Shown: piece by piece, positions 1 to 64,000 of the stretch
Position numbering within the stretch: the first letter of the stretch is position 1
How the letters are laid out: each line of letters starts with the position of its first letter
Assembly (NCBI GenBank): GCA_963920765.1
Contig: OY987244.1
Coordinates: 4,280,501-4,344,500, forward strand
Source: Ulota crispa
Taxonomy: Eukaryota > Streptophyta > Bryopsida > Orthotrichales > Orthotrichaceae
Direction: 5' to 3'
Length of the DNA stretch: 64,000 bases
Program-made: the position numbers and the translations under genes
Notes under the pieces: generated by a model
What the model was told of the DNA's origin: nothing
The model's input: the letters and a program-made list of their open reading frames with translations, nothing else
Database searches by the model: none

Positions 1-600
1 AAAATTAGATGTATTTGGATGCACTTTTAGACAACATTCATATTGCTAATACTTTTCCTAACACCAAGTGTGAATGTACCTTTAGAGGAGGCTCCTTCTG
101 ATGAAATTTAGGCAAGAGGTGCAACTTACAAGTATCTTGCTTATTGCCAAATTTGGTGATGTTTTGATATTTGCAAGGTGCTTTTCTAGAAGCCCAAAGT
201 TTCAAGGCTCCCTCAACATGGTGGACAATAGATGGGGTATAGGTATGGCTTTTACCTCCACAAGGGCACGGATCCCGGTGGTACATATGCAAAATCCTTC
301 TCTAGTATGAGGTATACGTGCCAAAACACCCCTAACTGTATGGAACCGACCATATTTGATGGTCTCTATCCTTGCACCTAAACCCTAAACCGCATGAAAT
401 GAAGTTATTGCATACTATTGCATATTTGACTTGCACAATCCGTGCTTGTACAAGTGGTGAAACCCCCATCACCCACTATGTGACGTGAGAGTAGTACCGT
501 ACCATAGACCAAGTACAATTTCCGGGAAGTACACTTTTGATATGGACATGGTTTTGTGAAAAATTGATTTCGAGCGACCATATTCTAGTCGGTGGGGCAC
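1..600. other. intergenic, nothing recognised
   Basis: No coding exon, RNA gene or terminal-repeat element is recognisable here. The last bases, GGGGCACTTAGGGG, look like the right end of another TTAA element that abuts the element starting at 608, but I could not find its left end. Confidence 0.5.
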
Positions 601-607
601 TTAGGGG

Positions 608-1552
608 TTAACCCCTAAAGGACCATTGTCCCTTTGGAGGACAAGTTGGACTTTGGGCATGTACCTATGGCTAATCTACTTTGTGTGATTTTCTGAAACT
701 TTCATTGAAAGTGGGGAATTCAAAGGTCTATGTGGACATCTAATTTTTTCTTCATTTTGACATTTGATGAAGAAGTTATGCATGAACTTGAGAAATTTTG
801 GGGAGGATTGCCCATTTGGACAGCCCAAAAACTTCTTTAAAAATTACATTTTTCTCAAATTAAAATTTGAAATTGGTTCTTTAGATTTTTTTTTTAATAC
901 ATGAGAAGCTTTGAATCACTCAATTTCAATCAATGAGATGAAAGATATGAGGAGTTTTTGTTTGTGGGCAATTATGGAATCTCTACTCTAAAATAAACTT
1001 TGAAGTCCTTTGTTTTACTCAATTTTCAATATTTTGGAAAAAAAAATTAAATTAAAGGAAGTAGATTGTTCATCACAACATCATCACCATTGGGATTTGC
1101 AATTTTCATTTCAATAATTAAATTCTTAACAATTTAGTGTTTTGACTCATTCTCTACTTCTTTTTACTTACTATTTTTTCCCATGTGTTGTACAATTTTA
1201 ATTGATTTAAAAATTCTCCCACACATACCTAACTTGATCTCCTACATGGAAAAAATAAAGTGCAACTTTGGGTAGAGCAATTTTTTGTTATAAGAGTGGT
1301 CAAAGGCTTTTGAAATTTTTGGGCAACATGGAAAAGAACTTTTTTGTTCACTTTAGATGTAAATATCTCACTCCTCTCCATTTGGAATGAGCTGGTTTTT
1401 TCCCACAAGTATCTCTTCTAGTATAGGGCAAGATCATACGGTTGAATTTCCCAAAAACAAAACATCAAATCCCTTTATACTAAACCTCCTAGAAGTGGCA
1501 GTTTTTAGTGATTTTCAGAAAAAAAAAAAGGGCTTGGTCCTTGAGGGGTTAA
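608..1552 (+). mobile_element. TTAA-flanked non-autonomous DNA transposon, copy A (945 bp)
   Basis: The element starts TTAA-CCCCTAAAGGACCA and ends with the imperfect inverted copy TTGGTCCTTGAGGGG-TTAA. The flanking TTAA fits a TTAA target-site duplication, the hallmark of piggyBac-type transposons, whose ends also begin CCC. The first ~350 bp and the last ~300 bp are shared with the copies at 3113, 6616, 21041 and 22028. It has no long reading frame, so it must have relied on a transposase made elsewhere. A small palindrome (GTCCC...GGGAC) lies just inside the left terminus. The superfamily is inferred from ends and target site only. Confidence 0.8.
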
Positions 1553-2149
1553 ATCCTAAAATTGATCGGTCAAGTGTTGAAAGTTTGGGACTTGACAATT
1601 CACATGATGTCTCCAATCCCCATGTCCCATTTCACTAATAGCATGTTTACATGGTACCGTAGAGTGGCATGACTTTTATTTTTTTATTATTTCATTAATG
1701 TTAAATGCAAACTTTTTGTAAAAGATTATGAAACAATCTTTTTTTTTTGAAAAATGAGTGAGAGCTATGACAAAAGCTTTACTAATGAAAGACTAGTACC
1801 TTGAAATAAATGGACCACTACCTTGAGCTGCTAATAATGCAATTGAAATATGTTACACACATTTGGCTTCCATTCATATATTACTGAGAAACAACATCAT
1901 AATTTTAAACTGTTTTTACTTTTATGATCCTTTTCAATTTGAAAGGATATAATCTATTTATCTCATTGAATATATGACAATTGGTGAAATAATTACATAC
2001 ATACGAAACCAAAATCATATTTATTCCAAATCAATGTAAACAAAACACTTTGGGCAAAAAAATCAAATTTTTGTTGTCATTGTAAAGATAAAACCCATCT
2101 CACACTATGGTATCAATTTTTGGAAGTTTTAGAGTCAAGAATATAAGAT
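1553..2149. other. intergenic AT-rich, nothing recognised
   Basis: AT-rich sequence between two repeats. I see no exon, RNA gene or clean terminal repeat. Confidence 0.5.
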
Positions 2150-2607
2150 TCAGTTATGAATTAGATTAAACCCAAGTTCCACTAGTTTTGCATAAAAATT
2201 TTCTGGAATTTTCGGTATTCAATTTTACCTGTTTATATTTAACAAAGTTGAAACCTAGCATTGATGTGGGACTTGGATGAATGGGACATGGGACTTCGTA
2301 TGAGTTGCCCTTATACTATGTTCCATGCGACCAAACTGCACGTCATGGTTCATTTAGAAATGTCTACCTGGCAACACTTTATGGAAGTTTTGGAATTAAA
2401 GAAGGTGGGACTTTACTCAGAGGTTGAGTTGAACCAAAACAAAAACCTCCTTCTAATCTAAGTTCCACTCATTTTTTGGCTTAAAAGAATCAAAACTTTT
2501 TGTAGTGATTCCTTTGTCCTATTTATTACCCAACAAAGCTAGGATGTGGCAAAACAATGGGGCTTACAAAATTGGGGAGTGGGACATAGCGTGAGTTGCT
2601 CCTCATG
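2150..2607 (+). mobile_element. degenerate Tourist-like MITE (GGGACTT family)
   Basis: The stretch carries GGCAACACTTTATGG, GGTGGGACTTTACTCA and a right end GGGACATAGCGTGAG that match, with many changes, the same segments of the better copies at 9103-9593 and 58067-58386. The left boundary is uncertain. Apparent small reading frames inside it are repeat sequence. Confidence 0.5.
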
Positions 2608-3112
2608 ATGATATTATAGGGTTTCAAACCTTGGAGAAAATACATCTATCTAAAGCGTTTCAAAAGGAGAAAACATAATCTTTTCGTGCAAAATCCTAAT
2701 CTTCTTCTGAAGGCACCTACCAAGGTGCAGAAAAATGCAAGTATGGGCTCTCTTGCAGTGAAAAGACACAGAATCAATTATGAAAAAATAGTATCTTTTT
2801 GTATAGAAAAAGCCTGCGTTGAAATCTTGCAATAGATTTCCATTTATTTGTGATAAAAAAAATAAAATTAGAATAAGTGAAAAAAAATAAAAAAAAGTTA
2901 ATACCACATTGAAATGAATCCTAGCAATCCAGTGCGTGAGGGTCTAGTGTTTTCCTGGCCTTGTTCATGGGAACTAGTACTAGTATGAGTTGGCAACACC
3001 TTGCAACGGGTACAAAAGTATCATATAAATCTTTATACATATGTATATGTTTCTGTGTATGTATTTGTATGCATACTGATAAAACGTTTTGATGGTTATG
3101 TACAAAAGTTTG
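2608..3112. other. intergenic, nothing recognised
   Basis: AT-rich, with a purine-rich stretch near 2860-2900 and a TATG-rich stretch near 3035-3075. No gene or bounded element is visible. Confidence 0.5.
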
Positions 3113-4078
3113 TTAACCCCTAAAGAACCAAGCCCATTTTTTTTGAAAATCACTGAAAATTGCCACTTTTGGGAGAATGAGTAGAATAGTAGGAAAAAAG
3201 TTTTTTAGAAAATTCAACTAGAAGGTCTTGTCGTAGACTATGGGGTACTAGTGGGAAATTTTTTAACTCATTCTAGAAGTAGAAGAGTGAGATATTGACA
3301 TTTGAAGTGAAAAAAAAGTTTTTTCCCTACTGCCCAAAAATTTCAAAAGCCTTTGACGGCTCTTATATAAAGAAAATTGCTCTACGCAAAGTTGAGGTTT
3401 ACTTTTTCCAAGTAAAAGACCAAGTTAGGTAATTGTGGGAGAATTTTCAAATGAATTGGAGGTGTGAAAAATACTTTGTAAAATCCTACAATGCTGTAAG
3501 GTTATGAAATTTGCATATACACTAGGCAAAACTAGAGAATTTATGTAAAATTGAGAAATATGAATTACTTTGATCCAAATGGTAAAAACTAAAGAATCTT
3601 AGTCTATTACAAATTGGAAAAAAAGGTTCAAAAATATATATAAACAAAGAGCTCAAAAAAGTAAAGCAACAAATTTTACAAGGGGCAAAAAGAATGGAGG
3701 TTTAGGAGTTCCATACCTACTTGCAAAATAAAACTTCTCACAACCTTCATCTCATCAATGAAATTGAATGATTCATAGCTTCCCATGTATATATAAATCT
3801 AAAGAACCAATTTTAGAATTTAATTTTAGAAAAATGCAATTCTGATTTTTTTTGGGCTGCCTGCCCTCCACTTTTTCAAAAATTCATGCATAATTTCTTC
3901 AATATATGTTGGAATGAAGAAAAAATTAGAGACCCACATAAATTTTTGAATTCCACACCTTCAACAAAAGTTTCAAAAAATCACAAAAAGTAGATTAATT
4001 GTAGCTACATGCCCAAAATCCATTTGTCCTCTGAAATCCATTTGTCCCATAGGGGACAGTTGGTCCTCGAGGGGTTAA
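3113..4078 (-). mobile_element. TTAA-flanked non-autonomous DNA transposon, copy B (966 bp)
   Basis: Reverse-orientation copy of the element at 608. It begins TTAACCCCTAAAGAACCAAG, the reverse complement of copy A's right end, and ends GGTCCTCGAGGGGTTAA. Interior blocks match copy A in reverse order (the 'atctcactcctct' segment, then the 'gatgaaagttatgaggag' segment). No coding capacity. Confidence 0.8.
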
Positions 4079-5830
4079 GAGGAATTTGGCAATCGTATCC
4101 AAATTTTAACCGTTTCTTATTCAACCGCCATCCGAATTTACCGTCCAATCTTTTCTCCAAAATCTCATTCAAAGGTTCATCCTAATTTCATCCAATTGTC
4201 AGTGTCAAAATGAGGGAAGATTGTAGCAAAAAAATTCGCAATGACAAAAGTTCCCAGTGACTGGAGAATGTTCCCTTGGAAGGAGGGGGAACCGCCTCTT
4301 TATAAGAAAATGCAGGGCGATGAACAGTTTACAGAGTATTTCAGGGAACAACGCCAACTGTTGTCCCCCATTGGCTGGAACGGCTGTTGCTTTTATTCCT
4401 CCAAAGGCAGACAAGAGCCAGTCGTGTCAACAGCATTCATCAACATTCATCATCGACTGGCTACCATACTAGTTCATCCAAACTAAGTCAGGCAACTGAA
4501 TAACATCCATCCAAACTAACCAAGGCAACTGCACAATATTCATCAAACGCCACAATCAGTGGGCAGGTACATGGTTTAAGTTTCATCCAAAATTGGTGAG
4601 GGAATGGTTTGGGGTGCATTAGGGGGCGTAGAACCTCAGTGTTTTTCACCCAATAACTCCATGTGACTTCACCACATAACTTGATAACTTTTGCATGTTA
4701 TCAAGTTTGATAACTCTATCATCCACCAAGGGAGAGATGCCCCATAACTTAAATGAGTTATGGTTCTCTTTTACCAAGAAGTTATTAGGTGATCTTGTAA
4801 GGGTCCCTCTCTTCCAATTAGGTGACCTTGTCCAACAACTGCTCGTCGACATGCGCTCAAGGAAGGGCCTCCTCGACTTGCTCAATGAGTACACTACGTT
4901 GTGATTGGTAGGCCGTGATTGAGTGTGGGTTGTGGAACAAGATGATGGGATAGAGAAAAGGGAAAAAAATTATGCTGGAGAAGCAACTGTAATTATCAAG
5001 TGATTTGTGAAGCTCTATGAAAGGGGCAACTTTGTAGATTGTTATATGAGCAAACGTCCAACAACTCTGAGTGGATTTCAAGATAAAGTTATCCAAAAAT
5101 CAAAAGTTTGACACCCACTATTGACTGCACTAGGTAATGGTACCAAGTTTTACTATTAAAGATTCCCTATCAAGGTACCTACTAATATTCTCTAGTAAAC
5201 CTTTGCCATATTCATACCTCATATCGACAATGAAAAAGGTGTAGAATGGATGAAATCACTAAATCCCACAAATAGACCAAGTAGATGAAAGGTATCAATA
5301 CTCTAGAACAAGGTCCGGGAAGAACTGACCGGTAGTTTAATGCTAGCCAAGTGAAACGATAAAAAATTGTTTGCAATTTATAATGTTTGGCTAAAAACCG
5401 GTCCAAATTATTAAAAAAATGACTTATAGTCTGAAATAGAGAAAATAACTGAAAGAGCTCCTTGATAAACCGATTCAATACATGAATTGGAAGGAAATTT
5501 ACCAAAAAATCTCAAATATTTCCCAGACCCTGCTCTAGAATCTGCTATATGTGGATGAATGTGCACAGTGGATGAGAATACCCTCTCCCCCTTTTTCTTA
5601 TTTTTTCCTCATTATGGGGTGCATGTCGCAGTCCAATGACAAAGCAAGAAAAATTTCCGTGAAAGGAGCGTCCAGTCACTCCAGCTTGAATTGTGATGGC
5701 TGCCTCTACTTTGTGGTACAACTCGCGGCTTCGCGTCTGACCGTCCAATTCTCTACAGTGACGGTGGGTCCCACTCCCACCATTGATTTGCCCCACGCTG
5801 GGCCACTTGCGTGAGTTGGCATATCATGGA
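4079..5830. other. intergenic, higher-GC patches, no gene called
   Basis: Patches at about 4200-4420, 4720-4900 and 5570-5820 are richer in GC than their surroundings. The longest ATG-started frame is 81 codons (4241-4486); another of 69 codons lies at 4695-4904. Neither resembles a family I know, has a convincing partner exon, or continues on either side. They could be decayed gene pieces. Confidence 0.35.
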
Positions 5831-6615
5831 CGATGTACCTGTACCTTGACTCTTGTAGTGAACAAAATAAAACCCCTTTATAAAACCAATTTATTCACCT
5901 TCTCAAGTTCCAAAAAATATCTTATTTTAACTCATTCAAGAATGAGATGTGATAAAATAGTTAGAGATTTTTTTTATATGCTAAAACAAATTGTTGCCAA
6001 ATTGATTCTACATCGTTTAGTCAAAGATTTACTTTTCTTAGAGCCGATGCCTTTTGGATATCATAAGAGTTATAAAACATATCAATTTATTATCGTTCAA
6101 TTAATTGATTCACTATAGATTTTCTCGGTAATGCTTATGTCTTTATGTTTTATTGATACCAACTTTCATAGGGGGAAATTGGTGATATGATTGTAATTGT
6201 GAATGATACTTCTACTGTCTTGACTTACATTGATTCTACACAATGGACCAATTAACTACATGGATACACTATTATACATAATTGCAAGTACATGGATACG
6301 TTATTATACATTATTGTAAGAATCTAACATATAAATTGTTGTCCCCAATTGCTCTTCAAGTAACACTCTGCTTGATTGCTAAGAGATAGTTGGTGTTTAT
6401 AATTGACAAGGAACGAACCCAAAATAATATAGCATCTTCCTTTGGAGTTTGTTCTTTAAAAGTTGGAGATTTTGGGGTTAGATCAACTCCCTTCTAATCC
6501 AACTCTTGACTTGATTCTTGGTTAGTAGTTACAACTCATCTTTGTCATTGTACAAAGTGATTATATTCTATGAGTTGCTATTGTGGTTATCATTCCACAT
6601 TGGATTGTTAACATG
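5831..6615. other. intergenic AT-rich, nothing recognised
   Basis: AT-rich. A near-duplicate of about 30 bp (tacatggatac...ttattatacat) occurs twice around 6255-6320. No exon or bounded element is visible. Confidence 0.5.
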
Positions 6616-7545
6616 TTAACCCCTAAAGGACCATTGTCCCTTTGGGGGACAAATGGGATTTTGGGCAGGTACCTACGGCTTCAATTTTTGTCTTAATTTT
6701 TTAAAACTTTTTTTGAAGATAGAAAATCATATTAGCTTTTGGGGAATATAATTTTTATTCCAATTGATGCCAGGGAGCAAAAGTTATGCCCAAATAAGCA
6801 CAAATTTGGGGACTAGGGGCAGCAAAAAAAATTCTTATAAAACTTGAAAAAAAAATTTAATTTTTTTTTCTTATAGATTGTATCTTTGTCTACATCTGGA
6901 GCTTTGATTCATTCCATTTGGACTAATTATGAGAAAGTTATGGACAATCTTGTTTTTTGGGCAAGTCAAGCATCTTCTTGAAAAAACAACTTGTAAACTT
7001 CATTCTTGAATTTTAGGTCTAACATTTTTTCAAAAAAAACTGTTGGAGAGGGTGAAGTTTGCTTTCTACAACAATACCACCATTGGGACTATTGCATTTC
7101 AATTCTAGTCCAGGTTTGTTAACAATTTAAGTTTTTGTTCAATCTCATACCTTCTTCTACCTAATGTTTTTTTAAAGAATGAAAATTAAGTTTTTCTTTT
7201 AGAAAAAATTTCCCAAGATTCCCAACTCAACTTCCCACCATGCAAAAATAGAATTCCAAACTCTGTGGTGCAAAAATTTTAAGTTAAAAATGTTCAAAAA
7301 TAAAAAAATCTAATCAAGCAAGGCGCAAAAATAGTTCTTTTTTACACTTTAAAAGCACATATCTTCCAATTTGTGTGGTTAAAGTTATTGAGTTTTGTAC
7401 GACACATTCTTATAGTAGTCTAGTACAAGATCCTATGGTTAGATATGGAAAATGCTTGATTTTCAAACTTTTTTACTCTTTGCCATAGAGGTGGCAGTTT
7501 TGAGTGTCTTTGACAGAATAAAGGCCATGATCCTTTAGGGGTTAA
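6616..7545 (+). mobile_element. TTAA-flanked non-autonomous DNA transposon, copy C (930 bp)
   Basis: Begins TTAACCCCTAAAGGACCATT and ends GATCCTTTAGGGGTTAA, so the two ends are near-perfect inverted repeats bordered by TTAA. The interior follows the layout of copy A but is the most diverged copy here. No coding capacity. Confidence 0.8.
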
Positions 7546-8563
7546 GAAGGTTGATGATTCATTGAAAGCGTATTTCAAAAATCCAAATTCAATATTTGTA
7601 AAAATGATGCTCCAAATTGGTGACTTGATAAAAGAATTCAAAAGTTCCAAGATTTCAATATGGTTATTATAAACCTTAACAATTAAATTCTATCTCTCTA
7701 AAGAGGAAAGAAGTTCCAAACTTGAAAATTGGCAATCTAAATACTGCAATATTTTGAAGTGTACCTAATACCTTATTTTCTTGACTTTGATACTTCAAGT
7801 TGCTGTCTAGTTATTTCAAAAAGAAAACTAATTTGTTAGTTAATTATCTGTAGGAATCATCTTTGGTCCATGCTATACCATATTATTTTTGGAATTATTG
7901 ATTTTCTTGTAACAATTTCAGTGGTTGGATAAAGACATGACATGCAAATATAGGATATTCCAATTAAACAAATAATGTAGGAGTTCACTGATCTTTTTCA
8001 ATACTAATTTTAGCATTTGAACAAAATAATAAAAATAAATAAATTCTAATCAACTTCATTCATGGAGATCTTCACGTACTGAAGAGAACCAAAAAATAAA
8101 TAGAAAATGAGCCACACTAATTTATCCCTCTAGTGAAGACGCAACAATTGGGTCATTGAAATACTATAGGAAGTAAGAGATTAGCCAAACTACTAAAATC
8201 AAAATTGCAGACAGAGGTTACATGTTTGTCACACACTACTAGGTCAAGTTTAGATGATAAATTAGTCAGTAGTTTGACAACACTGACAGTACTTTTTTGA
8301 AAATACAATGAATACAACAAACTACGTTTTACAAAAAAAACAAAAAAACATGAAATGACCCACCAAATCAATGGAAGTGTACCACGCCAATTGAGTGATT
8401 TTCCTAAATTTCTACAGGATGATTTGTTGTGTTCAGTAACTTTTTAAGAAACTATTTGCTTCCAATGGAGGTGTACTTTCTTTTAGTCAAATGAAGTCCA
8501 AGTTCGTTTCTGGGGAGATTTTAAGCTCATTTTGAAATTGATTTTATGAGTGCATGCACCTGA
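7546..8563. other. intergenic AT-rich, nothing recognised
   Basis: AT-rich, low complexity in places (8325-8350 is A-rich). I see no gene or bounded element. Confidence 0.5.
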
Positions 8564-8566
8564 TAT

Positions 8567-8740
8567 CACTAGAAGAAAATTGTCAAAAAATCATGTTCCA
8601 CTTAACAAAAAATGTGAAGTTGATTGTGTTGAGTTATCCGTTTTCAACGCAAAATTACGTTGGAAACGGAGATCTCAACACAATCAACTTCACATTTTTT
8701 GTTAAGTGAAACGTGGTTTTTTGACCATTTTCTACTAGTG
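8567..8740. mobile_element. CACTA-type MITE, 174 bp hairpin
   Basis: The element starts CACTAGAAGAAAATTGTC and ends GACCATTTTCTACTAGTG. Most of its length is one inverted repeat (arms of about 70 bp around a centre at 8645-8665 that itself pairs, CCGTTTTCAACG with CGTTGGAAACGG). It is flanked by TAT on both sides (8564-8566 and 8741-8743), fitting the 3 bp target duplication and CACTA termini of the CACTA/EnSpm group. No coding capacity. Confidence 0.85.
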
Positions 8741-8743
8741 TAT

Positions 8744-8980
8744 TGTCTATATGTTTATACTAGAATCAAACATTTAAAAAAAAAATTGGCCAATTTTATC
8801 AAGTAGATTCAAGTTTCCATTGGTTTTTTTGTCATGTCATTTGGTTGACTTCCTATTATTAATTTTTAGAATCTCCTCACTCCTTGGTCCAAATCCAAGC
8901 TTCTTATAGAATATTTTTTGCAAATCTTTTGATGCACAAATTCCTTCAAAGTTAATTTCTAATTCCATGTCAATCAAAAG
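8744..8980. other. intergenic, nothing recognised
   Basis: Short AT-rich spacer between two MITEs with no visible feature. Confidence 0.4.
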
Positions 8981-9793
8981 TTACAATGAAATATTTCATT
9001 TAGGTTTCCTTAAAAATTTGGTTGCCTTATCATGAAAAATTATCTCATGACGCATGGCTTGGTCACTTGAGGCTCAAGCAACTCACTAAGCCTATGTACT
9101 AAGGGGCGGTTCAAACTGTGCCCCACTTCCCAAGTCCCACTAAAATTTGATGAAATCTGAGAATCTTGATTGGTAGAGAAGCAAAAGATGGGACTTGGTG
9201 CTTTAACCCTTGAGCTCCTAGAGTTATTTTAGGATTTAGGAGAAAATGGGGGGTTTAATGACCACCATAGCTTGGAAAATTACATTAAAAAAAAGTGACT
9301 GTAGGATTTGAAAAAGGACTACCTTCTCTGTTGATGGGAACCAACCATGACTGTTTTCACCATACAAATTAAGAGAAAAACTGAGATAAATTTGTGGGCC
9401 CCAACGACAGGATCTTGTCGCTGGGGCGCTTAAGGGATAAGAAAAGATGGGACTTCACTCAAGGTTTGAGTCCACCAATATGCTAGACCCAACTTTGAGC
9501 CCAAGTCCCATCTTTTCTTGCCCACAAAGATGGGGTTTCACACTCCCGTGGGACTTTGTCACATGGGATGTGGGACATAGTCTGAACCGCCCCTCAGATT
9601 TCACATAGTTTACTACCTTGATGCCACTAGTTTATTTTTCTACAACTTTGTTGTTAAGCTTATTGCCATGCCCTTTAAAACTTGTTTATTATAAAAATGA
9701 ATTGATGCAACAGAGTCAGTAAGTATTGTATTTCTACAATCCAAAATGTTGAGAAATTAGTGTGAAACTACCTCAACGCAATATTCAGTGTAA
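8981..9793 (+). mobile_element. MITE of the CTACACTAAAT family, split by a later insertion
   Basis: The outer parts (8981-9102 and 9594-9793) match the uninterrupted copy at 57605-57901: 'cttatcatga...ctcatgacgca', 'gatttcacat', 'gagaaattagtgtg', and a right end CAATATTCAGTGTAA. The middle is a separate element (9103-9593). The left terminus is degenerate (TTACAATGAAATATTTC). Confidence 0.6.
9103..9593 (+). mobile_element. Tourist-like MITE inserted in the previous element (491 bp)
   Basis: Ends are inverted: GGGGCGGTTCAAACTGTG and, on the other strand, GGGGCGGTTCAGACTATG. Internal GGGACTTGG and AAGTCCCATC segments are shared with 58067-58386, which has clear TTA duplications and so points to the PIF/Harbinger (Tourist) group. 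The centre (about 9213-9440) differs from the other copy and carries its own hairpin, GCCCCAACGACA...TGTCGCTGGGGC, so it may be a further insertion or a replaced segment. Confidence 0.7.
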
Positions 9794-9795
9794 GT

Positions 9796-10138
9796 TAAGG
9801 TAGTCACACCCATAACCATCACTGTACCCATAACCATCACTGTATCCATAACCATCACCTATGAAATCTTGGAAAATCTGTGGAAGTAAATAGATGTAAT
9901 GACAAGGATGTACAACATGTGAACTTGAAACCTTTGTGTTGGTTATGGATGCAATGGCAATTTGCTCTTTAAAAATTCACAACTTATTCTCACAGTATTC
10001 AGATAACTAGATAATACAGTTAAAAGTGCAAACTCATTATTTTTCTGTTGCTAATAGGATCCTATAATTTGCTAGATGTTTATTAATGATCATCATGTAC
10101 AATACTCTTAGTTTGACGTTATGGGTGCTGCTACCTTA
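9796..10138 (-). mobile_element. MITE of the TAAGGTAG family (343 bp)
   Basis: Starts TAAGGTAGTCACACCCATAA and ends TTATGGGTGCTGCTACCTTA; the TA at each end may be a target duplication. The interior matches the copy at 37261-37579 in opposite orientation (AGGATCCTATAATTTGCTA, TCTTGGAAAATCTGTGGAAG). A CCCATAACCATCACTGTA unit is repeated about three times at 9808-9860. It lies a few hundred bases upstream of the leader of the membrane-protein gene. Confidence 0.8.
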
Positions 10139-10189
10139 CAACATATTTTTGCCAGACCGCTTTCCAGGGTTGCATTCATTCTCCACTAA

Positions 10190-11943
10190 TCAATGTAATA
10201 AACCCCCTGTAACTCCCGCACTCCGGACTCCCGACTCCCGACCCCTCTAGAATCTACCAAACAACGTGAACGCAACACCCTTACCCAAACGTAGATGCTA
10301 GACATCCATCCCTTTCATAGATACCAACCTCCAAATGTCCCAGTTCTTCACCACCGCCTCGTGGAAACGAACTCCGACGACGCTCCATCGCTCAAATCTC
10401 TGGCCTTTCTTCTGCTCGCTCGCTCCCCTCGCCGTTGCTCATGCTCATGCTCATGAGCAACACAGATGCCCCCCTCAAAGCTCTTCAAAAATTCTTTCCA
10501 CAACACTCCTCTCCTGGCACCCTATTTGCCACAGCAATTCCGCCTCTCACAACGCCCCAAACGATCCACCTTTTTGGGCGAACTTTAGCTCCGTCACTAA
10601 ACAACAATGGCCGTTTGAGACACACACACGCACACTCACGGTACTCCAAACTCTCTCCTTTTCTTCTTCTTCTCTCTTTCTCTCTAGTTTTCTTCCTCAA
10701 GAGCAAGTATTTCTTCACTCGAGAGCGATTATTCAAAGCTTCGGTAGTGATATGATACCAACCATTTCCTCCTTTTCTCACAATTAGTGAAGTGGTTTCG
10801 TTAAATGTTTCTGATTGTGTGTGTGTGTGTGCTTTTTTTTCCTTGGGGTGATTTTTTGTAGTCAGATCAACTCTTTGATTGTACAACTTGCCACTTCCCA
10901 CCTGCCCGAGGCGTTCGTTCGTTGGAAAGCTTTCTCGCCGCTTTTTTGAAAAACCGGCCTTGGGAGCTCCGCCAGTAGAGAATAGGACAAGTGAAGTGAA
11001 GCTCCCAAGATGAACGTCTTCTGTTCGATTTCAGTTCTGTTGTTGCAAAATCGCTACGGAATAATAGAAGGTGAAGTTTGCTTTGACTTGACTCCCATTT
11101 TTTGTTTTTTCTGTTCTTTTGAGGAGCCATGGAATCCCCCTTTCTGCATATAATTCTGGACCGGACGTGTTTTCCACGTATGGTGTAGATTCTGGCGCTC
11201 AGATATGGAGTTCGATCTGCAAGTTGTCTTGGGTGCAAAATTTGAGTTTCCCAGGTTTTTAGTATTTTTTTTGTTTTACCCTGATTTGGTTTTTTCATGG
11301 GGAGTGGGCAAGTATTGATTTTTTTTCGGCGGGTTGAAATAGTTCGTATGAGAAGTTGTGTTGATTTTCTCGAAGATCAAGCTTGGGAGATTGACTTTGG
11401 ACCACGCTTGTTTCGCTACTTGGGGCAGTAGGCAAAGAGTACCTTAGAAGGAGAATGTTCTAGAAACAATAGTGTGTTGTTAAGGTAGAAGTAAAAATGT
11501 TTGAAGTGTTTCAAACGCTTGAATTCTCGACAGAGTTCACCGAGAAAATGAGTTTTGGAGTGCTCACACCTTTCACACGTGCGGTTTAGTTAGTTAGTTA
11601 GTTAGTTAGCATAGATAAACTCACTAGTGCACATGCTGTTTGTATCATTACTAGAAGTAAATTCTTAATTGTCTGATTCCGGTTAGGGATGGCAACTTTT
11701 CTGTTCATACGCTTAGTTGAGATTTTTACCAAAGTGGCGTTTCAGCATAACTTTGTTTAAGTGTCTATGAAAACCACTAATTCGAATAGAAATGGGGTTG
11801 TTTGGTGTCAATTGTAATACTATACAGTTTCTTTTAGACGAGAAACTTATACTTAGTGATTGTAATTCGATCTCAATAGGATTTGTCTCGCGTATCTAAA
11901 GCCCTCTTTAACCCGGTTTTTGTTTATTTGTTTGTTTGTACAG
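10190..11943 (+). promoter_or_regulatory. putative promoter, 5' leader exon and leader intron of the TOM1-like gene
   Basis: A GC-richer block (10200-11070) with strong CT-rich tracts (10645-10700), typical of plant leaders, precedes the coding region. A plausible non-coding first exon ends near 11070 (GAATAATAGAAG followed by GTGAAG), and the next exon starts at 11944 after TTTGTTTGTACAG. The transcription start is not determined. Frames of up to 150 codons on both strands here look like chance frames in leader sequence. Confidence 0.55.
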
Positions 11944-11999
11944 GTTGCTGGAGATTGTGACTTTTCTTAGTTTGTTGAGGAGGTTTGAAAGAGAACAAG

Positions 12000-14900
12000 A
12001 TGTGGGGGCCGGTATGTATCAAAAGTACCGATGCTTTTGGTATTCTGGGAGAGGGGCCTCGGTTTTGTTTGAGCTCTGTGATGATTTTGGTGTATGCCAG
12101 TCTTGCTGCCGTTGATCTCGTCATCGCCATTGTGGCTGGAATTCAGGTGAGCCGTTGATGTGAATCTGGCGATCATAATGGCACTCAAATGTTCAGCTGC
12201 AGTGTTTTCTTTGGCTTGCACTTTATTTGTAAGTTTTTGTGTTTCACTAATGGTGGAATTTTTGCTGCTTCTGTGCAGTTGTTGAGACATTACTTGCACA
12301 ACAAGCGTATTGGTTGGACTCGTCAAAAGGTAAAAGCTTTACCAAGTGCCCCACTTTTGATTTTTTAAGTATCAAGCGTAAATTTAATTTGTTGCAATTA
12401 TAATACCTTATGAAATGGTTGATATAAGAAGTAGGTAACCCACCTCAAAGACGTAGTGTGGAAAAAAGTGCGACCTTCGATGTTATTAACATGTCATATA
12501 TTAGTTATGTAAGAAAGGGTTAGCACAAATTGTAAGCAACAAAGTAAGTTACACACCTTGATTGGTACATTAAATCATTTTGTATCTGTTTTATCTTTTT
12601 TTGTTCAACTTAATACTAGTTCAAGTAAAAATGAATAAGAATGACAAGGTGGTTCTAAGTTTTACTGCACAAGTTTTTAATCTCTAATTTTTAACTTTCT
12701 CACTTTCAGGTCTTCCATTGCCTTATCGGAGCTTCAAACGTTGGTAGGTCTCATGTTACTTTTATCCTAAAGAGTTAGGTCTTTTTGCGAGGTTTTGAAA
12801 ATGTTTGTACTTGGCAAGTGTATAACAACGTGGTTGGTTATTTACCTAGAAATGTGTATTCTCATAAATTTATTTAGTGTTTTTGTTATTTTGGATAAGA
12901 GGAAAGGTGTGGTGTAGCAACTTATTTTGGATTCATTTGTGAGATACTTTTTTATCAGAAAGAACCTTACCTCTTTTGTTATGTTTAGCAAGTTATTTTA
13001 GTTAATCATTTAAATCCTTTCTTGTTTAGAAACTAATCTATATTGGTGGGGTTTTTTGCTTGGAAAACAGGTTACGTATTGTATTTCGTCCTCACCATAG
13101 TAGCGGCATGTAAAGGATGGACATGTTTCTTAAGTGCTTGCGGATTCATTTTAATTGGTATGCACCCCCCTTTAACACTCTCCATTTGCATCACCATAAA
13201 CTTTTTACTAAATTTGAAGGAAGTTTTAAAAACGTATTAATAAAAAGAAGGAATCATGTCCCACATTGTTGTAAGACAAACATCCAAACTAGAATTTTTA
13301 TATTTGTTTTAGGAAGTAGATTTTCTATATCTTATATGGGCACTTAGAGATGACATTGCCATGTGAATATTGTCATTGTGGATCAAATTTCTAATGAGAG
13401 TAGTGTCACAGAAAGTATTTACATCTGTAGCATTTCACTTACTCTCAGTACTAGAGAAATATAACTGTGTTCACAATTATTGGAAGTTTCTAGATTGTTT
13501 GACGTGGCGAGTGCCTGTTGGTCAGGAAACAGACTCCTATGTCCGTGGAAACTGACTCCTATGACTGTGGGTTTGCAGCGGCACCGCAAACTTTGTTCTT
13601 AGCCACATTTTTGCTACTTCTTTCCTTCTGGTGAGCTTTCCGTCTCCGTCTCTGTCTTAGGGTTTGAACCAGGGTTTTTTTTTGGGCAATTAAATGTCCA
13701 ATTGCCTCAAAAAAAGAACCCTGGCTTCAAGCCCAAAAAGGGGGAAAAATACAAGAAATGCCAAATTGCAGTAATGTAAACTGCATTGCAGCCTAAGATT
13801 TCATAAAATTCTTATCAAATTGAAAAATTGAATGCCATCATTTCAAAATTATTTGAGGTGTCGACTAATCCAATTTCATGCAATAATTAAGTAATGCCAA
13901 TGGTTGTTCGGATATTTTCAAATAAAGACTAATGGAAGATTTTTCCCTACAAAAAAAATCCCATGTTGCTACAAAAATCCATGCATAAGGTAGGAGGCTC
14001 TAATTCGGAGCAGGCTCTAAAATGGAGCACCTCCTCAAATGTACTCTTTTTGTACATGTTGTGTTTTTATAGCTTTTCAACAATGTACGTGAGTTGTACA
14101 TTTGAGGAGGTGCTCCATTCTTGAGCCCTCTGGCCTTTCCACTTCAAAAATTCATAACTAATTCCACAAAGTTTCAAAAAATATGAAACAACTTGGGTTA
14201 GATGCCAATTCTTCTTGCCTTTCAAAGAAAATCTACTGAAAAATATTTCAAGAAGTTTCATCTACCCAGAAATCAGTTTCAGCCCTTAGATGTTCCATTT
14301 CTGAGCCTCCTACCTTAGGGCCACCTTCAACTCCAACTAAAATGGGGATGGAAACCCCAATCTACAAACCATTTTCAAAAAATGCCACATAGCTAGCCAT
14401 TGGTCAGAAAACCAAAAAAAAGACCCTGCTTTGAACTATCTTTATCCAACCTTGCAATCGAACTTTGTCCTTTTTCCTTTATTCTTTTTGTAGTAAATAC
14501 GTTTGCATTGTTTGTAGGGTGGATTTATGCAACCAGGCTAATGACAATGAAGAAGATGATGACGAAGATGTGGATCCTGAGTACAATCAGTTGCCGTCTT
14601 CATCTCCAAATCACCGGGAGTCCTCCGGAGCTAGCAAGCCTCATCGAGCGTGTTTACCGGGGTGTTTACCGTGTCGACGGTGGCGTGTTCGAGGACGACA
14701 GAGATGTGTGATTGTGGTAAGTTGCAAAAAATCCTGAAAAAATGACAAAAATCTGATATGTGATTATTCTTTAGACCATGGTAGGGTTTAAAGAAATTAT
14801 TCCCTCTGTCCCTCTAAAAAGCTCCAAATCACACACATCTCTTGTACCACTAAAAAGCTCCCTTTTGCTGATTTCAATTGCTGAGAAAGCATTTGTGTTC

Positions 14901-17828
14901 AATGGTCTCATGGGGGGCAAGTTAAGCGATTAGAGAGCATTCGTTCCTCTCCTAGCAAGCTTGGCCTTGCCCATATGAGGTACCATTGTTGCTACTAATC
15001 TTTAAACCATCAATAATAAGGAGCTGGTAGCATGCACAAAGATGGTACTTTTTGCATGGAATTTGGGTGCCCAAACGGCGACATCAAAGCTGGGGATTTT
15101 GCATACTTTTGGTAGATGTAATATTGATTATAGAATGCATGTGTCATTAGCACAAAAACTAAAATAATGATGAGCTGGCAGCATTCACAAACTATGCCCC
15201 AGTATGGTACTTTTTGCATGGAATTTGGGTGCCTAAACGGCGACATCAAAGCTGGAGATTCTGCATACATTTGGTAGATGGTATATTGATTTCTAGAATG
15301 CATGTGTCACTAGCACAACGACTAAAAACAGAGTTAATCCTTCACAAGGAAGCTTTTTGGACGTTTTTAGAGGGACAGAGGGAGTACATCGTATTTTACT
15401 TCTAATGTAGATGTGTTTTACTTTGCTGCCAGGCGGTTTTGGTGATCTTCTTGTTCACGGTGGCGTTTGCTGTGTTGATTTGGTATGGAATGTACGACAA
15501 TCCAATCGATTCAGTGAAACTTGCGCAGGTGAGCTTTTGTTCTGACGTACATGGTGTAGAGCTTTGGTATAGTTGTTTTTGGTGCAAACTGTTATTGAGT
15601 TAGGGATTTTTTCGGAAGGTAAATCAAATATTGACTTCTTTCTGTTTTTAAATTTGTTGTCTGTTTCTTTTGAAAATGCTTTTCCTTTAAGGTTACTAAT
15701 ATCAACACAATGAAAGAGCTTTTTGTATTTCTATTTTCTTCTGTTTGAAAAATATCATACTCCTTCTTGAATGTTCTAAGTATAAGTGAAGAAGTTTATG
15801 TAAATTATAGTTTGTGCTACATTGAGTAGGCTATAGAGTATTGTATTAATTGTAGAAAGCATGTATCGTACGGAGTGAGTAGCTAACCTTTGTTTCCTGC
15901 ATGTAGTATTGGTACTTCCTGCGTAATATGAGCTCAAAGATTGTGCACAAAAAGAATGTGAATCCTTGTTCCAAGGGCTTTGAGGCAAATCCTGTAGAAT
16001 GTTACGTATAGTGATGAAATCAATCGTGTGTATTGTTGCTAATAATTTAACTACAAATTCATCAACTCAATGAAAATATGAGTGTCTCGAGAGTATGTGA
16101 CCTTACAGGGTGTTCTTAATTTCTCTCTTTTTTTTTGTCTTTTTTTTTGCCCCTTTTTTTTTTCCTTTTAAATCACGGTGTGTGTCCAATTCAGGTTACG
16201 TATAGAGATTATAGTCTGTACTGTTTGGGAAAATCTACTCCAATGAATTTCTAGTTCCTGAAAGGTTTTTTGAATGTTGACATTGTTCGTGACTCGCAGG
16301 TATACGCCAACTTTTTTGCTCTCGTGATACTGCTCTCAGGAGGTGGTTTGGCAGGATATGGTGAGTTTATCAATTCAGTAGTGTTGAACGCTGAGCTTGC
16401 ATAATACAACACAACATACGCTCTGATACCATATTGGAACACATTATAACAAATGTATTGAATCAAGATTGGAACTCACCTCAGAGGAGGGATATTCTAT
16501 TATTAGCTCAAAATTACCTCCTTCATCAACTAAACTGATAGCATAATACTGTTGCATACCTTAGAATATTAGGGAATCTCTACGGTTATTGTTCACCTAC
16601 AAATGGCTTAAGCCTTTGGAGTTATAACTCAAGTGAGCTTGAAACCTTGTCTTGGCAAATGTGATCTGCATGTTACCGTTCTCTAACATATATAAAGCCA
16701 ACCTTTTGCAGGCTTGCTATTGTATACCAAAATGAGCAGGGTAAAGTCCGGAAGAGCTTCAGCAGACGTTAGAAAGGTGATTCTCATATCTAAGAACTTA
16801 AGCATTCTTCCATTAATGAGATTTAGATTCTAGGAAACATTTGATTATTGTAACATCTCACTTTTCATTCATGGGCTTTCAGGTGGCGGGTTTGGCCGTT
16901 GCGTCCGTCGTGTGCTTTTCTCTCAAAGCTTTTCTGGTTGTTATGAGCGATCTCTCTGTAAGTGCCTTTCAGCTAAAGCATAGTGCTCTAATTCTGAATT
17001 TATACCTAATTCTGGCAAAAGTACTCCTGGAACACATTTTTGAACAAAACGTATGCCCTCAATATATGCACAAACTCTTGAGTGAACAATTGGAAATGTG
17101 TTTACAACGAGCTTTAAATTTAATTCCTTAAATGTAGTTCTGCCATACACCTGGCCGAATTAGGTTAGATAATTCGGATTTATGCCGTACTTTATGTTTT
17201 TCTTGATGCAAGTGGTGCCGTGCTTGTCTATTTCAAAATGGTGCATAATTCAGTTACTTGTTTCTCCTGTTCAGGATTTAATATCAGCTTTTGTTGTGTT
17301 GCAGGGACTCAACATATGGCATGTGAAACGTGGAGACAGTCAGTTCTGTGCACCCATCATTTTCTTATACTATCTCATAGGTAAGACCATTTTATGTAAC
17401 GCCACGGTATCTTTTCCTTTTGCTTGTTTTCGAGGTTAGACCATTAGCTTCTAAACTGGATTTGTAACGTTTTATATTGGGTTTTATGTCACAGGGTAGG
17501 AAGTTTGTTACGAAACACTACGCATATTTTTTGATAGCTTTGATATGTTTGCTTGAAGTTAACATTTGCTGCACATTTTTAGGGACTAATTGGTTTTGCT
17601 CATGCAGGAGAATCGGTGCCCTCTATTGTTGTACTGTGGGTGATGAGGGATCTGCCTCCAAGATCTTGTGATAGCAGTATGAATGGTCGTTTGTCATCTC
17701 ACGAAGTGTTGATTGAAGATGCACTGCTGCCAGATCCCAACTATCTGTCACAATTACTGTCCACGGCAGCTGGCCGACGACATCTGCTGCTGCCAGACTG
17801 CTGCAATAGTGATGTCTCTCCTCCTTGA
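12000..17828 (+). CDS. THH1/TOM1/TOM3-family seven-span membrane protein
   Basis: Twelve coding exons, all GT-AG: 12000-12146, 12279-12329, 12710-12743, 13071-13157, 13579-13630, 14518-14716, 15433-15528, 16300-16360, 16712-16776, 16883-16957, 17305-17380, 17608-17828. They join in frame to 387 residues. The start follows a leader exon (from 11944) and opens MWGPVCIKST. Seven hydrophobic spans are visible at about 26-48, 67-93, 97-123, 187-208, 223-247, 265-287 and 303-325. Family signatures include WVDLCNQAND, VKSGRAS and PSIVVLWVMRDLPP. Arabidopsis TOM1 and TOM3 are host membrane proteins exploited by tobamoviruses; the normal role of the family is poorly defined. This member is longer than the ~290-residue TOM1, because the loop between spans 3 and 4 has an acidic run (133-145) and three close cysteines (169, 173, 176). 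It is nearer the longer TOM1-like plant proteins than TOM1 itself. Confidence 0.93.
13661..13735. repeat. intronic hairpin
   Basis: In intron 5 of the membrane-protein gene, CAGGGTTTTTTTTTGGGCAA pairs with TTGCCTCAAAAAAAGAACCC downstream around a short AT-rich loop. Probably a miniature inverted-repeat relic; nothing shows a function. Confidence 0.5.
13986..14317. mobile_element. MITE of the TAAGGTAG family in intron 5
   Basis: Termini are perfect 15 bp inverted repeats, TAAGGTAGGAGGCTC and GAGCCTCCTACCTTA, with TA at both edges. A second inverted pair inside (GAGCACCTCCTCAAATGTAC and GTACATTTGAGGAGGTGCTC, about 14022-14115) makes part of it a hairpin. The interior differs from the copies at 9796 and 37261, so only the ends are shared. 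Confidence 0.75.
14800..15384. mobile_element. Stowaway-type MITE in intron 6, with internal tandem duplication
   Basis: Ends TTCCCTCTGTCCCTCTAAAA and TTTTAGAGGGACAGAGGGAG are the Stowaway (Tc1/mariner) terminal motif, bordered by TA on each side. Inside, a segment of about 160 bp is present twice (about 15004-15160 and 15168-15325), sharing TTTTTGCATGGAATTTGGGT and ACGGCGACATCAAAGCTGG. The duplication makes this copy longer than most Stowaway elements. Confidence 0.8.
16412..16688 (-). mobile_element. truncated LTR with primer-binding site in intron 8
   Basis: Read on the minus strand, a putative LTR runs from TGTTAGAG (16688) to GTGTTCCA (16435), followed three bases later by TGGTATCAGAGC (16431-16420), the usual primer-binding site for initiator-methionine tRNA in Copia-type plant retrotransposons. 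Little internal sequence follows and no second LTR is present. It fills most of the 351 bp intron between exons 8 and 9. The primer site is clear; the LTR limits are inferred. Confidence 0.5.
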
Positions 17829-19243
17829 GTTGAGGTATCTTCTCTAATTTTTGTATGTTCCTCTTATTACATCTTCACATTTTTGGTCGTCTCATCCCCA
17901 GGGAGAGAGATCAAAGCCTGGTTTGAAAATGTAGAAAGTTCTTGTTGCGTAATCAACAGGAGCCGTGTGTGATTAGTGATTGCAGTTCATTGCGGTCTAT
18001 CATTCCAAAGAATTAGTCTCATGTTCTGTTCAATTTTATCTTGCGGTAAATGTATTCTTGCATTCTGCAATACATCTCTGTAGTTTGAGTCAATGAGAAC
18101 AGAATATTCTCGAACCCACCATATGAAGACCCTATTGGTCTCAAGATGCAAATCTTTGTGATAAGAAAAGAAAGGAAGTAAACTTGAAACCAACGGTTTA
18201 TAGTGGTTTTAAAAACAGATTTATATTCACGATACCATTGCAGGATAACCATTGTAAAAGGCTCAAGAGGGTCATGAATTATACCGAGGATTTTACTGAA
18301 GATTTCATGGAAGAGACTTCAGAAATAATAATATTTCTGTTGAGGTGCTTCTTTGCCTCGTTACTAATTCAAAAGAGCTGTGAAGTAATGCCTCGGATGC
18401 ATATTCTTCTGGCAGGTGGTAAACCTGAGGAGGAGCTTCCAAATCATCATATATTCCGTGCTCTCTCTCTGCCGTCTTTAGCACTTATCCAAATTCCCTC
18501 AGTCATCACAAGCAAAGGTTGCAGCAGCGCTTGAAGAATACACGATTTTACTGAACAAGATCAAAGACTAATGAAATACCTCATGCTGGCTGTGGTACGT
18601 AGATTCCTGTACAGAAGTGGAGGACAGTGCTTGCTGTTCATTAACTCAAATCTCAGATCTGAAGAAATGGATCGCAAAATGGTTTAAATGGATGCTTAGA
18701 TCTTGGACGGTGATATTTATCACTAACATTGCACCTAAGCTGGTCGGGAGGGAAAGAATATATGTGTACTTTTATTCCCAAGGATGTTGTATTTTGAAAG
18801 CCAGGTATCCTCCAGTTAACATTCTTAGAGGGTTAGAATTTTGGTAACACCCGGTTGTAAATTTACACATGCTGTATAATCAACCATGTTTTCATATTGA
18901 CGATGCTGAATATTTTTTTATCCCCCACAAGCGTTGGTGGTGTGGTTGTACTGTACATATCAATGCCAGAAACCAATCTCTCGGGAGGACCTTGCCTGTT
19001 GAAAACTGTGTATTCTTCAGTTATGGTTTTGTGATATTCCTCGTGATTCACTTCCCTCTTGTCCAGTTACACCTTTTTTTTCCTTCACATGAATAAAAGA
19101 GTTTTACTTGCTTTTGATTATTAGAATTCTCACGGCTTACTATGCTTCCATTTTTGGTTGTCTATTATACTTAGCTACTGTATTCCGCTCCTAAACTTTT
19201 GAGAGACTTTTGAGAGACTTTTGAGAGGTATGTCAATTGGTCC
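17829..19243 (+). other. 3' region of the TOM1-like gene
   Basis: No further coding exon joins the stop at 17826-17828. An AATAAA at 19092-19097 in AT-rich context is a candidate polyadenylation signal, which would give a long 3' UTR; an earlier site is equally possible. Small frames at 18184-18534 and 18617-18847 show no family likeness. Confidence 0.4.
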
Positions 19244-20244
19244 TTAACCCCTAAATGCCCAAGGCCTTTCTGAACTTCCTAGCATTTTCATGAAAGTGAA
19301 CAATCAACCAACCTTTTCATAAATTTTATCATTTGTTTTGAATGTAATTGTACACATTAAACCCCTAAACGTCAGCACGGACGAAAAATGTCTGTTGCCT
19401 CCAAAAAAAACTCTATATCCCAAAAAAAGAACGATTTTGGTCTGATTTTTTTTAGAAGTGATCATAAAAGCGTAGTGCATCATGGAAGGCAAAACATTTC
19501 CTCTTGAGATACATTCATTTTATTTTGTAACTCAAATTGTGATACATGGTGTTAGCTCTTGAGTTGTCCTTCTTGCAATTTTCATGAGGGCACCATGCAC
19601 TGTTGACTTTTCCAACTTTTTGAAACAATACTATTGGTGCCCATGTGCAAAACACTATAGAATGCTATAGGCAGGGCAAGCCACAATGTCCATCCGTCCT
19701 TTAAGGGTTAAACTGAACATGTTAGAGATCATATGGGAAAAGAAAACACAACAATATCACTTATACCTTGAAAGATTATAATGTTTGAACTTAAGGGTGT
19801 TAAAATTGCAAAAGTGACTTGAAGTTTTTCAATCCTCATTTCACATGTCAAATCTAAAAAGTTGGTTACCAAAAAATTATGAGGTTTAAGGTCATTACAT
19901 GTCTAACTTTAATCAATTTACATCTTTCAAAGTCTACCCCTCTATTTTTTTTTAAATGCATTTCTAATGTGGATTCTTCTCCAAGCTCAAGTGTATTTGA
20001 GGCTCCTTTTCAAGATTTTCCAACACTAGAAAACTCAAGATTGCAGTGGACACCCTTGTATAAAATCTTGAGTAGAAAAATCATCAACACTCATTTTAAA
20101 AATCAAATTTTTGATGTTAAAGACAAACTTCAAAAAAAACTTGTATTGAAAAAAAATCCTAACATAGTTATTTTTATAAGTTTTTATTCAATATTAAAGT
20201 TTTGCAAACACCCAATTTGGGTGCCTCGGGCATTTAGGGGTTAA
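19244..20244 (+). mobile_element. second TTAA-flanked element family (1001 bp, with nested insertion)
   Basis: Ends are TTAACCCCTAAATGCCCAAGG and CCTCGGGCATTTAGGGGTTAA, near-perfect inverted repeats with TTAA at both edges. The terminal octamer is shared with the 608 family, but the next bases and the interior differ, so this is a sister family. A frame of 121 codons at its right side is unlike any known transposase. A smaller element sits at 19357-19711. Confidence 0.75.
19357..19711. mobile_element. small TTAA-type element nested in the previous one (about 355 bp)
   Basis: Left end TTAAACCCCTAAACGTCAGC and right end CCGTCCTTTAAGGGTTAA are related inverted termini, and both carry a GGACG block a few bases in. 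It lies wholly inside the 19244 element. Boundaries are approximate because TTAA and AAC overlap ambiguously. Confidence 0.55.
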
Positions 20245-21040
20245 GAATGAATCAAGGAAAAGCTTGCTTTGATGTTCATCTCGCTTGCAAAGTTTGAATC
20301 ATTTTGAACAAATGTGATCTTTCTCATAATCAGTATGAAAAGGTTTCTATATACATGGCAAACGTGGTGGGAACAAAAGGTTTGAAGTGTCATTAATGGG
20401 GGTTTCACAAAATACTAAGGGTGCTACTGATTTTTGTGCTGAGCACTTCCATGTGGAGAGGATGGTTCAAATAGCTCTCATCAATGATTGGCAAAAACAA
20501 GAAAGTAGAAAATTGGAGCTTAGAAGTGACCAATACATGGGTGACTTTTTGTCAATCATGCTTAATCCCAAAATTGTTTCTATGAGCATTGATTGACAAA
20601 ATTGTTTCTAAGAGCATTGATTGACAAAATTGTTTCTATGAGCATTGATTGACAAAATTGTTTCTATGAGCATTGATTGACAAAATTGTTGTTGTCTAGG
20701 GCTCCTCTCAATCACCAATGGACTATGGAATGATGCTAGTGATGGAAGATTGTTAAAACCATCACCTACTCTTTATAAAATCATTATTAATAGATGTCAT
20801 TTTGAATTACTTATGGACTATCTATAATCCACAAGTATTAATTTAGAAACTCCTTTGATTTGCATTTGCAAAATATTTGGAGATACTTGCAAAACATCAA
20901 GAGACATTTCCAAATGAACATATACATGCAAAACACCTAGAAATATTTGCAAAACATGTGAAGACCTCCAAATCTTTAGAGACAAAGAATTCTTTTATAC
21001 TAAATTTAAAAACTTGTTTTGACAAAAAGAATAATCAAAT
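20245..21040. other. intergenic AT-rich, includes a short tandem repeat
   Basis: Apart from the 28 bp tandem repeat listed separately I see no gene. A TTGCAAAACA motif recurs at about 20886-20957. Confidence 0.5.
20570..20690. repeat. 28 bp tandem repeat, about 4.3 copies
   Basis: The unit ATTGACAAAATTGTTTCTAT plus GAGCATTG repeats head to tail with almost no variation (one copy has TAAG for TATG). The near-identity suggests recent expansion. Confidence 0.9.
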
Positions 21041-21996
21041 AAAAAATCTAAAGGACCAAGCCATTTTTTCAACTAAAAACACAGAAAACTGCCACTTTTG
21101 AGGAAGCAAGTACAATGGTAAGAGAAAAAGTTTTTACAAGAATTCAACTGTAAGATCTTGTAATAGACTACAAGAGGTACACATGGTAAAAAATTCAGCT
21201 CAATCTACACAAAAATGAGTGAGATATTTACATTTGAATTGCGGAAAAAAGTTTTTTTGCTGCTGCCCAGAAATTTCAGAAGCCTTTGACCACTCTCGGA
21301 TCAAAAAAATTACTCTACACAAAGTTGAGGTTTAATTTTTCCATGTAGGAGATCAAGTAAGGTATGTGTGGGAGAATTTTCAAATCAATTGGAACTATAC
21401 AACACATGGGAATAAATAGTAAGTAAAAAGAAGTAGAGAATGAGTCAAAACACTAAATTGTTAAAAATTTAATTATTAAAACAAAAAATGCAGTTCCCAA
21501 CAATTGTAATGTTGTGAAAAACAATCTACATCCTTTGGTTTTGTTTTTTTTCCAAGATAATAAAAATTGAGTAAAATAAAGGACTTCAAAGTTTATTTTA
21601 GAGTAGAGAATCCACAATAGCTTGCAAACAAAAACTCCTCATAACTTTCATCTCGTCTATCAAAATTGAATGATTCAAAGCTCCCCATGTCTATGTAAGT
21701 CTAAAGAACCTATTTCAAATTTTTATTTGAAAAAAATGAAATTTTTAAAGAAGTTTTTGGCTGCCTAGGGAGCAATATTTTCCAAATTATCATGCATAAC
21801 TTCTTCAATAAATGTTAGAATGAAGAAAAAATTACATTCCCACGTAGATCTTTGAAAAAATTACATTCTCTTGTAGATCTTTGAATTCCTCACCTTCAAT
21901 AAAAGTTTCAAAAAATCACGCAAAGTAGTTTAGCCATAGGTACATGCCCAAAATCCCATTTGTCCCTCGAAGGGACAATGGTCTTTTAGGGGTTAA
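21041..21996 (-). mobile_element. TTAA-flanked transposon, copy F (956 bp)
   Basis: Reverse-orientation copy of the 608 family. The right end is intact (GGTCTTTTAGGGGTTAA); the left end is worn (AAAAAATCTAAAGGACCAAG in place of TTAACCCCTAAAGGACC). It faces copy G across a 31 bp gap. Confidence 0.8.
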
Positions 21997-22027
21997 GAAT
22001 GTTCAATCATGTTCTGTTTTCTGATAA

Positions 22028-22985
22028 TTAACCCCTAAAGGACCAACTGTCCCCTTGAGGGACAAATGGATTTTGGGCATGTACCTATAGCTAATCTACT
22101 TTTTGTCATTTTTTGAAACTTTTACTGAAAGTGGAGAATTCAAAGATCTACGTGGGCATCTAAGTTTTTCTTCATTCCGACATTTATTGAAGAAGTTAAG
22201 CATGAATTTTTGAAAAAGAGGGAGGGCGGGCAGCCAAAGAAAAAAAATCAAAATTGCATTTTTTAAATATAAAAATCAGAAATTGGTTTTTTAGATTTAT
22301 ATATACATGGGAAGCTTTGAATCATTCAATTTTGATTCATGAGATGAAAGTTATGAGAAGTTTTAGTTTGCAAGTAGGTATGGGACTCTCAAACCTCCAT
22401 TCTTTTTGCCCCTTGTAAAATTTGTTACTTTACTTTTTTGAGCTCTTTGTGTATTTATTTTTTGACTTTTTTTTTCCCATGTTGTAGTACACTAAGATTC
22501 CTTGGATTCTACCATTTGGATCAAAGTAATTCATATTTCTCAATTTTACATAAATCCTCCAATCTTGCTTGGTGTGTATGCAAATTTCATGGCCTTACAA
22601 CATTGCAAGATTTTACAAAGTATGATTTGCACCTCCAATTCATTTGAAAATTCCCCCACATTTATCTAACTTGATCTTCTACATGGAAAAAATAAACCTC
22701 AACTTTGCGTAGAGCAATTTTTTTTGATATAGGAGCCGTTAAAGGCTTCTGAAATTTTTGGGCAGTAGGGGAAAAAACTTTTCTTTTCACTTCAAATGCC
22801 AATATCTGACTCCTCTACTTCTAGAATGAGCTGAAAATTTTCCCACTAGTACCCCATAGTCTAGGGCAAGATCTTATGGTTGAATTTCAAAAAAAAAATT
22901 TCTCCTACCTTTCCACTCATTTCTCAAAAAGTGACAATTTTCAGTAATTTTCAAAGAAAAAAGGGTTTGGTCCTTTGGAGGTTAA
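22028..22985 (+). mobile_element. TTAA-flanked transposon, copy G (958 bp)
   Basis: Forward copy: TTAACCCCTAAAGGACCAAC at the left and TTTGGTCCTTTGGAGGTTAA at the right. The sequence agrees with copy A along its whole length by eye. No coding capacity. Confidence 0.85.
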
Positions 22986-24220
22986 GGAATCTTTTACTTT
23001 TTAAAGTTTTAAATGCACTTACACCAAGTTCAGTAATGAGTAATACATGAATGAAAATTTATTTCCAAGTTTCAAGTAATTCGTTACATCTAAATTTTTG
23101 AAATTGTAATTTATAAGTTCTTTGAATAAATAAATAATTAACATCAGAAATTTTTGGTTGATAATGTCCTTGTACTTTCGCCCGTTTTCATGGATGACAC
23201 TATTTGGTGCTTGTAAAATAGTGAGTCATGAGTGGGGATCTAAGATTCTGTGAGCATGAATAGATTTTCAACTTAAAATTAATTGAATAATTAAATAATA
23301 AGTTTTTCAAGAGATGATAGTTTAAATGCACAATCATAGGGCCATGTGTACACAATTATAGATGAAATTTATAATTTTGACAAAAAAGCCCTCCTCACAG
23401 CTCATGGCTCACGGATCCCTGCTCATGAAATAGCCTTCCCCGGTGCCTATACTAGTTTCATGATAATAACATTCCACTCTCTTTTGTCCAAGAAGATTTG
23501 CACTATTTGGATCATTTATATTCAAAAAGAATTTTTCCATCTTGGTTTTCATAATGTTTGAATATTCCTTAGGCCATTTTAACTATATGGGATAGCCACT
23601 GTTTACAATGGGGAGTTTGTCATTATGTTTCAAAAAAAATTGTTGCCCATGTGCCAAATTTTGTAATTGTATTTTGTCTTCTTCTATGGTGTCATATACA
23701 TTATTTTAAAGTGAAAGAACAGAATATCAAACTTCTTGCTAACTATTTTTTGGTTGATTTTCATCCAATTTTACAAAAAAAATACCCTATAAATAGTGAA
23801 TGACAGGCTTTTCAACAATGGCCTTCTTTTTGCAATTTCTAAAAATAAAGTAGTTACACTTGCATTTTATTCTCTTGTACAAGAAAAAATAAACCTAAAC
23901 AGAAATAGTAGTAAGTAAGTGGTTCTATGTTTTTTACTTGTACATGAATCTTTCTTAAATGAAGTTGAAGTTAAAAAAATGTACACATAATTTGTTAAAA
24001 AAAATCCACATAGTGTTTATTTTTCTATCTATGATAAAAAAATCAAATTTATTTTTTGTATACGTCAAAGTTTTAAAAAAAAAAGTTTTATCAAGGTGTA
24101 TTTTGATATAGAAACCACACGAGTTTTGGAACATTTATCAAAATTCTATGAAAAAATAATAATACTTAATGCATACTGACAACCTTAAAAATTCATATGA
24201 ATTTATTATTTGTTTAAAGG
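22986..24220. other. intergenic AT-rich, nothing recognised
   Basis: Very AT-rich. No exon, RNA gene or element boundary could be supported. Confidence 0.5.
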
Positions 24221-25230
24221 GAAATTACAAATAGGGGCGTGAAAACTAAAAATATTATAGATAGGGACATAATTTAAAAATAATTACAAATAGGGGCACA
24301 ATTTGAAAATAATTAGTAAATTTTTGGGATTTTTTTTAGTTTGGAAATTGGTTGATATAAGTACATTGCATAAAATGTTAGTTAACATTCAAAATATTTA
24401 AAAGCTTCTTCAAATCAAGCCTGCCATATAAAAAAAATTAGTAAAGGGGATGGCAGCTTTTAGAGAGACTTCTAAATTTTTTGGAAGTAAGCTAACATTT
24501 AATGTGATGTATCTTAATCAACCAATGCCCAAACCAAACAAATTTACAAAAATTTGCAACCTATTTTGAAATTGTACCCCTATTTGTAATCATTTTGCTC
24601 AAGAGGTCACTCAGTGTATACTTTGGAAACCACAAACGATCAAGTAGATTTTCCATCCCCTATTTAATTTTTTCATTAATTTTGATTTTGCACCTTGTTT
24701 TGAATGTTCTTACAAAATCAATATATCTTTTATGTGATTTTTTTGGATTCAAATGAATTAAACAAGATATCCAAATGCACAATTGAAGATTGCACTAAAA
24801 TAGTTCAATTTTCACTTTAAATATTTATCAAGCTTGCGTTTGAATGTCAATTGCATCCAACTTTGGCATACAAAAACTATAATCAAGCCTTCATTTATTA
24901 GTAATTTAAAAATAATTTTTACTATATAATATAGGGGACAAAAAAAAATCCAGCTACAATATATAGTGTATTTATTTTCTTCCAAAAATTGTGACTAATA
25001 ATTTAGAATAATAAAATTCTTCAATACTTCACAATGTAAATTTTAAATTTAGAAAAACACACTATAAATATTTTCAAACTATTTATTTGATTTTTTCCAA
25101 TATAAGGTAGAGTTCAAGGATTTTGATTACACGTGTACCAAAAAAAATGGAGAGTGCACCTCCCAAAACTATGCCCCTTACAATGCCCCTATATGTAATT
25201 ATATTTTTTCATGCCCCTATTTGTAATTTC
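24221..25230. mobile_element. inverted-repeat element with AATTACAAATAGGGGC ends (about 1 kb)
   Basis: Left GAAATTACAAATAGGGGCGT and right CATGCCCCTATTTGTAATTTC are inverted copies. The same motif also occurs internally near 24278 (direct) and 24575 (inverted), so the unit may be compound. The interior is AT-rich and non-coding. The superfamily is unknown. Confidence 0.55.
24338..24539. repeat. old foldback, relative of the one at 61338
   Basis: Two imperfect arms of about 80-90 bp (GGTTGATATAAGTACATTGC pairing with the region ending ATGTATCTTAATCAACC) enclose about 35 bp. Both arms resemble the arms of the much cleaner foldback at 61338-61899, so this is an older copy of that family. Confidence 0.55.
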
Positions 25231-25330
25231 ATCTTTTATTAAATGACTAGGACCTACCCAAACTTTGCTAGCACACATGTGTCTTTACAAAAAAAAATCT
25301 TTTTGATAGAACTTTTTTTCAAAAACATAG

Positions 25331-25578
25331 TGTTAGGGACGTTACTTCGGAATGTTCTGTTTTCTATTACTTTCGATTTTAGAATATCTTATATTTTAGA
25401 TTTCTTTCACTTTAGATCAGAGTATATATATAGAGGTTAAGGTTGAATTGTAATTTAGACTCAACAACACATCTCTTAGAGCCATCGCTCACTTCCTTTG
25501 ATATTTGTTTCCTCAACTTTGAATCCAAGTTCATTCCTAGTTCTTATTGATTATCTTTCTATTTCTATATCCGTGACA
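25331..25578 (+). repeat. 5' LTR of the chromovirus
   Basis: Matches 30358-30587 along its length: GCGTTACTTCG-like start, ACTTTAGATCAGAGTATATA core, GAGCCATCGCTCAC and the TTCTATTTCTAT end. TATATATAGAGG may be its TATA box. The following ATTTGTCAGATC could be a worn primer-binding site. Confidence 0.9.
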
Positions 25579-25806
25579 ATTTGTCAGATCTTACTTTACT
25601 TGAATATCATAACTCTTATTAGAAGTTGCGGTTTACCCCCTCTAATCTAATATCTGATTTATTACAACATTTGTGTCTTGTTCTTCTTATGATAGTTGCA
25701 AACATCCCTCTCTTTGAAGGTTTGAATGTTTAGAGGTTGCGGTTTACTCCCTCTAAACTAATATTTTATTTTATTTTATAAACCCTATTATTTTCCGTCT
25801 TCTAGT

Positions 25807-26775
25807 ATGGCTGAACCTCAAGATTTTGTTATGTGCAAACTTGTAGAGTCTAAGTTAGAAGCTATCTTCAATACTATTACCACGTTGTCAAATCGGACCA
25901 CAACGATTGAAGGATTTATTGGTGGTCTTCAACGAGGCTAGCCTTCCGTCAATTCGGAGAGAAGAGCTCCACTTGTGATTTGACAAGGTAAACCACCGCC
26001 ACTACAACAAAAAGAACCTCGTGTTAGTCCTCCTGAGAAATTCGATGGCACGCACTCCATGTTTTGAAAGTTTGTCAATCAGATTTGATTAATAATTGCA
26101 TTACAATTGAGATGCTATCCACCACATGAATCTTGAGTTGGATTGGTTGGAACATTACTTATAGGACAAACTTTATCATGGTTTGCTTCTTTATTCGAGA
26201 AAAGTTTATCTATATTGAGCAACTTTGACACTTTTTTTAGAGCCTTTGCGAAAGCATTTGGTGAACATTATAAGGTTTGTTGGGCAACTATAAAAATTTG
26301 GTCCTTAAAACAAAAGGCACGGTTTGCATCAACTTACGGCTCGGACTTTCGACAACTTACGTGCGACATCAATTTGGATGAAGCAGCCCTCATGAGCCAA
26401 TTTTATTGAGGATTGAAAGTTTTTGTGAAAGATTTACTTTTATCACTTCCTGATCCGCAAATGTTGAATGAGGCAATTAGTCAAATGATTAGATGCCACA
26501 ACTGACTTTTTCAAAGCTGTCAAAATCAGATTTCATCAAAAAAACAAACAATTCATCTTACCTCATTTATATTGGTAAGTAGTCCAATTTTGCATTCAGA
26601 AACTACAAATATGCAAATCGACGCAATACGTGTCAAGCATCTTACTCCGGAAGAAAAAAAGTGTCGCATAGAGGAAGGACTATGCTTGTATTGTAGCGAA
26701 GGAGGCCACAAAATTCTCAATTGTCAAAAAAAGCCAAGTCAACAAATTGTTAAGGTCAAAACTGTTATCGTTTAG
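25807..26775 (+). pseudogene. gag remnant with zinc knuckle
   Basis: The frame opens MAEPQDFVMCKLVESK and is soon broken by stops near 25939 and 25980; later pieces are open at 26143-26409 and 26572-26775. The last holds a CCHC zinc knuckle, CLYCSEGGHKILNC, near 26690-26730, the usual nucleocapsid motif. Capsid-like sequence precedes it. It is non-functional because of several stops. Confidence 0.8.
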
Positions 26776-26899
26776 GAAAACAAAGGTATCCAGCTATAAT
26801 AGAAACTGTATGGTTGGATAATGCAATTTTACAACAACATTTAAGTTCCTTTTTTTCCGCTCAACCTACTTTTTGTTTTATTATTCTTTTATCCGTTGG

Positions 26900-27300
26900 T
26901 CCTTAAAAACTTAAAACCACTGCTCTATTAGATTCATGAGCATCTGCTTGATTTTTAGATGAAGAATTTGTTAAAAGTCACAAACTCCCTTTAATTTAGA
27001 AATCTGAGCCCATCATTGTAGAAGTGATAGATGGACAACATTTATCTTTTGGCAGTGTCACTAACAAAACAATGTCTTTAAAAGTGACATTTGAAAACTA
27101 TACTAACCAAGTTATCTTCAATATCATCAAAATCCCATCAAATCTTGATATTCTTGGTCTTTCATGGTCAAAAGAGTATAATCCGTCAACAGACTGGAAG
27201 TTACAAAAGATGATTTTTTTCAAGAGTCATCTAGCCAATAAATTTGTTACACAATCTGTTGAAAATTTTATTGAGAAATTTGTTTGTAAATAAACCAGCA
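26900..27300 (+). pseudogene. aspartic protease remnant
   Basis: The frame around 26925-26950 reads L-L-D-S-stop-A-S-A, so the active-site D-S/T-G triad has lost its glycine to a stop codon. Downstream sequence (VIDGQHLSFGSVT, then LDILGLSW) keeps the usual retropepsin spacing. Confidence 0.7.
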
Positions 27301-27514
27301 AACTGCAAGTGAAAAAATTCATGTTCATTTAAACAAAAGCGTTTATAAAAATGGTCGAACAAAATATACCATTTGTTATTTATGCGGCTCCAACTAGTAA
27401 AGAAAAGATCACAATAGCTAGTATCTTGGAGAGTATAAAGATTTTGAAGATGTCTTTTTGAAGAAAAACGTCTACATACTACCAGAGCACCGACCATATG
27501 ATTGAGTTATAGAC

Positions 27515-28114
27515 TTGGAGGAAGAAGTACAATTTTTTTTTGCTCCAATTTATAACCTATCACAAATAGAATTAGCGGAACTACAAAATTATACTAACGA
27601 GAATTTGGCTAAGAATTTCATTCGTTATTCCAAATTGCATGTTGGAACATCTATTATATTTGTGAAAAACAATGATGGCTCCTTACAAATGTGTGTGGAT
27701 TATCAAGATTTTAATAAGATGGCAGAGAAGAACCGCTATCTATTACTTTTAATATTTGGACTTTTAGATCAATTCAGAAGTGCAAAGATCTTTACCAAGA
27801 TCAACCTAAGCAGAGTTTATAATCTTGCACAAATAAAAAAAAGAATCAAATGGAAGATGACATTTCGTATAAAATATGGCCATTTTGAGTATAATATCAT
27901 GCCTTTTGGTTTTATAAATGCCCTAGCAGTCTTTCAATACATAATGAATGACATCTTTCAATGGCACCTTGATAACTTTATTGTTATCTACTTAAACAAA
28001 AATTTGGTATTTTCTAAAAATAAAGAAGATCATGCAGATCACATTTGTTTAATCTTTGAAAAATTACGCAAACGAGAACTCTACGCCAAATCAGAGAAGC
28101 GTTTATTTTACTGA
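27515..28114 (+). pseudogene. reverse transcriptase remnant, catalytic motif lost
   Basis: About 200 open codons hold recognisable RT blocks: SLQMCVDYQDFNK, FTKINLSRVYN and NIMPFGFINALAVFQ. The box that is normally Y-L-D-D reads YLNKNLVFS, so both catalytic aspartates are gone. The enzyme would be dead even where the frame is open. Confidence 0.88.
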
Positions 28115-28304
28115 ATTGAGATAGAATTTTTGGAATTCATTGCAACTATGGAGGGCTTGAAGATGGATCTCAAATAGATAGAAACTATCTTGTCTTGGAA
28201 AGTTCTGAAAATTATTAGAGGCATAATTTTTTTTTTTTTTTTTTGCTAACTTTTATCGAGTCTTTATCAAGGGATATTCTCAAGTTGCTACTCCGTTCAC
28301 TCGG

Positions 28305-28800
28305 TTGACAAATAAGTTTAAATCTGAGTGGAGACCACTAGCAAAGAAAATTTTTCATGATTTAAAGATAGTATTTATTACGGCCCCAATTTGTGTATAC
28401 CCAAATTTTTCAAATGTATTTTATTTGGAAACCAATGCCTCAGATTTTGCTTTAGAAATTGTACTTTCACAACTGGAAAAACACAAGAAGCTTCATCCTA
28501 TGGTTTTCTACTTTTGAAAATTTTCTGCTGCCGAGATTAATTATGAGATTCACGATAAAGAACTTCTTGCTTTTGTGGATTTTTTTCAAGAGTAGCGCCA
28601 TTTTCTTGAAGGAGCTACGCACCCGATGATTATTTATACAGATCACAAGAATTTAGAGTATTTCATGTCATTTTGTGTTTGAAATCGGCATTAAGCTCGA
28701 TAGAATATGTCTTTATTTCGATTTAACTTTATTATCATATGTTGATCGGGAAAGCAACAAGGACTATCTGATGCTTTATCAAGAAGATCATATCTTGTGC
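28305..28800 (+). pseudogene. RNase H remnant
   Basis: CVYPNFSNVFYLETNASDFA and VLSQLEKHKKLHPMVFY match the start of the Ty3/gypsy RNase H domain. In-frame stops follow from 28516. The reading continues in pieces (FLEGATHPMIIYTDHKNLEY). Confidence 0.75.
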
Positions 28801-29029
28801 CCTAGGCTGGAAAAACAGCATTTGATCGACAGCATAAAACTATATTGAAATCAAAATTATTTCATCCTTACGCTACAATTATACCATTACCTATAGATGA
28901 GGGCTTCTTCAACTGAATACGCATTGCAACTATTGAAGATCGTGTAGCCCTCGACATCAAATGTTGCATTGGTAAAGAAGACAATTTTAAGGTGAATGGA
29001 GATTTGTCATATTTTGAAGGACATTTGTT

Positions 29030-30060
29030 CATCTCAGAAGATCTAATATGACTTTGTGTTCTTTGATCTTGTCATGACTTCTCAGCTGCATGTCATTTTG
29101 GATATAACAAGACTTTGGAACTCATTTCTAGAGATTTTTGGTGGCCTTAAATGTGAAAGGATGTAAAAAATTTTGTTACCTTTCGTGACATTTGTTCAAG
29201 ATTCAAAAATCCTCGGCATCACTCTTATAGAATTTTGCGACCATTGTCTATTTCATGTCGGCCGTGGTCTTCAGTTTCTATGGATTTTATCACAGATCTA
29301 TCAGCATTTAATTCATTCGACGACATCTTTGTTGTTGTGATGGATCGGTTTATAAAAATGACATATTTTGTTCCTTGCAAGAAGACTTCATTAAGTGAAG
29401 ATACAGCAAGACTATTTCTTGATAATATGTATTGATATCATGGTTTACCAGACAATATTATATTAGATCAAGAACCCCAATTTATATAAAAGTTTTGAAG
29501 ATATTTTTTCAAGATATTGAAGATAGAGATCAATCTCTCTTCAGCTTTTCATCCTCAAATTGACGGTCAAACAAAACGGGTTAATCAAGTCCTTGAACAA
29601 TATTTAAGATGTAATATCAATTATCAGCAAGACAACTGGATAACATACTTGTCATTAGCACAATTTGCATATAACAATATTTTTTATGTTTCAACTCAAC
29701 AAACACCGTTTTATTTCAATTATAGATATCGTCCAAAATTTGATTTGTGAAGTTCATCAGCAAATAGTAACCTAACAGCTGACAACTTTACAAGACAATT
29801 ATTACAAATTCAATTTTGAAATTTCAATTTCAATCCGCCCAAGAGTCTTACAAACAACTGCGGACAAATATTGCAATCAAACACCTGATTTTCAAATCAA
29901 AGATAAAGTATGGCTTATACGACAAAATATTAAGATGAAGCGGCCATGTGATAAATTAGACTATCAAAGATTAGGACCATTTGTCATTTTAAAGCAGATC
30001 AACCCAGTAGCATACCGTTTGGAGCTATTAACTTTTATGAAAGTTCATCTAGTTTTTTAT
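29030..30060 (+). pseudogene. integrase remnant
   Basis: Open pieces at 29235-29435 and 29517-29750 carry the integrase core: SVSMDFITDL with the first catalytic aspartate, LDQEPQF around the second, and HPQIDGQTKRVNQVLEQYL where the catalytic glutamate position is lysine. Stops separate the pieces. A worn HHCC zinc-binding region lies just upstream. Confidence 0.82.
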
Positions 30061-30146
30061 GTATCTCTTTTAGAATTTTATCAGTAGTCACATTTTATAG
30101 GAAAAAAACAACCGCCATCGCCGAATGTTAAAATTGTGAACCACAA

Positions 30147-30312
30147 TGAATATGAGGTAGAATAAGTATTAGACTCACGATGAATGTGGGACAAAGTAGA
30201 ATATTAGGTATACTGGAGCAATTATGATATCAACAAGAGAACGTGGAAATCAGCCAAGAATCTTGTAAATGCACCGAAAATGGTACAAAAATTTCATCAA
30301 CTTTATCTGGAT
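30147..30312 (+). pseudogene. chromodomain remnant at the integrase C-terminus
   Basis: In one frame, broken by three stops, the sequence reads EYEVE, VLDSR, MWDKVEY, VYWSNYDINKRTWKSAKNLV and APKMVQKFHQLY. This is the chromodomain pattern (…V-E-Y-x-V-Y-W-x-x-Y…T-W-x…) that chromoviruses carry after integrase. Confidence 0.8.
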
Positions 30313-30357
30313 AAGCCTAGGGCTCCTTTTGAGACTTGTTGCTTGAAAATGGGATAA

Positions 30358-30587
30358 TGTCAGGGGCGTTACTTCGAAACATTTCGTTTTATTTTATTTT
30401 TGACTTTAAAATATTTTTTACTTTAGATCAGAGTATATAAAGAGGTTGAGGCTGAAGTGTTATTCAGACTCGACAGTACATCTCTTGGAGCCATCGCTCA
30501 CCTTTTTTGATATTTGTTCCCTCATCTTTGAATCCAAATTCATTCCTAGTTCTTATCAATTATCTTTCTATTTCTATGTCCGTGGCA
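30358..30587 (+). repeat. 3' LTR of the chromovirus
   Basis: Partner of the LTR at 25331-25578, with the same start, core and end blocks, 18 bp shorter and with many substitutions. It is followed by the CATAG duplication. Confidence 0.9.
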
Positions 30588-30592
30588 CATAG

Positions 30593-33500
30593 AAAATGAA
30601 CTCAATATATTATAAAGACTTATGATATTAATGATGAAGAATTTTTATTAAAAATGGTTTGCATTTAACCCATCAACACCTAAGTCTAGATGACTTGATA
30701 TTGCGGAGATCCAACGTACTTGACAATGATCTTTAGAAAATGTAGACACTTGTTTTGCAATTCAATGTTTGATTTATATTGCAACTAATTGGTGTATTAG
30801 TACGGACAAATTACAAGCCAATTCACCATCCCGATTTATATATCATAATGATTGAGTGGCCATAGGTCAGGAGCTTCAAAGACATTTTTTCACAATCTTC
30901 GACACTTTCAAAACCATTTTATATAAAGCTACTATGTATGACAATTCCAAAATTCATGATGCTACAATGAACAAGCATTCTAATGCATGTGACAAAATTC
31001 CAACTCATTTATCAAAAACATTGTCTTTTGGGACCAATTTAAATTGACAATGTCTTCTGTGGAAGCGTGCTTGTGATCGGCTCCTACCTTGCCTCCCACT
31101 TTATGACAAACATGTGGCTATGTATTTCAAAGGACTAATGTGCAAGGTTAGAGCATTGGATTATTGCCCAAAGGCGCTTTAGTTGTCAATTGCTGCTTAC
31201 TCCCAGTTACTCTATCCAAACTATCATATTGTCCCAAAATACGGTAGGCACCAAATTTGATTGCAAAATGCAATAGAACTTGTACAAATTGCTTGTGCAT
31301 TTGCATTCCAAGCATCAGAGCACTGAGCCTAACAATTTTTATCTTCACATTGTATAGAATCTTGTTCATCCTGAACTGCAGCAGTTGTGTGAAGAATCTT
31401 GGAGAGCATTTTTTGAGCCACTTGGGCGTTGAGAGATTAAACTAAACTTTGTAAAATTTTGAAAACTAGTATCAAAACTTTCATAGTATTCTTATATGAA
31501 AAATAAATATTATGACTAATGAATGGAATGGACAACAAATATGTTGTAGATTTTGAGTATCATCTTATTAACAAGTGATTAATGTCATTTATTACACATA
31601 TGACTATTTGTCATAAATATAAATGTGTTTTATCATTTTCATGTCTTTATTCTACTAGCATCTATGAAAAATAATAATACTATAACATACTCAAATTGAG
31701 AAAGTAACCACATAATCTTGTAGCAAATATAAACTATACATGTATTTTGTACTTGCATTTTAAATTTTAATCAATGTTGAGTAAGAGAAAGCGAAGCATT
31801 TAATTTACAAAAATGATCACTAGTAAAAGCAATGTGTCCACAAAAATTGTAAAAATTGTCTACAATAACTCAATCTTGGTCGCTGAAGACAAAATCCACA
31901 CATTATGAACAAAGCTCACTTTTCAAAAATAGATGACACCCCATCTAATGTTCCTTTGCTAGTACCAAAATATATATCACTATATTTTTAGTGAAAAATG
32001 TATAACAAGACACAAAATGTATTTTAAAAATAATAATTTTTGTAGAGTCAGAAACCTAAACTCCACTAATAGTCTAGTACATAACAAAAGTTAGTTTAGT
32101 CCTAATCATTATAGAATGTAGTATATTTTTTAGTATTCTTTTGTTCATACAATATGTTTGAATGTAATGGACATTATTATAGGTTTACAAACCTTTAGAT
32201 ACATACATATTTGAGTTTTGGACATGTTCAAGGATTTACTTCAAAAATATGGTTACATTTTCATTAATTGGACTTGATGGTAATGGTTGGATCTTCTTTA
32301 GCCATATTGAATATTTTGCAAATATCCTTTTGGAAGTTTTATATGTTTCCAAATTCAAACAATCCCAATGTTTGTAAAAATAATTCAATGTTTTACAAAG
32401 CAAAAAAAAATCTTAGATATTATTTGTCAACTTTGATTTAATTATATTTAGTTAAATGACATTGATTTTTTTGACATGAATTATTTTTTCATGCTTCTCT
32501 AATAACTGCTTATTTAGAACTTAGATAAAAACAACCTAAAAGTCTTGTAGCTCTTCAGTCTCCAAGCATGAAGATTTCACAATAGGTTAACAAACAGTCT
32601 AAGAATTCTAAATAATCCTAAATCTTAAATTGCATGTTTTGGCAACTCTAAATCCTAAATCACGTATCTTTTAAATTGTACAAAAAATAAGAATTTTATC
32701 GTGATCACAATTTAATTATAATTTCTTCCAATATTTAATTAATTATTTGTCTCCAAAATTGTTCAAATCATCAAATCAATTGCCCGACTATAATAAACCA
32801 TTCATGAGTAAGAATACGTGTTAAGTATAAAAAATTTCATACTAGTGAATGACGTTTTTTATTTTGTGCAAATCTTGTACTTTTGAAATATACGATTTCA
32901 CACTTGAAGATAAGAAAAGCTAGTAGACCAATTATTATTCTATTGGAAAATTTGTCTTAAAATGAAAAATATAATATTTTGACAAAAACATCTTTCAGTT
33001 TTTTTTAACCAATTAAAAAATAATAATCTTCTCAATGGAGATATACACAGTTAAAATACTTATAGATACTATCACTGAAAAAATATGATAAAATATAATT
33101 AGATAAAAAATATTCACATTTATCAGCAAATTAAGTACACAAAACATCAAAAACAAAAATAAAAGAACAATAAGTATTAAATTTGGCATACTACCTTGAC
33201 AAGATGAGCACAAATATTGCATCACAAGGTCTTTTAATTCCGTTGATATGTAATTTACATTGTAAATTTGCATTTTGAAAAAACTGCCATCTTGACAATT
33301 TCAAAGAAATGGAAAAAATACCTTCTAGTTTAAAGTTATAACATATTTACCTCGATTGCAAATAATCCTCATGTAATGCCAAATCTTATTGAGTTTGCAT
33401 AAAAAACCATTTCTTATTTGAAGGTAGTAATAAAATTATATATAAAAAATTCACCTAGTTCTCATACTGATTTTTATCACTTACAAAAATTATCAATTTT

Positions 33501-33950
33501 GATATTAATTTGAATTTAAATCAGTAAAATAAATTATAACAAATAAAAAATAAAAGTATATTCAAAAAATGATATTCACAATTAATATCTAATCAAATGA
33601 AAAAATTGTATTCAATGTTGCATGCATCAATATGAGTATTGCAAGAATAATTTTTGCTAATATTCATTGTTGTAAATGATGTATTACATAAATGAATATG
33701 ATCATTGTTTTCAATATTTAATGTTACCTGCAACAATATGGATACTGTAAAAATAGTTTTTGCTATTACTCAAAAATTTTGTTTACCATTAGCACTAAAC
33801 TAAATAAAAAATTTATATTTAATGCTGCATGCATTAATATGAGGTGTTGCAATAGTAATTCTTGCTAATATTCATTGTTGTGAACAGTGTATTACCTAAA
33901 TAAACATGATCATTGTCTAGTTGTCTACAAATTTATTATTGTGTAAACCA
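30593..33950. other. intergenic, very AT-rich
   Basis: No gene is visible. A segment of about 95 bp at 33610-33705 (GCATGCATCAATATGAG, TTGCTAATATTCATTGTTGT) recurs diverged at 33820-33915. Short frames here show no family likeness. Confidence 0.5.
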
Positions 33951-33956
33951 ACATTA

Positions 33957-34810
33957 CTACACAAAACACATTGTGTAACTAAACCACAATCGCATAAAAG
34001 GACTAATGTAGACTAAAAATATACATGCAAATTTGCTTTCAATAGATGGATCAGAAGGAGTCTTAGGTTTTTTTGGACAATCTTTTTTGACATGTCCATC
34101 TTGTCTACATTTCCAACAACGTACAGTCTTTTTTGACTTAGTATCTGCCAGATTGTCAGTAATAGAAGGAGTCTTCTTAGATTTAGAGAAATCGGTCATG
34201 GAAGAGGCCATATCCATAGCATTATGATGATAAAGTGCTTGGTCACATCTCTCAACCACAACAAAAGCCTGAGCTAAATTAGTCCTACCCTCATAACCAA
34301 GAATAAATCGAGATAATACTAAATCAAACAACTGCTTGTTAATTCTTGATAAAAAAAATGTACAAACTAATTTTTGGTGAAAATTCCACTAGATTTGACA
34401 GAAAACCGTGCTAAACATGTATACATGACATGTAGCGTATCTTTATTCTTTCTACAAAAGTCCTGGATACGCTGCATCTAATTACAAAAGAATGCGTCAT
34501 ATTTCGTCTTCAAATGCGCAATAAATTGCAATAGTGGATCAAACCAAGATAAAGGACCAACTGTGGTCTGTGCCACTTGAATAGTATATGTCATACGCAA
34601 CATAATGGGTAATATACCACTTTTTGACATTGGTCTAAAAGCTATCGCATTGCATTTATGATCTTTAAAAGCTGATTCTTCATCATCAATAATTTTTTTT
34701 CCATCTTCATGGTTGAAGAGGCTAAGGCAGATGCTAAGCCATCTTTGAGAGCTGAAATAAACTCTACTCAAGTCTCATGGTAAAGCTGTACCTCAAGAAA
34801 CTTAAGCCGA
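33957..34810 (-). pseudogene. gag remnant of a second LTR retrotransposon (Copia-like)
   Basis: On the minus strand, a frame at 34331-33957 holds a CCHC knuckle CWKCRQDGHVKKDC followed by a lysine-rich tail, preceded by VVVERCDQALYHH. A broken frame at 34771-34478 lies upstream of it in the expected position. No protease, reverse transcriptase or LTR pair could be found, so this is a fragment. The Copia assignment rests on general gag appearance. Confidence 0.6.
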
Positions 34811-35808
34811 TGAGTTTAGGTCTACTACTTATAAGTTTAGAAAGCTTCAAACTTTAAATGCTGAAGTAAAAGCTCAAATGTAAACCAGTTGTTAGAACTA
34901 GATAACCTCTGATGTTTTTCCTCGATTCATGAGCATTAGTAAAACTTCCAATCATGAAAAAAAAATCCTTCCAGTACATTCCAATAATCGATCGTGCACC
35001 AAACCGCAAAGATTGTCCTTTATATTGTCAAAAGTGCCCACACTCAAGCTCCAAAGAGAACTAGTAGTATTCAACGCCAAATTATGCTGAAAAATCTCAT
35101 TGGTATCTACTAGTGGTCCAAAATCCTCGGTGTGGTTACCCTCAAAGTAATTTGATGAGAGAGACCAATAATACCGGCTCTTAGTTTGAGTTATAAATGT
35201 TCTACTTAGATACCTGCAACTCAAAATCCTCGGTGTGGTTACCCTCAAAGTAGTTTGATGAGAGAGACCAATAATACCGGCTCTTAGTTTGAGTTATAAA
35301 TGTTCTACTTAGATACCTGCAACTATCTAAAAGCTAAGGGCAACCTAACTTGTAATCATCAACAAATTATGTGGTTTATCCGTAATTACTTTCAGATAAC
35401 ACAAATTTAACACAATAAAAAAGGTATCGCCCATAATCAACTTGGCATCACTTCCATAATACGCCCACTCTCAACAATAACACAAAATGAGATCACATTG
35501 GATATCCTTCAGCAATAATATGCGCAAATATGGAAGGTATCATAAACAAAATCCAAAATACAAAGTTTGGATCATCTTTTCCAAACAATAGATAAACATA
35601 AAAGAAAACCTCAACAACCGGCCTAAAAATGTCTAAAGAACAAGCCACTGTTAGTCCACAGGGAAGATCAATTCTTGTTGTTTCTCAAATTGCTTTCCTT
35701 GCAGGCAATTGCCATTCCGTTAGAGTGTTGCGTTTCAAACAAAACTCGTCATCCATACAACGTTTCTCCATGTCCAGCCCCAAAATTATACCCAACAACA
35801 AATAAACG

Positions 35809-35839
<31 letters not shown>

Positions 35840-36428
35840 AACACAACTGGCATACACCTGCAATTGGTGGCAAGTAGTAAAAAAGAAATGTAACAACCTG
35901 CAATCTAATGCCACCTCTTTCTGAAGTCTCTCAATGCTCTAAAAAACTTATAAAGATGAAGAGAAGAGAGTAGGAGAAAAAGAGAAAATAATCTAGAAGA
36001 AAATGTGAGAAACTGTCCAACTCATTTATCAATTGAGTGTCCTAAATCTCATCAAAACCCAAAACAAACTATACCACTATTCTCCTTGGGGTTTTCTGGT
36101 CAATTTTGATATAAAATATGTGAAATTTGGAATTTGGTGCCCAAAACTAACTCAAAAATTGCACTAAAAAGACAAGGCAATTCATTGAAAATCTAGAATG
36201 TTTATAGATTTACAATTTCTGAAGATTTTATAAATGTCCACAAATCTTTGGATTTCAAATTCCCAAAGTGTAACCAATTAGTAGATTTTTGAAATGTGCA
36301 CACACTGAAATTTCAGAGATATTGGATGTTTGTGTAAGGTAGAGTAAAAATCATTTTCTCTAAATGTGAGGATGGATAACAATTGAAAATTCTCCCGAGA
36401 GATCAAAAACGGTTCAATTCCTTGAGAT
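34811..36428. other. intergenic, probably retroelement-derived
   Basis: Likely the untranslated or LTR side of the neighbouring gag remnant, but no LTR boundary is clear. It contains a 103 bp tandem duplication (35119-35324) and a poly(A) tract (35810-35837). Confidence 0.4.
35119..35324. repeat. 103 bp tandem duplication
   Basis: 35119-35221 and 35222-35324 are the same 103 bp unit (CAAAATCCTCGGTGTGGTTA...GATACCTGCAACT), differing by eye at a single base (AGTAATTTG versus AGTAGTTTG). A very recent duplication. Confidence 0.95.
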
Positions 36429-36662
36429 TTAATCCCTAAAGGACATAGCTTGCCACTGTGACTAGTAGAATATGAGGTGTTTTACTTGTATTTGGACTAG
36501 ATTCACACCTTTATTGTATTTGAGATCAACAAAGAAGTCAAAGAATAGACCAAAGCGATTGTAATTAGCTATTTGAGATCCTAGATTAAAACTTCTCACT
36601 GATAGCAAATACAGATTATACGGCAACGTATGTACTATGTCCTATGGTCCTTTAAGGGTTAA
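36429..36662. mobile_element. short TTAA-flanked MITE (234 bp)
   Basis: Begins TTAATCCCTAAAGGACATAG and ends CTATGGTCCTTTAAGGGTTAA: the same kind of end as the 608 family on a much shorter body. The interior is unrelated to the long copies as far as I can see. Confidence 0.65.
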
Positions 36663-36800
36663 AGAGTCGGATGAAAACAACAATGTACAAAAATTCCTAA
36701 ATTGGATGGATGAAAATAACTGAAAGCCTACTTGGGTGCATGGTTTAAATTCTTGGCAAATTTTTGCCAAAAACTTAATTGAATTTGTTCCCAGCGACCA

Positions 36801-37165
36801 TAAGGCTATCTCCACCCGTCTGCTAACCCGCGGCTGGAGCATCGGCCTAGTGGGATGGGGGGACTCTGACCTTTCCCACCCAGCGCCGAGCCGGGGGAGC
36901 GGCTTGTTGGTCGGGAGGTGGTCAGCCCTGCAAATCTCTTGATTATGGCGGGTGGAGACATGAAAATACCAATCTGACTATTCAATAGTATTTGGACAAG
37001 TGTATGACTTTCGTGAACAGTGAACAAGAACTCTAGCGTTGGCGGGCTAAGAATCCGGTCGAGGTGGGTCTGGGCGAGCCACCCTGCTACCCTGCTTCGA
37101 CTCACACCCGACTGCCTGCTGAGTTGTTCCTCCCGGCCGCCAGGCCGGGGTAGAGATGTTCTAAC
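36801..37165. mobile_element. GC-rich MITE-like block
   Basis: A sharp GC-rich island in AT-rich DNA. CTATCTCCACCCGTC at the left is inverted as GGCGGGTGGAGACATG near 36962 and again, worn, as CGGGGTAGAGATG near 37150. This suggests one or two small terminal-repeat elements. Frames of over 100 codons here are products of composition. Confidence 0.45.
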
Positions 37166-37260
37166 ACTATAAATTTTCAGTAGAAAACTGGATGAATTTG
37201 CCAGGTGGCTGCCCAAGAGTGCACCAGATTTGCTAGAATACGGATGAAAAATACTAATAT

Positions 37261-37579
37261 TAAGGTAGGAGCACCCATAAACGTCAAACTAAGGGTTTTG
37301 AACATGATGACTATTAATAAACAGCTAGCAAATTATAGGATCCTATTAGGAACAAAAAAATATAAGAGTTTGCACTTTCAAATGTATTATTTGGATATTG
37401 TGAGAATAAATTATGAATTCTTAAAGAGCAAACTGCCATTGTACCCATAACTACTTTTAAGATTTCATGTTCACATGTTACACATTCTTGTCATTACATC
37501 TATTCACTTCCACAAATTTTCCAAGATTTCAGAAGTAACGGTTATGGGGACACTCACGCTTATAAGTGCTCCTACCTTA
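37261..37579 (+). mobile_element. MITE of the TAAGGTAG family next to the trihelix-gene promoter (319 bp)
   Basis: Ends TAAGGTAGGAGCACCCATAA and TTATAAGTGCTCCTACCTTA, with TA at the edges. The interior matches 9796-10138 in reverse. It ends within about 100 bp of the GC-rich leader of the trihelix-type gene. Confidence 0.82.
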
Positions 37580-37639
37580 ATATAGTATTTGAATGAATGT
37601 GCACTTTTCGTTGATTCTACCCTTTTCTATCCAAATTTT

Positions 37640-38372
37640 CCTTATATGCCGCCATTGGGAGGTGCTTGTCGCGCGACCAGTGGAAAACTTAAAAAAAACA
37701 CCCCACTTGGGTGTGGTGGTCCCGTCTTCCGGGCTGCTGATACGAGCGCATCTGCGACCGGCGCTGTGTCTCCATAACCCCAGCTCCCGGCCGCTCCGCC
37801 TCTTGGCAGCTCCGTCTTCTTCCGGCCGCTCCGCCTCGAAACCCTAGCTGCTGCTGCTCCAGCTCCACCTGCTTCGCCTGCCGACCGCGCGGGGCGCGGC
37901 CTCCCGAAACCCTAGCCGATTCTGCTTCCGGGGTGGCTGGTCGGTGATTCTTTCTGTAACTTAGTTGAGCAGATTTATGGTTCAGTATGTTCTGTTTCTG
38001 ACTCTTTAAATCCGGACTGGCTAGCAGGGATCTAGACAATCTTAAGAAAGTCTTTGTGTCACTTGCAGTTTGGCTGTTTATGGTCCGAATCTAACGAAGT
38101 CTGTTTGTGTTTACATATGTCTTCTAAAGTGGTTAAGAGCATGGGCATGTTTTCAGAATCGTTTCTTTTGTCGATACCACAAGTTCTAGACTCGGAATCG
38201 TTTTTAGCAGCATGTTTAAATATTGTCTGTTCTGTGTACTGTAAATGACATCTAGTGTTCTTCTTCTGGCCACAGGTGGAGATTAAATCAAGCCAAAGCA
38301 AAGTTGGGGTCGAAGCTATCCGGTGTGTTGTTATAGCAGCGTTTTACTTGCTAGCTGCAAGGGGGTCAAGCT
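37640..38372 (+). promoter_or_regulatory. 5' leader of the trihelix-type gene with two telobox motifs
   Basis: A GC- and CT-rich block (37700-37960) with two AAACCCTAG motifs (37839-37847, 37907-37915), a plant leader/promoter element common in growth-related genes. An intron follows, ending CTTCTGGCCACAG at 38275. The next exon starts at 38276 and has no ATG until 38373. The transcription start and first donor site are not fixed. Confidence 0.6.
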
Positions 38373-39964
38373 ATGCAGGTGAGCTTTCTATGGGTTTCGC
38401 TGGAAAGAGTAGATGGATGTGTTGTTGTTGTGGGTGACATGTTATTTTGGGGTGTCGTTCTAGGCTGGTGAGGTACTACTCTTTCTAATACAAATTTTTT
38501 GTACATCTGGAACAATTTTGTCTACCGTTCGGCGCTTTTCTATGTGCGAATGACCTTTGCTGAATACCGATGTGTTGGATGGTGCGAACAGGGAGGTTCA
38601 TGAATGTGTAGAGATTCGAACTCTCGTAGAGTTAAAAAAAACTATCAGAACCGTGGACTCGTCTTGTAGCTCTCAGGTCAGGTCAACAAGGGGTGCAGGT
38701 TCTCATCAACCTGCTCTTTTCCATGCAGCCAAATAGCGGCGAGCATTTGGCTCTCTTCTCACCTGGAGTGCTCGACAGCAACGGTGGCTATGGCGCATGG
38801 GGCGCCCCGAGCTTCAGCGCGCCCATTGTATTCCCTGAGGTGGACCTGAAAACATCAACATCTAGGGGAAAACGCAAGGAGCAACGAAAGGTCTGGAAGG
38901 ATGGCATGCCAATGGAGCAGTTCGACGGCATCCAGGATTACGCATCCGACTTGAACTGGACGGAGACTGGCGAGGTTTGGAAGGATCATCATCACCAGAG
39001 CATGAAGGTGTTGGAGAATCATAATAACACTAATAATAATAATAATAATAATAATACTAGTAGCAAGGGCAAGCACAGGAAGGAGAGGGCGGAAAGCTCC
39101 GATGGGGAGCGAAGAGGCGGCGGTGGTGGTGGTAGTGCCAGGAAGCGCAAGCGCAAGGAGATCGAGACAGCGGTGCCGTGGACGGAGGAGATGGTGAAGT
39201 ATTTATTCGAGACGTACGACGACGTGCACCGCCGGCTCTACATCGAGAGCCGGGGCAAGGTGAAGAACCAGAAGAAGTGGGACCCTATCATCAAGACCAT
39301 GCAGGAGAAGTTCGGCCGCGAGTTCACCAAGAACCAGTGCGAGAGCAAGTACTGGAAGGTCCGCCGGGAGTGCACCAAGTACAAGCTCCGCCTGGAGAAG
39401 CGTGCAGCCGCCCAGCACGACTCCTCCGAGGTCTACCCCGGCAAGGCTGTTCGGGAGCTTCTGAAGCCCAAATTCTACGACGTCTGGCTCCAAGTCGCCG
39501 GGGAAAACTCCTCCCTCATGCCCGAGATCGAAGTCTCCTCCGGCTCTGAGGACGAGATGGTGCCCGACCACCCTCCCAGCAAAGCCTTTGCTGAAGACGA
39601 CATCGCTGCTGTCGAAGGACAGGCTCCAGATGACGGTGAAGCTAGCCACCACCACCACCACCATCGCCACTCCTCCAGCTGCGCCATCGTGCGAGAAATG
39701 CAGCAGCTCATCACAGTCCGGATGGAAGCCTCGGAGAAGCGCGAGGAAGCTCTCAACATCCGTGCCGAGCTCACCATGGAGCTCCTCAGGCAGCACATGG
39801 AGCGCATGGAGCGCACCGGGCTGTCTGGAGAAGACGCTCGACAGCGCCAGCTGCAGATGATCGAGGGCGTCGACAACAAACTCGACAGGCTTGTCAATGG
39901 ACTCAGCACCTTGAACAAAAACATCGGCGCCATCATCGGCAGACTCACTTCCATACAACGATAG
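38373..39964 (+). CDS. trihelix-type (Myb/SANT-like) DNA-binding protein
   Basis: Preferred model: 38373-38378 joined to 38729-39964, giving 413 residues. The leader exon ends ATGCAG before GTGAGC, and the intron ends CTCTTTTCCATGCAG, so M-Q then P-N-S-G follow. If the intron is retained, the ATG at 38723 gives the same protein. Residues 150-222 form a three-helix DNA-binding domain with spaced tryptophans W153 (VPWTEEMVKY), W186 (KKWDPIIKTM) and W211 (NQCESKYWKVRREC), the trihelix signature. Basic stretches near 115-122 and 140-145 (RKRKRK) could be nuclear signals. An asparagine run (104-111) comes from an AAT microsatellite, a histidine run lies near 309-314, and the C-terminus (322-400) is predicted coiled coil. 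It is presumably a nuclear transcription factor. The exact trihelix subclass is unclear. Confidence 0.85.
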
Positions 39965-41148
39965 GATCTAGGAATCCTGTGCTCAAGGACTTTGAAGCTT
40001 TGCAGTTGGAATGTGATTGTTGCTGTTGTAGATACGTTAGAATTGAGGCGACTACGGCCTCAGCTTACACTTGCTGGACATGTCGTATTGATTGTGGAAG
40101 CAGGAAACGGAGAGAATGACGAGGCCACCGGTATGACGATGGCAAGGCCTGCTTTCTCGCCCGTCTGGAAAGGAAATGGAGAGAGTGACGTCGATTAGGT
40201 TACTGGGAACTTGTTATTTTTGCTTTTTGGTTATTTCGTCTATTTCAGTAGGAGTAGTAGTACTTGCTATCTAGGTTCACTTGGTCTAGTTTGTCCATTT
40301 TGTATAACTATCCTGACACAACTCTTGACTCATGTTGGTTTTTAAACCGAAGTTGGAAAGGAGTCACAAAGGGTAGCACTAGTTGCTGAGCTCCATGCAG
40401 CCCAGGTAGTATAATTGCCTCCTATTGGTTAGTCATCCTCTTTGGTCTTTGCACCTAGTTGGAAAAGGAGGCACTAAAAGTAGAAGCATGTGCCATCTAG
40501 TTATCAGGAATAACCATCAAAAAACTCTAGACCTCTAAACTCTGGTCCCAAAACCAGAGTGAATAATGAGTATGTTGACATCGGTCAAAGCTCTGGAGTG
40601 GATTGCCTAGGGTGAGCACAGTGATGCATGGGGAGTATTTCGCATTTGTAGTAGTGCTGTTAATATACTAGTAAGGGATACTGTGTAAAGTAAGGGTTTT
40701 TTTTATTTGCATTTGTAGATTTGGAAAATGGAGGATCTGTAGCAGACCTTTGAGTGTACACTACTCTCCATGATCCTTATTGTATTGCAATGTCACTTTT
40801 GCAGCCGGAGTTAATAAATATCGGATATTGTCTTTATTGATCGTGTGCTTGTCACTTTCCTCGACTTTGGTTTCCTCCTTTGAATTCTTCCTTGGTATGA
40901 GTTTGTACTAGCGTGCTTCCTGGATATGTTGGCTACTGTTCGAGGGGCCAGAGTCCATATACAGGACAAAATGGAGTTTGGGTAGGCTTGTACTATGCTA
41001 TTGGGATTTTTGACCAAGTTGTTTGAACTTTCTTTGTGTGAGACCTTTGTGAAGGCTACGTGGCAATACAATTCTTACTAAAATGTACTGTAGGGTTTTT
41101 AAGTTATGGGTGTTCTATGGATATTTTTCAATCGAGGGGCAGGTTGGC
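39965..41148 (+). other. 3' region of the trihelix-type gene and intergenic
   Basis: No further coding exon is visible. AATAAA at 40813-40818 is a candidate polyadenylation signal. The rest is unremarkable. Confidence 0.45.
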
Positions 41149-41511
41149 CAAGGTGAACTGATCCCCTCATTGCCCTTGGCTGAATGAGGTTGGAAGCTCA
41201 GTCAACTGCTGTATGAGTTTGTGGGGCTAGGGTGACAAAGCTTTGTTTTCATACGTTTTGAGAGTTTTAGAAATTAACCATCAAGAGATTGAATTTGGAA
41301 ATTTTGACTTCACATTTGGATTCAGAGACCCATTATTTAGCTTGGAACCCTGGACAAGGCTATAATTGAACAACAAAAAATAGGGGACAAATTATCACTT
41401 TTATCTTTTTGTGTAAAATTATAAAAAAATTTCACCCTAGCCCAAAAACATGGATGTGCAATGGATAGACTTTGAGGCCCTACGAGGGGCAACGAGGGGT
41501 CAATCCACCCC
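41149..41511 (+). mobile_element. MITE, GGTGAACTGATCCCCTCA family (about 363 bp)
   Basis: Left GGTGAACTGATCCCCTCATT and right AACGAGGGGTCAATCCACCC are imperfect inverted repeats. The interior (CTCAGTCAACTGCTG, GAATTTGGAAATTTTGA, AGCCCAAAAACATGG) reappears reversed at about 60140-60892. Confidence 0.65.
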
Positions 41512-42640
41512 AGCCAGGTAGGTTAGGCATGCCATTTCTCAATGAGCCCTACTAGGACCTCCATGCTTTGATTACTGCACTTCCATGTTTTTGGGCCAAA
41601 TGGAAAAGCTATGTAATTTTACAAACAAGGATAAATGTAATAGTTTTACTCCTATTTTATAGACATACCCACAATCATCCATTTAATAATTCTTCCTTAG
41701 AAACCATATGTTTAAATTTGTGTTTTATAATGTATGAAAGTGGCATTGACTGTTGAGAGGTAGTGAATACATCTACCATCACCCTAAATGCCTAACGCAC
41801 CAAATTCTAGTGCAGAAACCACTAGAATTTGGTACCTCTGACATTTAGGGATTAGTATTGACCAATTAAACAATGAAGATGTTAGCATATGCTAGAATAT
41901 AATCATTTGAGCTTAGGAGCATTTTTATGAAGTGAGCATAGGCCATCTCAACATTGATATTCTTGGCCCTTCATTTTTTATTTTGTTTTTGGAGTAGCGA
42001 CAACTAGTCACCAATGAAATATACCAATGAAATATATTTAGGTTATGTCAATAGAAAGTAATAATCTTTTAGGAGACATTGATGTAAATCATGAATCACA
42101 AATGATATATGAAAACTCTCTCAGAGACCTTTATAAATGGATTTTCTAAATAATTTGGATGTCGAGATGATGAATTATGGTTTTGAACACGTGGATTGGG
42201 TTTCATTGCTCCTTGGCTTCAAAAATATTTTTGTGTTTAGTTTTCCAAGCTTTATGAAAACATACTAGACCTATCTGAACAACATCCACTCAATTCAATA
42301 GTGTATACTAGTTACACTTATTTTTTTGGTACTAGCCGGGAACAACTTGGCATATGGAAATTTTTTGGGTTACAATTAAGATTATAATACATTAAAATTA
42401 TAAACTTCATCACAAATACTAGATTCTATCTCTAAAATTTCCACCCACTATAAATGTAAATCTTAATGCAGAATTGTTGAATGACCTTCTCTTAACAAAG
42501 TGACATTCAATGAGCCAATTGTTTGTTGACATCCACTAACTATTTCTTTGAAAGATTTCAGGTCTTAATTATTTCATTTTAAGGGGTAAAAATTGTGTTT
42601 ACGCCAATGGGGACTGACCACATACAAAAATATACTAAAG
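41512..42640. other. intergenic, AT-rich, with one short hairpin
   Basis: Nothing besides the hairpin at 41782-41850 is recognised. Confidence 0.5.
41782..41850. repeat. 69 bp hairpin with CCCTAAATG ends
   Basis: CCCTAAATG...CATTTAGGG close the structure, and ACCAAATTCTAGTG pairs exactly with CACTAGAATTTGGT around a short loop. The ends resemble those of the 19244 TTAA element, so it may be a minimal relative. Flanks are ATCA and ATTA, not a perfect TTAA. Confidence 0.7.
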
Positions 42641-42956
42641 CTACACTAAATTCTGCATTTAGGTTCCCTCACACTAATTTCTCAACATTCTACACTATAA
42701 TCATATAAAAATACTTATTAGTGGTACAATAATTTTCATCAATTTTTTTTGAAATTTACAAATTTTGAAGGGCTTGACAACAACAATAAAGTTGCTAAAA
42801 AACAAACTAGTGGCAATTAGGTTGTAAACCATGTGAAACATTAACATCTAAAGAGTTGCATATGTCTCCAATTGGTTAAGAAATGACTCATGAGGAAACT
42901 TTTCAAGGTAAGGAAACCTAATTGTGGAGGCAACTTAAATGCACTATTTAGTGTAG
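42641..42956. mobile_element. MITE of the CTACACTAAAT family (316 bp)
   Basis: CTACACTAAATTCTGCATTT at the left and AAATGCACTATTTAGTGTAG at the right are inverted. It belongs with 57605-57901 and the interrupted copy at 8981. Confidence 0.75.
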
Positions 42957-43068
42957 GTAATAAAAAGGGGCTATAGACCACAATTTGATAGTGTAGATGA
43001 ATAGAAGCTTGCATGAACTCCTATGTATGGATTTTTTTTGAGGGAGGCATGCATTGGTAGAAATTGAG

Positions 43069-43458
43069 TAAGGTAGTCGGCTCAAAAACCGACCATGTAA
43101 GGGCTCATTTCCCCTTTTTTAGGGTTTTTTGTGGATGGGAGGATTTTTAGTTCATTTTTTAGGCAAAGAGAAAGAGATGTGGAATGTAACATAAGTTGTT
43201 TCATATTTTTTGGAGCATTTTCAAATTACTTAAGAATTTTCAAAGTGCATGTGTCATAGGTCCCTATTTATGACCCTAGACCTTCCAAGAACCATTCACT
43301 TGTAAGTTGTGAAGAGATTTGGGAAAGCGAGGAGAATGATTGGCTCTTGCAATAAAAAACAACTTTCTTTCATGCATTCAATGACTATAAAAAGACAATT
43401 TAAGAACCACCTCATGTCCATTTCACTAGAATCTATATGGGCGGTTCAAAATGACCAA
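43069..43458 (+). mobile_element. MITE, AAGGGCTC / GGGCGGTTCAAAATGACC family (about 390 bp)
   Basis: Begins TAAGGTAGTCGGCTC and shares a continuous interior with 60180-60566: 'aagggctc', 'gatgggaggatttttag', 'ggaatgtaac', 'cttatgaattttcaaag'-like, and 'gggcggttcaaaatgacc'. The right terminus is lost here but present in the other copy (CTCCTACCTTA). Confidence 0.6.
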
Positions 43459-45000
43459 ACAACTTGCAACTTCGAATCTGGCTGCAAAAAGCCAGAAAAA
43501 AAAACCTTGCTATAGACTATAGTCACTACACAGAGCCAGGCTGCCATTTGAAGAATGAAGATCATTCATCTCAGAATATCACTCATCCATTTGACACCAT
43601 TCATCCATTTGACACCATTCATCATGGTAAGATTTCTAGAATCCACATCGGGAAAGTACCCCCCTACCGCAACACTATTGATGCAATTGCTTGTGTCTGC
43701 AGTATAGATGCAGTATTGAAGCTATATTGCCATTATACTACAAAAGTTAAATTTGTTGCAATATTGCAGCAATTGATACTCTCGCAGTATTGATACAAGT
43801 AGCTATATTGATGCAATACTGCAACATTATTTTTCACTAAAACAAACTTAAATCAATATTGCAAATAAGTAATCATTGATAAAAAATTTGGTTCTAAACA
43901 ATATTGCAAAAGTATTGCAACAATATTGAATGGACCTTTAAAGTGTCTATATAGCCAAGAAGTTAGCGTGCACGTTTGTCAAACACTTTTTGTCTTTCAT
44001 TGCATAAATGGGTTTCCTTTAACTTCAGTATATGAAATGCATCGAGAAAGTACCCCCCCCCTCATTGCAACAGTATTGCATCAACGTCAACGTAATTTCT
44101 ATATTATGTGGTATTGATGCCTAAAACAAGATATAGCTACCAAAGATTCCAAATATGATTTTCACATTTAGCTTAACTGGCTAAAAACAATGCTAATAAG
44201 CCAATTTTTTTGAATTTAATAGTGCAAAGTTCACATGTTTTTTTAGCTGGATAAGTTTTTTGGTAGCAATACTACAAAGTTTAGCCAGTTTATTGTCATA
44301 TTGATTGCAACAATAAATTTAACTAAGAATTGTTTTTGAATGCATATTGCAATTATACAATTTATAATATTTCATTTAAAAAAAAAACAATATTGCACAA
44401 GTACTACAAAAGAAAAGGATTTTGGCACTCTCGCTATACAATGTGGAGGGCCCATACTTCAAAGATGGAGAAGACTCATCGTTCACCTTGGGAGGTGAAG
44501 AATGAGTGCATGTGAAGGTGTTGCCTTCCCAAATGTTATTTAATATATATTTATGAAATTAAATTAAATTTTACTAGCTGACCCTTATGTTATGACTACT
44601 TCTATAAATTTGAGTAGGATGATTCAATTGGTTTGCCAAACCTAATTATAAATTTAAGAATATTTGATTTAATAAATCTTTATTAGACCTCATAGTGGGA
44701 TTGCAAGACTTCTTGGAGGGTATTGTGCAATGGGTTAAAGAAAAAAACATAATCCTTCACAATTCAATGTTTTTTAAACTTAGCAAACTTTGGCAGCCAT
44801 TTTGGAATAGTGAAATAACTTTTTTTAGAAAAATTTGATCATAAGATTTGTTTGATGAGTCAAGTTAACTTTCATTTCCAAGAGTTTTGTTTGAGACTTT
44901 GAACCTCCAATAAAAAATCATGGGCAAATTTCTAAGAAGGGATGAAATGGATATTTTTTTGAACATTTTCAAACACCCTCTCTTAATTTGTACATAACTC
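43459..45000. other. intergenic, rich in ATTGCAATATTG motifs
   Basis: From 43655 to 44100, ATTGCA/CAATATTGCAA motifs recur in both orientations, and GAAAGTACCCCCC occurs twice (43653 and 44046). The same motif builds the hairpin at 46295-46395, so this looks like decayed copies of one family. No gene seen. Confidence 0.45.
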
Positions 45001-45236
45001 TTAACCCCGAAAGGACCAACTATCCCCTCAAGAGACAAATGGGATTTTGGGCACATACTTACAACTAAACTACTTTGTATGATTTTTTGAAATTTTTATG
45101 GAAGATGGGAAATTCAAAGATCTAAGTAAGCATCTAATTTTTTTCTTCACTATGACATTTATTGAAGAAGTTAAAAATAAATTTATGGAAAAATGTCCAC
45201 ATGGGGCATCCCAAAAAATTCTTACAAATTGCATTA

Positions 45237-45311
<75 letters not shown>

Positions 45312-45734
45312 GGTTCTTTAGACTTATACAAAGGTGGGGAACTTTGAATCATCCAATTTTCATTAATGAGATGAAAGTTATGAGGAGTTTTTGTTTGTGG
45401 GGTAGATACGGTTTCTCTTAGAATCACACCCACCCGCAAACAAAAACTCCTCACAACTTTCATCTCATTAATGAAAATTGAATGATTCAAAGCTCCCCAT
45501 CTATATATAATTCTAAAAAACCTATTTCATATCTTCAATTATTTTTCATGCAATTTTAAAGAATTTTTTGGGCTGCCCAATTTGGATATTTTTTCAAAAA
45601 TTTGTTTTTAACTTGTTCAATAAATGTCAAAATGAAGAAAAAATTAGATGCCCACGTAGATCTTTGAATTCCCCATCTTCCATGCCCAAAATCCCATTTG
45701 TCCCCCAAAGGGAACTTGGTTCTTAAGGGGTTAA
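45001..45734. mobile_element. foldback derivative of the TTAA family with (TA)n centre (734 bp)
   Basis: Both ends carry the left part of the 608 family: TTAACCCCGAAAGGACCAAC at the left and its inverted counterpart ending TTCTTAAGGGGTTAA at the right. The arms run inward through GATGAAAGTTATGAGGAG (left) and CTCCTCACAACTTTCATCTC (right), meeting near 45425. The whole element is thus a long inverted repeat. The left arm is lengthened by a (TA)n run at 45240-45305. Confidence 0.85.
45240..45305. repeat. (TA)n microsatellite, about 33 units
   Basis: An uninterrupted TA run inside the left arm of the foldback element. Frames across it give only Ile-Tyr repeats and are not genes. Confidence 0.98.
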
Positions 45735-45940
45735 TTCAAATATCAAAATCTGAAATGAGTTTTTTTAAATGAAAGTTGACTTAATTTTACAACTATTTGT
45801 AGTCCAAAGTTTTCTGAATTTTTTGTTCTACTATGCTAAAATGGCTTCTAAAATATGTTGATTTTACAAATCAAACAAAGGAGACTTAGAGAAACTAGCT
45901 AAATACCATTTTAAAATCACGTAAGTTCATTGATGTGATT

Positions 45941-46120
45941 ACATGGTGCAATGGCAGAGTACTGTCACTTCCACTTCCAAGGTGTAAGGTTTCGATCTCG
46001 ATGCCTGGTACTTTGGCTTGAGTGACTAGAGTGATGAGCTGGCTTGCATCCAGCGACTTGTGTGGTGAGCTGGCTTGAAGGTTGTCTACATGCGTGGCAT
46101 GAAGATCTTTTTATTGAATT
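45941..46120 (+). mobile_element. tRNA-derived SINE candidate
   Basis: TGGTGCAATGGCAGAGTACTG resembles a polymerase III A box region, and GGTTTCGATCTC about 35 bases on resembles a B box with one extra T. The segment between looks like a worn tRNA arm. A short body with GTGATGAGCTGGCTTG repeated as GTGGTGAGCTGGCTTG follows, ending in T/A-rich sequence. No target duplication was identified. It is too degenerate to be a working tRNA gene. Confidence 0.5.
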
Positions 46121-46294
46121 ATTTTAATTATAAATAAATTGCAGTAACGCTAATTCATCACTATACTGTAGGGACGTCCTTTTTCCCCAATGATTATTTG
46201 ATATTGAAATGTACCTCTCTCTTTACTATATCAATACTGTTTAACTATATACTATGCAATATTGTCTAGATATAATAACATTATTGCATGAAGT

Positions 46295-46395
46295 CCAATT
46301 ACATTCAATACTATTGCAGTATTGCATCAATACTGTACTGTGAAGCATTTGCAACAGTATGGATGCAGTACTGCAACAATATTGAATGTAATTGG
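46295..46395. mobile_element. 101 bp hairpin MITE upstream of RFC2
   Basis: CCAATTACATTCAATACTAT at the left pairs with ATATTGAATGTAATTGG at the right. Pairing continues through GCAGTATTGCATC and GATGCAGTACTGC with few mismatches. Arms are about 42 bases with a loop of about 15. It sits roughly 470 bp before the RFC2 start codon. Confidence 0.75.
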
Positions 46396-46399
46396 GGTT

Positions 46400-46862
46400 T
46401 TTTCCCGATGCAGATTTCCAGACCGCCAATATCATTCATCAAGAAAACATCATTCGTTGGTATTGCTTTCCCGCGGCAATGTCTCTTTGAGAGGAAGGAG
46501 GCCGATCACTGCCAAGCTTCACACAGACGCGAACTTAGGTCGTAGAATCTTCCTCTTGAGAAACTGACGACGTTATCGACCTTAATTTTGTTGCTCATTC
46601 GGTAGTAGAACTAAAAAAAACTCTTGTATTTGTTGTAGCGATTTCGTTTGAAATCAGTCAGTTCAGTCGATTTCCATGTCGTTGTCCATGGCATTGCTCG
46701 CAATGCGTTTTGAGGAATCTGCAATGCTAATATCCATAGTCGAGCCGCTGATCAACGGTGAATGCAGTGGTGGATAAGGGGGCTGATTATGACGAGCGAA
46801 TATTGAATGGTGTGATGCTTTGCAGGGAAGGGCGAAAGGGATGTGAAGGCAGAGGAAGAGCA
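46400..46862 (+). promoter_or_regulatory. promoter and 5' leader of RFC2
   Basis: Sequence of higher GC than the repeats just upstream. No TATA box is assigned. In frame with the chosen start an ATG at 46815 could add 16 residues; the start at 46863 is preferred because it gives the usual short N-terminus before PWVEKYRP. Confidence 0.45.
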
Positions 46863-49103
46863 ATGGCGACGACCATCGCTGCAACTTCTCTGGCGCGCGA
46901 TTACGACTTGCCATGGGTTGAGAAATATCGGCCTCACAAAGTGGCGGACATCGTAGGCAACCACGACGTGGTCGCCCGGCTTCAAGTCATTGCGCAGGGT
47001 GGCAATTTGCCCAATCTCATCTTCTCTGTATCCCCAAGCATTGTGTTCCTGCAAGAGTGCATTGAAAGCTTTGTTTTTTCCTAGCTCTCGATGATCATCA
47101 GTGACCTAATTTTAAACTAGTCTTTGATATAATGGCATGTTACTTAACAACTTGAACAACCTGCCAGGGTTTAGGGTTTCAGGTTTGTGAACAGTCATAT
47201 GTCCAGATTTAGGGTTTCAGGTTTGTGAACAGTCATATGTCCAGATTTAGGGTTTCAGTTTGTGAACAGTCATATGTCCTGATCATCAGTGACCTAATTT
47301 TAAACTAGTCTCTGATATGATGGCATGTACTTAACAACTTGAAGAACCTGCCAGGGTTTAGGGTTTCAGTTTGTGAACATTCATATGTCCAGGTTTAGGT
47401 TATAGTCCGATCTTTTTTCTTAATTTGTTCGGTTCCGTTGTTTTGCTTTGACCTTTGAGAAGGGACCCCCTGGCACTGGTAAGACAACCAGTATTCTTGC
47501 ACTGGCACACGAGCTGTTAGGTTCTAACTTCAAGGAAGGTGTCCTGGAGCTCAATGCTTCTGATGATAGGTGAGTCCAAGAATCACATGGCGCCATTATT
47601 TGAACAGACTCTGTAAATCAACTGTGTAGAATTTTGCTTTTATGCTCATTCTGTCGTGCTTTTGTACTCAGATATCCGCACTTTCTGAAATGGTTATGTG
47701 TTTGGTTGTCATTACAGAGGGATAGATGTTGTCCGCAACAAGATCAAGATGTTCGCTCAGAAGAAAGTGACGTTACCTCCCGGGCGGCATAAAATTGTCC
47801 TTCTGGATGAAGCTGACAGGTAATCTTTCCTAGTTCTGGAACACGTATGACGAGCATAAATCTTGTACTTCGGTTTGGCTATAACTTGGATAAGAGGATG
47901 AGGAATATGAAGTTTGGGCATTTGCTGAAATGGATGTCACGATCTGTGCAGCATGACGGGAGGTGCACAGCAGGCTCTGCGAAGGACTATGGAAATCTAC
48001 TCCAACACGACACGATTTGCTTTGGCTTGTAATTTGTCGTCAAAGATCATCGAACCGATTCAGAGTCGGTGTGCCATAGTTCGGTTCTCCAGACTGTCGG
48101 ACTCGGAAATTTTAGATCGTCTTCTTCGAGTTGTTGAAGCAGAGAAGGTTTGTCACTGAAGCTCTCCATGCTATCATGCCTTTCTTTTAAATTGAAGTTG
48201 TAGTAAAGTTTGCTTAAGAAGTTCTTTACAAGTGTGACTAGATTCACAGTTATCGCCTTTCATGGTCAATTCTGTGAGACTTGAAGAATTGGAGGTCATT
48301 TGCTGACCGAGTATTACACGTGGCAGGTGCCCTATGTACCAGAGGGTCTGGAGGCAGTGGTGTTCACTGCTGATGGGGATATGCGGCAAGCTTTAAACAA
48401 TTTACAAGCCACATTCAGTGGATTTCAGTTTGTCAATCAAGACAACGTTTTCAAGGTGTGGTCCTGGTACATGCTTTATGCCATTTTTCATTGTAATGCA
48501 GTTCACTCAATACAATTATTAGGTCTATCAGATGTTTCTGTTGCAAGTCGGTAGCGAGTAGGTCAGTTACGAGCCTCGCACATTTGCTTGATCTCGCATT
48601 GATTTGCTCAGGTCTGCGATCAGCCACATCCCTTACTGGCTCAGCAAATCATCAAGCACTGTATAGCGGGCAACATTGATGATGCCTACACAGGGTTGAA
48701 ACAGCTTTATGACCTAGGCTACTCTGCAACCGACATCATCACCACACTCTTTAGAGTAGTCAAGAATTATGAGATGGTGGAGTTCTTGAAGCTTGAGTTC
48801 ATTCGGGTAAGTGGTTATCATTTAGTGTTCAGTGAAAATTTGCTACTGAACGTCTAGCAAGGGCAAGCTTTTATTTTCCACTATTTTGCGTTGTGCAATT
48901 TCCCAAGTTTGTCTGGATTAAAGAAGTTATTTCCTCACATTTCATTTATACGCAAGTTTTTGTTTACATCGAAAAAAATTCTTGCATGTGTGCAGGAAGT
49001 GGGTTTTGCGCACATGCGCATAGCAGATGGAGTGGGGACACTGTTGCAGTTGTCAGGTCTGTTGGCCAAACTTTGTAAAGTTAGAGATAGATGCAAGGCA
49101 TAG
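46863..49103 (+). CDS. RFC2: replication factor C small subunit 2 (clamp loader ATPase)
   Basis: Seven exons: 46863-47027, 47463-47569, 47718-47819, 47952-48147, 48327-48455, 48612-48806, 48996-49103. All introns are GT-AG and the product is 333 residues, the length I recall for Arabidopsis RFC2. In order: PWVEKYRP (RFC box II) near residue 17, Walker A GPPGTGKT starting at residue 56, NASDDRGIDVVR, Walker B LLDEAD, the arginine-finger SRC motif in [12 protein letters not shown], then [20 protein letters not shown] and a C-terminal collar domain. It is the plant RFC2 type (orthologous to human RFC2 and yeast Rfc4), part of the five-subunit nuclear clamp loader that puts PCNA on primed DNA in replication and repair. 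All key residues are present and there are no frameshifts. Intron 1 carries a local repeat expansion. Confidence 0.97.
47086..47395. repeat. intron 1 repeats of RFC2
   Basis: A 38 bp unit with TTAGGGTTTCAGG is present three times at 47171-47283. In addition, about 105 bp starting TGATCATCAGTGACCTAAT (47092) recurs at 47280, an offset of 188 bp. GGTTTAGGGTTT in the unit resembles the plant telomere repeat but is not a pure array. Confidence 0.85.
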
Positions 49104-50279
49104 CGTTCGTGTTATTCATCATGAACAGAAACCTTTTTGATTCGGAATACCGGACAGCATTTTTCAATATCGTAGGTTAGGCAGTTTCAAGCCTGAATGG
49201 CATACCCATCTTGTTGCTACTGGCACTTCAGAGTACTGAACTTTGGTGTTAACCTCTTTGATTAGGTTGATAAGCTCCTCTCGAAAGCTCCAGGCTACGT
49301 TTCCCACCTGCAATCTAACATTTTCTGGTTCTTTGGCGACATAGAACAAATTCTCTTGTCTCTGATTACTTCTCTATTTTCTAGTTTTGTCTTTTTGCGA
49401 ACAAACAGCAAGATCATAGACATCCCGTCAAACAGTTTACAATGACACTGCTTTTGGAAAAGACCAGCTTTTTGAAAGCTAACCGACTTTCGAAGTGGTT
49501 TTCCTTCACCTAGATCCGGTATGCATCCAAACGAATCCAAAAAATAAGTAAACCACTAAAAATCATTCAATTTGAGGCAAGTTCGGTTTTAGCCAATTTT
49601 GTCAAGTACACCTAGGACGCCACGTCCTCCGTTCATTGAGATGAAATGGAGAGCATACAATTGCGACTCCCCGTAGTAAAATCTGTGCTTTCCCTACTCC
49701 TAAAGTCTTCACTGAATTCCTAGCCAATCTCGAAGTGTGTTTTGTCTAATTGTAATTTCTAAGAGTAACAGAACACCTAGCACTCTAAGGTTGTTTACAC
49801 GTTAAAGCAAAATGGCCCTGCATAAATCCTTGACTTTCTAAAAAACAGTATGAAACAATCTTCTTCTGGGCCACTTCGCGCCTTCAGTCAACTAAAGTTT
49901 GGAGGAGCGGCAGTAGTGGTTTTTTCAGAGCAGCATTGTACAGTATCTACCGGCCTCATGTGAAGAATTTCAACAGCAAAAGCCAGACAAAAAAGAAAAA
50001 AAACCTAACCTTTGTTGTGCAGATCAAACAAGAATCTGATAAGCTTCCAAGTTGCAACAGTACAAGGTCGTCACCATCAACGGAGCAGCTGTCAATCCAT
50101 GTCGGTAGAAACTTGAGGTATGAAAGACCAGTTGCAGCTGATTCACCGTGATTTGATTGCAAATGTGTACAAGTTTCCAATGTCTTGGGCCGAATCGGCG
50201 GCATCTTGTCTTGCTAAGGTTTTCAGTTCGTTACTGTACAGCAGATTTGTTGGTGTCTTTATCGGTGGCGTCACGAGCG
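49104..50279. other. convergent 3' regions of RFC2 and the reverse-strand gene
   Basis: No coding frame with family likeness is seen. The two genes end toward each other about 1.2 kb apart. I find no clear AATAAA for either. Confidence 0.5.
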
Positions 50280-52796
50280 TTACGTTTGGAAATTATCTTT
50301 GAGGATGTCAGCCACCGTCAGGTTGGCGAACCGTTTCTGGCTTCCTTTCAAGATCCGCCGCACTTGCAGCGCATCTCGCCGGGCTGACCTGCCGAAGCCT
50401 TCTGTGCCAGCAATGCTGTCGTCGTCGCTCACGTCCACGCGCCGACTGCGGCTCACCTTGAACGCCAGCCGCTGCGGCCACGAGAACAACCGCCCAGCAC
50501 ACGGCATGATCACGCTGTGCATCTCGTCCTTCTCCTCTCGACACCTCCGCCACCGTCTTCTCGAGCTCATGTCCGAAGAAGATGCAGCAGCAACGCGTTC
50601 GATAGCCTCGGATTTTGGTGGCCGCGAGTTCGCTGCTCTCCGCCATCGCCTTCTCGGGGGAGGGATCGTCGGTGAGTCTGTGTCTTCATTCACTTCCCAG
50701 CTCTTCACGCTCGGGTATATCCGCTCGTCCTCGTCCTTTGAGTTCGGGGAATCGGGCCGAGGGAGCCGAAGTGGTTTCGGATTAGGGTGTGATTTCGGGG
50801 TGGATTCTGAAAACTCTTGCACTAGTTCCGATGCGAATTTTACAGAGCGCTTGGACGGGCTGGGCGGATGGAGCTTTTCCTTGCTGGAGGACCGGCTATG
50901 GCGTCGTGTCAAACGAGTGGAGTCGTCGCATGGGATCCCATGATTCCTTTGATATTTCGGTTTCGTGCTGTGATCGATATCCTCTGTGATTTCGGACGCA
51001 TGTTCGTTTGGGATGGAGGGCGTATCTAACGGGAGGAGAAACTCCAGGTCCGAGTCGTCCAAAACCCTGCCATCTGTCTCAAGCCAAGGATCCTGGTGGT
51101 TTGCTTCCTGAAAATACCGTAGTTCGTCCACGCCGTTGGCGTTTTTGAGAACGCGCACTTCATCTTTGGAAGTCGTGAGCTCCCTCTCCTTGTCTCTGTA
51201 CGTGAACATCGAGAAAGAGCGACCGTTGATTCTGTCTGCGGGAGACTCCAGGTCCGAAGACTCGTCGTTGTATGTGGACGAAGACGCGCAAGGGTGGCGA
51301 TGGCGATGCCCTGTCTCCGAGCTGTCGGATGCGAAGAGTGACGTCTCGTCAGAGAGCACTGAGCGGGGGGTGTTGGCGTCTCCGAAGTCGGGGAATTGCT
51401 GGAACCTCGAGAAGATGTTGTCATCATCTGAAAACAGAGATGTTGGCGAGAGGTCACATGTGAAAGACGAAGGAGATGGGTACTCATGCTGGACACGCTC
51501 TTCTTGGCAATGTTGTTGCACATCCACGGGCTTCAGTGTTGTTGTAGCTGAAAAGGGTTGTTGTAGCGGCGAAAGCTGCTCTGGAGTTTTTTCCACCAAG
51601 GACTGCGCTTTGGAGGTTTCAACACCGTGTCCCAAGGTCTCGAGATCAAGGTCCTGGAAATCACTGGAAACTGAAACGGATTTGCGTTTGGGAATGCACT
51701 CGCGCTCCCACACTCGAAAGGAGAGCTCCTCGTCTTGAGCATCCGACTTGGTCATCTTGGGCGAAGAGTATTGCAGCTCCCGCTCCTCCACGAGAGGCTC
51801 GCTGCTGCTCACCGCCAGCTTCGGCAGGTTCTGCAGTTTTTGGTTCCAGGAGTGTTCTGGTGATGCAAGCCCTTCCATCTTTTCCATCACGGGGTTCGCA
51901 ATCGATGGCTTCTCTCGATCATTCCCTACTACTGGTGGAACCCGTTTCGGAATCCTGGGTTTCGTGATCGGTACTCTGCTCTCCCGCGGTTTCGGTCTCT
52001 CTCGCTTCGGTGGATGCTTCAACTCGACCTTCGGTTCCCTTACGATTTTACGACCACCCGGTTGTGGTATCACAGGTTTTCGTTCTTTTCTCACGACTGG
52101 TTTTCGTTCCTTTGGAGAATCCTCATCTATTCTTTCTAGAGGGTGTTGTAAAACTCTTATCACTCTCACAGCGTGCTCATCTGCGTGCTCCTGCTCCGGG
52201 ATTACTTCCAGAGGGTGCCGCTGCACTCTCGTAGATACCCCGCCATCCGAAACCACTCGTCCAAGCTTCAGCGCCCTTCTGGTTTTGCCATCTGTCTTGG
52301 TGGTGCCGCCCGATTGCTGCTTGTCACCTTCTGACAATCCCTGAACCAGCTCCAGTTGCCTAGACGACGGACCCCTTCCATTTTTTTCTAGTTTTTTCGG
52401 TTTTTCTACTACGTTTGCAGATGTCTCCTTCATGTTTCCTGTTTCACCTATTGATGCGTCAACACTGTCGGACGAATCCGAGGAAGCCGAGGAAGCCGAG
52501 GAGGTTAACAACGGGGGAGACAGGGGCTTCGAACAGAGGTCGGCGGGGTGGCTCTCCAGAACCTGGCATAGTGGTGGGCTCTCACTGGGTTTCGGACTCT
52601 GAGGAGTGCCGGCCTTGTGCGCCTTGTTGTACCGCTCCTGCGCCTTCTTCTTCTCCTCGGAGAGATCCACGAGCTCCACATGGTCTGTTGGCCGTCTTCC
52701 TACGAACGTTGAGCTGACGATCTTCAGAAGATACATCTTGGATTCGCCAGTGTGATCGGGACGCTCTGCAACCACCTTGCTTATTGCTCCCTGCAT
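50280..52796 (-). CDS. unrecognised basic, proline/serine-rich protein (838 aa)
   Basis: One long intronless frame on the minus strand, starting at the ATG at 52796 (MQGAISKVVAERPDHTGESK) and ending TAA at 50280. The frame stays open 21 codons upstream to a TGA but has no earlier ATG. GC is high compared with the flanks and codon use looks coding. I do not recognise the family. Residues 1-55 (KMYLLKIVSSTF, DHVELVDLSEEKKKAQERY) look folded. About 60-770 is low complexity: serine-rich, then basic proline-rich repeats such as ERKPVVRKERKPVIPQP, then acidic/serine stretches. The last 80 residues look conserved: PCAGRLFSWPQRLAFKVSRS and VRRILKGSQKRFANLTVADI. A nuclear or cytoskeleton-linked role is possible but unsupported. 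A missed upstream exon cannot be excluded. Confidence 0.78.
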   Translation of the reverse strand: MQGAISKVVAERPDHTGESKMYLLKIVSSTFVGRRPTDHVELVDLSEEKKKAQERYNKAHKAGTPQSPKPSESPPLCQVLESHPADLCSKPLSPPLLTSSASSASSDSSDSVDASIGETGNMKETSANVVEKPKKLEKNGRGPSSRQLELVQGLSEGDKQQSGGTTKTDGKTRRALKLGRVVSDGGVSTRVQRHPLEVIPEQEHADEHAVRVIRVLQHPLERIDEDSPKERKPVVRKERKPVIPQPGGRKIVREPKVELKHPPKRERPKPRESRVPITKPRIPKRVPPVVGNDREKPSIANPVMEKMEGLASPEHSWNQKLQNLPKLAVSSSEPLVEERELQYSSPKMTKSDAQDEELSFRVWERECIPKRKSVSVSSDFQDLDLETLGHGVETSKAQSLVEKTPEQLSPLQQPFSATTTLKPVDVQQHCQEERVQHEYPSPSSFTCDLSPTSLFSDDDNIFSRFQQFPDFGDANTPRSVLSDETSLFASDSSETGHRHRHPCASSSTYNDESSDLESPADRINGRSFSMFTYRDKERELTTSKDEVRVLKNANGVDELRYFQEANHQDPWLETDGRVLDDSDLEFLLPLDTPSIPNEHASEITEDIDHSTKPKYQRNHGIPCDDSTRLTRRHSRSSSKEKLHPPSPSKRSVKFASELVQEFSESTPKSHPNPKPLRLPRPDSPNSKDEDERIYPSVKSWEVNEDTDSPTIPPPRRRWRRAANSRPPKSEAIERVAAASSSDMSSRRRWRRCREEKDEMHSVIMPCAGRLFSWPQRLAFKVSRSRRVDVSDDDSIAGTEGFGRSARRDALQVRRILKGSQKRFANLTVADILKDNFQT

Positions 52797-52852
52797 ATCC
52801 AATCGTCCACTCTCAGTTCCTCGCAAGGCGCAGCTCTTCTCTTCCGTTGCAT
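52781..52852 (-). promoter_or_regulatory. upstream ORF overlapping the start of the 838 aa gene
   Basis: On the minus strand an ATG at 52852 opens a 23-codon frame (MQRKRRAAPCEELRVDDWIC...) that ends past the main ATG at 52796 in another frame. If the leader includes it, it could limit translation of the main frame. It depends on the unknown transcription start. Confidence 0.4.
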
Positions 52853-55017
52853 CACTCGCTCAAGGCTCTGGTATCTTTACCAGTGAACTCGGTACAACGA
52901 TGGGAATTTTTTTGCTAAGAAAGGAACTAGACCGATGATGAGAGCTGCTCTTCGCCAGGAGGAAAATGGATACATGCAACCTGGTAACATCACAACAAAC
53001 ACTTTTCTGTCCCAACTGTCACTCAATTCGAGCCTCATGCCGAAATTTATGGTAACACTAATTCCTTTCTGTTCCTTCTGTGTGATCACAGGTCCGAGTT
53101 CTCCATAGCCATGCAGCTAGAAAGGTAACGAAGCTTGAGGGAAGAGCCTCTCTCCCTGGCAAGCGACGACGCGTGGAACTTGTGCTAAATTGACTAATTG
53201 AACAGCAGGATTAATTGCCACAAGAACCCGTCCAAAGAGCTCTCACGTCAGCTTGCTGTAAGTTGTACTCGTACCCAGAGTGCAATCCGGACAATCGAAC
53301 TGGCCACTCTGCCAAGCGTCTCCATTCCTCACAGGCAACAAGCCCGTCGCCGTGCTCTTCATGTGTAAATGTCATGTACCACTGACAAAACCCCAACATG
53401 TGCAGCAGGAAATGACAGACTAGTCAGAGATGCGGTACCTCCGCCAGCAGATGTCGAAATTGCAATCAAACTCCGATGTCGGTGCGATCCAACTCCACAC
53501 GCTCTCTTTAATTTGGTCCGGCTCCTGCTAAGATTGCCACGTTCTCAAAACCCCCTAAGAATTTTGAGCACTGTCAGAAACTTGTGTCTCGTATTCTCCG
53601 TCTCTGTTGCCTGTATCTCGGTGTTGTCCCAGAAAAGAGCGAGCTCGTGTGTTGGAGAGCGAGGATCTTTAGCTACGTTATTGAGGATTTCGCCTCTTCG
53701 ATCGGCTCTGTTGCTGATGGCAGTACGTAGACGTGGGAGTGGTGCAGGCCCTGTCGAAAAACGATGCTTTTCGAGGCGCTCTTGAGAGCCACGCTGAAGC
53801 AGCTCTCATGTCTCTCACGTCTACTCTGCAAATTCAGGTTCTAACGATCTTCACCCTTCCAACCTCCTAAACCCCCCCACCCCACCCCATCTTGCTCACA
53901 CGTCTCAATCCATCATACAACATCCGTTGTCACGTGATTTCTGCCCACCTCTTGTAATTCATTACGCAGTCGTTACACCAAATCTATGCCTCCATCTCTA
54001 TCTACGCCCGAGCTCGCAATTAAACCCGTCTGTCTAGACAAATTGTTTCAATCAAAAACCTACTCGGGATGGTGATGATCGAGTCTCTAGTACACCCCAA
54101 GTCTTGTTGTTGATTAGTTTAGTTTCGCTAAGTTTGATTCAGTGCTTTAACGTTAAATCCTGATCACCGTCGTGTTGCAAGCTATGACTTCCGGCTGAGC
54201 TTGGATTTCCGAGTTTGCTGCACCCTGTGAGCCCACCAGGTCATGCACTCGAAGTCCTCCGCGATATTGACAGAAGAGCAGGAGCACCTGCAGGCCAGGA
54301 CAACAGTAAAACGGTGAACCAGTCAGTTATGTATTAATTGAGTTGAACCAGTCATCGTCTACGTCACGGCATGAAAGAAAAAATGGAGAAGAAAAGAGGA
54401 AGAGCAAGGAGGGATTCGTGCGATGCTGGACAGAATCCCGGCCCTTTCTAAGTGTCCCACCATCGCTGCTGCTGCCGACTCCACCAGCGTTCTCTCGCAA
54501 CAAATTCTGTCTCTCTCTCACATCATGTCAAGTAAATCCATCAGAATCGCCCTCACAAGTCTGCAATTTGCCAGTTTTTAATGATCTGAGTAGTCCTCTT
54601 ACCTTTTCGATTCTGAAGTTGTGATTACAAGGTTACTCCATCTTTTCATGGGACTGAAAATCTTCGTACCTTGAGCCTGCCACTTTCGAGAGCCTGGGAC
54701 TGTAGCATCTCAGTCATTATTGGCCTCTGGTGTAGCTTGCAGTAAGCTTCACTGCAGTGAACATTGCTGGTGCAGGCTCCGGTGTGCAGTGCATATTTTA
54801 TTGGGCGAGTGTTTTGTGGAGTGTTTTCCCCTGAAAGCCTACAAATTCCTACTTTTAGCATATGTTTCAGATTTTCCTCCTGATCAACTACAGTGCAGGT
54901 CGGTGGCTTTGCATCGATTGAAGTAAGCTTTATTCTGAACTGATGATGGTGGATGAGCAGCGACTTGGGGGCGCTTCAGCCTGTCGAGCTTGCCTTCTTA
55001 GGTAGGGTCTAGTAAAC
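52853..55017 (-). other. 5' flank of the reverse-strand gene, no other gene called
   Basis: Moderate-GC, apparently single-copy DNA, presumably promoter and leader of the 838 aa gene. A frame of 138 codons at 53369-53785 on the plus strand shows no family likeness and no partner exon. CT- and C-rich tracts occur near 53860-53890. Nothing else is recognised. Confidence 0.45.
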
Positions 55018-55072
55018 TTTTAAACCCCTAAACGCCGGGCCTATGACCATCAAATATTTACTCTCTGTGTAG
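55018..55072 (+). repeat. isolated left end of a TTAA-type element
   Basis: TTTAAACCCCTAAACGCCGGG resembles the left end of the small element at 19357. A matching right end, GTTTAGGGGTTAAAC, lies far away at 59287-59300. If they belong together, the Helitron-like array and other repeats split the element; this is uncertain. Confidence 0.35.
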
Positions 55073-55370
55073 TCTAATTTAACAGAATATCAAGCGGTCG
55101 AACTTGACAATTTCGTAGGTGAGGAGGACAATTTTGCAAAGTCCATCTTTAGTTTCATTTAAAAAATAGAGTAAAGTACAAGTTTCACTGAAGTTATAAA
55201 TCATTGGTATACAGTAAAATCACCTACAACTCTTTACTAGATGTTAACATGTCAATGGTAGTTGCACCGTCACTAGCAATTGTACCACAACTTTCTCTCA
55301 GCAAAAAAAGGGCACGGGGATAGAGGGTGGAGGGCAGAATTCCGTTGGTACAACGGGCAATATACTCGTA
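55073..55370 (+). mobile_element. Helitron-like unit 1
   Basis: Starts TCTAATTTAACAGAATATCA and ends near the hairpin CCGTTGGTACAACGG followed by GCAATATACTCG. Its body (GCGGTCGAACT, GGTGAGGAGGACAATTTTGC) matches unit 6 at 57175-57507. Terminal features are read as Helitron-type: 5' TC, and a 3' hairpin shortly before the end. No coding capacity. Confidence 0.65.
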
Positions 55371-56091
55371 TCTAATATATATAAAAGAATCCTATAGGCT
55401 GTTTTAGATGAAAAGTAAAATAAAGCAAAGTAACTCTAAAGTATGACAAATCACTAGAAGTTACACCACTCACTGCAAGTTATATTACAACACTCTATTT
55501 ATCCACGTACAACACTATATTTTATTTGCTTTACCAGAAGTTAACAATAGGTCACTGGCAGTTGCACAATAACTTTCCCTTGGCCATAGGGCCAAAGGGG
55601 GGCACATGGATAGGGGGGACAAGGATAAGAGGCACAAGGATAGGAGGCATAGGAATAGGGGGCATGCGAATAGGTGGGCACATGGACAAGAGGCACATGC
55701 AGAGATAGGAGGGCACATGCAAAGATAGGAGGGCACATGCAAGGATAGGGGGACACGAGGATATGGGGCATGGGAATAGGTCTTCATGGAGATAGGGGGC
55801 ATGCCGGCATGGAGATAGGAGGCACCGAGATAAGGGGCACATGAATAGGGAGCACAAGGATAGGGGAGCACGAGGATAGGAGGGCATGGGATAGGAGGCA
55901 GGGAGATATGAGGCACATGGATAGGGAGGCATGGGAATAGGGGGCACATGGGTAGGGAGGTACAAGACTAGGGGGCACATGGATAGGAGGAATTGGAATA
56001 GGAGGGCATGGGGATAAGATTGCTATTGCACAATTTTTTATTGCAGTGATATTTTTGTTGCCTCCTTTGGTTCAACGGGTACGTAAACTAG
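55371..56091 (+). mobile_element. Helitron-like unit 2 with minisatellite
   Basis: Starts TCTAATATATATAAAAGAAT and ends GGTTCAACGGGTACGTAAACTAG. Most of its extra length is the GGGGGCACATGGATAGG-type minisatellite at 55597-56018. The 3' CTAG directly abuts the TC of unit 3. Confidence 0.7.
55597..56018. repeat. minisatellite, 16-20 bp GGCACAAGGATAGG units
   Basis: More than twenty imperfect copies of GG-CAC/CAT-nnn-GATAGGnGG in tandem. Long frames across it give Pro-Cys-Ala-Pro-Tyr repeats and are artefacts of the repeat. Confidence 0.9.
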
Positions 56092-56272
56092 TCTATATCT
56101 ATAAAAGAATCCCATTGGCTGTTTTGGATGAAAAATAAAGAGTTTGAGTGCAACTATGAGTTGTATTCCATGCATGTAAGTTGCACCTTTTACATTTTCT
56201 TTATTTAACAAGTTGCACCTTTTACATTTTCTATAATGATCAACCCATTGGTACAATGGGTGAGTAAACTAG
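56092..56272 (+). mobile_element. Helitron-like unit 3 (181 bp)
   Basis: Starts TCTATATCTATAAAAGAATC and ends CCATTGGTACAATGGGTGAG-TAAACTAG, keeping hairpin and CTAG. The shortest unit of the array. Confidence 0.75.
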
Positions 56273-56970
56273 TATATATATAAAAGAACCCTAAGCTCTC
56301 ATTTTGGATGAAAATGAGAGAGTTTGAGTGCAACTATGAGTCGCATTTTATGCATGTAGCAGTAAACAATAGTTTAATAAGCTAGCACCATTTACATTTT
56401 CTTTAGGCAATAAAAGCGAGTAGCTCCATGATTTAGGTGGTAGTTAACAATAAAGTATAACGGGTCATTGAAAGTGACACCACAACACTTTCCCCCAACC
56501 AATGAGATTGAACCGTTTCTCCGGAAGTCAACAACATGTCACTAGAAGTTGCACCACAACACTCTCTCATCCAATCAAAATGAGTGGCTCAAAAGGTTGT
56601 ATTCTTGAGGGGCATGGAGATAAGGGGCATGAGGATAGGGGGGCATGGAAATAGGGATGCACAAGGATAGGGGGGGGGTCACAAGGATAGGAGGCACATG
56701 GATAGGAGGGCATAGTGATAAGAGGGCACAAGAATAGGGGGCACAAGAATAGGGGGCACATGGATATGGGGGCATGGGAATAGGGGGGCACAAGAATAGG
56801 GGGCACAAGAATAGGGGGCACAAGAATAGGGGGCACATGGATATGGAGGCATGGGAATAGGGGGGCACAAGGATAGTGGATTAGGGGGGCATGGGGATAA
56901 GATTGCTATTGCACAATGTGCTTATTGCAAGGATATTTTTGTTGCTTCCGTTGGTACAATGGGTATGTAA
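56273..56970 (+). mobile_element. Helitron-like unit 4 with minisatellite
   Basis: Starts TATATATATAAAAGAACCC (TC worn to TA) and ends CCGTTGGTACAATGGGTATG-TAA, lacking the final CTAG. It contains the second minisatellite block, at 56609-56900. Confidence 0.65.
56609..56900. repeat. second minisatellite block
   Basis: The same GGGGGCACAAGAATAGG-type units as at 55597, here with several adjacent near-identical copies (AAGAATAGGGGGCAC repeated around 56788-56838). Confidence 0.9.
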
Positions 56971-57174
56971 TCTATATCTATAAAAGAATCCTATGAGTTG
57001 TTTTAGATGAAAAGTAAAGAGTTTGAGTGCAACTATGAGTTGCATTCCATGCATGTAAGTTGCGCCTTTTATATTTTTTTTATTTGACAAATTGCACCTT
57101 TTATGTTTTCTATTGTTGCACCTTTTACATTTTCTACGTAATGCCTCCGTTGGTACAACGGGTAGGTAAACTAG
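56971..57174 (+). mobile_element. Helitron-like unit 5 (204 bp)
   Basis: Starts TCTATATCTATAAAAGAATC and ends CCGTTGGTACAACGGGTAGG-TAAACTAG, with complete 3' hairpin and CTAG. The next unit begins at the following base. Confidence 0.78.
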
Positions 57175-57507
57175 TCTTATATAATAACAGAATATCAGGC
57201 GGTCGAACTCAACAATTCTGTAGGTGAGGAGGACAATTTTGCAAAGCCCATTTTTAGTTCCACTTAATAAATAGAGTAGAATACAAGTTTCACTAAAGGT
57301 ATAAATGGTATAAAGTAAAATCACCTACAACGCTTTAATAGATGTTAACATGTCACTGGCAGTTGCACCATTAGTGGCAATTGCACCACAACTTTCTCTC
57401 AACAAAAAAAGGGCACAAGGATAGGGGGCACGGGAATAGGGGGTGGAGGGCATAATCTCGTTGGTACAACAGGTTGCTTCCGTTGGTACAACGGGTATGT
57501 AAACTAA
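57175..57507 (+). mobile_element. Helitron-like unit 6 (333 bp)
   Basis: Starts TCTTATATAATAACAGAATA, shares its body with unit 1, carries a short stretch of the minisatellite (57412-57450), and ends CCGTTGGTACAACGGGTATG-TAAACTAA. The 3' hairpin is present twice in succession (57461 and 57479). Confidence 0.7.
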
Positions 57508-57604
57508 TGTGAATATAATTTTTTTATTTGATTTTTCATACAAGTTTAGGTTCCATTGTACCAATGGAAGCAACAACTTGTCTCAACTTGTCTCAAAGTA
57601 AAAC

Positions 57605-57901
57605 CTACACTAAATATTGCATTTAGGTTGCCTTCACAATTAGATTGCTTTACCCTGGTGAGTTACCTCATGACTCATTGCGTAGCCACTTGGAGGCACA
57701 TGCAACACACAAAATATTTAGATTTCACATGGTTTATGATTTGGAAGCTACGAATTTGTCTTTTTGCAACATCATTGTTGTTTGAAAATGATTTATCGCA
57801 GTAATTTTTGATGAAAAACACTAGAGCAGCAGTAAATATTTATATATTGTAAAATGTCAAGAAATTAGTGTGGGGCAACCTAAACACAATATTCAATGTA
57901 G
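57605..57901. mobile_element. MITE of the CTACACTAAAT family, uninterrupted copy (297 bp)
   Basis: CTACACTAAATATTGCATTT and the inverted right end CAATATTCAATGTAG bound it, with GGTTGCC and GGCAACC just inside. It serves as the intact reference for the copy split at 9103-9593. Confidence 0.75.
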
Positions 57902-58066
57902 TGTAAACCACTTTACACATGTACCCCTCTCTCCTCTATTGATCTTTTGTTAAAAAGACTCAATGTAAACTACGTTATGCATGTACCCTTCTCTCATGTG
58001 GTGGCTAACAATAAAGTATAACGGATCACTAAAAGTTACACCACAATACTCACTTTTAATCAATTA

Positions 58067-58386
58067 GGGGGATTTGGATTGTATCTGACATCCCAAGTCC
58101 CACCAAAATTTGAGAACCCGTTTGGAGGAGAGGCAAAAGATGGGACTTGGTGTTTCACTCTATGCCTAAAGTCCCACATCCCACTTGCTCACATGGTGCC
58201 TACAAGGCAGCACTTTTGGAAATTTTGGCACCAAAAAAAGTGGGACTTCACTCAAGGTTTCAGTTGACAAAAATGATAGAGCCAACTTTGAGCCCAAGTC
58301 CTATCTTTTTTGGCCCACATAGTTGGGATTTTGCTTTCCCGTGGGACTTCGTGACATGGGATGGGGAACGTAGTCTGAACTAGCCC
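58067..58386 (+). mobile_element. Tourist-like MITE (320 bp) with TTA target duplication
   Basis: Flanked by TTA at 58064-58066 and 58387-58389. Ends GGGGGATTTGGATTG and GTCTGAACTAGCCC are worn inverted repeats; internal GATGGGACTTGGTG and CCAAGTCCTATC are inverted too. The three-base T-T-A duplication points to the PIF/Harbinger group. Confidence 0.75.
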
Positions 58387-60139
58387 TTAGATTGAGTTGC
58401 TTCACCAAATGTTGACTATAAATTATGGACATTCAATTGCACCACAATACTCTTTCAACCAATCACAATGTAGATGTATAATTGTATTTATTTATGTATA
58501 TCTATACATATATATATATATATAAAAGATAAGATACCATATTTGTTAATTTGGGACTAAATGCTCATTTTGGGACTTTTGAAGGTTTAAAGCAATCACC
58601 TTAAACTAAGCTCTAGGTTTAAGGAGCGCTTTTTTTGGTACACATGCTCTCACCTAAGAGGAAGAATTTGCGAGGGACAAAATCTTAGTGGCTCAGACTC
58701 AATCTGATACCTTCAAATCTAGCGTTTAAATGATTTAAGGTTACTTTTTGGGTTTAAGGTGAAATGCAATTTGGGAATCGCTTTTTCCCAGTTTAACGAA
58801 TATGGCGTTAAATACTTTTGGAAAGTTCTGTGTATGATCATACCATGATGTAGAAATTCATGACGTAGATCAAATTTCTGTGACCTTCTATAAATAACTT
58901 TTTTGAATAGTGTGGTTATAGCCCCAAACTTTAATTGGCAATGAAATATTCAATTTTGTGAATTTTTCAAATTTTCAAATTTGAGTACGAATTAGAGTTG
59001 ATGGCCTCAATTTATTTAGGTGGTGTCAAATTTTAAAAAACGGGATTTTTATAGATTGAACTTAAATCAAGAGCATGAAGGAGTTGAAAGTTGCAAAAAT
59101 ACATAAGGAAAGCAATTTATTGTGACTTGTTCATAAAGAATAAAGAGTTCATCAAGGCAATTTTGAACACCATTCAAGTAACCCATTCAAGCAAATCCTA
59201 AAACAAGGAATAGATGAAATTCGTTGTGTTCTCACGGATGAGTAGTATTCCAAAATTATCCAACGCTACAAAATGGTGCCCTTGAAGTTTAGGGGTTAAA
59301 CAACATATCCAACCCAAGGGGCTAGTGTTCATATTATCTTTCTTTGTCTAAGAGCCAGTACCATTTAGTTGTGGTAACCTAGGCAAACATCTTTCTATTT
59401 AGCTCAATCCAAGCCATCCATTGTACTTATCGGCAACATCAAATTTTCCATGTCTGCTATCACATAAGAGGCTTGAAAAATCATTTGATTTTTGCCAAAG
59501 TGTCCAACTAATTCCTCATCTACTTGTTTCATTAATGTGATTGATCATGCATGCATACCCAACCTCTGTGTATGCTTCTTTTATTATTTTGGATTCTTGT
59601 GGCTGCCGCACTTGAACCTAAAGTGTTGTTGAAGAGTTAAAATCAATGAGACAAAAAATTGGACATACCACTAGGAGGTTGCTTATTCATATAAATTTCA
59701 TTTTTTGTTAGTTTTTTCCAGCTTCAATTGTACAATTTCAATCAAATACATCCTAGAAGTATTCTATCATTATGTACAATACTTCGTCATCATATAATGT
59801 ATCATAAGATGTCCGAACATACCTCTCATTAGAATATAATATAGTGCTTAACTGCCCAAGATTAAAATTAAAACAAGAGAACTCAAGGCACTTCCTTATT
59901 TTACTTTTACCAATAAACACCTTTGACGTCACAAGCAAGGCCTTGTATAAAGCTACTTAGTATCAATTCTATATACAATTTCTTGTGACATAATAATGTT
60001 AGTGAGAGTACGAAACCAGTTTAAAAAGGCATACATCTAGATACTATCTATGTAATAAGGCATACATCTAGATACTATCTATGTAATATTAGAAGCAAAA
60101 TTGGATGTATGTAATAAAATTTGCAAGTGGTGTCTTCTG
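58387..60139. other. intergenic AT-rich
   Basis: No gene is visible. A TTAA-type right end, GTTTAGGGGTTAAAC, lies at 59287-59300. A 24-base duplicate (GGCATACATCTAGATACTAT...) occurs twice at 60028-60085. Nothing else supported. Confidence 0.45.
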
Positions 60140-60892
60140 CGTTGGATGAATTGACCCCCTCATTGTATCCCATCTAAGCTATGAGGGTCGTAAACTGACC
60201 ATCTAAGGGCTCCCTTTTTCAGGGCCTTCCATGGATGGGAGGATTTTTAGATTATTTTTCAGATAAAGAGATGCGGAATGTAACACAAGTAGTTTCATAT
60301 TTTTTGAAGCATTTTTGAGTTACTTATGAATTTTCAAAGGTATGTGTCATAGGTCTCTATTTATATTCCTAGATTTTTCAAAGATCATTCAATTGTAAAT
60401 TGTGAAAAAATTTGGGGAACCAAGGAGGATGATTTGCTCTTACAAATTTTTTCCCATGCATTCAATGATTGTAAGTGGGTGATTTTAGAACCACATCATG
60501 TTCATTTAGAAGAAATCTACATGGGCGGTTCAAAATGACCGCACGTTATATGAACCTCCTACCTTACATGAACGGGACCCTCCGCGGCTCTATCTATTGC
60601 ACACTTATGTTTTTGGGCTAAGATGGAAAGGCTCTGCTTTTTTATAGATAAGGGTGAAAGTAATAAACTGCCCCTTGTCTGGAGTTAGTCAATTTTTTTC
60701 TTTTTGGAGAACCCATAATCAAGGTCTCTAAATTCAAATGTGAATTACAAATTTCCAAATTCAATCTTCTAATATTAAGTTTTCAAACCCTTACAATTTT
60801 GGAACTTGAAAAAGCAGAGCTTGTGCACTTTGGCCATACAAACTCATAAAGCAGTTGACCAAGCTCCTGGCGCCCTTCATCCAAGTGTGGGG
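60140..60892 (-). mobile_element. MITE related to 41149-41511, split and truncated by later insertions
   Basis: GGATGAATTGACCCCCTCAT at the left, then after an insertion CTATTGCACACTTATGTTTTTGGGCTAAG and CTCATAAAGCAGTTGACCAAG, follow the reverse of 41149-41511. The right end is cut by the Tourist-like element at 60896. Confidence 0.6.
60180..60566 (+). mobile_element. MITE nested in the previous element, same family as 43069
   Basis: Shares the interior of 43069-43458 and keeps the right end CTCCTACCTTA. It interrupts the older element between its GACCCCCTCAT end and its CTATTGCACAC segment. The left limit is approximate. Confidence 0.6.
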
Positions 60893-60895
60893 TAA

Positions 60896-61334
60896 GGGCA
60901 TCCCCAATGCAACGGGCATTTGAGCTTCGGAAAGTGTGTCAGCCCGTGCCTGACTTGGAGTCAAGTACAAAGCAAGGTCATTTCCCCAAGATAGTAGCTC
61001 CAATGCAAACTAGATCTGATACACACTAAACTAAATCTGACACACACTAAACATGAGTTTTTAATAGTTTATGTATTTTTTAAGTGCTTATGTGTGGCTG
61101 ATTCATGTCAAAAGTATATGAAATTCCCTAAAATTGCATTAGTGTCAGAGCTGGAGTGGTATGCAAGACTCTTCAAATAGCAAAAATTTGCAGAGGAGGG
61201 GCTCTTATGTGGGGAGCCTTGAAAATGCAGTATGGTTTAACTGCTGCATTGGAGCCCATGTTTTTGCACAAGTCCGGTTTAAAGCACTGCACAAGCTTTT
61301 GCTTGCCTCTATTACGGTTGCATTGGGGATGCCC
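60896..61334. mobile_element. Tourist-like MITE, GGGCATCCCC family, copy 1 (439 bp)
   Basis: GGGCATCCCCAATGCAACGG and the inverted CGGTTGCATTGGGGATGCCC bound it. TAA duplications lie at 60893-60895 and 61335-61337. TIR and three-base TAA site fit the PIF/Harbinger (Tourist) group. No coding capacity. Confidence 0.85.
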
Positions 61335-61337
61335 TAA

Positions 61338-61899
61338 CAAGAGCATTGCCAATGCAGCCATAAACATGCCTAGTATAATGTACATTTTGTATTTAATTAA
61401 TAATTGATCATAGCATAAATATTAGATTATTTGAATGGCATAACTTTTTTTATCGTAAAAATACAATAAAATTTTGGTTTGGACATTGGTTGATTTAGAT
61501 ACGTGGCATCAAATGTTAGCTAGCTTCCAAAAAAATTAGATGCCTCACCAAATCAAGCCTAAAAAGGGGAAAATCAGCTAAGGGCACGGTATAATGAGGT
61601 CATTATACTGTGCCCTTGGCTGATTTTCCTCTTTTTACCTCATTATACCGTGCCCTTGGCTGATTTTCCCCTTTCTAGGATTCATTTGGTGAGGCTTCTA
61701 ATTTTTTTGGAAGCTAGCTAACATTTGATGCCACGTATCTAAATCAACCAATGTCCAAACCAAAATTTTATTGTATTTTTACTATAAGAAAAGTTATGCC
61801 ATTCAAATAATCTAATATTTATACTATGATTGATTATTAATTAAATACAAAACATACATTATACTAGGCATGTTTACGGCTGCATTGGCGATGCCTTGG
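61338..61899. mobile_element. large foldback element (about 560 bp)
   Basis: Two arms of about 260 bp are near-exact inverted copies, from GAGCATTGCCAATGCAGCC / GGCTGCATTGGCGATGCC at the outside to AAGGGCACGGTATAATGAGG / CCTCATTATACCGTGCCCTT at the centre. A third partial copy of the central segment (CATTATACTGTGCCCTTGGC) lies in the loop. The outer ends resemble the GGGCATCCCC family. It lies between copies 1 and 2 of that family. Confidence 0.9.
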
Positions 61900-62321
61900 G
61901 GGCATCCCCAATCTAACCGGGAATATAGCCCCTGGAACTCTATCAAACCATGTCTGACTTAGAGTCAATTATAGAGCAAGGGCATTTTCCAGCCCAACAA
62001 CCTCCAATGCAAACAAGTTTTGACACTCACTAACCACTATTTTTTAATAGTTTATGTTTTTTTAAGTGCTTATGTGAGGAGATTTATGTCATAAATATCT
62101 AAAATTGCGTTAGAGTCAGAATTAGACACTCTAGAGTGGTATGCATGATTCTCCAAATAGTGAAAATATGCAAGGGAGGAACTCTTGCATGGGGAGCCCT
62201 GAAAAATGCAGTTGCAAGTACCTACTGCATTATAGCCTTGATTTTCACTCAAGTTGGGTATAACATTTTGTACAAACTTTTACCTTTACCTGCCTATGTT
62301 ACGGCTTGATTGGGGATGCTC
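61900..62321. mobile_element. Tourist-like MITE, GGGCATCCCC family, copy 2 (422 bp)
   Basis: GGGCATCCCCAATCTAACCG to CGGCTTGATTGGGGATGCTC. The interior matches copy 1 (AATAGTTTATG, TTTAAGTGCTTATGTG, GGGGAGCC). The flanking triplets (TTG, TGA) are not a clean duplication. Confidence 0.75.
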
Positions 62322-62324
62322 TGA

Positions 62325-62743
62325 GGGCATCTCCAATCCAATTGGGATTTGAGCTCGGGAAAGTGTGTCAGACCATGCCTGATGCCAGTTCTCTTATAGA
62401 GTAGGGCCATTTCCCAATCCACCACCTCCCAATGCACATACATTATGACACTCACTAAACACAATATTTTAATAATTTATGTCTTTTTTAAGTGCTTATG
62501 TGTGATTGATTCATGTCAGAAGTATATGAAATTTCCTGAAACTGAGTCAGTGTCAAAACTAGAGTGGTATGCAGAACTCTCCAAATAGTGAAAATTTGTA
62601 AGGGAGGGGCTCTTATATGGGGAGCCTTAAAAAATGTAGTATGATTTACATGCTGCATTGGAGCCCATGTTTTTGCTCAAATCCGATTTAAAGCACTGCA
62701 CAAGCTTTTGCCTGCCTCTATTACAGCTACATTGGGGATGCCC
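62325..62743. mobile_element. Tourist-like MITE, GGGCATCCCC family, copy 3 (419 bp)
   Basis: GGGCATCTCCAATCCAATTG to CAGCTACATTGGGGATGCCC, with TGA on both sides (62322-62324 and 62744-62746). The interior matches copy 1 closely (TTTAAAGCACTGCACAAGCT). Confidence 0.8.
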
Positions 62744-62746
62744 TGA

Positions 62747-64000
62747 GGAGGTCAGTTCATCCTGGCCTGTATTTTTTTGCAGATCAACAGTTTTGAGCCA
62801 AAGTAATTGCAGTGATTTTTGTAGGGAAGTTACACCAAACTATGCACTCATTGTTGAATCATGGGTCCTATTGAACCCCAGGTGACTTGTTGTAGCAGTG
62901 ACCCATTCCTTGCAAAAACAGTCATAATTTGTACAAACATATGACGTCATCATGGTGTTACTTCCAAGCTAATTTTGGTGCCTCAAAAAAAGATTTTAAT
63001 ATTCACCAATCACCATGGTTGGTAGGTAGTCAGAATAATTCCCCTCCATTACCAGTCTTGCTCCTCCAAGCTACTGCAGATTTTCATGTGCTGGTAAAGT
63101 TAGCAAGGTAAGGGCCGCTTTTCGCCAGGCTACTAAGATTTGGGGCCATTTTTGTGCCAAAATTTCAACGTAAATGGTTTAAGAATAGGCCCAAGCACCC
63201 AACATAATATGAGTGTGTTGGATGTTAGTTCTCTTACGTGTAAATGTCTTATGCCCAAAAAATTGAGGCTACTAGTGCAAACTTTGAGAACTTTAGGAGA
63301 AAAGGGGTACGAAATGGGACCAAGTAGAGATGTCAATATTTTTATTCCATCTCACAATGATAATTATCTCATAAGACTGTTTTCTATTGAAATTTATATA
63401 TTTTAATAAAATTTGACGATGGCATTGGTGCTAAGAATTGGCTTTTCCACGGTTTTCATTTTTGCAGGACCCGATTTTTGAAACTAGGGTCCTGTTAGAT
63501 CTTGTTTTTGTAATATTAAAACATGTTCTAAAAATTTGTCCTCAGCTTCTCATGTAAAGACCTTGAGGCTATTTTTAGAGAAACAGTCAATGAGAAATCA
63601 GCATTAAGAGTGTCCAACACTTGAAACCAACCTCAACTGATCATCTAAAGGCACCTTAAGCAGTTTAGCCTAAATGGTAGAGTCTGTTTGTTTCATACTG
63701 ACAAACAAACCTTTTATGAATCACTTTCATGTGACTAGGGAGAAATCAAGCAAAGAAGCAAGGGATTGCTTTGTTGTTAGACAAATCTCCAACTTGTTAA
63801 TATTTGGAATGTGATGTCCTCATTTTCTTCAAAGATTTTCCCAACATGAGGGTTTTGATCCATATTGGATGCATTGTAAAGTCTTAGTAAGAAAACCACA
63901 TCATATTTGGAGATGAAAGTAAAACTTTTGATACCACTTACTATACAGTAAAAGTGACTTTGTGCCGTAGGTTAAATTCAAGGGAAAATATCCAAAATAG
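62747..64000. other. intergenic, nothing recognised
   Basis: Moderately AT-rich. Frames under 90 codons show no family likeness, and no bounded repeat was found up to the window end. Confidence 0.5.

Follow-up and report, generated by a model that had tools for sequence, protein, structure and literature searches.

Among the described systems closest to the repeats reported here are the piggyBac element of Trichoplusia ni and piggyBat, and the ends of insect piggyBac elements begin with CCC. For plants, the superfamily appears in some sources and is missing from others. In the text available, a MITE survey of 207 plant genomes, including four bryophytes, covers five superfamilies and Micron, and its main text contains neither 'piggy' nor 'TTAA' (PMC12550479). 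Similarly, six TIR superfamilies are named in a review of land-plant elements and the word piggyBac is absent from the text available (PMC9033089). On the other side, a table for the fern Ceratopteris gives 1,230 PiggyBac-labelled copies (PMC6890710), two plant reviews include PiggyBac among the superfamilies in the passages available (PMC10004981, PMC10794571) and one abstract names plants among the sources from which piggyBac was isolated (PMC10813416). At the level of titles, abstracts and counts, no paper characterizing a plant piggyBac was found in the open-licence literature, and the sole match in the moss-genome literature was the word 'piggybacking'. The original prediction, that reports of the superfamily in land plants are few or lacking, is thus roughly right, given the silence of one main text (PMC12550479), but it is not absolute (PMC6890710, PMC10004981, PMC10794571). 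As surveys often omit piggyBac, judging from the text available (PMC12550479, PMC9033089), thousands of moss TTAA elements could go unnoticed or be classed with Harbinger or mariner MITEs.

The DNA analysed here (the window) is a stretch of 64,000 nt (C3:4280501-4344500), and the genome searched comprises 274.8 Mb in 157 contigs. The host is a moss, hence a land plant, since the frame at 38636-39964 of the window has relatives in the mosses Physcomitrium patens (66% over 93%), Sphagnum balticum and Ceratodon purpureus, and the LEAFY family (PF01698), which we take to be plant-specific, was matched in the genome (best 1.2e-27). With a probability of about 0.96, the repeats in the window are non-autonomous, internally deleted MITEs of the piggyBac superfamily that are resident in the moss genome. 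They are as follows.

608..1552, forward strand: piggyBac-type MITE of 945 bp, TTAA at both ends
3113..4078, reverse strand: piggyBac-type MITE of 966 bp, inverted, TTAA at both ends
6616..7545, forward strand: piggyBac-type MITE of 930 bp sharing mainly its ends with the other copies, TTAA at both ends
19244..20244, forward strand: sister MITE with TTAACCCCTAAATGCCC ends, which match a transposase-bearing element in locus L020
19357..19711, no strand: nested 355-bp element in 19244-20244, TTAA at both ends
about 21041..21996, reverse strand: piggyBac-type MITE, inverted, one end degraded, without TTAA at 21041
22028..22985, forward strand: piggyBac-type MITE of 958 bp, right end TTAACCTCC
36429..36662, no strand: short 234-bp TTAA element with ends TTAATCCC / TTAACCC
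45001..45734, no strand: foldback form derived from the left end of the 608/3113/22028 family, TTAA at both ends

Five copies of about 0.95 kb had been proposed. Their coordinates and sizes (0.93-0.97 kb) hold, but 6616..7545 is not a full relative and resembles the other window copies mainly at its ends (left 102-104 bp at 83-84%, right about 131 bp at 69%). Full-length alignment was obtained for only two window pairs, 608/21996 at 78% and 3113/22985 at 85%, the other pairs aligning in part. TTAA immediately outside CCCC(T)AAA had been ascribed to every copy listed; it is present at most ends, which read TTAACCCC(T)AAAGG or nearly so, but the 21041 copy at its left (AAAAAATCTAAAGG, with neither TTAA nor CCCC), the 22028 copy at its right and the 36429 element depart from this. 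The two sister elements predicted at 19244 and 19357 are both there, but the second lies inside the first, and L017 (8902-9554) holds another copy of 19244-20244 that lacks this insert. The foldback derivative aligns with its own inverse at 73% over 437 columns, and the 234-bp element has a relative in L037 (3124-3366, 70%). Tblastn with 26 piggyBac transposase sequences against all 64,000 nt detected no piggyBac transposase in the window. The window also contains a reverse transcriptase fragment (27506-28114; PF00078, 1.5e-14) and a 258-bp inverted repeat (61343-61894) whose arms are 95% complementary and 36 bp apart.

A profile search of the genome with the piggyBac transposase domain PF13843 (DDE_Tnp_1_7) gave at least 120 matches above the cut-off (best 1.3e-73) and none in 14 control genomes of unstated kind. 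Stops interrupt 110 of the 120; ten are stop-free, several of these being fragments. In a PDB sequence search, an open frame of 476 aa in L026 matched piggyBac (6x67, 4.1e-20) and piggyBat (9c0f, 5.8e-17). Twenty transposase loci (L017-L036) were sampled with full flanks. At the three catalytic Asp positions, D was found in 19, 15 and 18 of these loci and N in 1, 4 and 0, while 0, 1 and 2 were uncovered. A C-terminal cysteine-rich motif follows within 1.5 kb downstream in 11 of the 20 (one containing a stop; counted without a shuffled control) and is absent or decayed in nine.

As piggyBac is best known from animals and one of the named relatives that the profile search gave comes from a beetle (protein P0077, 25% to P0003), contamination or recent transfer from an animal has to be considered as the origin of these sequences. 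This is very unlikely, however, since the matches are spread over C1 to C11, a moss gene is also present in the window and elements are nested in one another. In addition, transposases of different families have just 30-40% or so of their residues in common, which points to long residence, and the closest database relatives found are unnamed proteins with up to 69% identity to the moss query. An ancient transfer from an animal is possible.

The genome harbours several related piggyBac families, each with end variants of its own, and some of these are accompanied by miniatures. Inward TTAACC ends were present in both expected zones at ten of the 20 loci; the remaining ten had no clear end pair within the stretch examined. 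Ends within a locus matched at 9.7 of 17, against 7.4 of 17 (SD 0.42) for ends dealt between loci (0 of 20,000 permutations), a comparison in which a wrong left end was used for L019. That end, at 1517, was rejected when reading the upstream stretch showed that it belongs to a nested MITE of 926 bp. Across ten loci the similarity of ends correlated with that of transposases (r 0.43, p 0.007). One element of 5.2-5.3 kb is represented twice, in L032 and L035; the two copies are 89-93% identical and their similarity stops at the TTAA ends (TTAACCCC/TTAACTCC). The element in L020, whose transposase is 48% identical to that of L019, has ends resembling those of the sister element 19244-20244 and not of the main window family; its left end is 86% identical to the right end of 19244..20244 over 37 bp.

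A second TTAA MITE family, of 0.91 kb and with TTAACCCTTTA(A/G)AGACC ends, was observed in four copies that are 81-91% identical. This family has ends similar to those (TTAACCCTTTAGGGACC) of the element with a transposase in L021. The copies are:

L022, 917-1829
L026, 729-1637
L030, 8562-9478
L034, 413-1327

Both ends of the window family recur on three elements of 8.0-8.5 kb that contain a transposase; these are the only members of the window-family subfamily that were read to both ends.

E19, C7:11814404-11822436: 8,033 bp including nested inserts
E42, C9: 8,530 bp, transposase 55% identical to that of E19
E43, C3:27054300-27062806: 8,507 bp, transposase 56% identical to that of E19

Identity of these long elements to the window copies is 69-91%, in alignments of 52-218 bp at the left end and 57-617 bp at the right end. 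The left end of E19 is 85-87% identical to four window ends over 53-58 bp (86% over 58 bp for 6616..7545) and its right end 80-86% over 57-60 bp. For E42 the values are 72-80% over 115-218 bp (left) and 72-81% over 276-437 bp (right). The left end of E43 matches window copies at 86% over 175 and 189 bp and, for 21041..21996, at 91% over 141 bp. Its right end matches at 88% over 347 bp (also 21041..21996), 77% over 519 bp (3113..4078), 74% over 617 bp and, for 6616-7545, 69% over 226 bp. At 608..1552 the left end resembles the left ends of all three long elements, and the right 367 bp are 75% identical to E43. The site to the left of E43 reads TTCA instead of TTAA. A tandem array, each unit of which contains TTAA, adjoins this element (C3 near 27054300), and a repeat at 14797-15386 of the window is 85% identical over 593 bp to one inside E19.

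In the 22028 copy, some 795 of 958 bp can be aligned with one or other end of E43, which gives the 0.95-kb copies the look of long elements minus the middle. From sequence comparison, the window copies would thus be internally deleted, non-autonomous piggyBac elements. At only 69-91% similarity to the window copies, none of E19, E42 and E43 is their direct source. The check suggested with the original prediction, a search for a piggyBac-type transposase bounded by the same ends, succeeded: piggyBac-type (PF13843) transposases are present in the genome, and the three whose elements were read to both ends have these ends.

Kolobok and Sola3 elements also target TTAA, which by itself names no superfamily. 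One of these could in principle have mobilized the window family, with the piggyBac genes as mere bystanders. Such a reading is very unlikely, because three piggyBac elements match the window copies at both ends, over up to 617 bp.

The target preference of the piggyBac-type MITEs is apparent from the genome as a whole. The 14-mer CCCCTAAAGGACCA occurs 8,876 times and is preceded by TTAA in 7,555 cases (85%); the 18-mer TTAACCCCTAAAGGACCA occurs 7,555 times (3,781 + 3,774 by strand) and its reversed control pattern 0 times. Exceptions before the 14-mer comprise 305 VTAA and 288 TVAA, so the outer T of TTAA is fixed as firmly as the second T. Since the outer base is fixed like its neighbour, and would be free with TA or TAA, the target is a 4-bp TTAA. 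Put differently, the base outside TAA or TA is T in 7,555 of 7,860 cases, which is not the pattern of a 2-bp TA or 3-bp TTA/TAA duplication. Tourist-like (PIF/Harbinger, 3-bp TTA/TAA) or Stowaway-like (Tc1/mariner, TA) MITEs that happen to sit in TTAA, common classes of plant MITE according to the survey text available (PMC12550479), are of negligible likelihood here, given this fixation of the outer T (305 against 288 exceptions beside 7,555) and the piggyBac transposase encoded by long copies with window-family ends.

Among the first 100 listed places of the 18-mer, all within the first 3 Mb of C1, 17 pairs of neighbours faced inward at a spacing of up to 1.6 kb, and the length was 903-963 bp for 12 of these pairs. 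Randomizing the strands gave 5.0 inward pairs on average and none of 10,000 draws reached 17. Extrapolation from this one C1 region suggests some 6,300 elements with at least one exact end; the true number of elements is above this, because many of the window ends have changed.

Empty sites also bear on the target. E19 is inserted in a repeat, uninterrupted copies of which, in L020 and L029, have one TTAA at the junction, showing a TTAA target duplication for a long element. The joined flanks of 6616-7545, 19244-20244 and E42 gave no uninterrupted site in a genome search. When 26 candidate pairs were put to a local test, junction-spanning matches were obtained for four, two of them within the element's own locus. 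The pair q24 gave a junction with a single TTAA in both L020 and L029, next to a gap of 7 bases, and may combine the ends of two separate elements; relatives of q20 have no TTAA at the site. At the site of the 19357-19711 insert, L017 8902-9554 reads TTCT, which supports a single 4-bp site and not the letters TTAA. Long transposase-bearing elements have terminal inverted repeats starting with CCC beside TTAA. The assignment to the piggyBac superfamily is upheld by the PF13843 elements with the same ends together with the single TTAA at the empty site of E19.

The window family may have spread as known piggyBac elements do. By analogy with these, the transposase of a long element would have bound the shared ends in trans and cut at TTAA via hairpin ends; the excised element would have been inserted at another TTAA, leaving the donor site with a single TTAA again.

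Divergence within the two full-length window pairs is 15 and 22%, and 110 of the 120 transposase matches contain stops, so the elements look old. They look like the remains of past waves, and an active source, which the original prediction had raised, is not supported. By eye, the internal stops in the transposase rows are mostly TAG and TGA. The 3' parts of L032 and L035 differ by 110 transitions and 14 other, transversion-type changes. Both the stop types and this transition excess are as deamination of methylated cytosine would give.

In 17 of the 20 sampled loci a conserved coding segment, some 100 residues long, lies on the same strand as the transposase match and 1.3-3.7 kb upstream of it. 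The HMM was built from ten loci and recovered seven more at 8 bits or above, with weak scores for L027 and L030 (18.6 and 14.7 bits). It did not detect the segment in L019, L020 or L029, on the opposite strand, in the window or in E19, E42 and E43. In the older comparisons, changes in the segment were most frequent at third codon positions. Differences at codon positions 1, 2 and 3 numbered 26, 20 and 61 for L021/L026 (p 1e-6), 46, 34 and 70 for L034/L036 (p 0.001), 53, 46 and 71 for L022/L017 (p 0.05) and 50, 42 and 65 for L033/L025 (p 0.07). The young pair L032/L035 showed no codon-position bias in the segment (9, 6 and 7).

The branch to which the window family belongs has a different upstream segment (P0098), 34-42% identical between E19, E42 and E43. 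P0098 has 47 genome matches at 35 places. In a tally using all 113 transposase rows, 23 of the 35 places were followed within 8 kb by a same-strand transposase (random-place chance 0.0018), none had one on the opposite strand, one had a transposase upstream and the remainder had none near. Neither upstream segment had a significant match in Pfam or PDB searches. In a search of 98 proteins, the 17-locus segment was not found among the matches listed (best 2.4 bits); as these proteins were predicted singly, many of them on short contigs, the elements that encode them may still carry it. On balance we favour the view that mosses host an old, diverse piggyBac branch with an extra conserved upstream coding module, either an accessory protein or a 5' exon adding a new domain.

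With its many piggyBac families, this land plant allows a test of whether plants have held such elements by descent or acquired them by transfer. The moss population likewise opens to test the fate of TTAA elements under plant DNA methylation and the role of the upstream module. An intact relative, none of which was identified among the elements examined, could become a tool for scarless gene delivery in plants.

Among described systems, the fern Ceratopteris is also a land plant with repeats bearing the same superfamily label; it differs in that the passage available gives a repeat-label count only (122,417 bp), without transposase, ends or target (PMC6890710). The CMITEs of Acropora corals, as far as the available text describes them, are likewise MITEs tied to piggyBac-like transposons, one family being apparently element-derived (PMC2872659). 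They differ in their animal host and in the stress laid on a conserved internal region and tandem arrays (PMC2872659). The moss elements share with piggyBac of T. ni (6x67/6x68) and piggyBat (9c0f) the PF13843 catalytic domain, the aligned DDD and the TTAA target, as well as ends starting with CCC and, in 11 of the 20 loci, the cysteine-rich C-terminal motif. Unlike these, they reside in a moss, measure 5.0-8.5 kb and, in most of the loci sampled, have an extra upstream coding segment. The window family thus belongs to a known superfamily in an unusual host, and the upstream module may set it apart.
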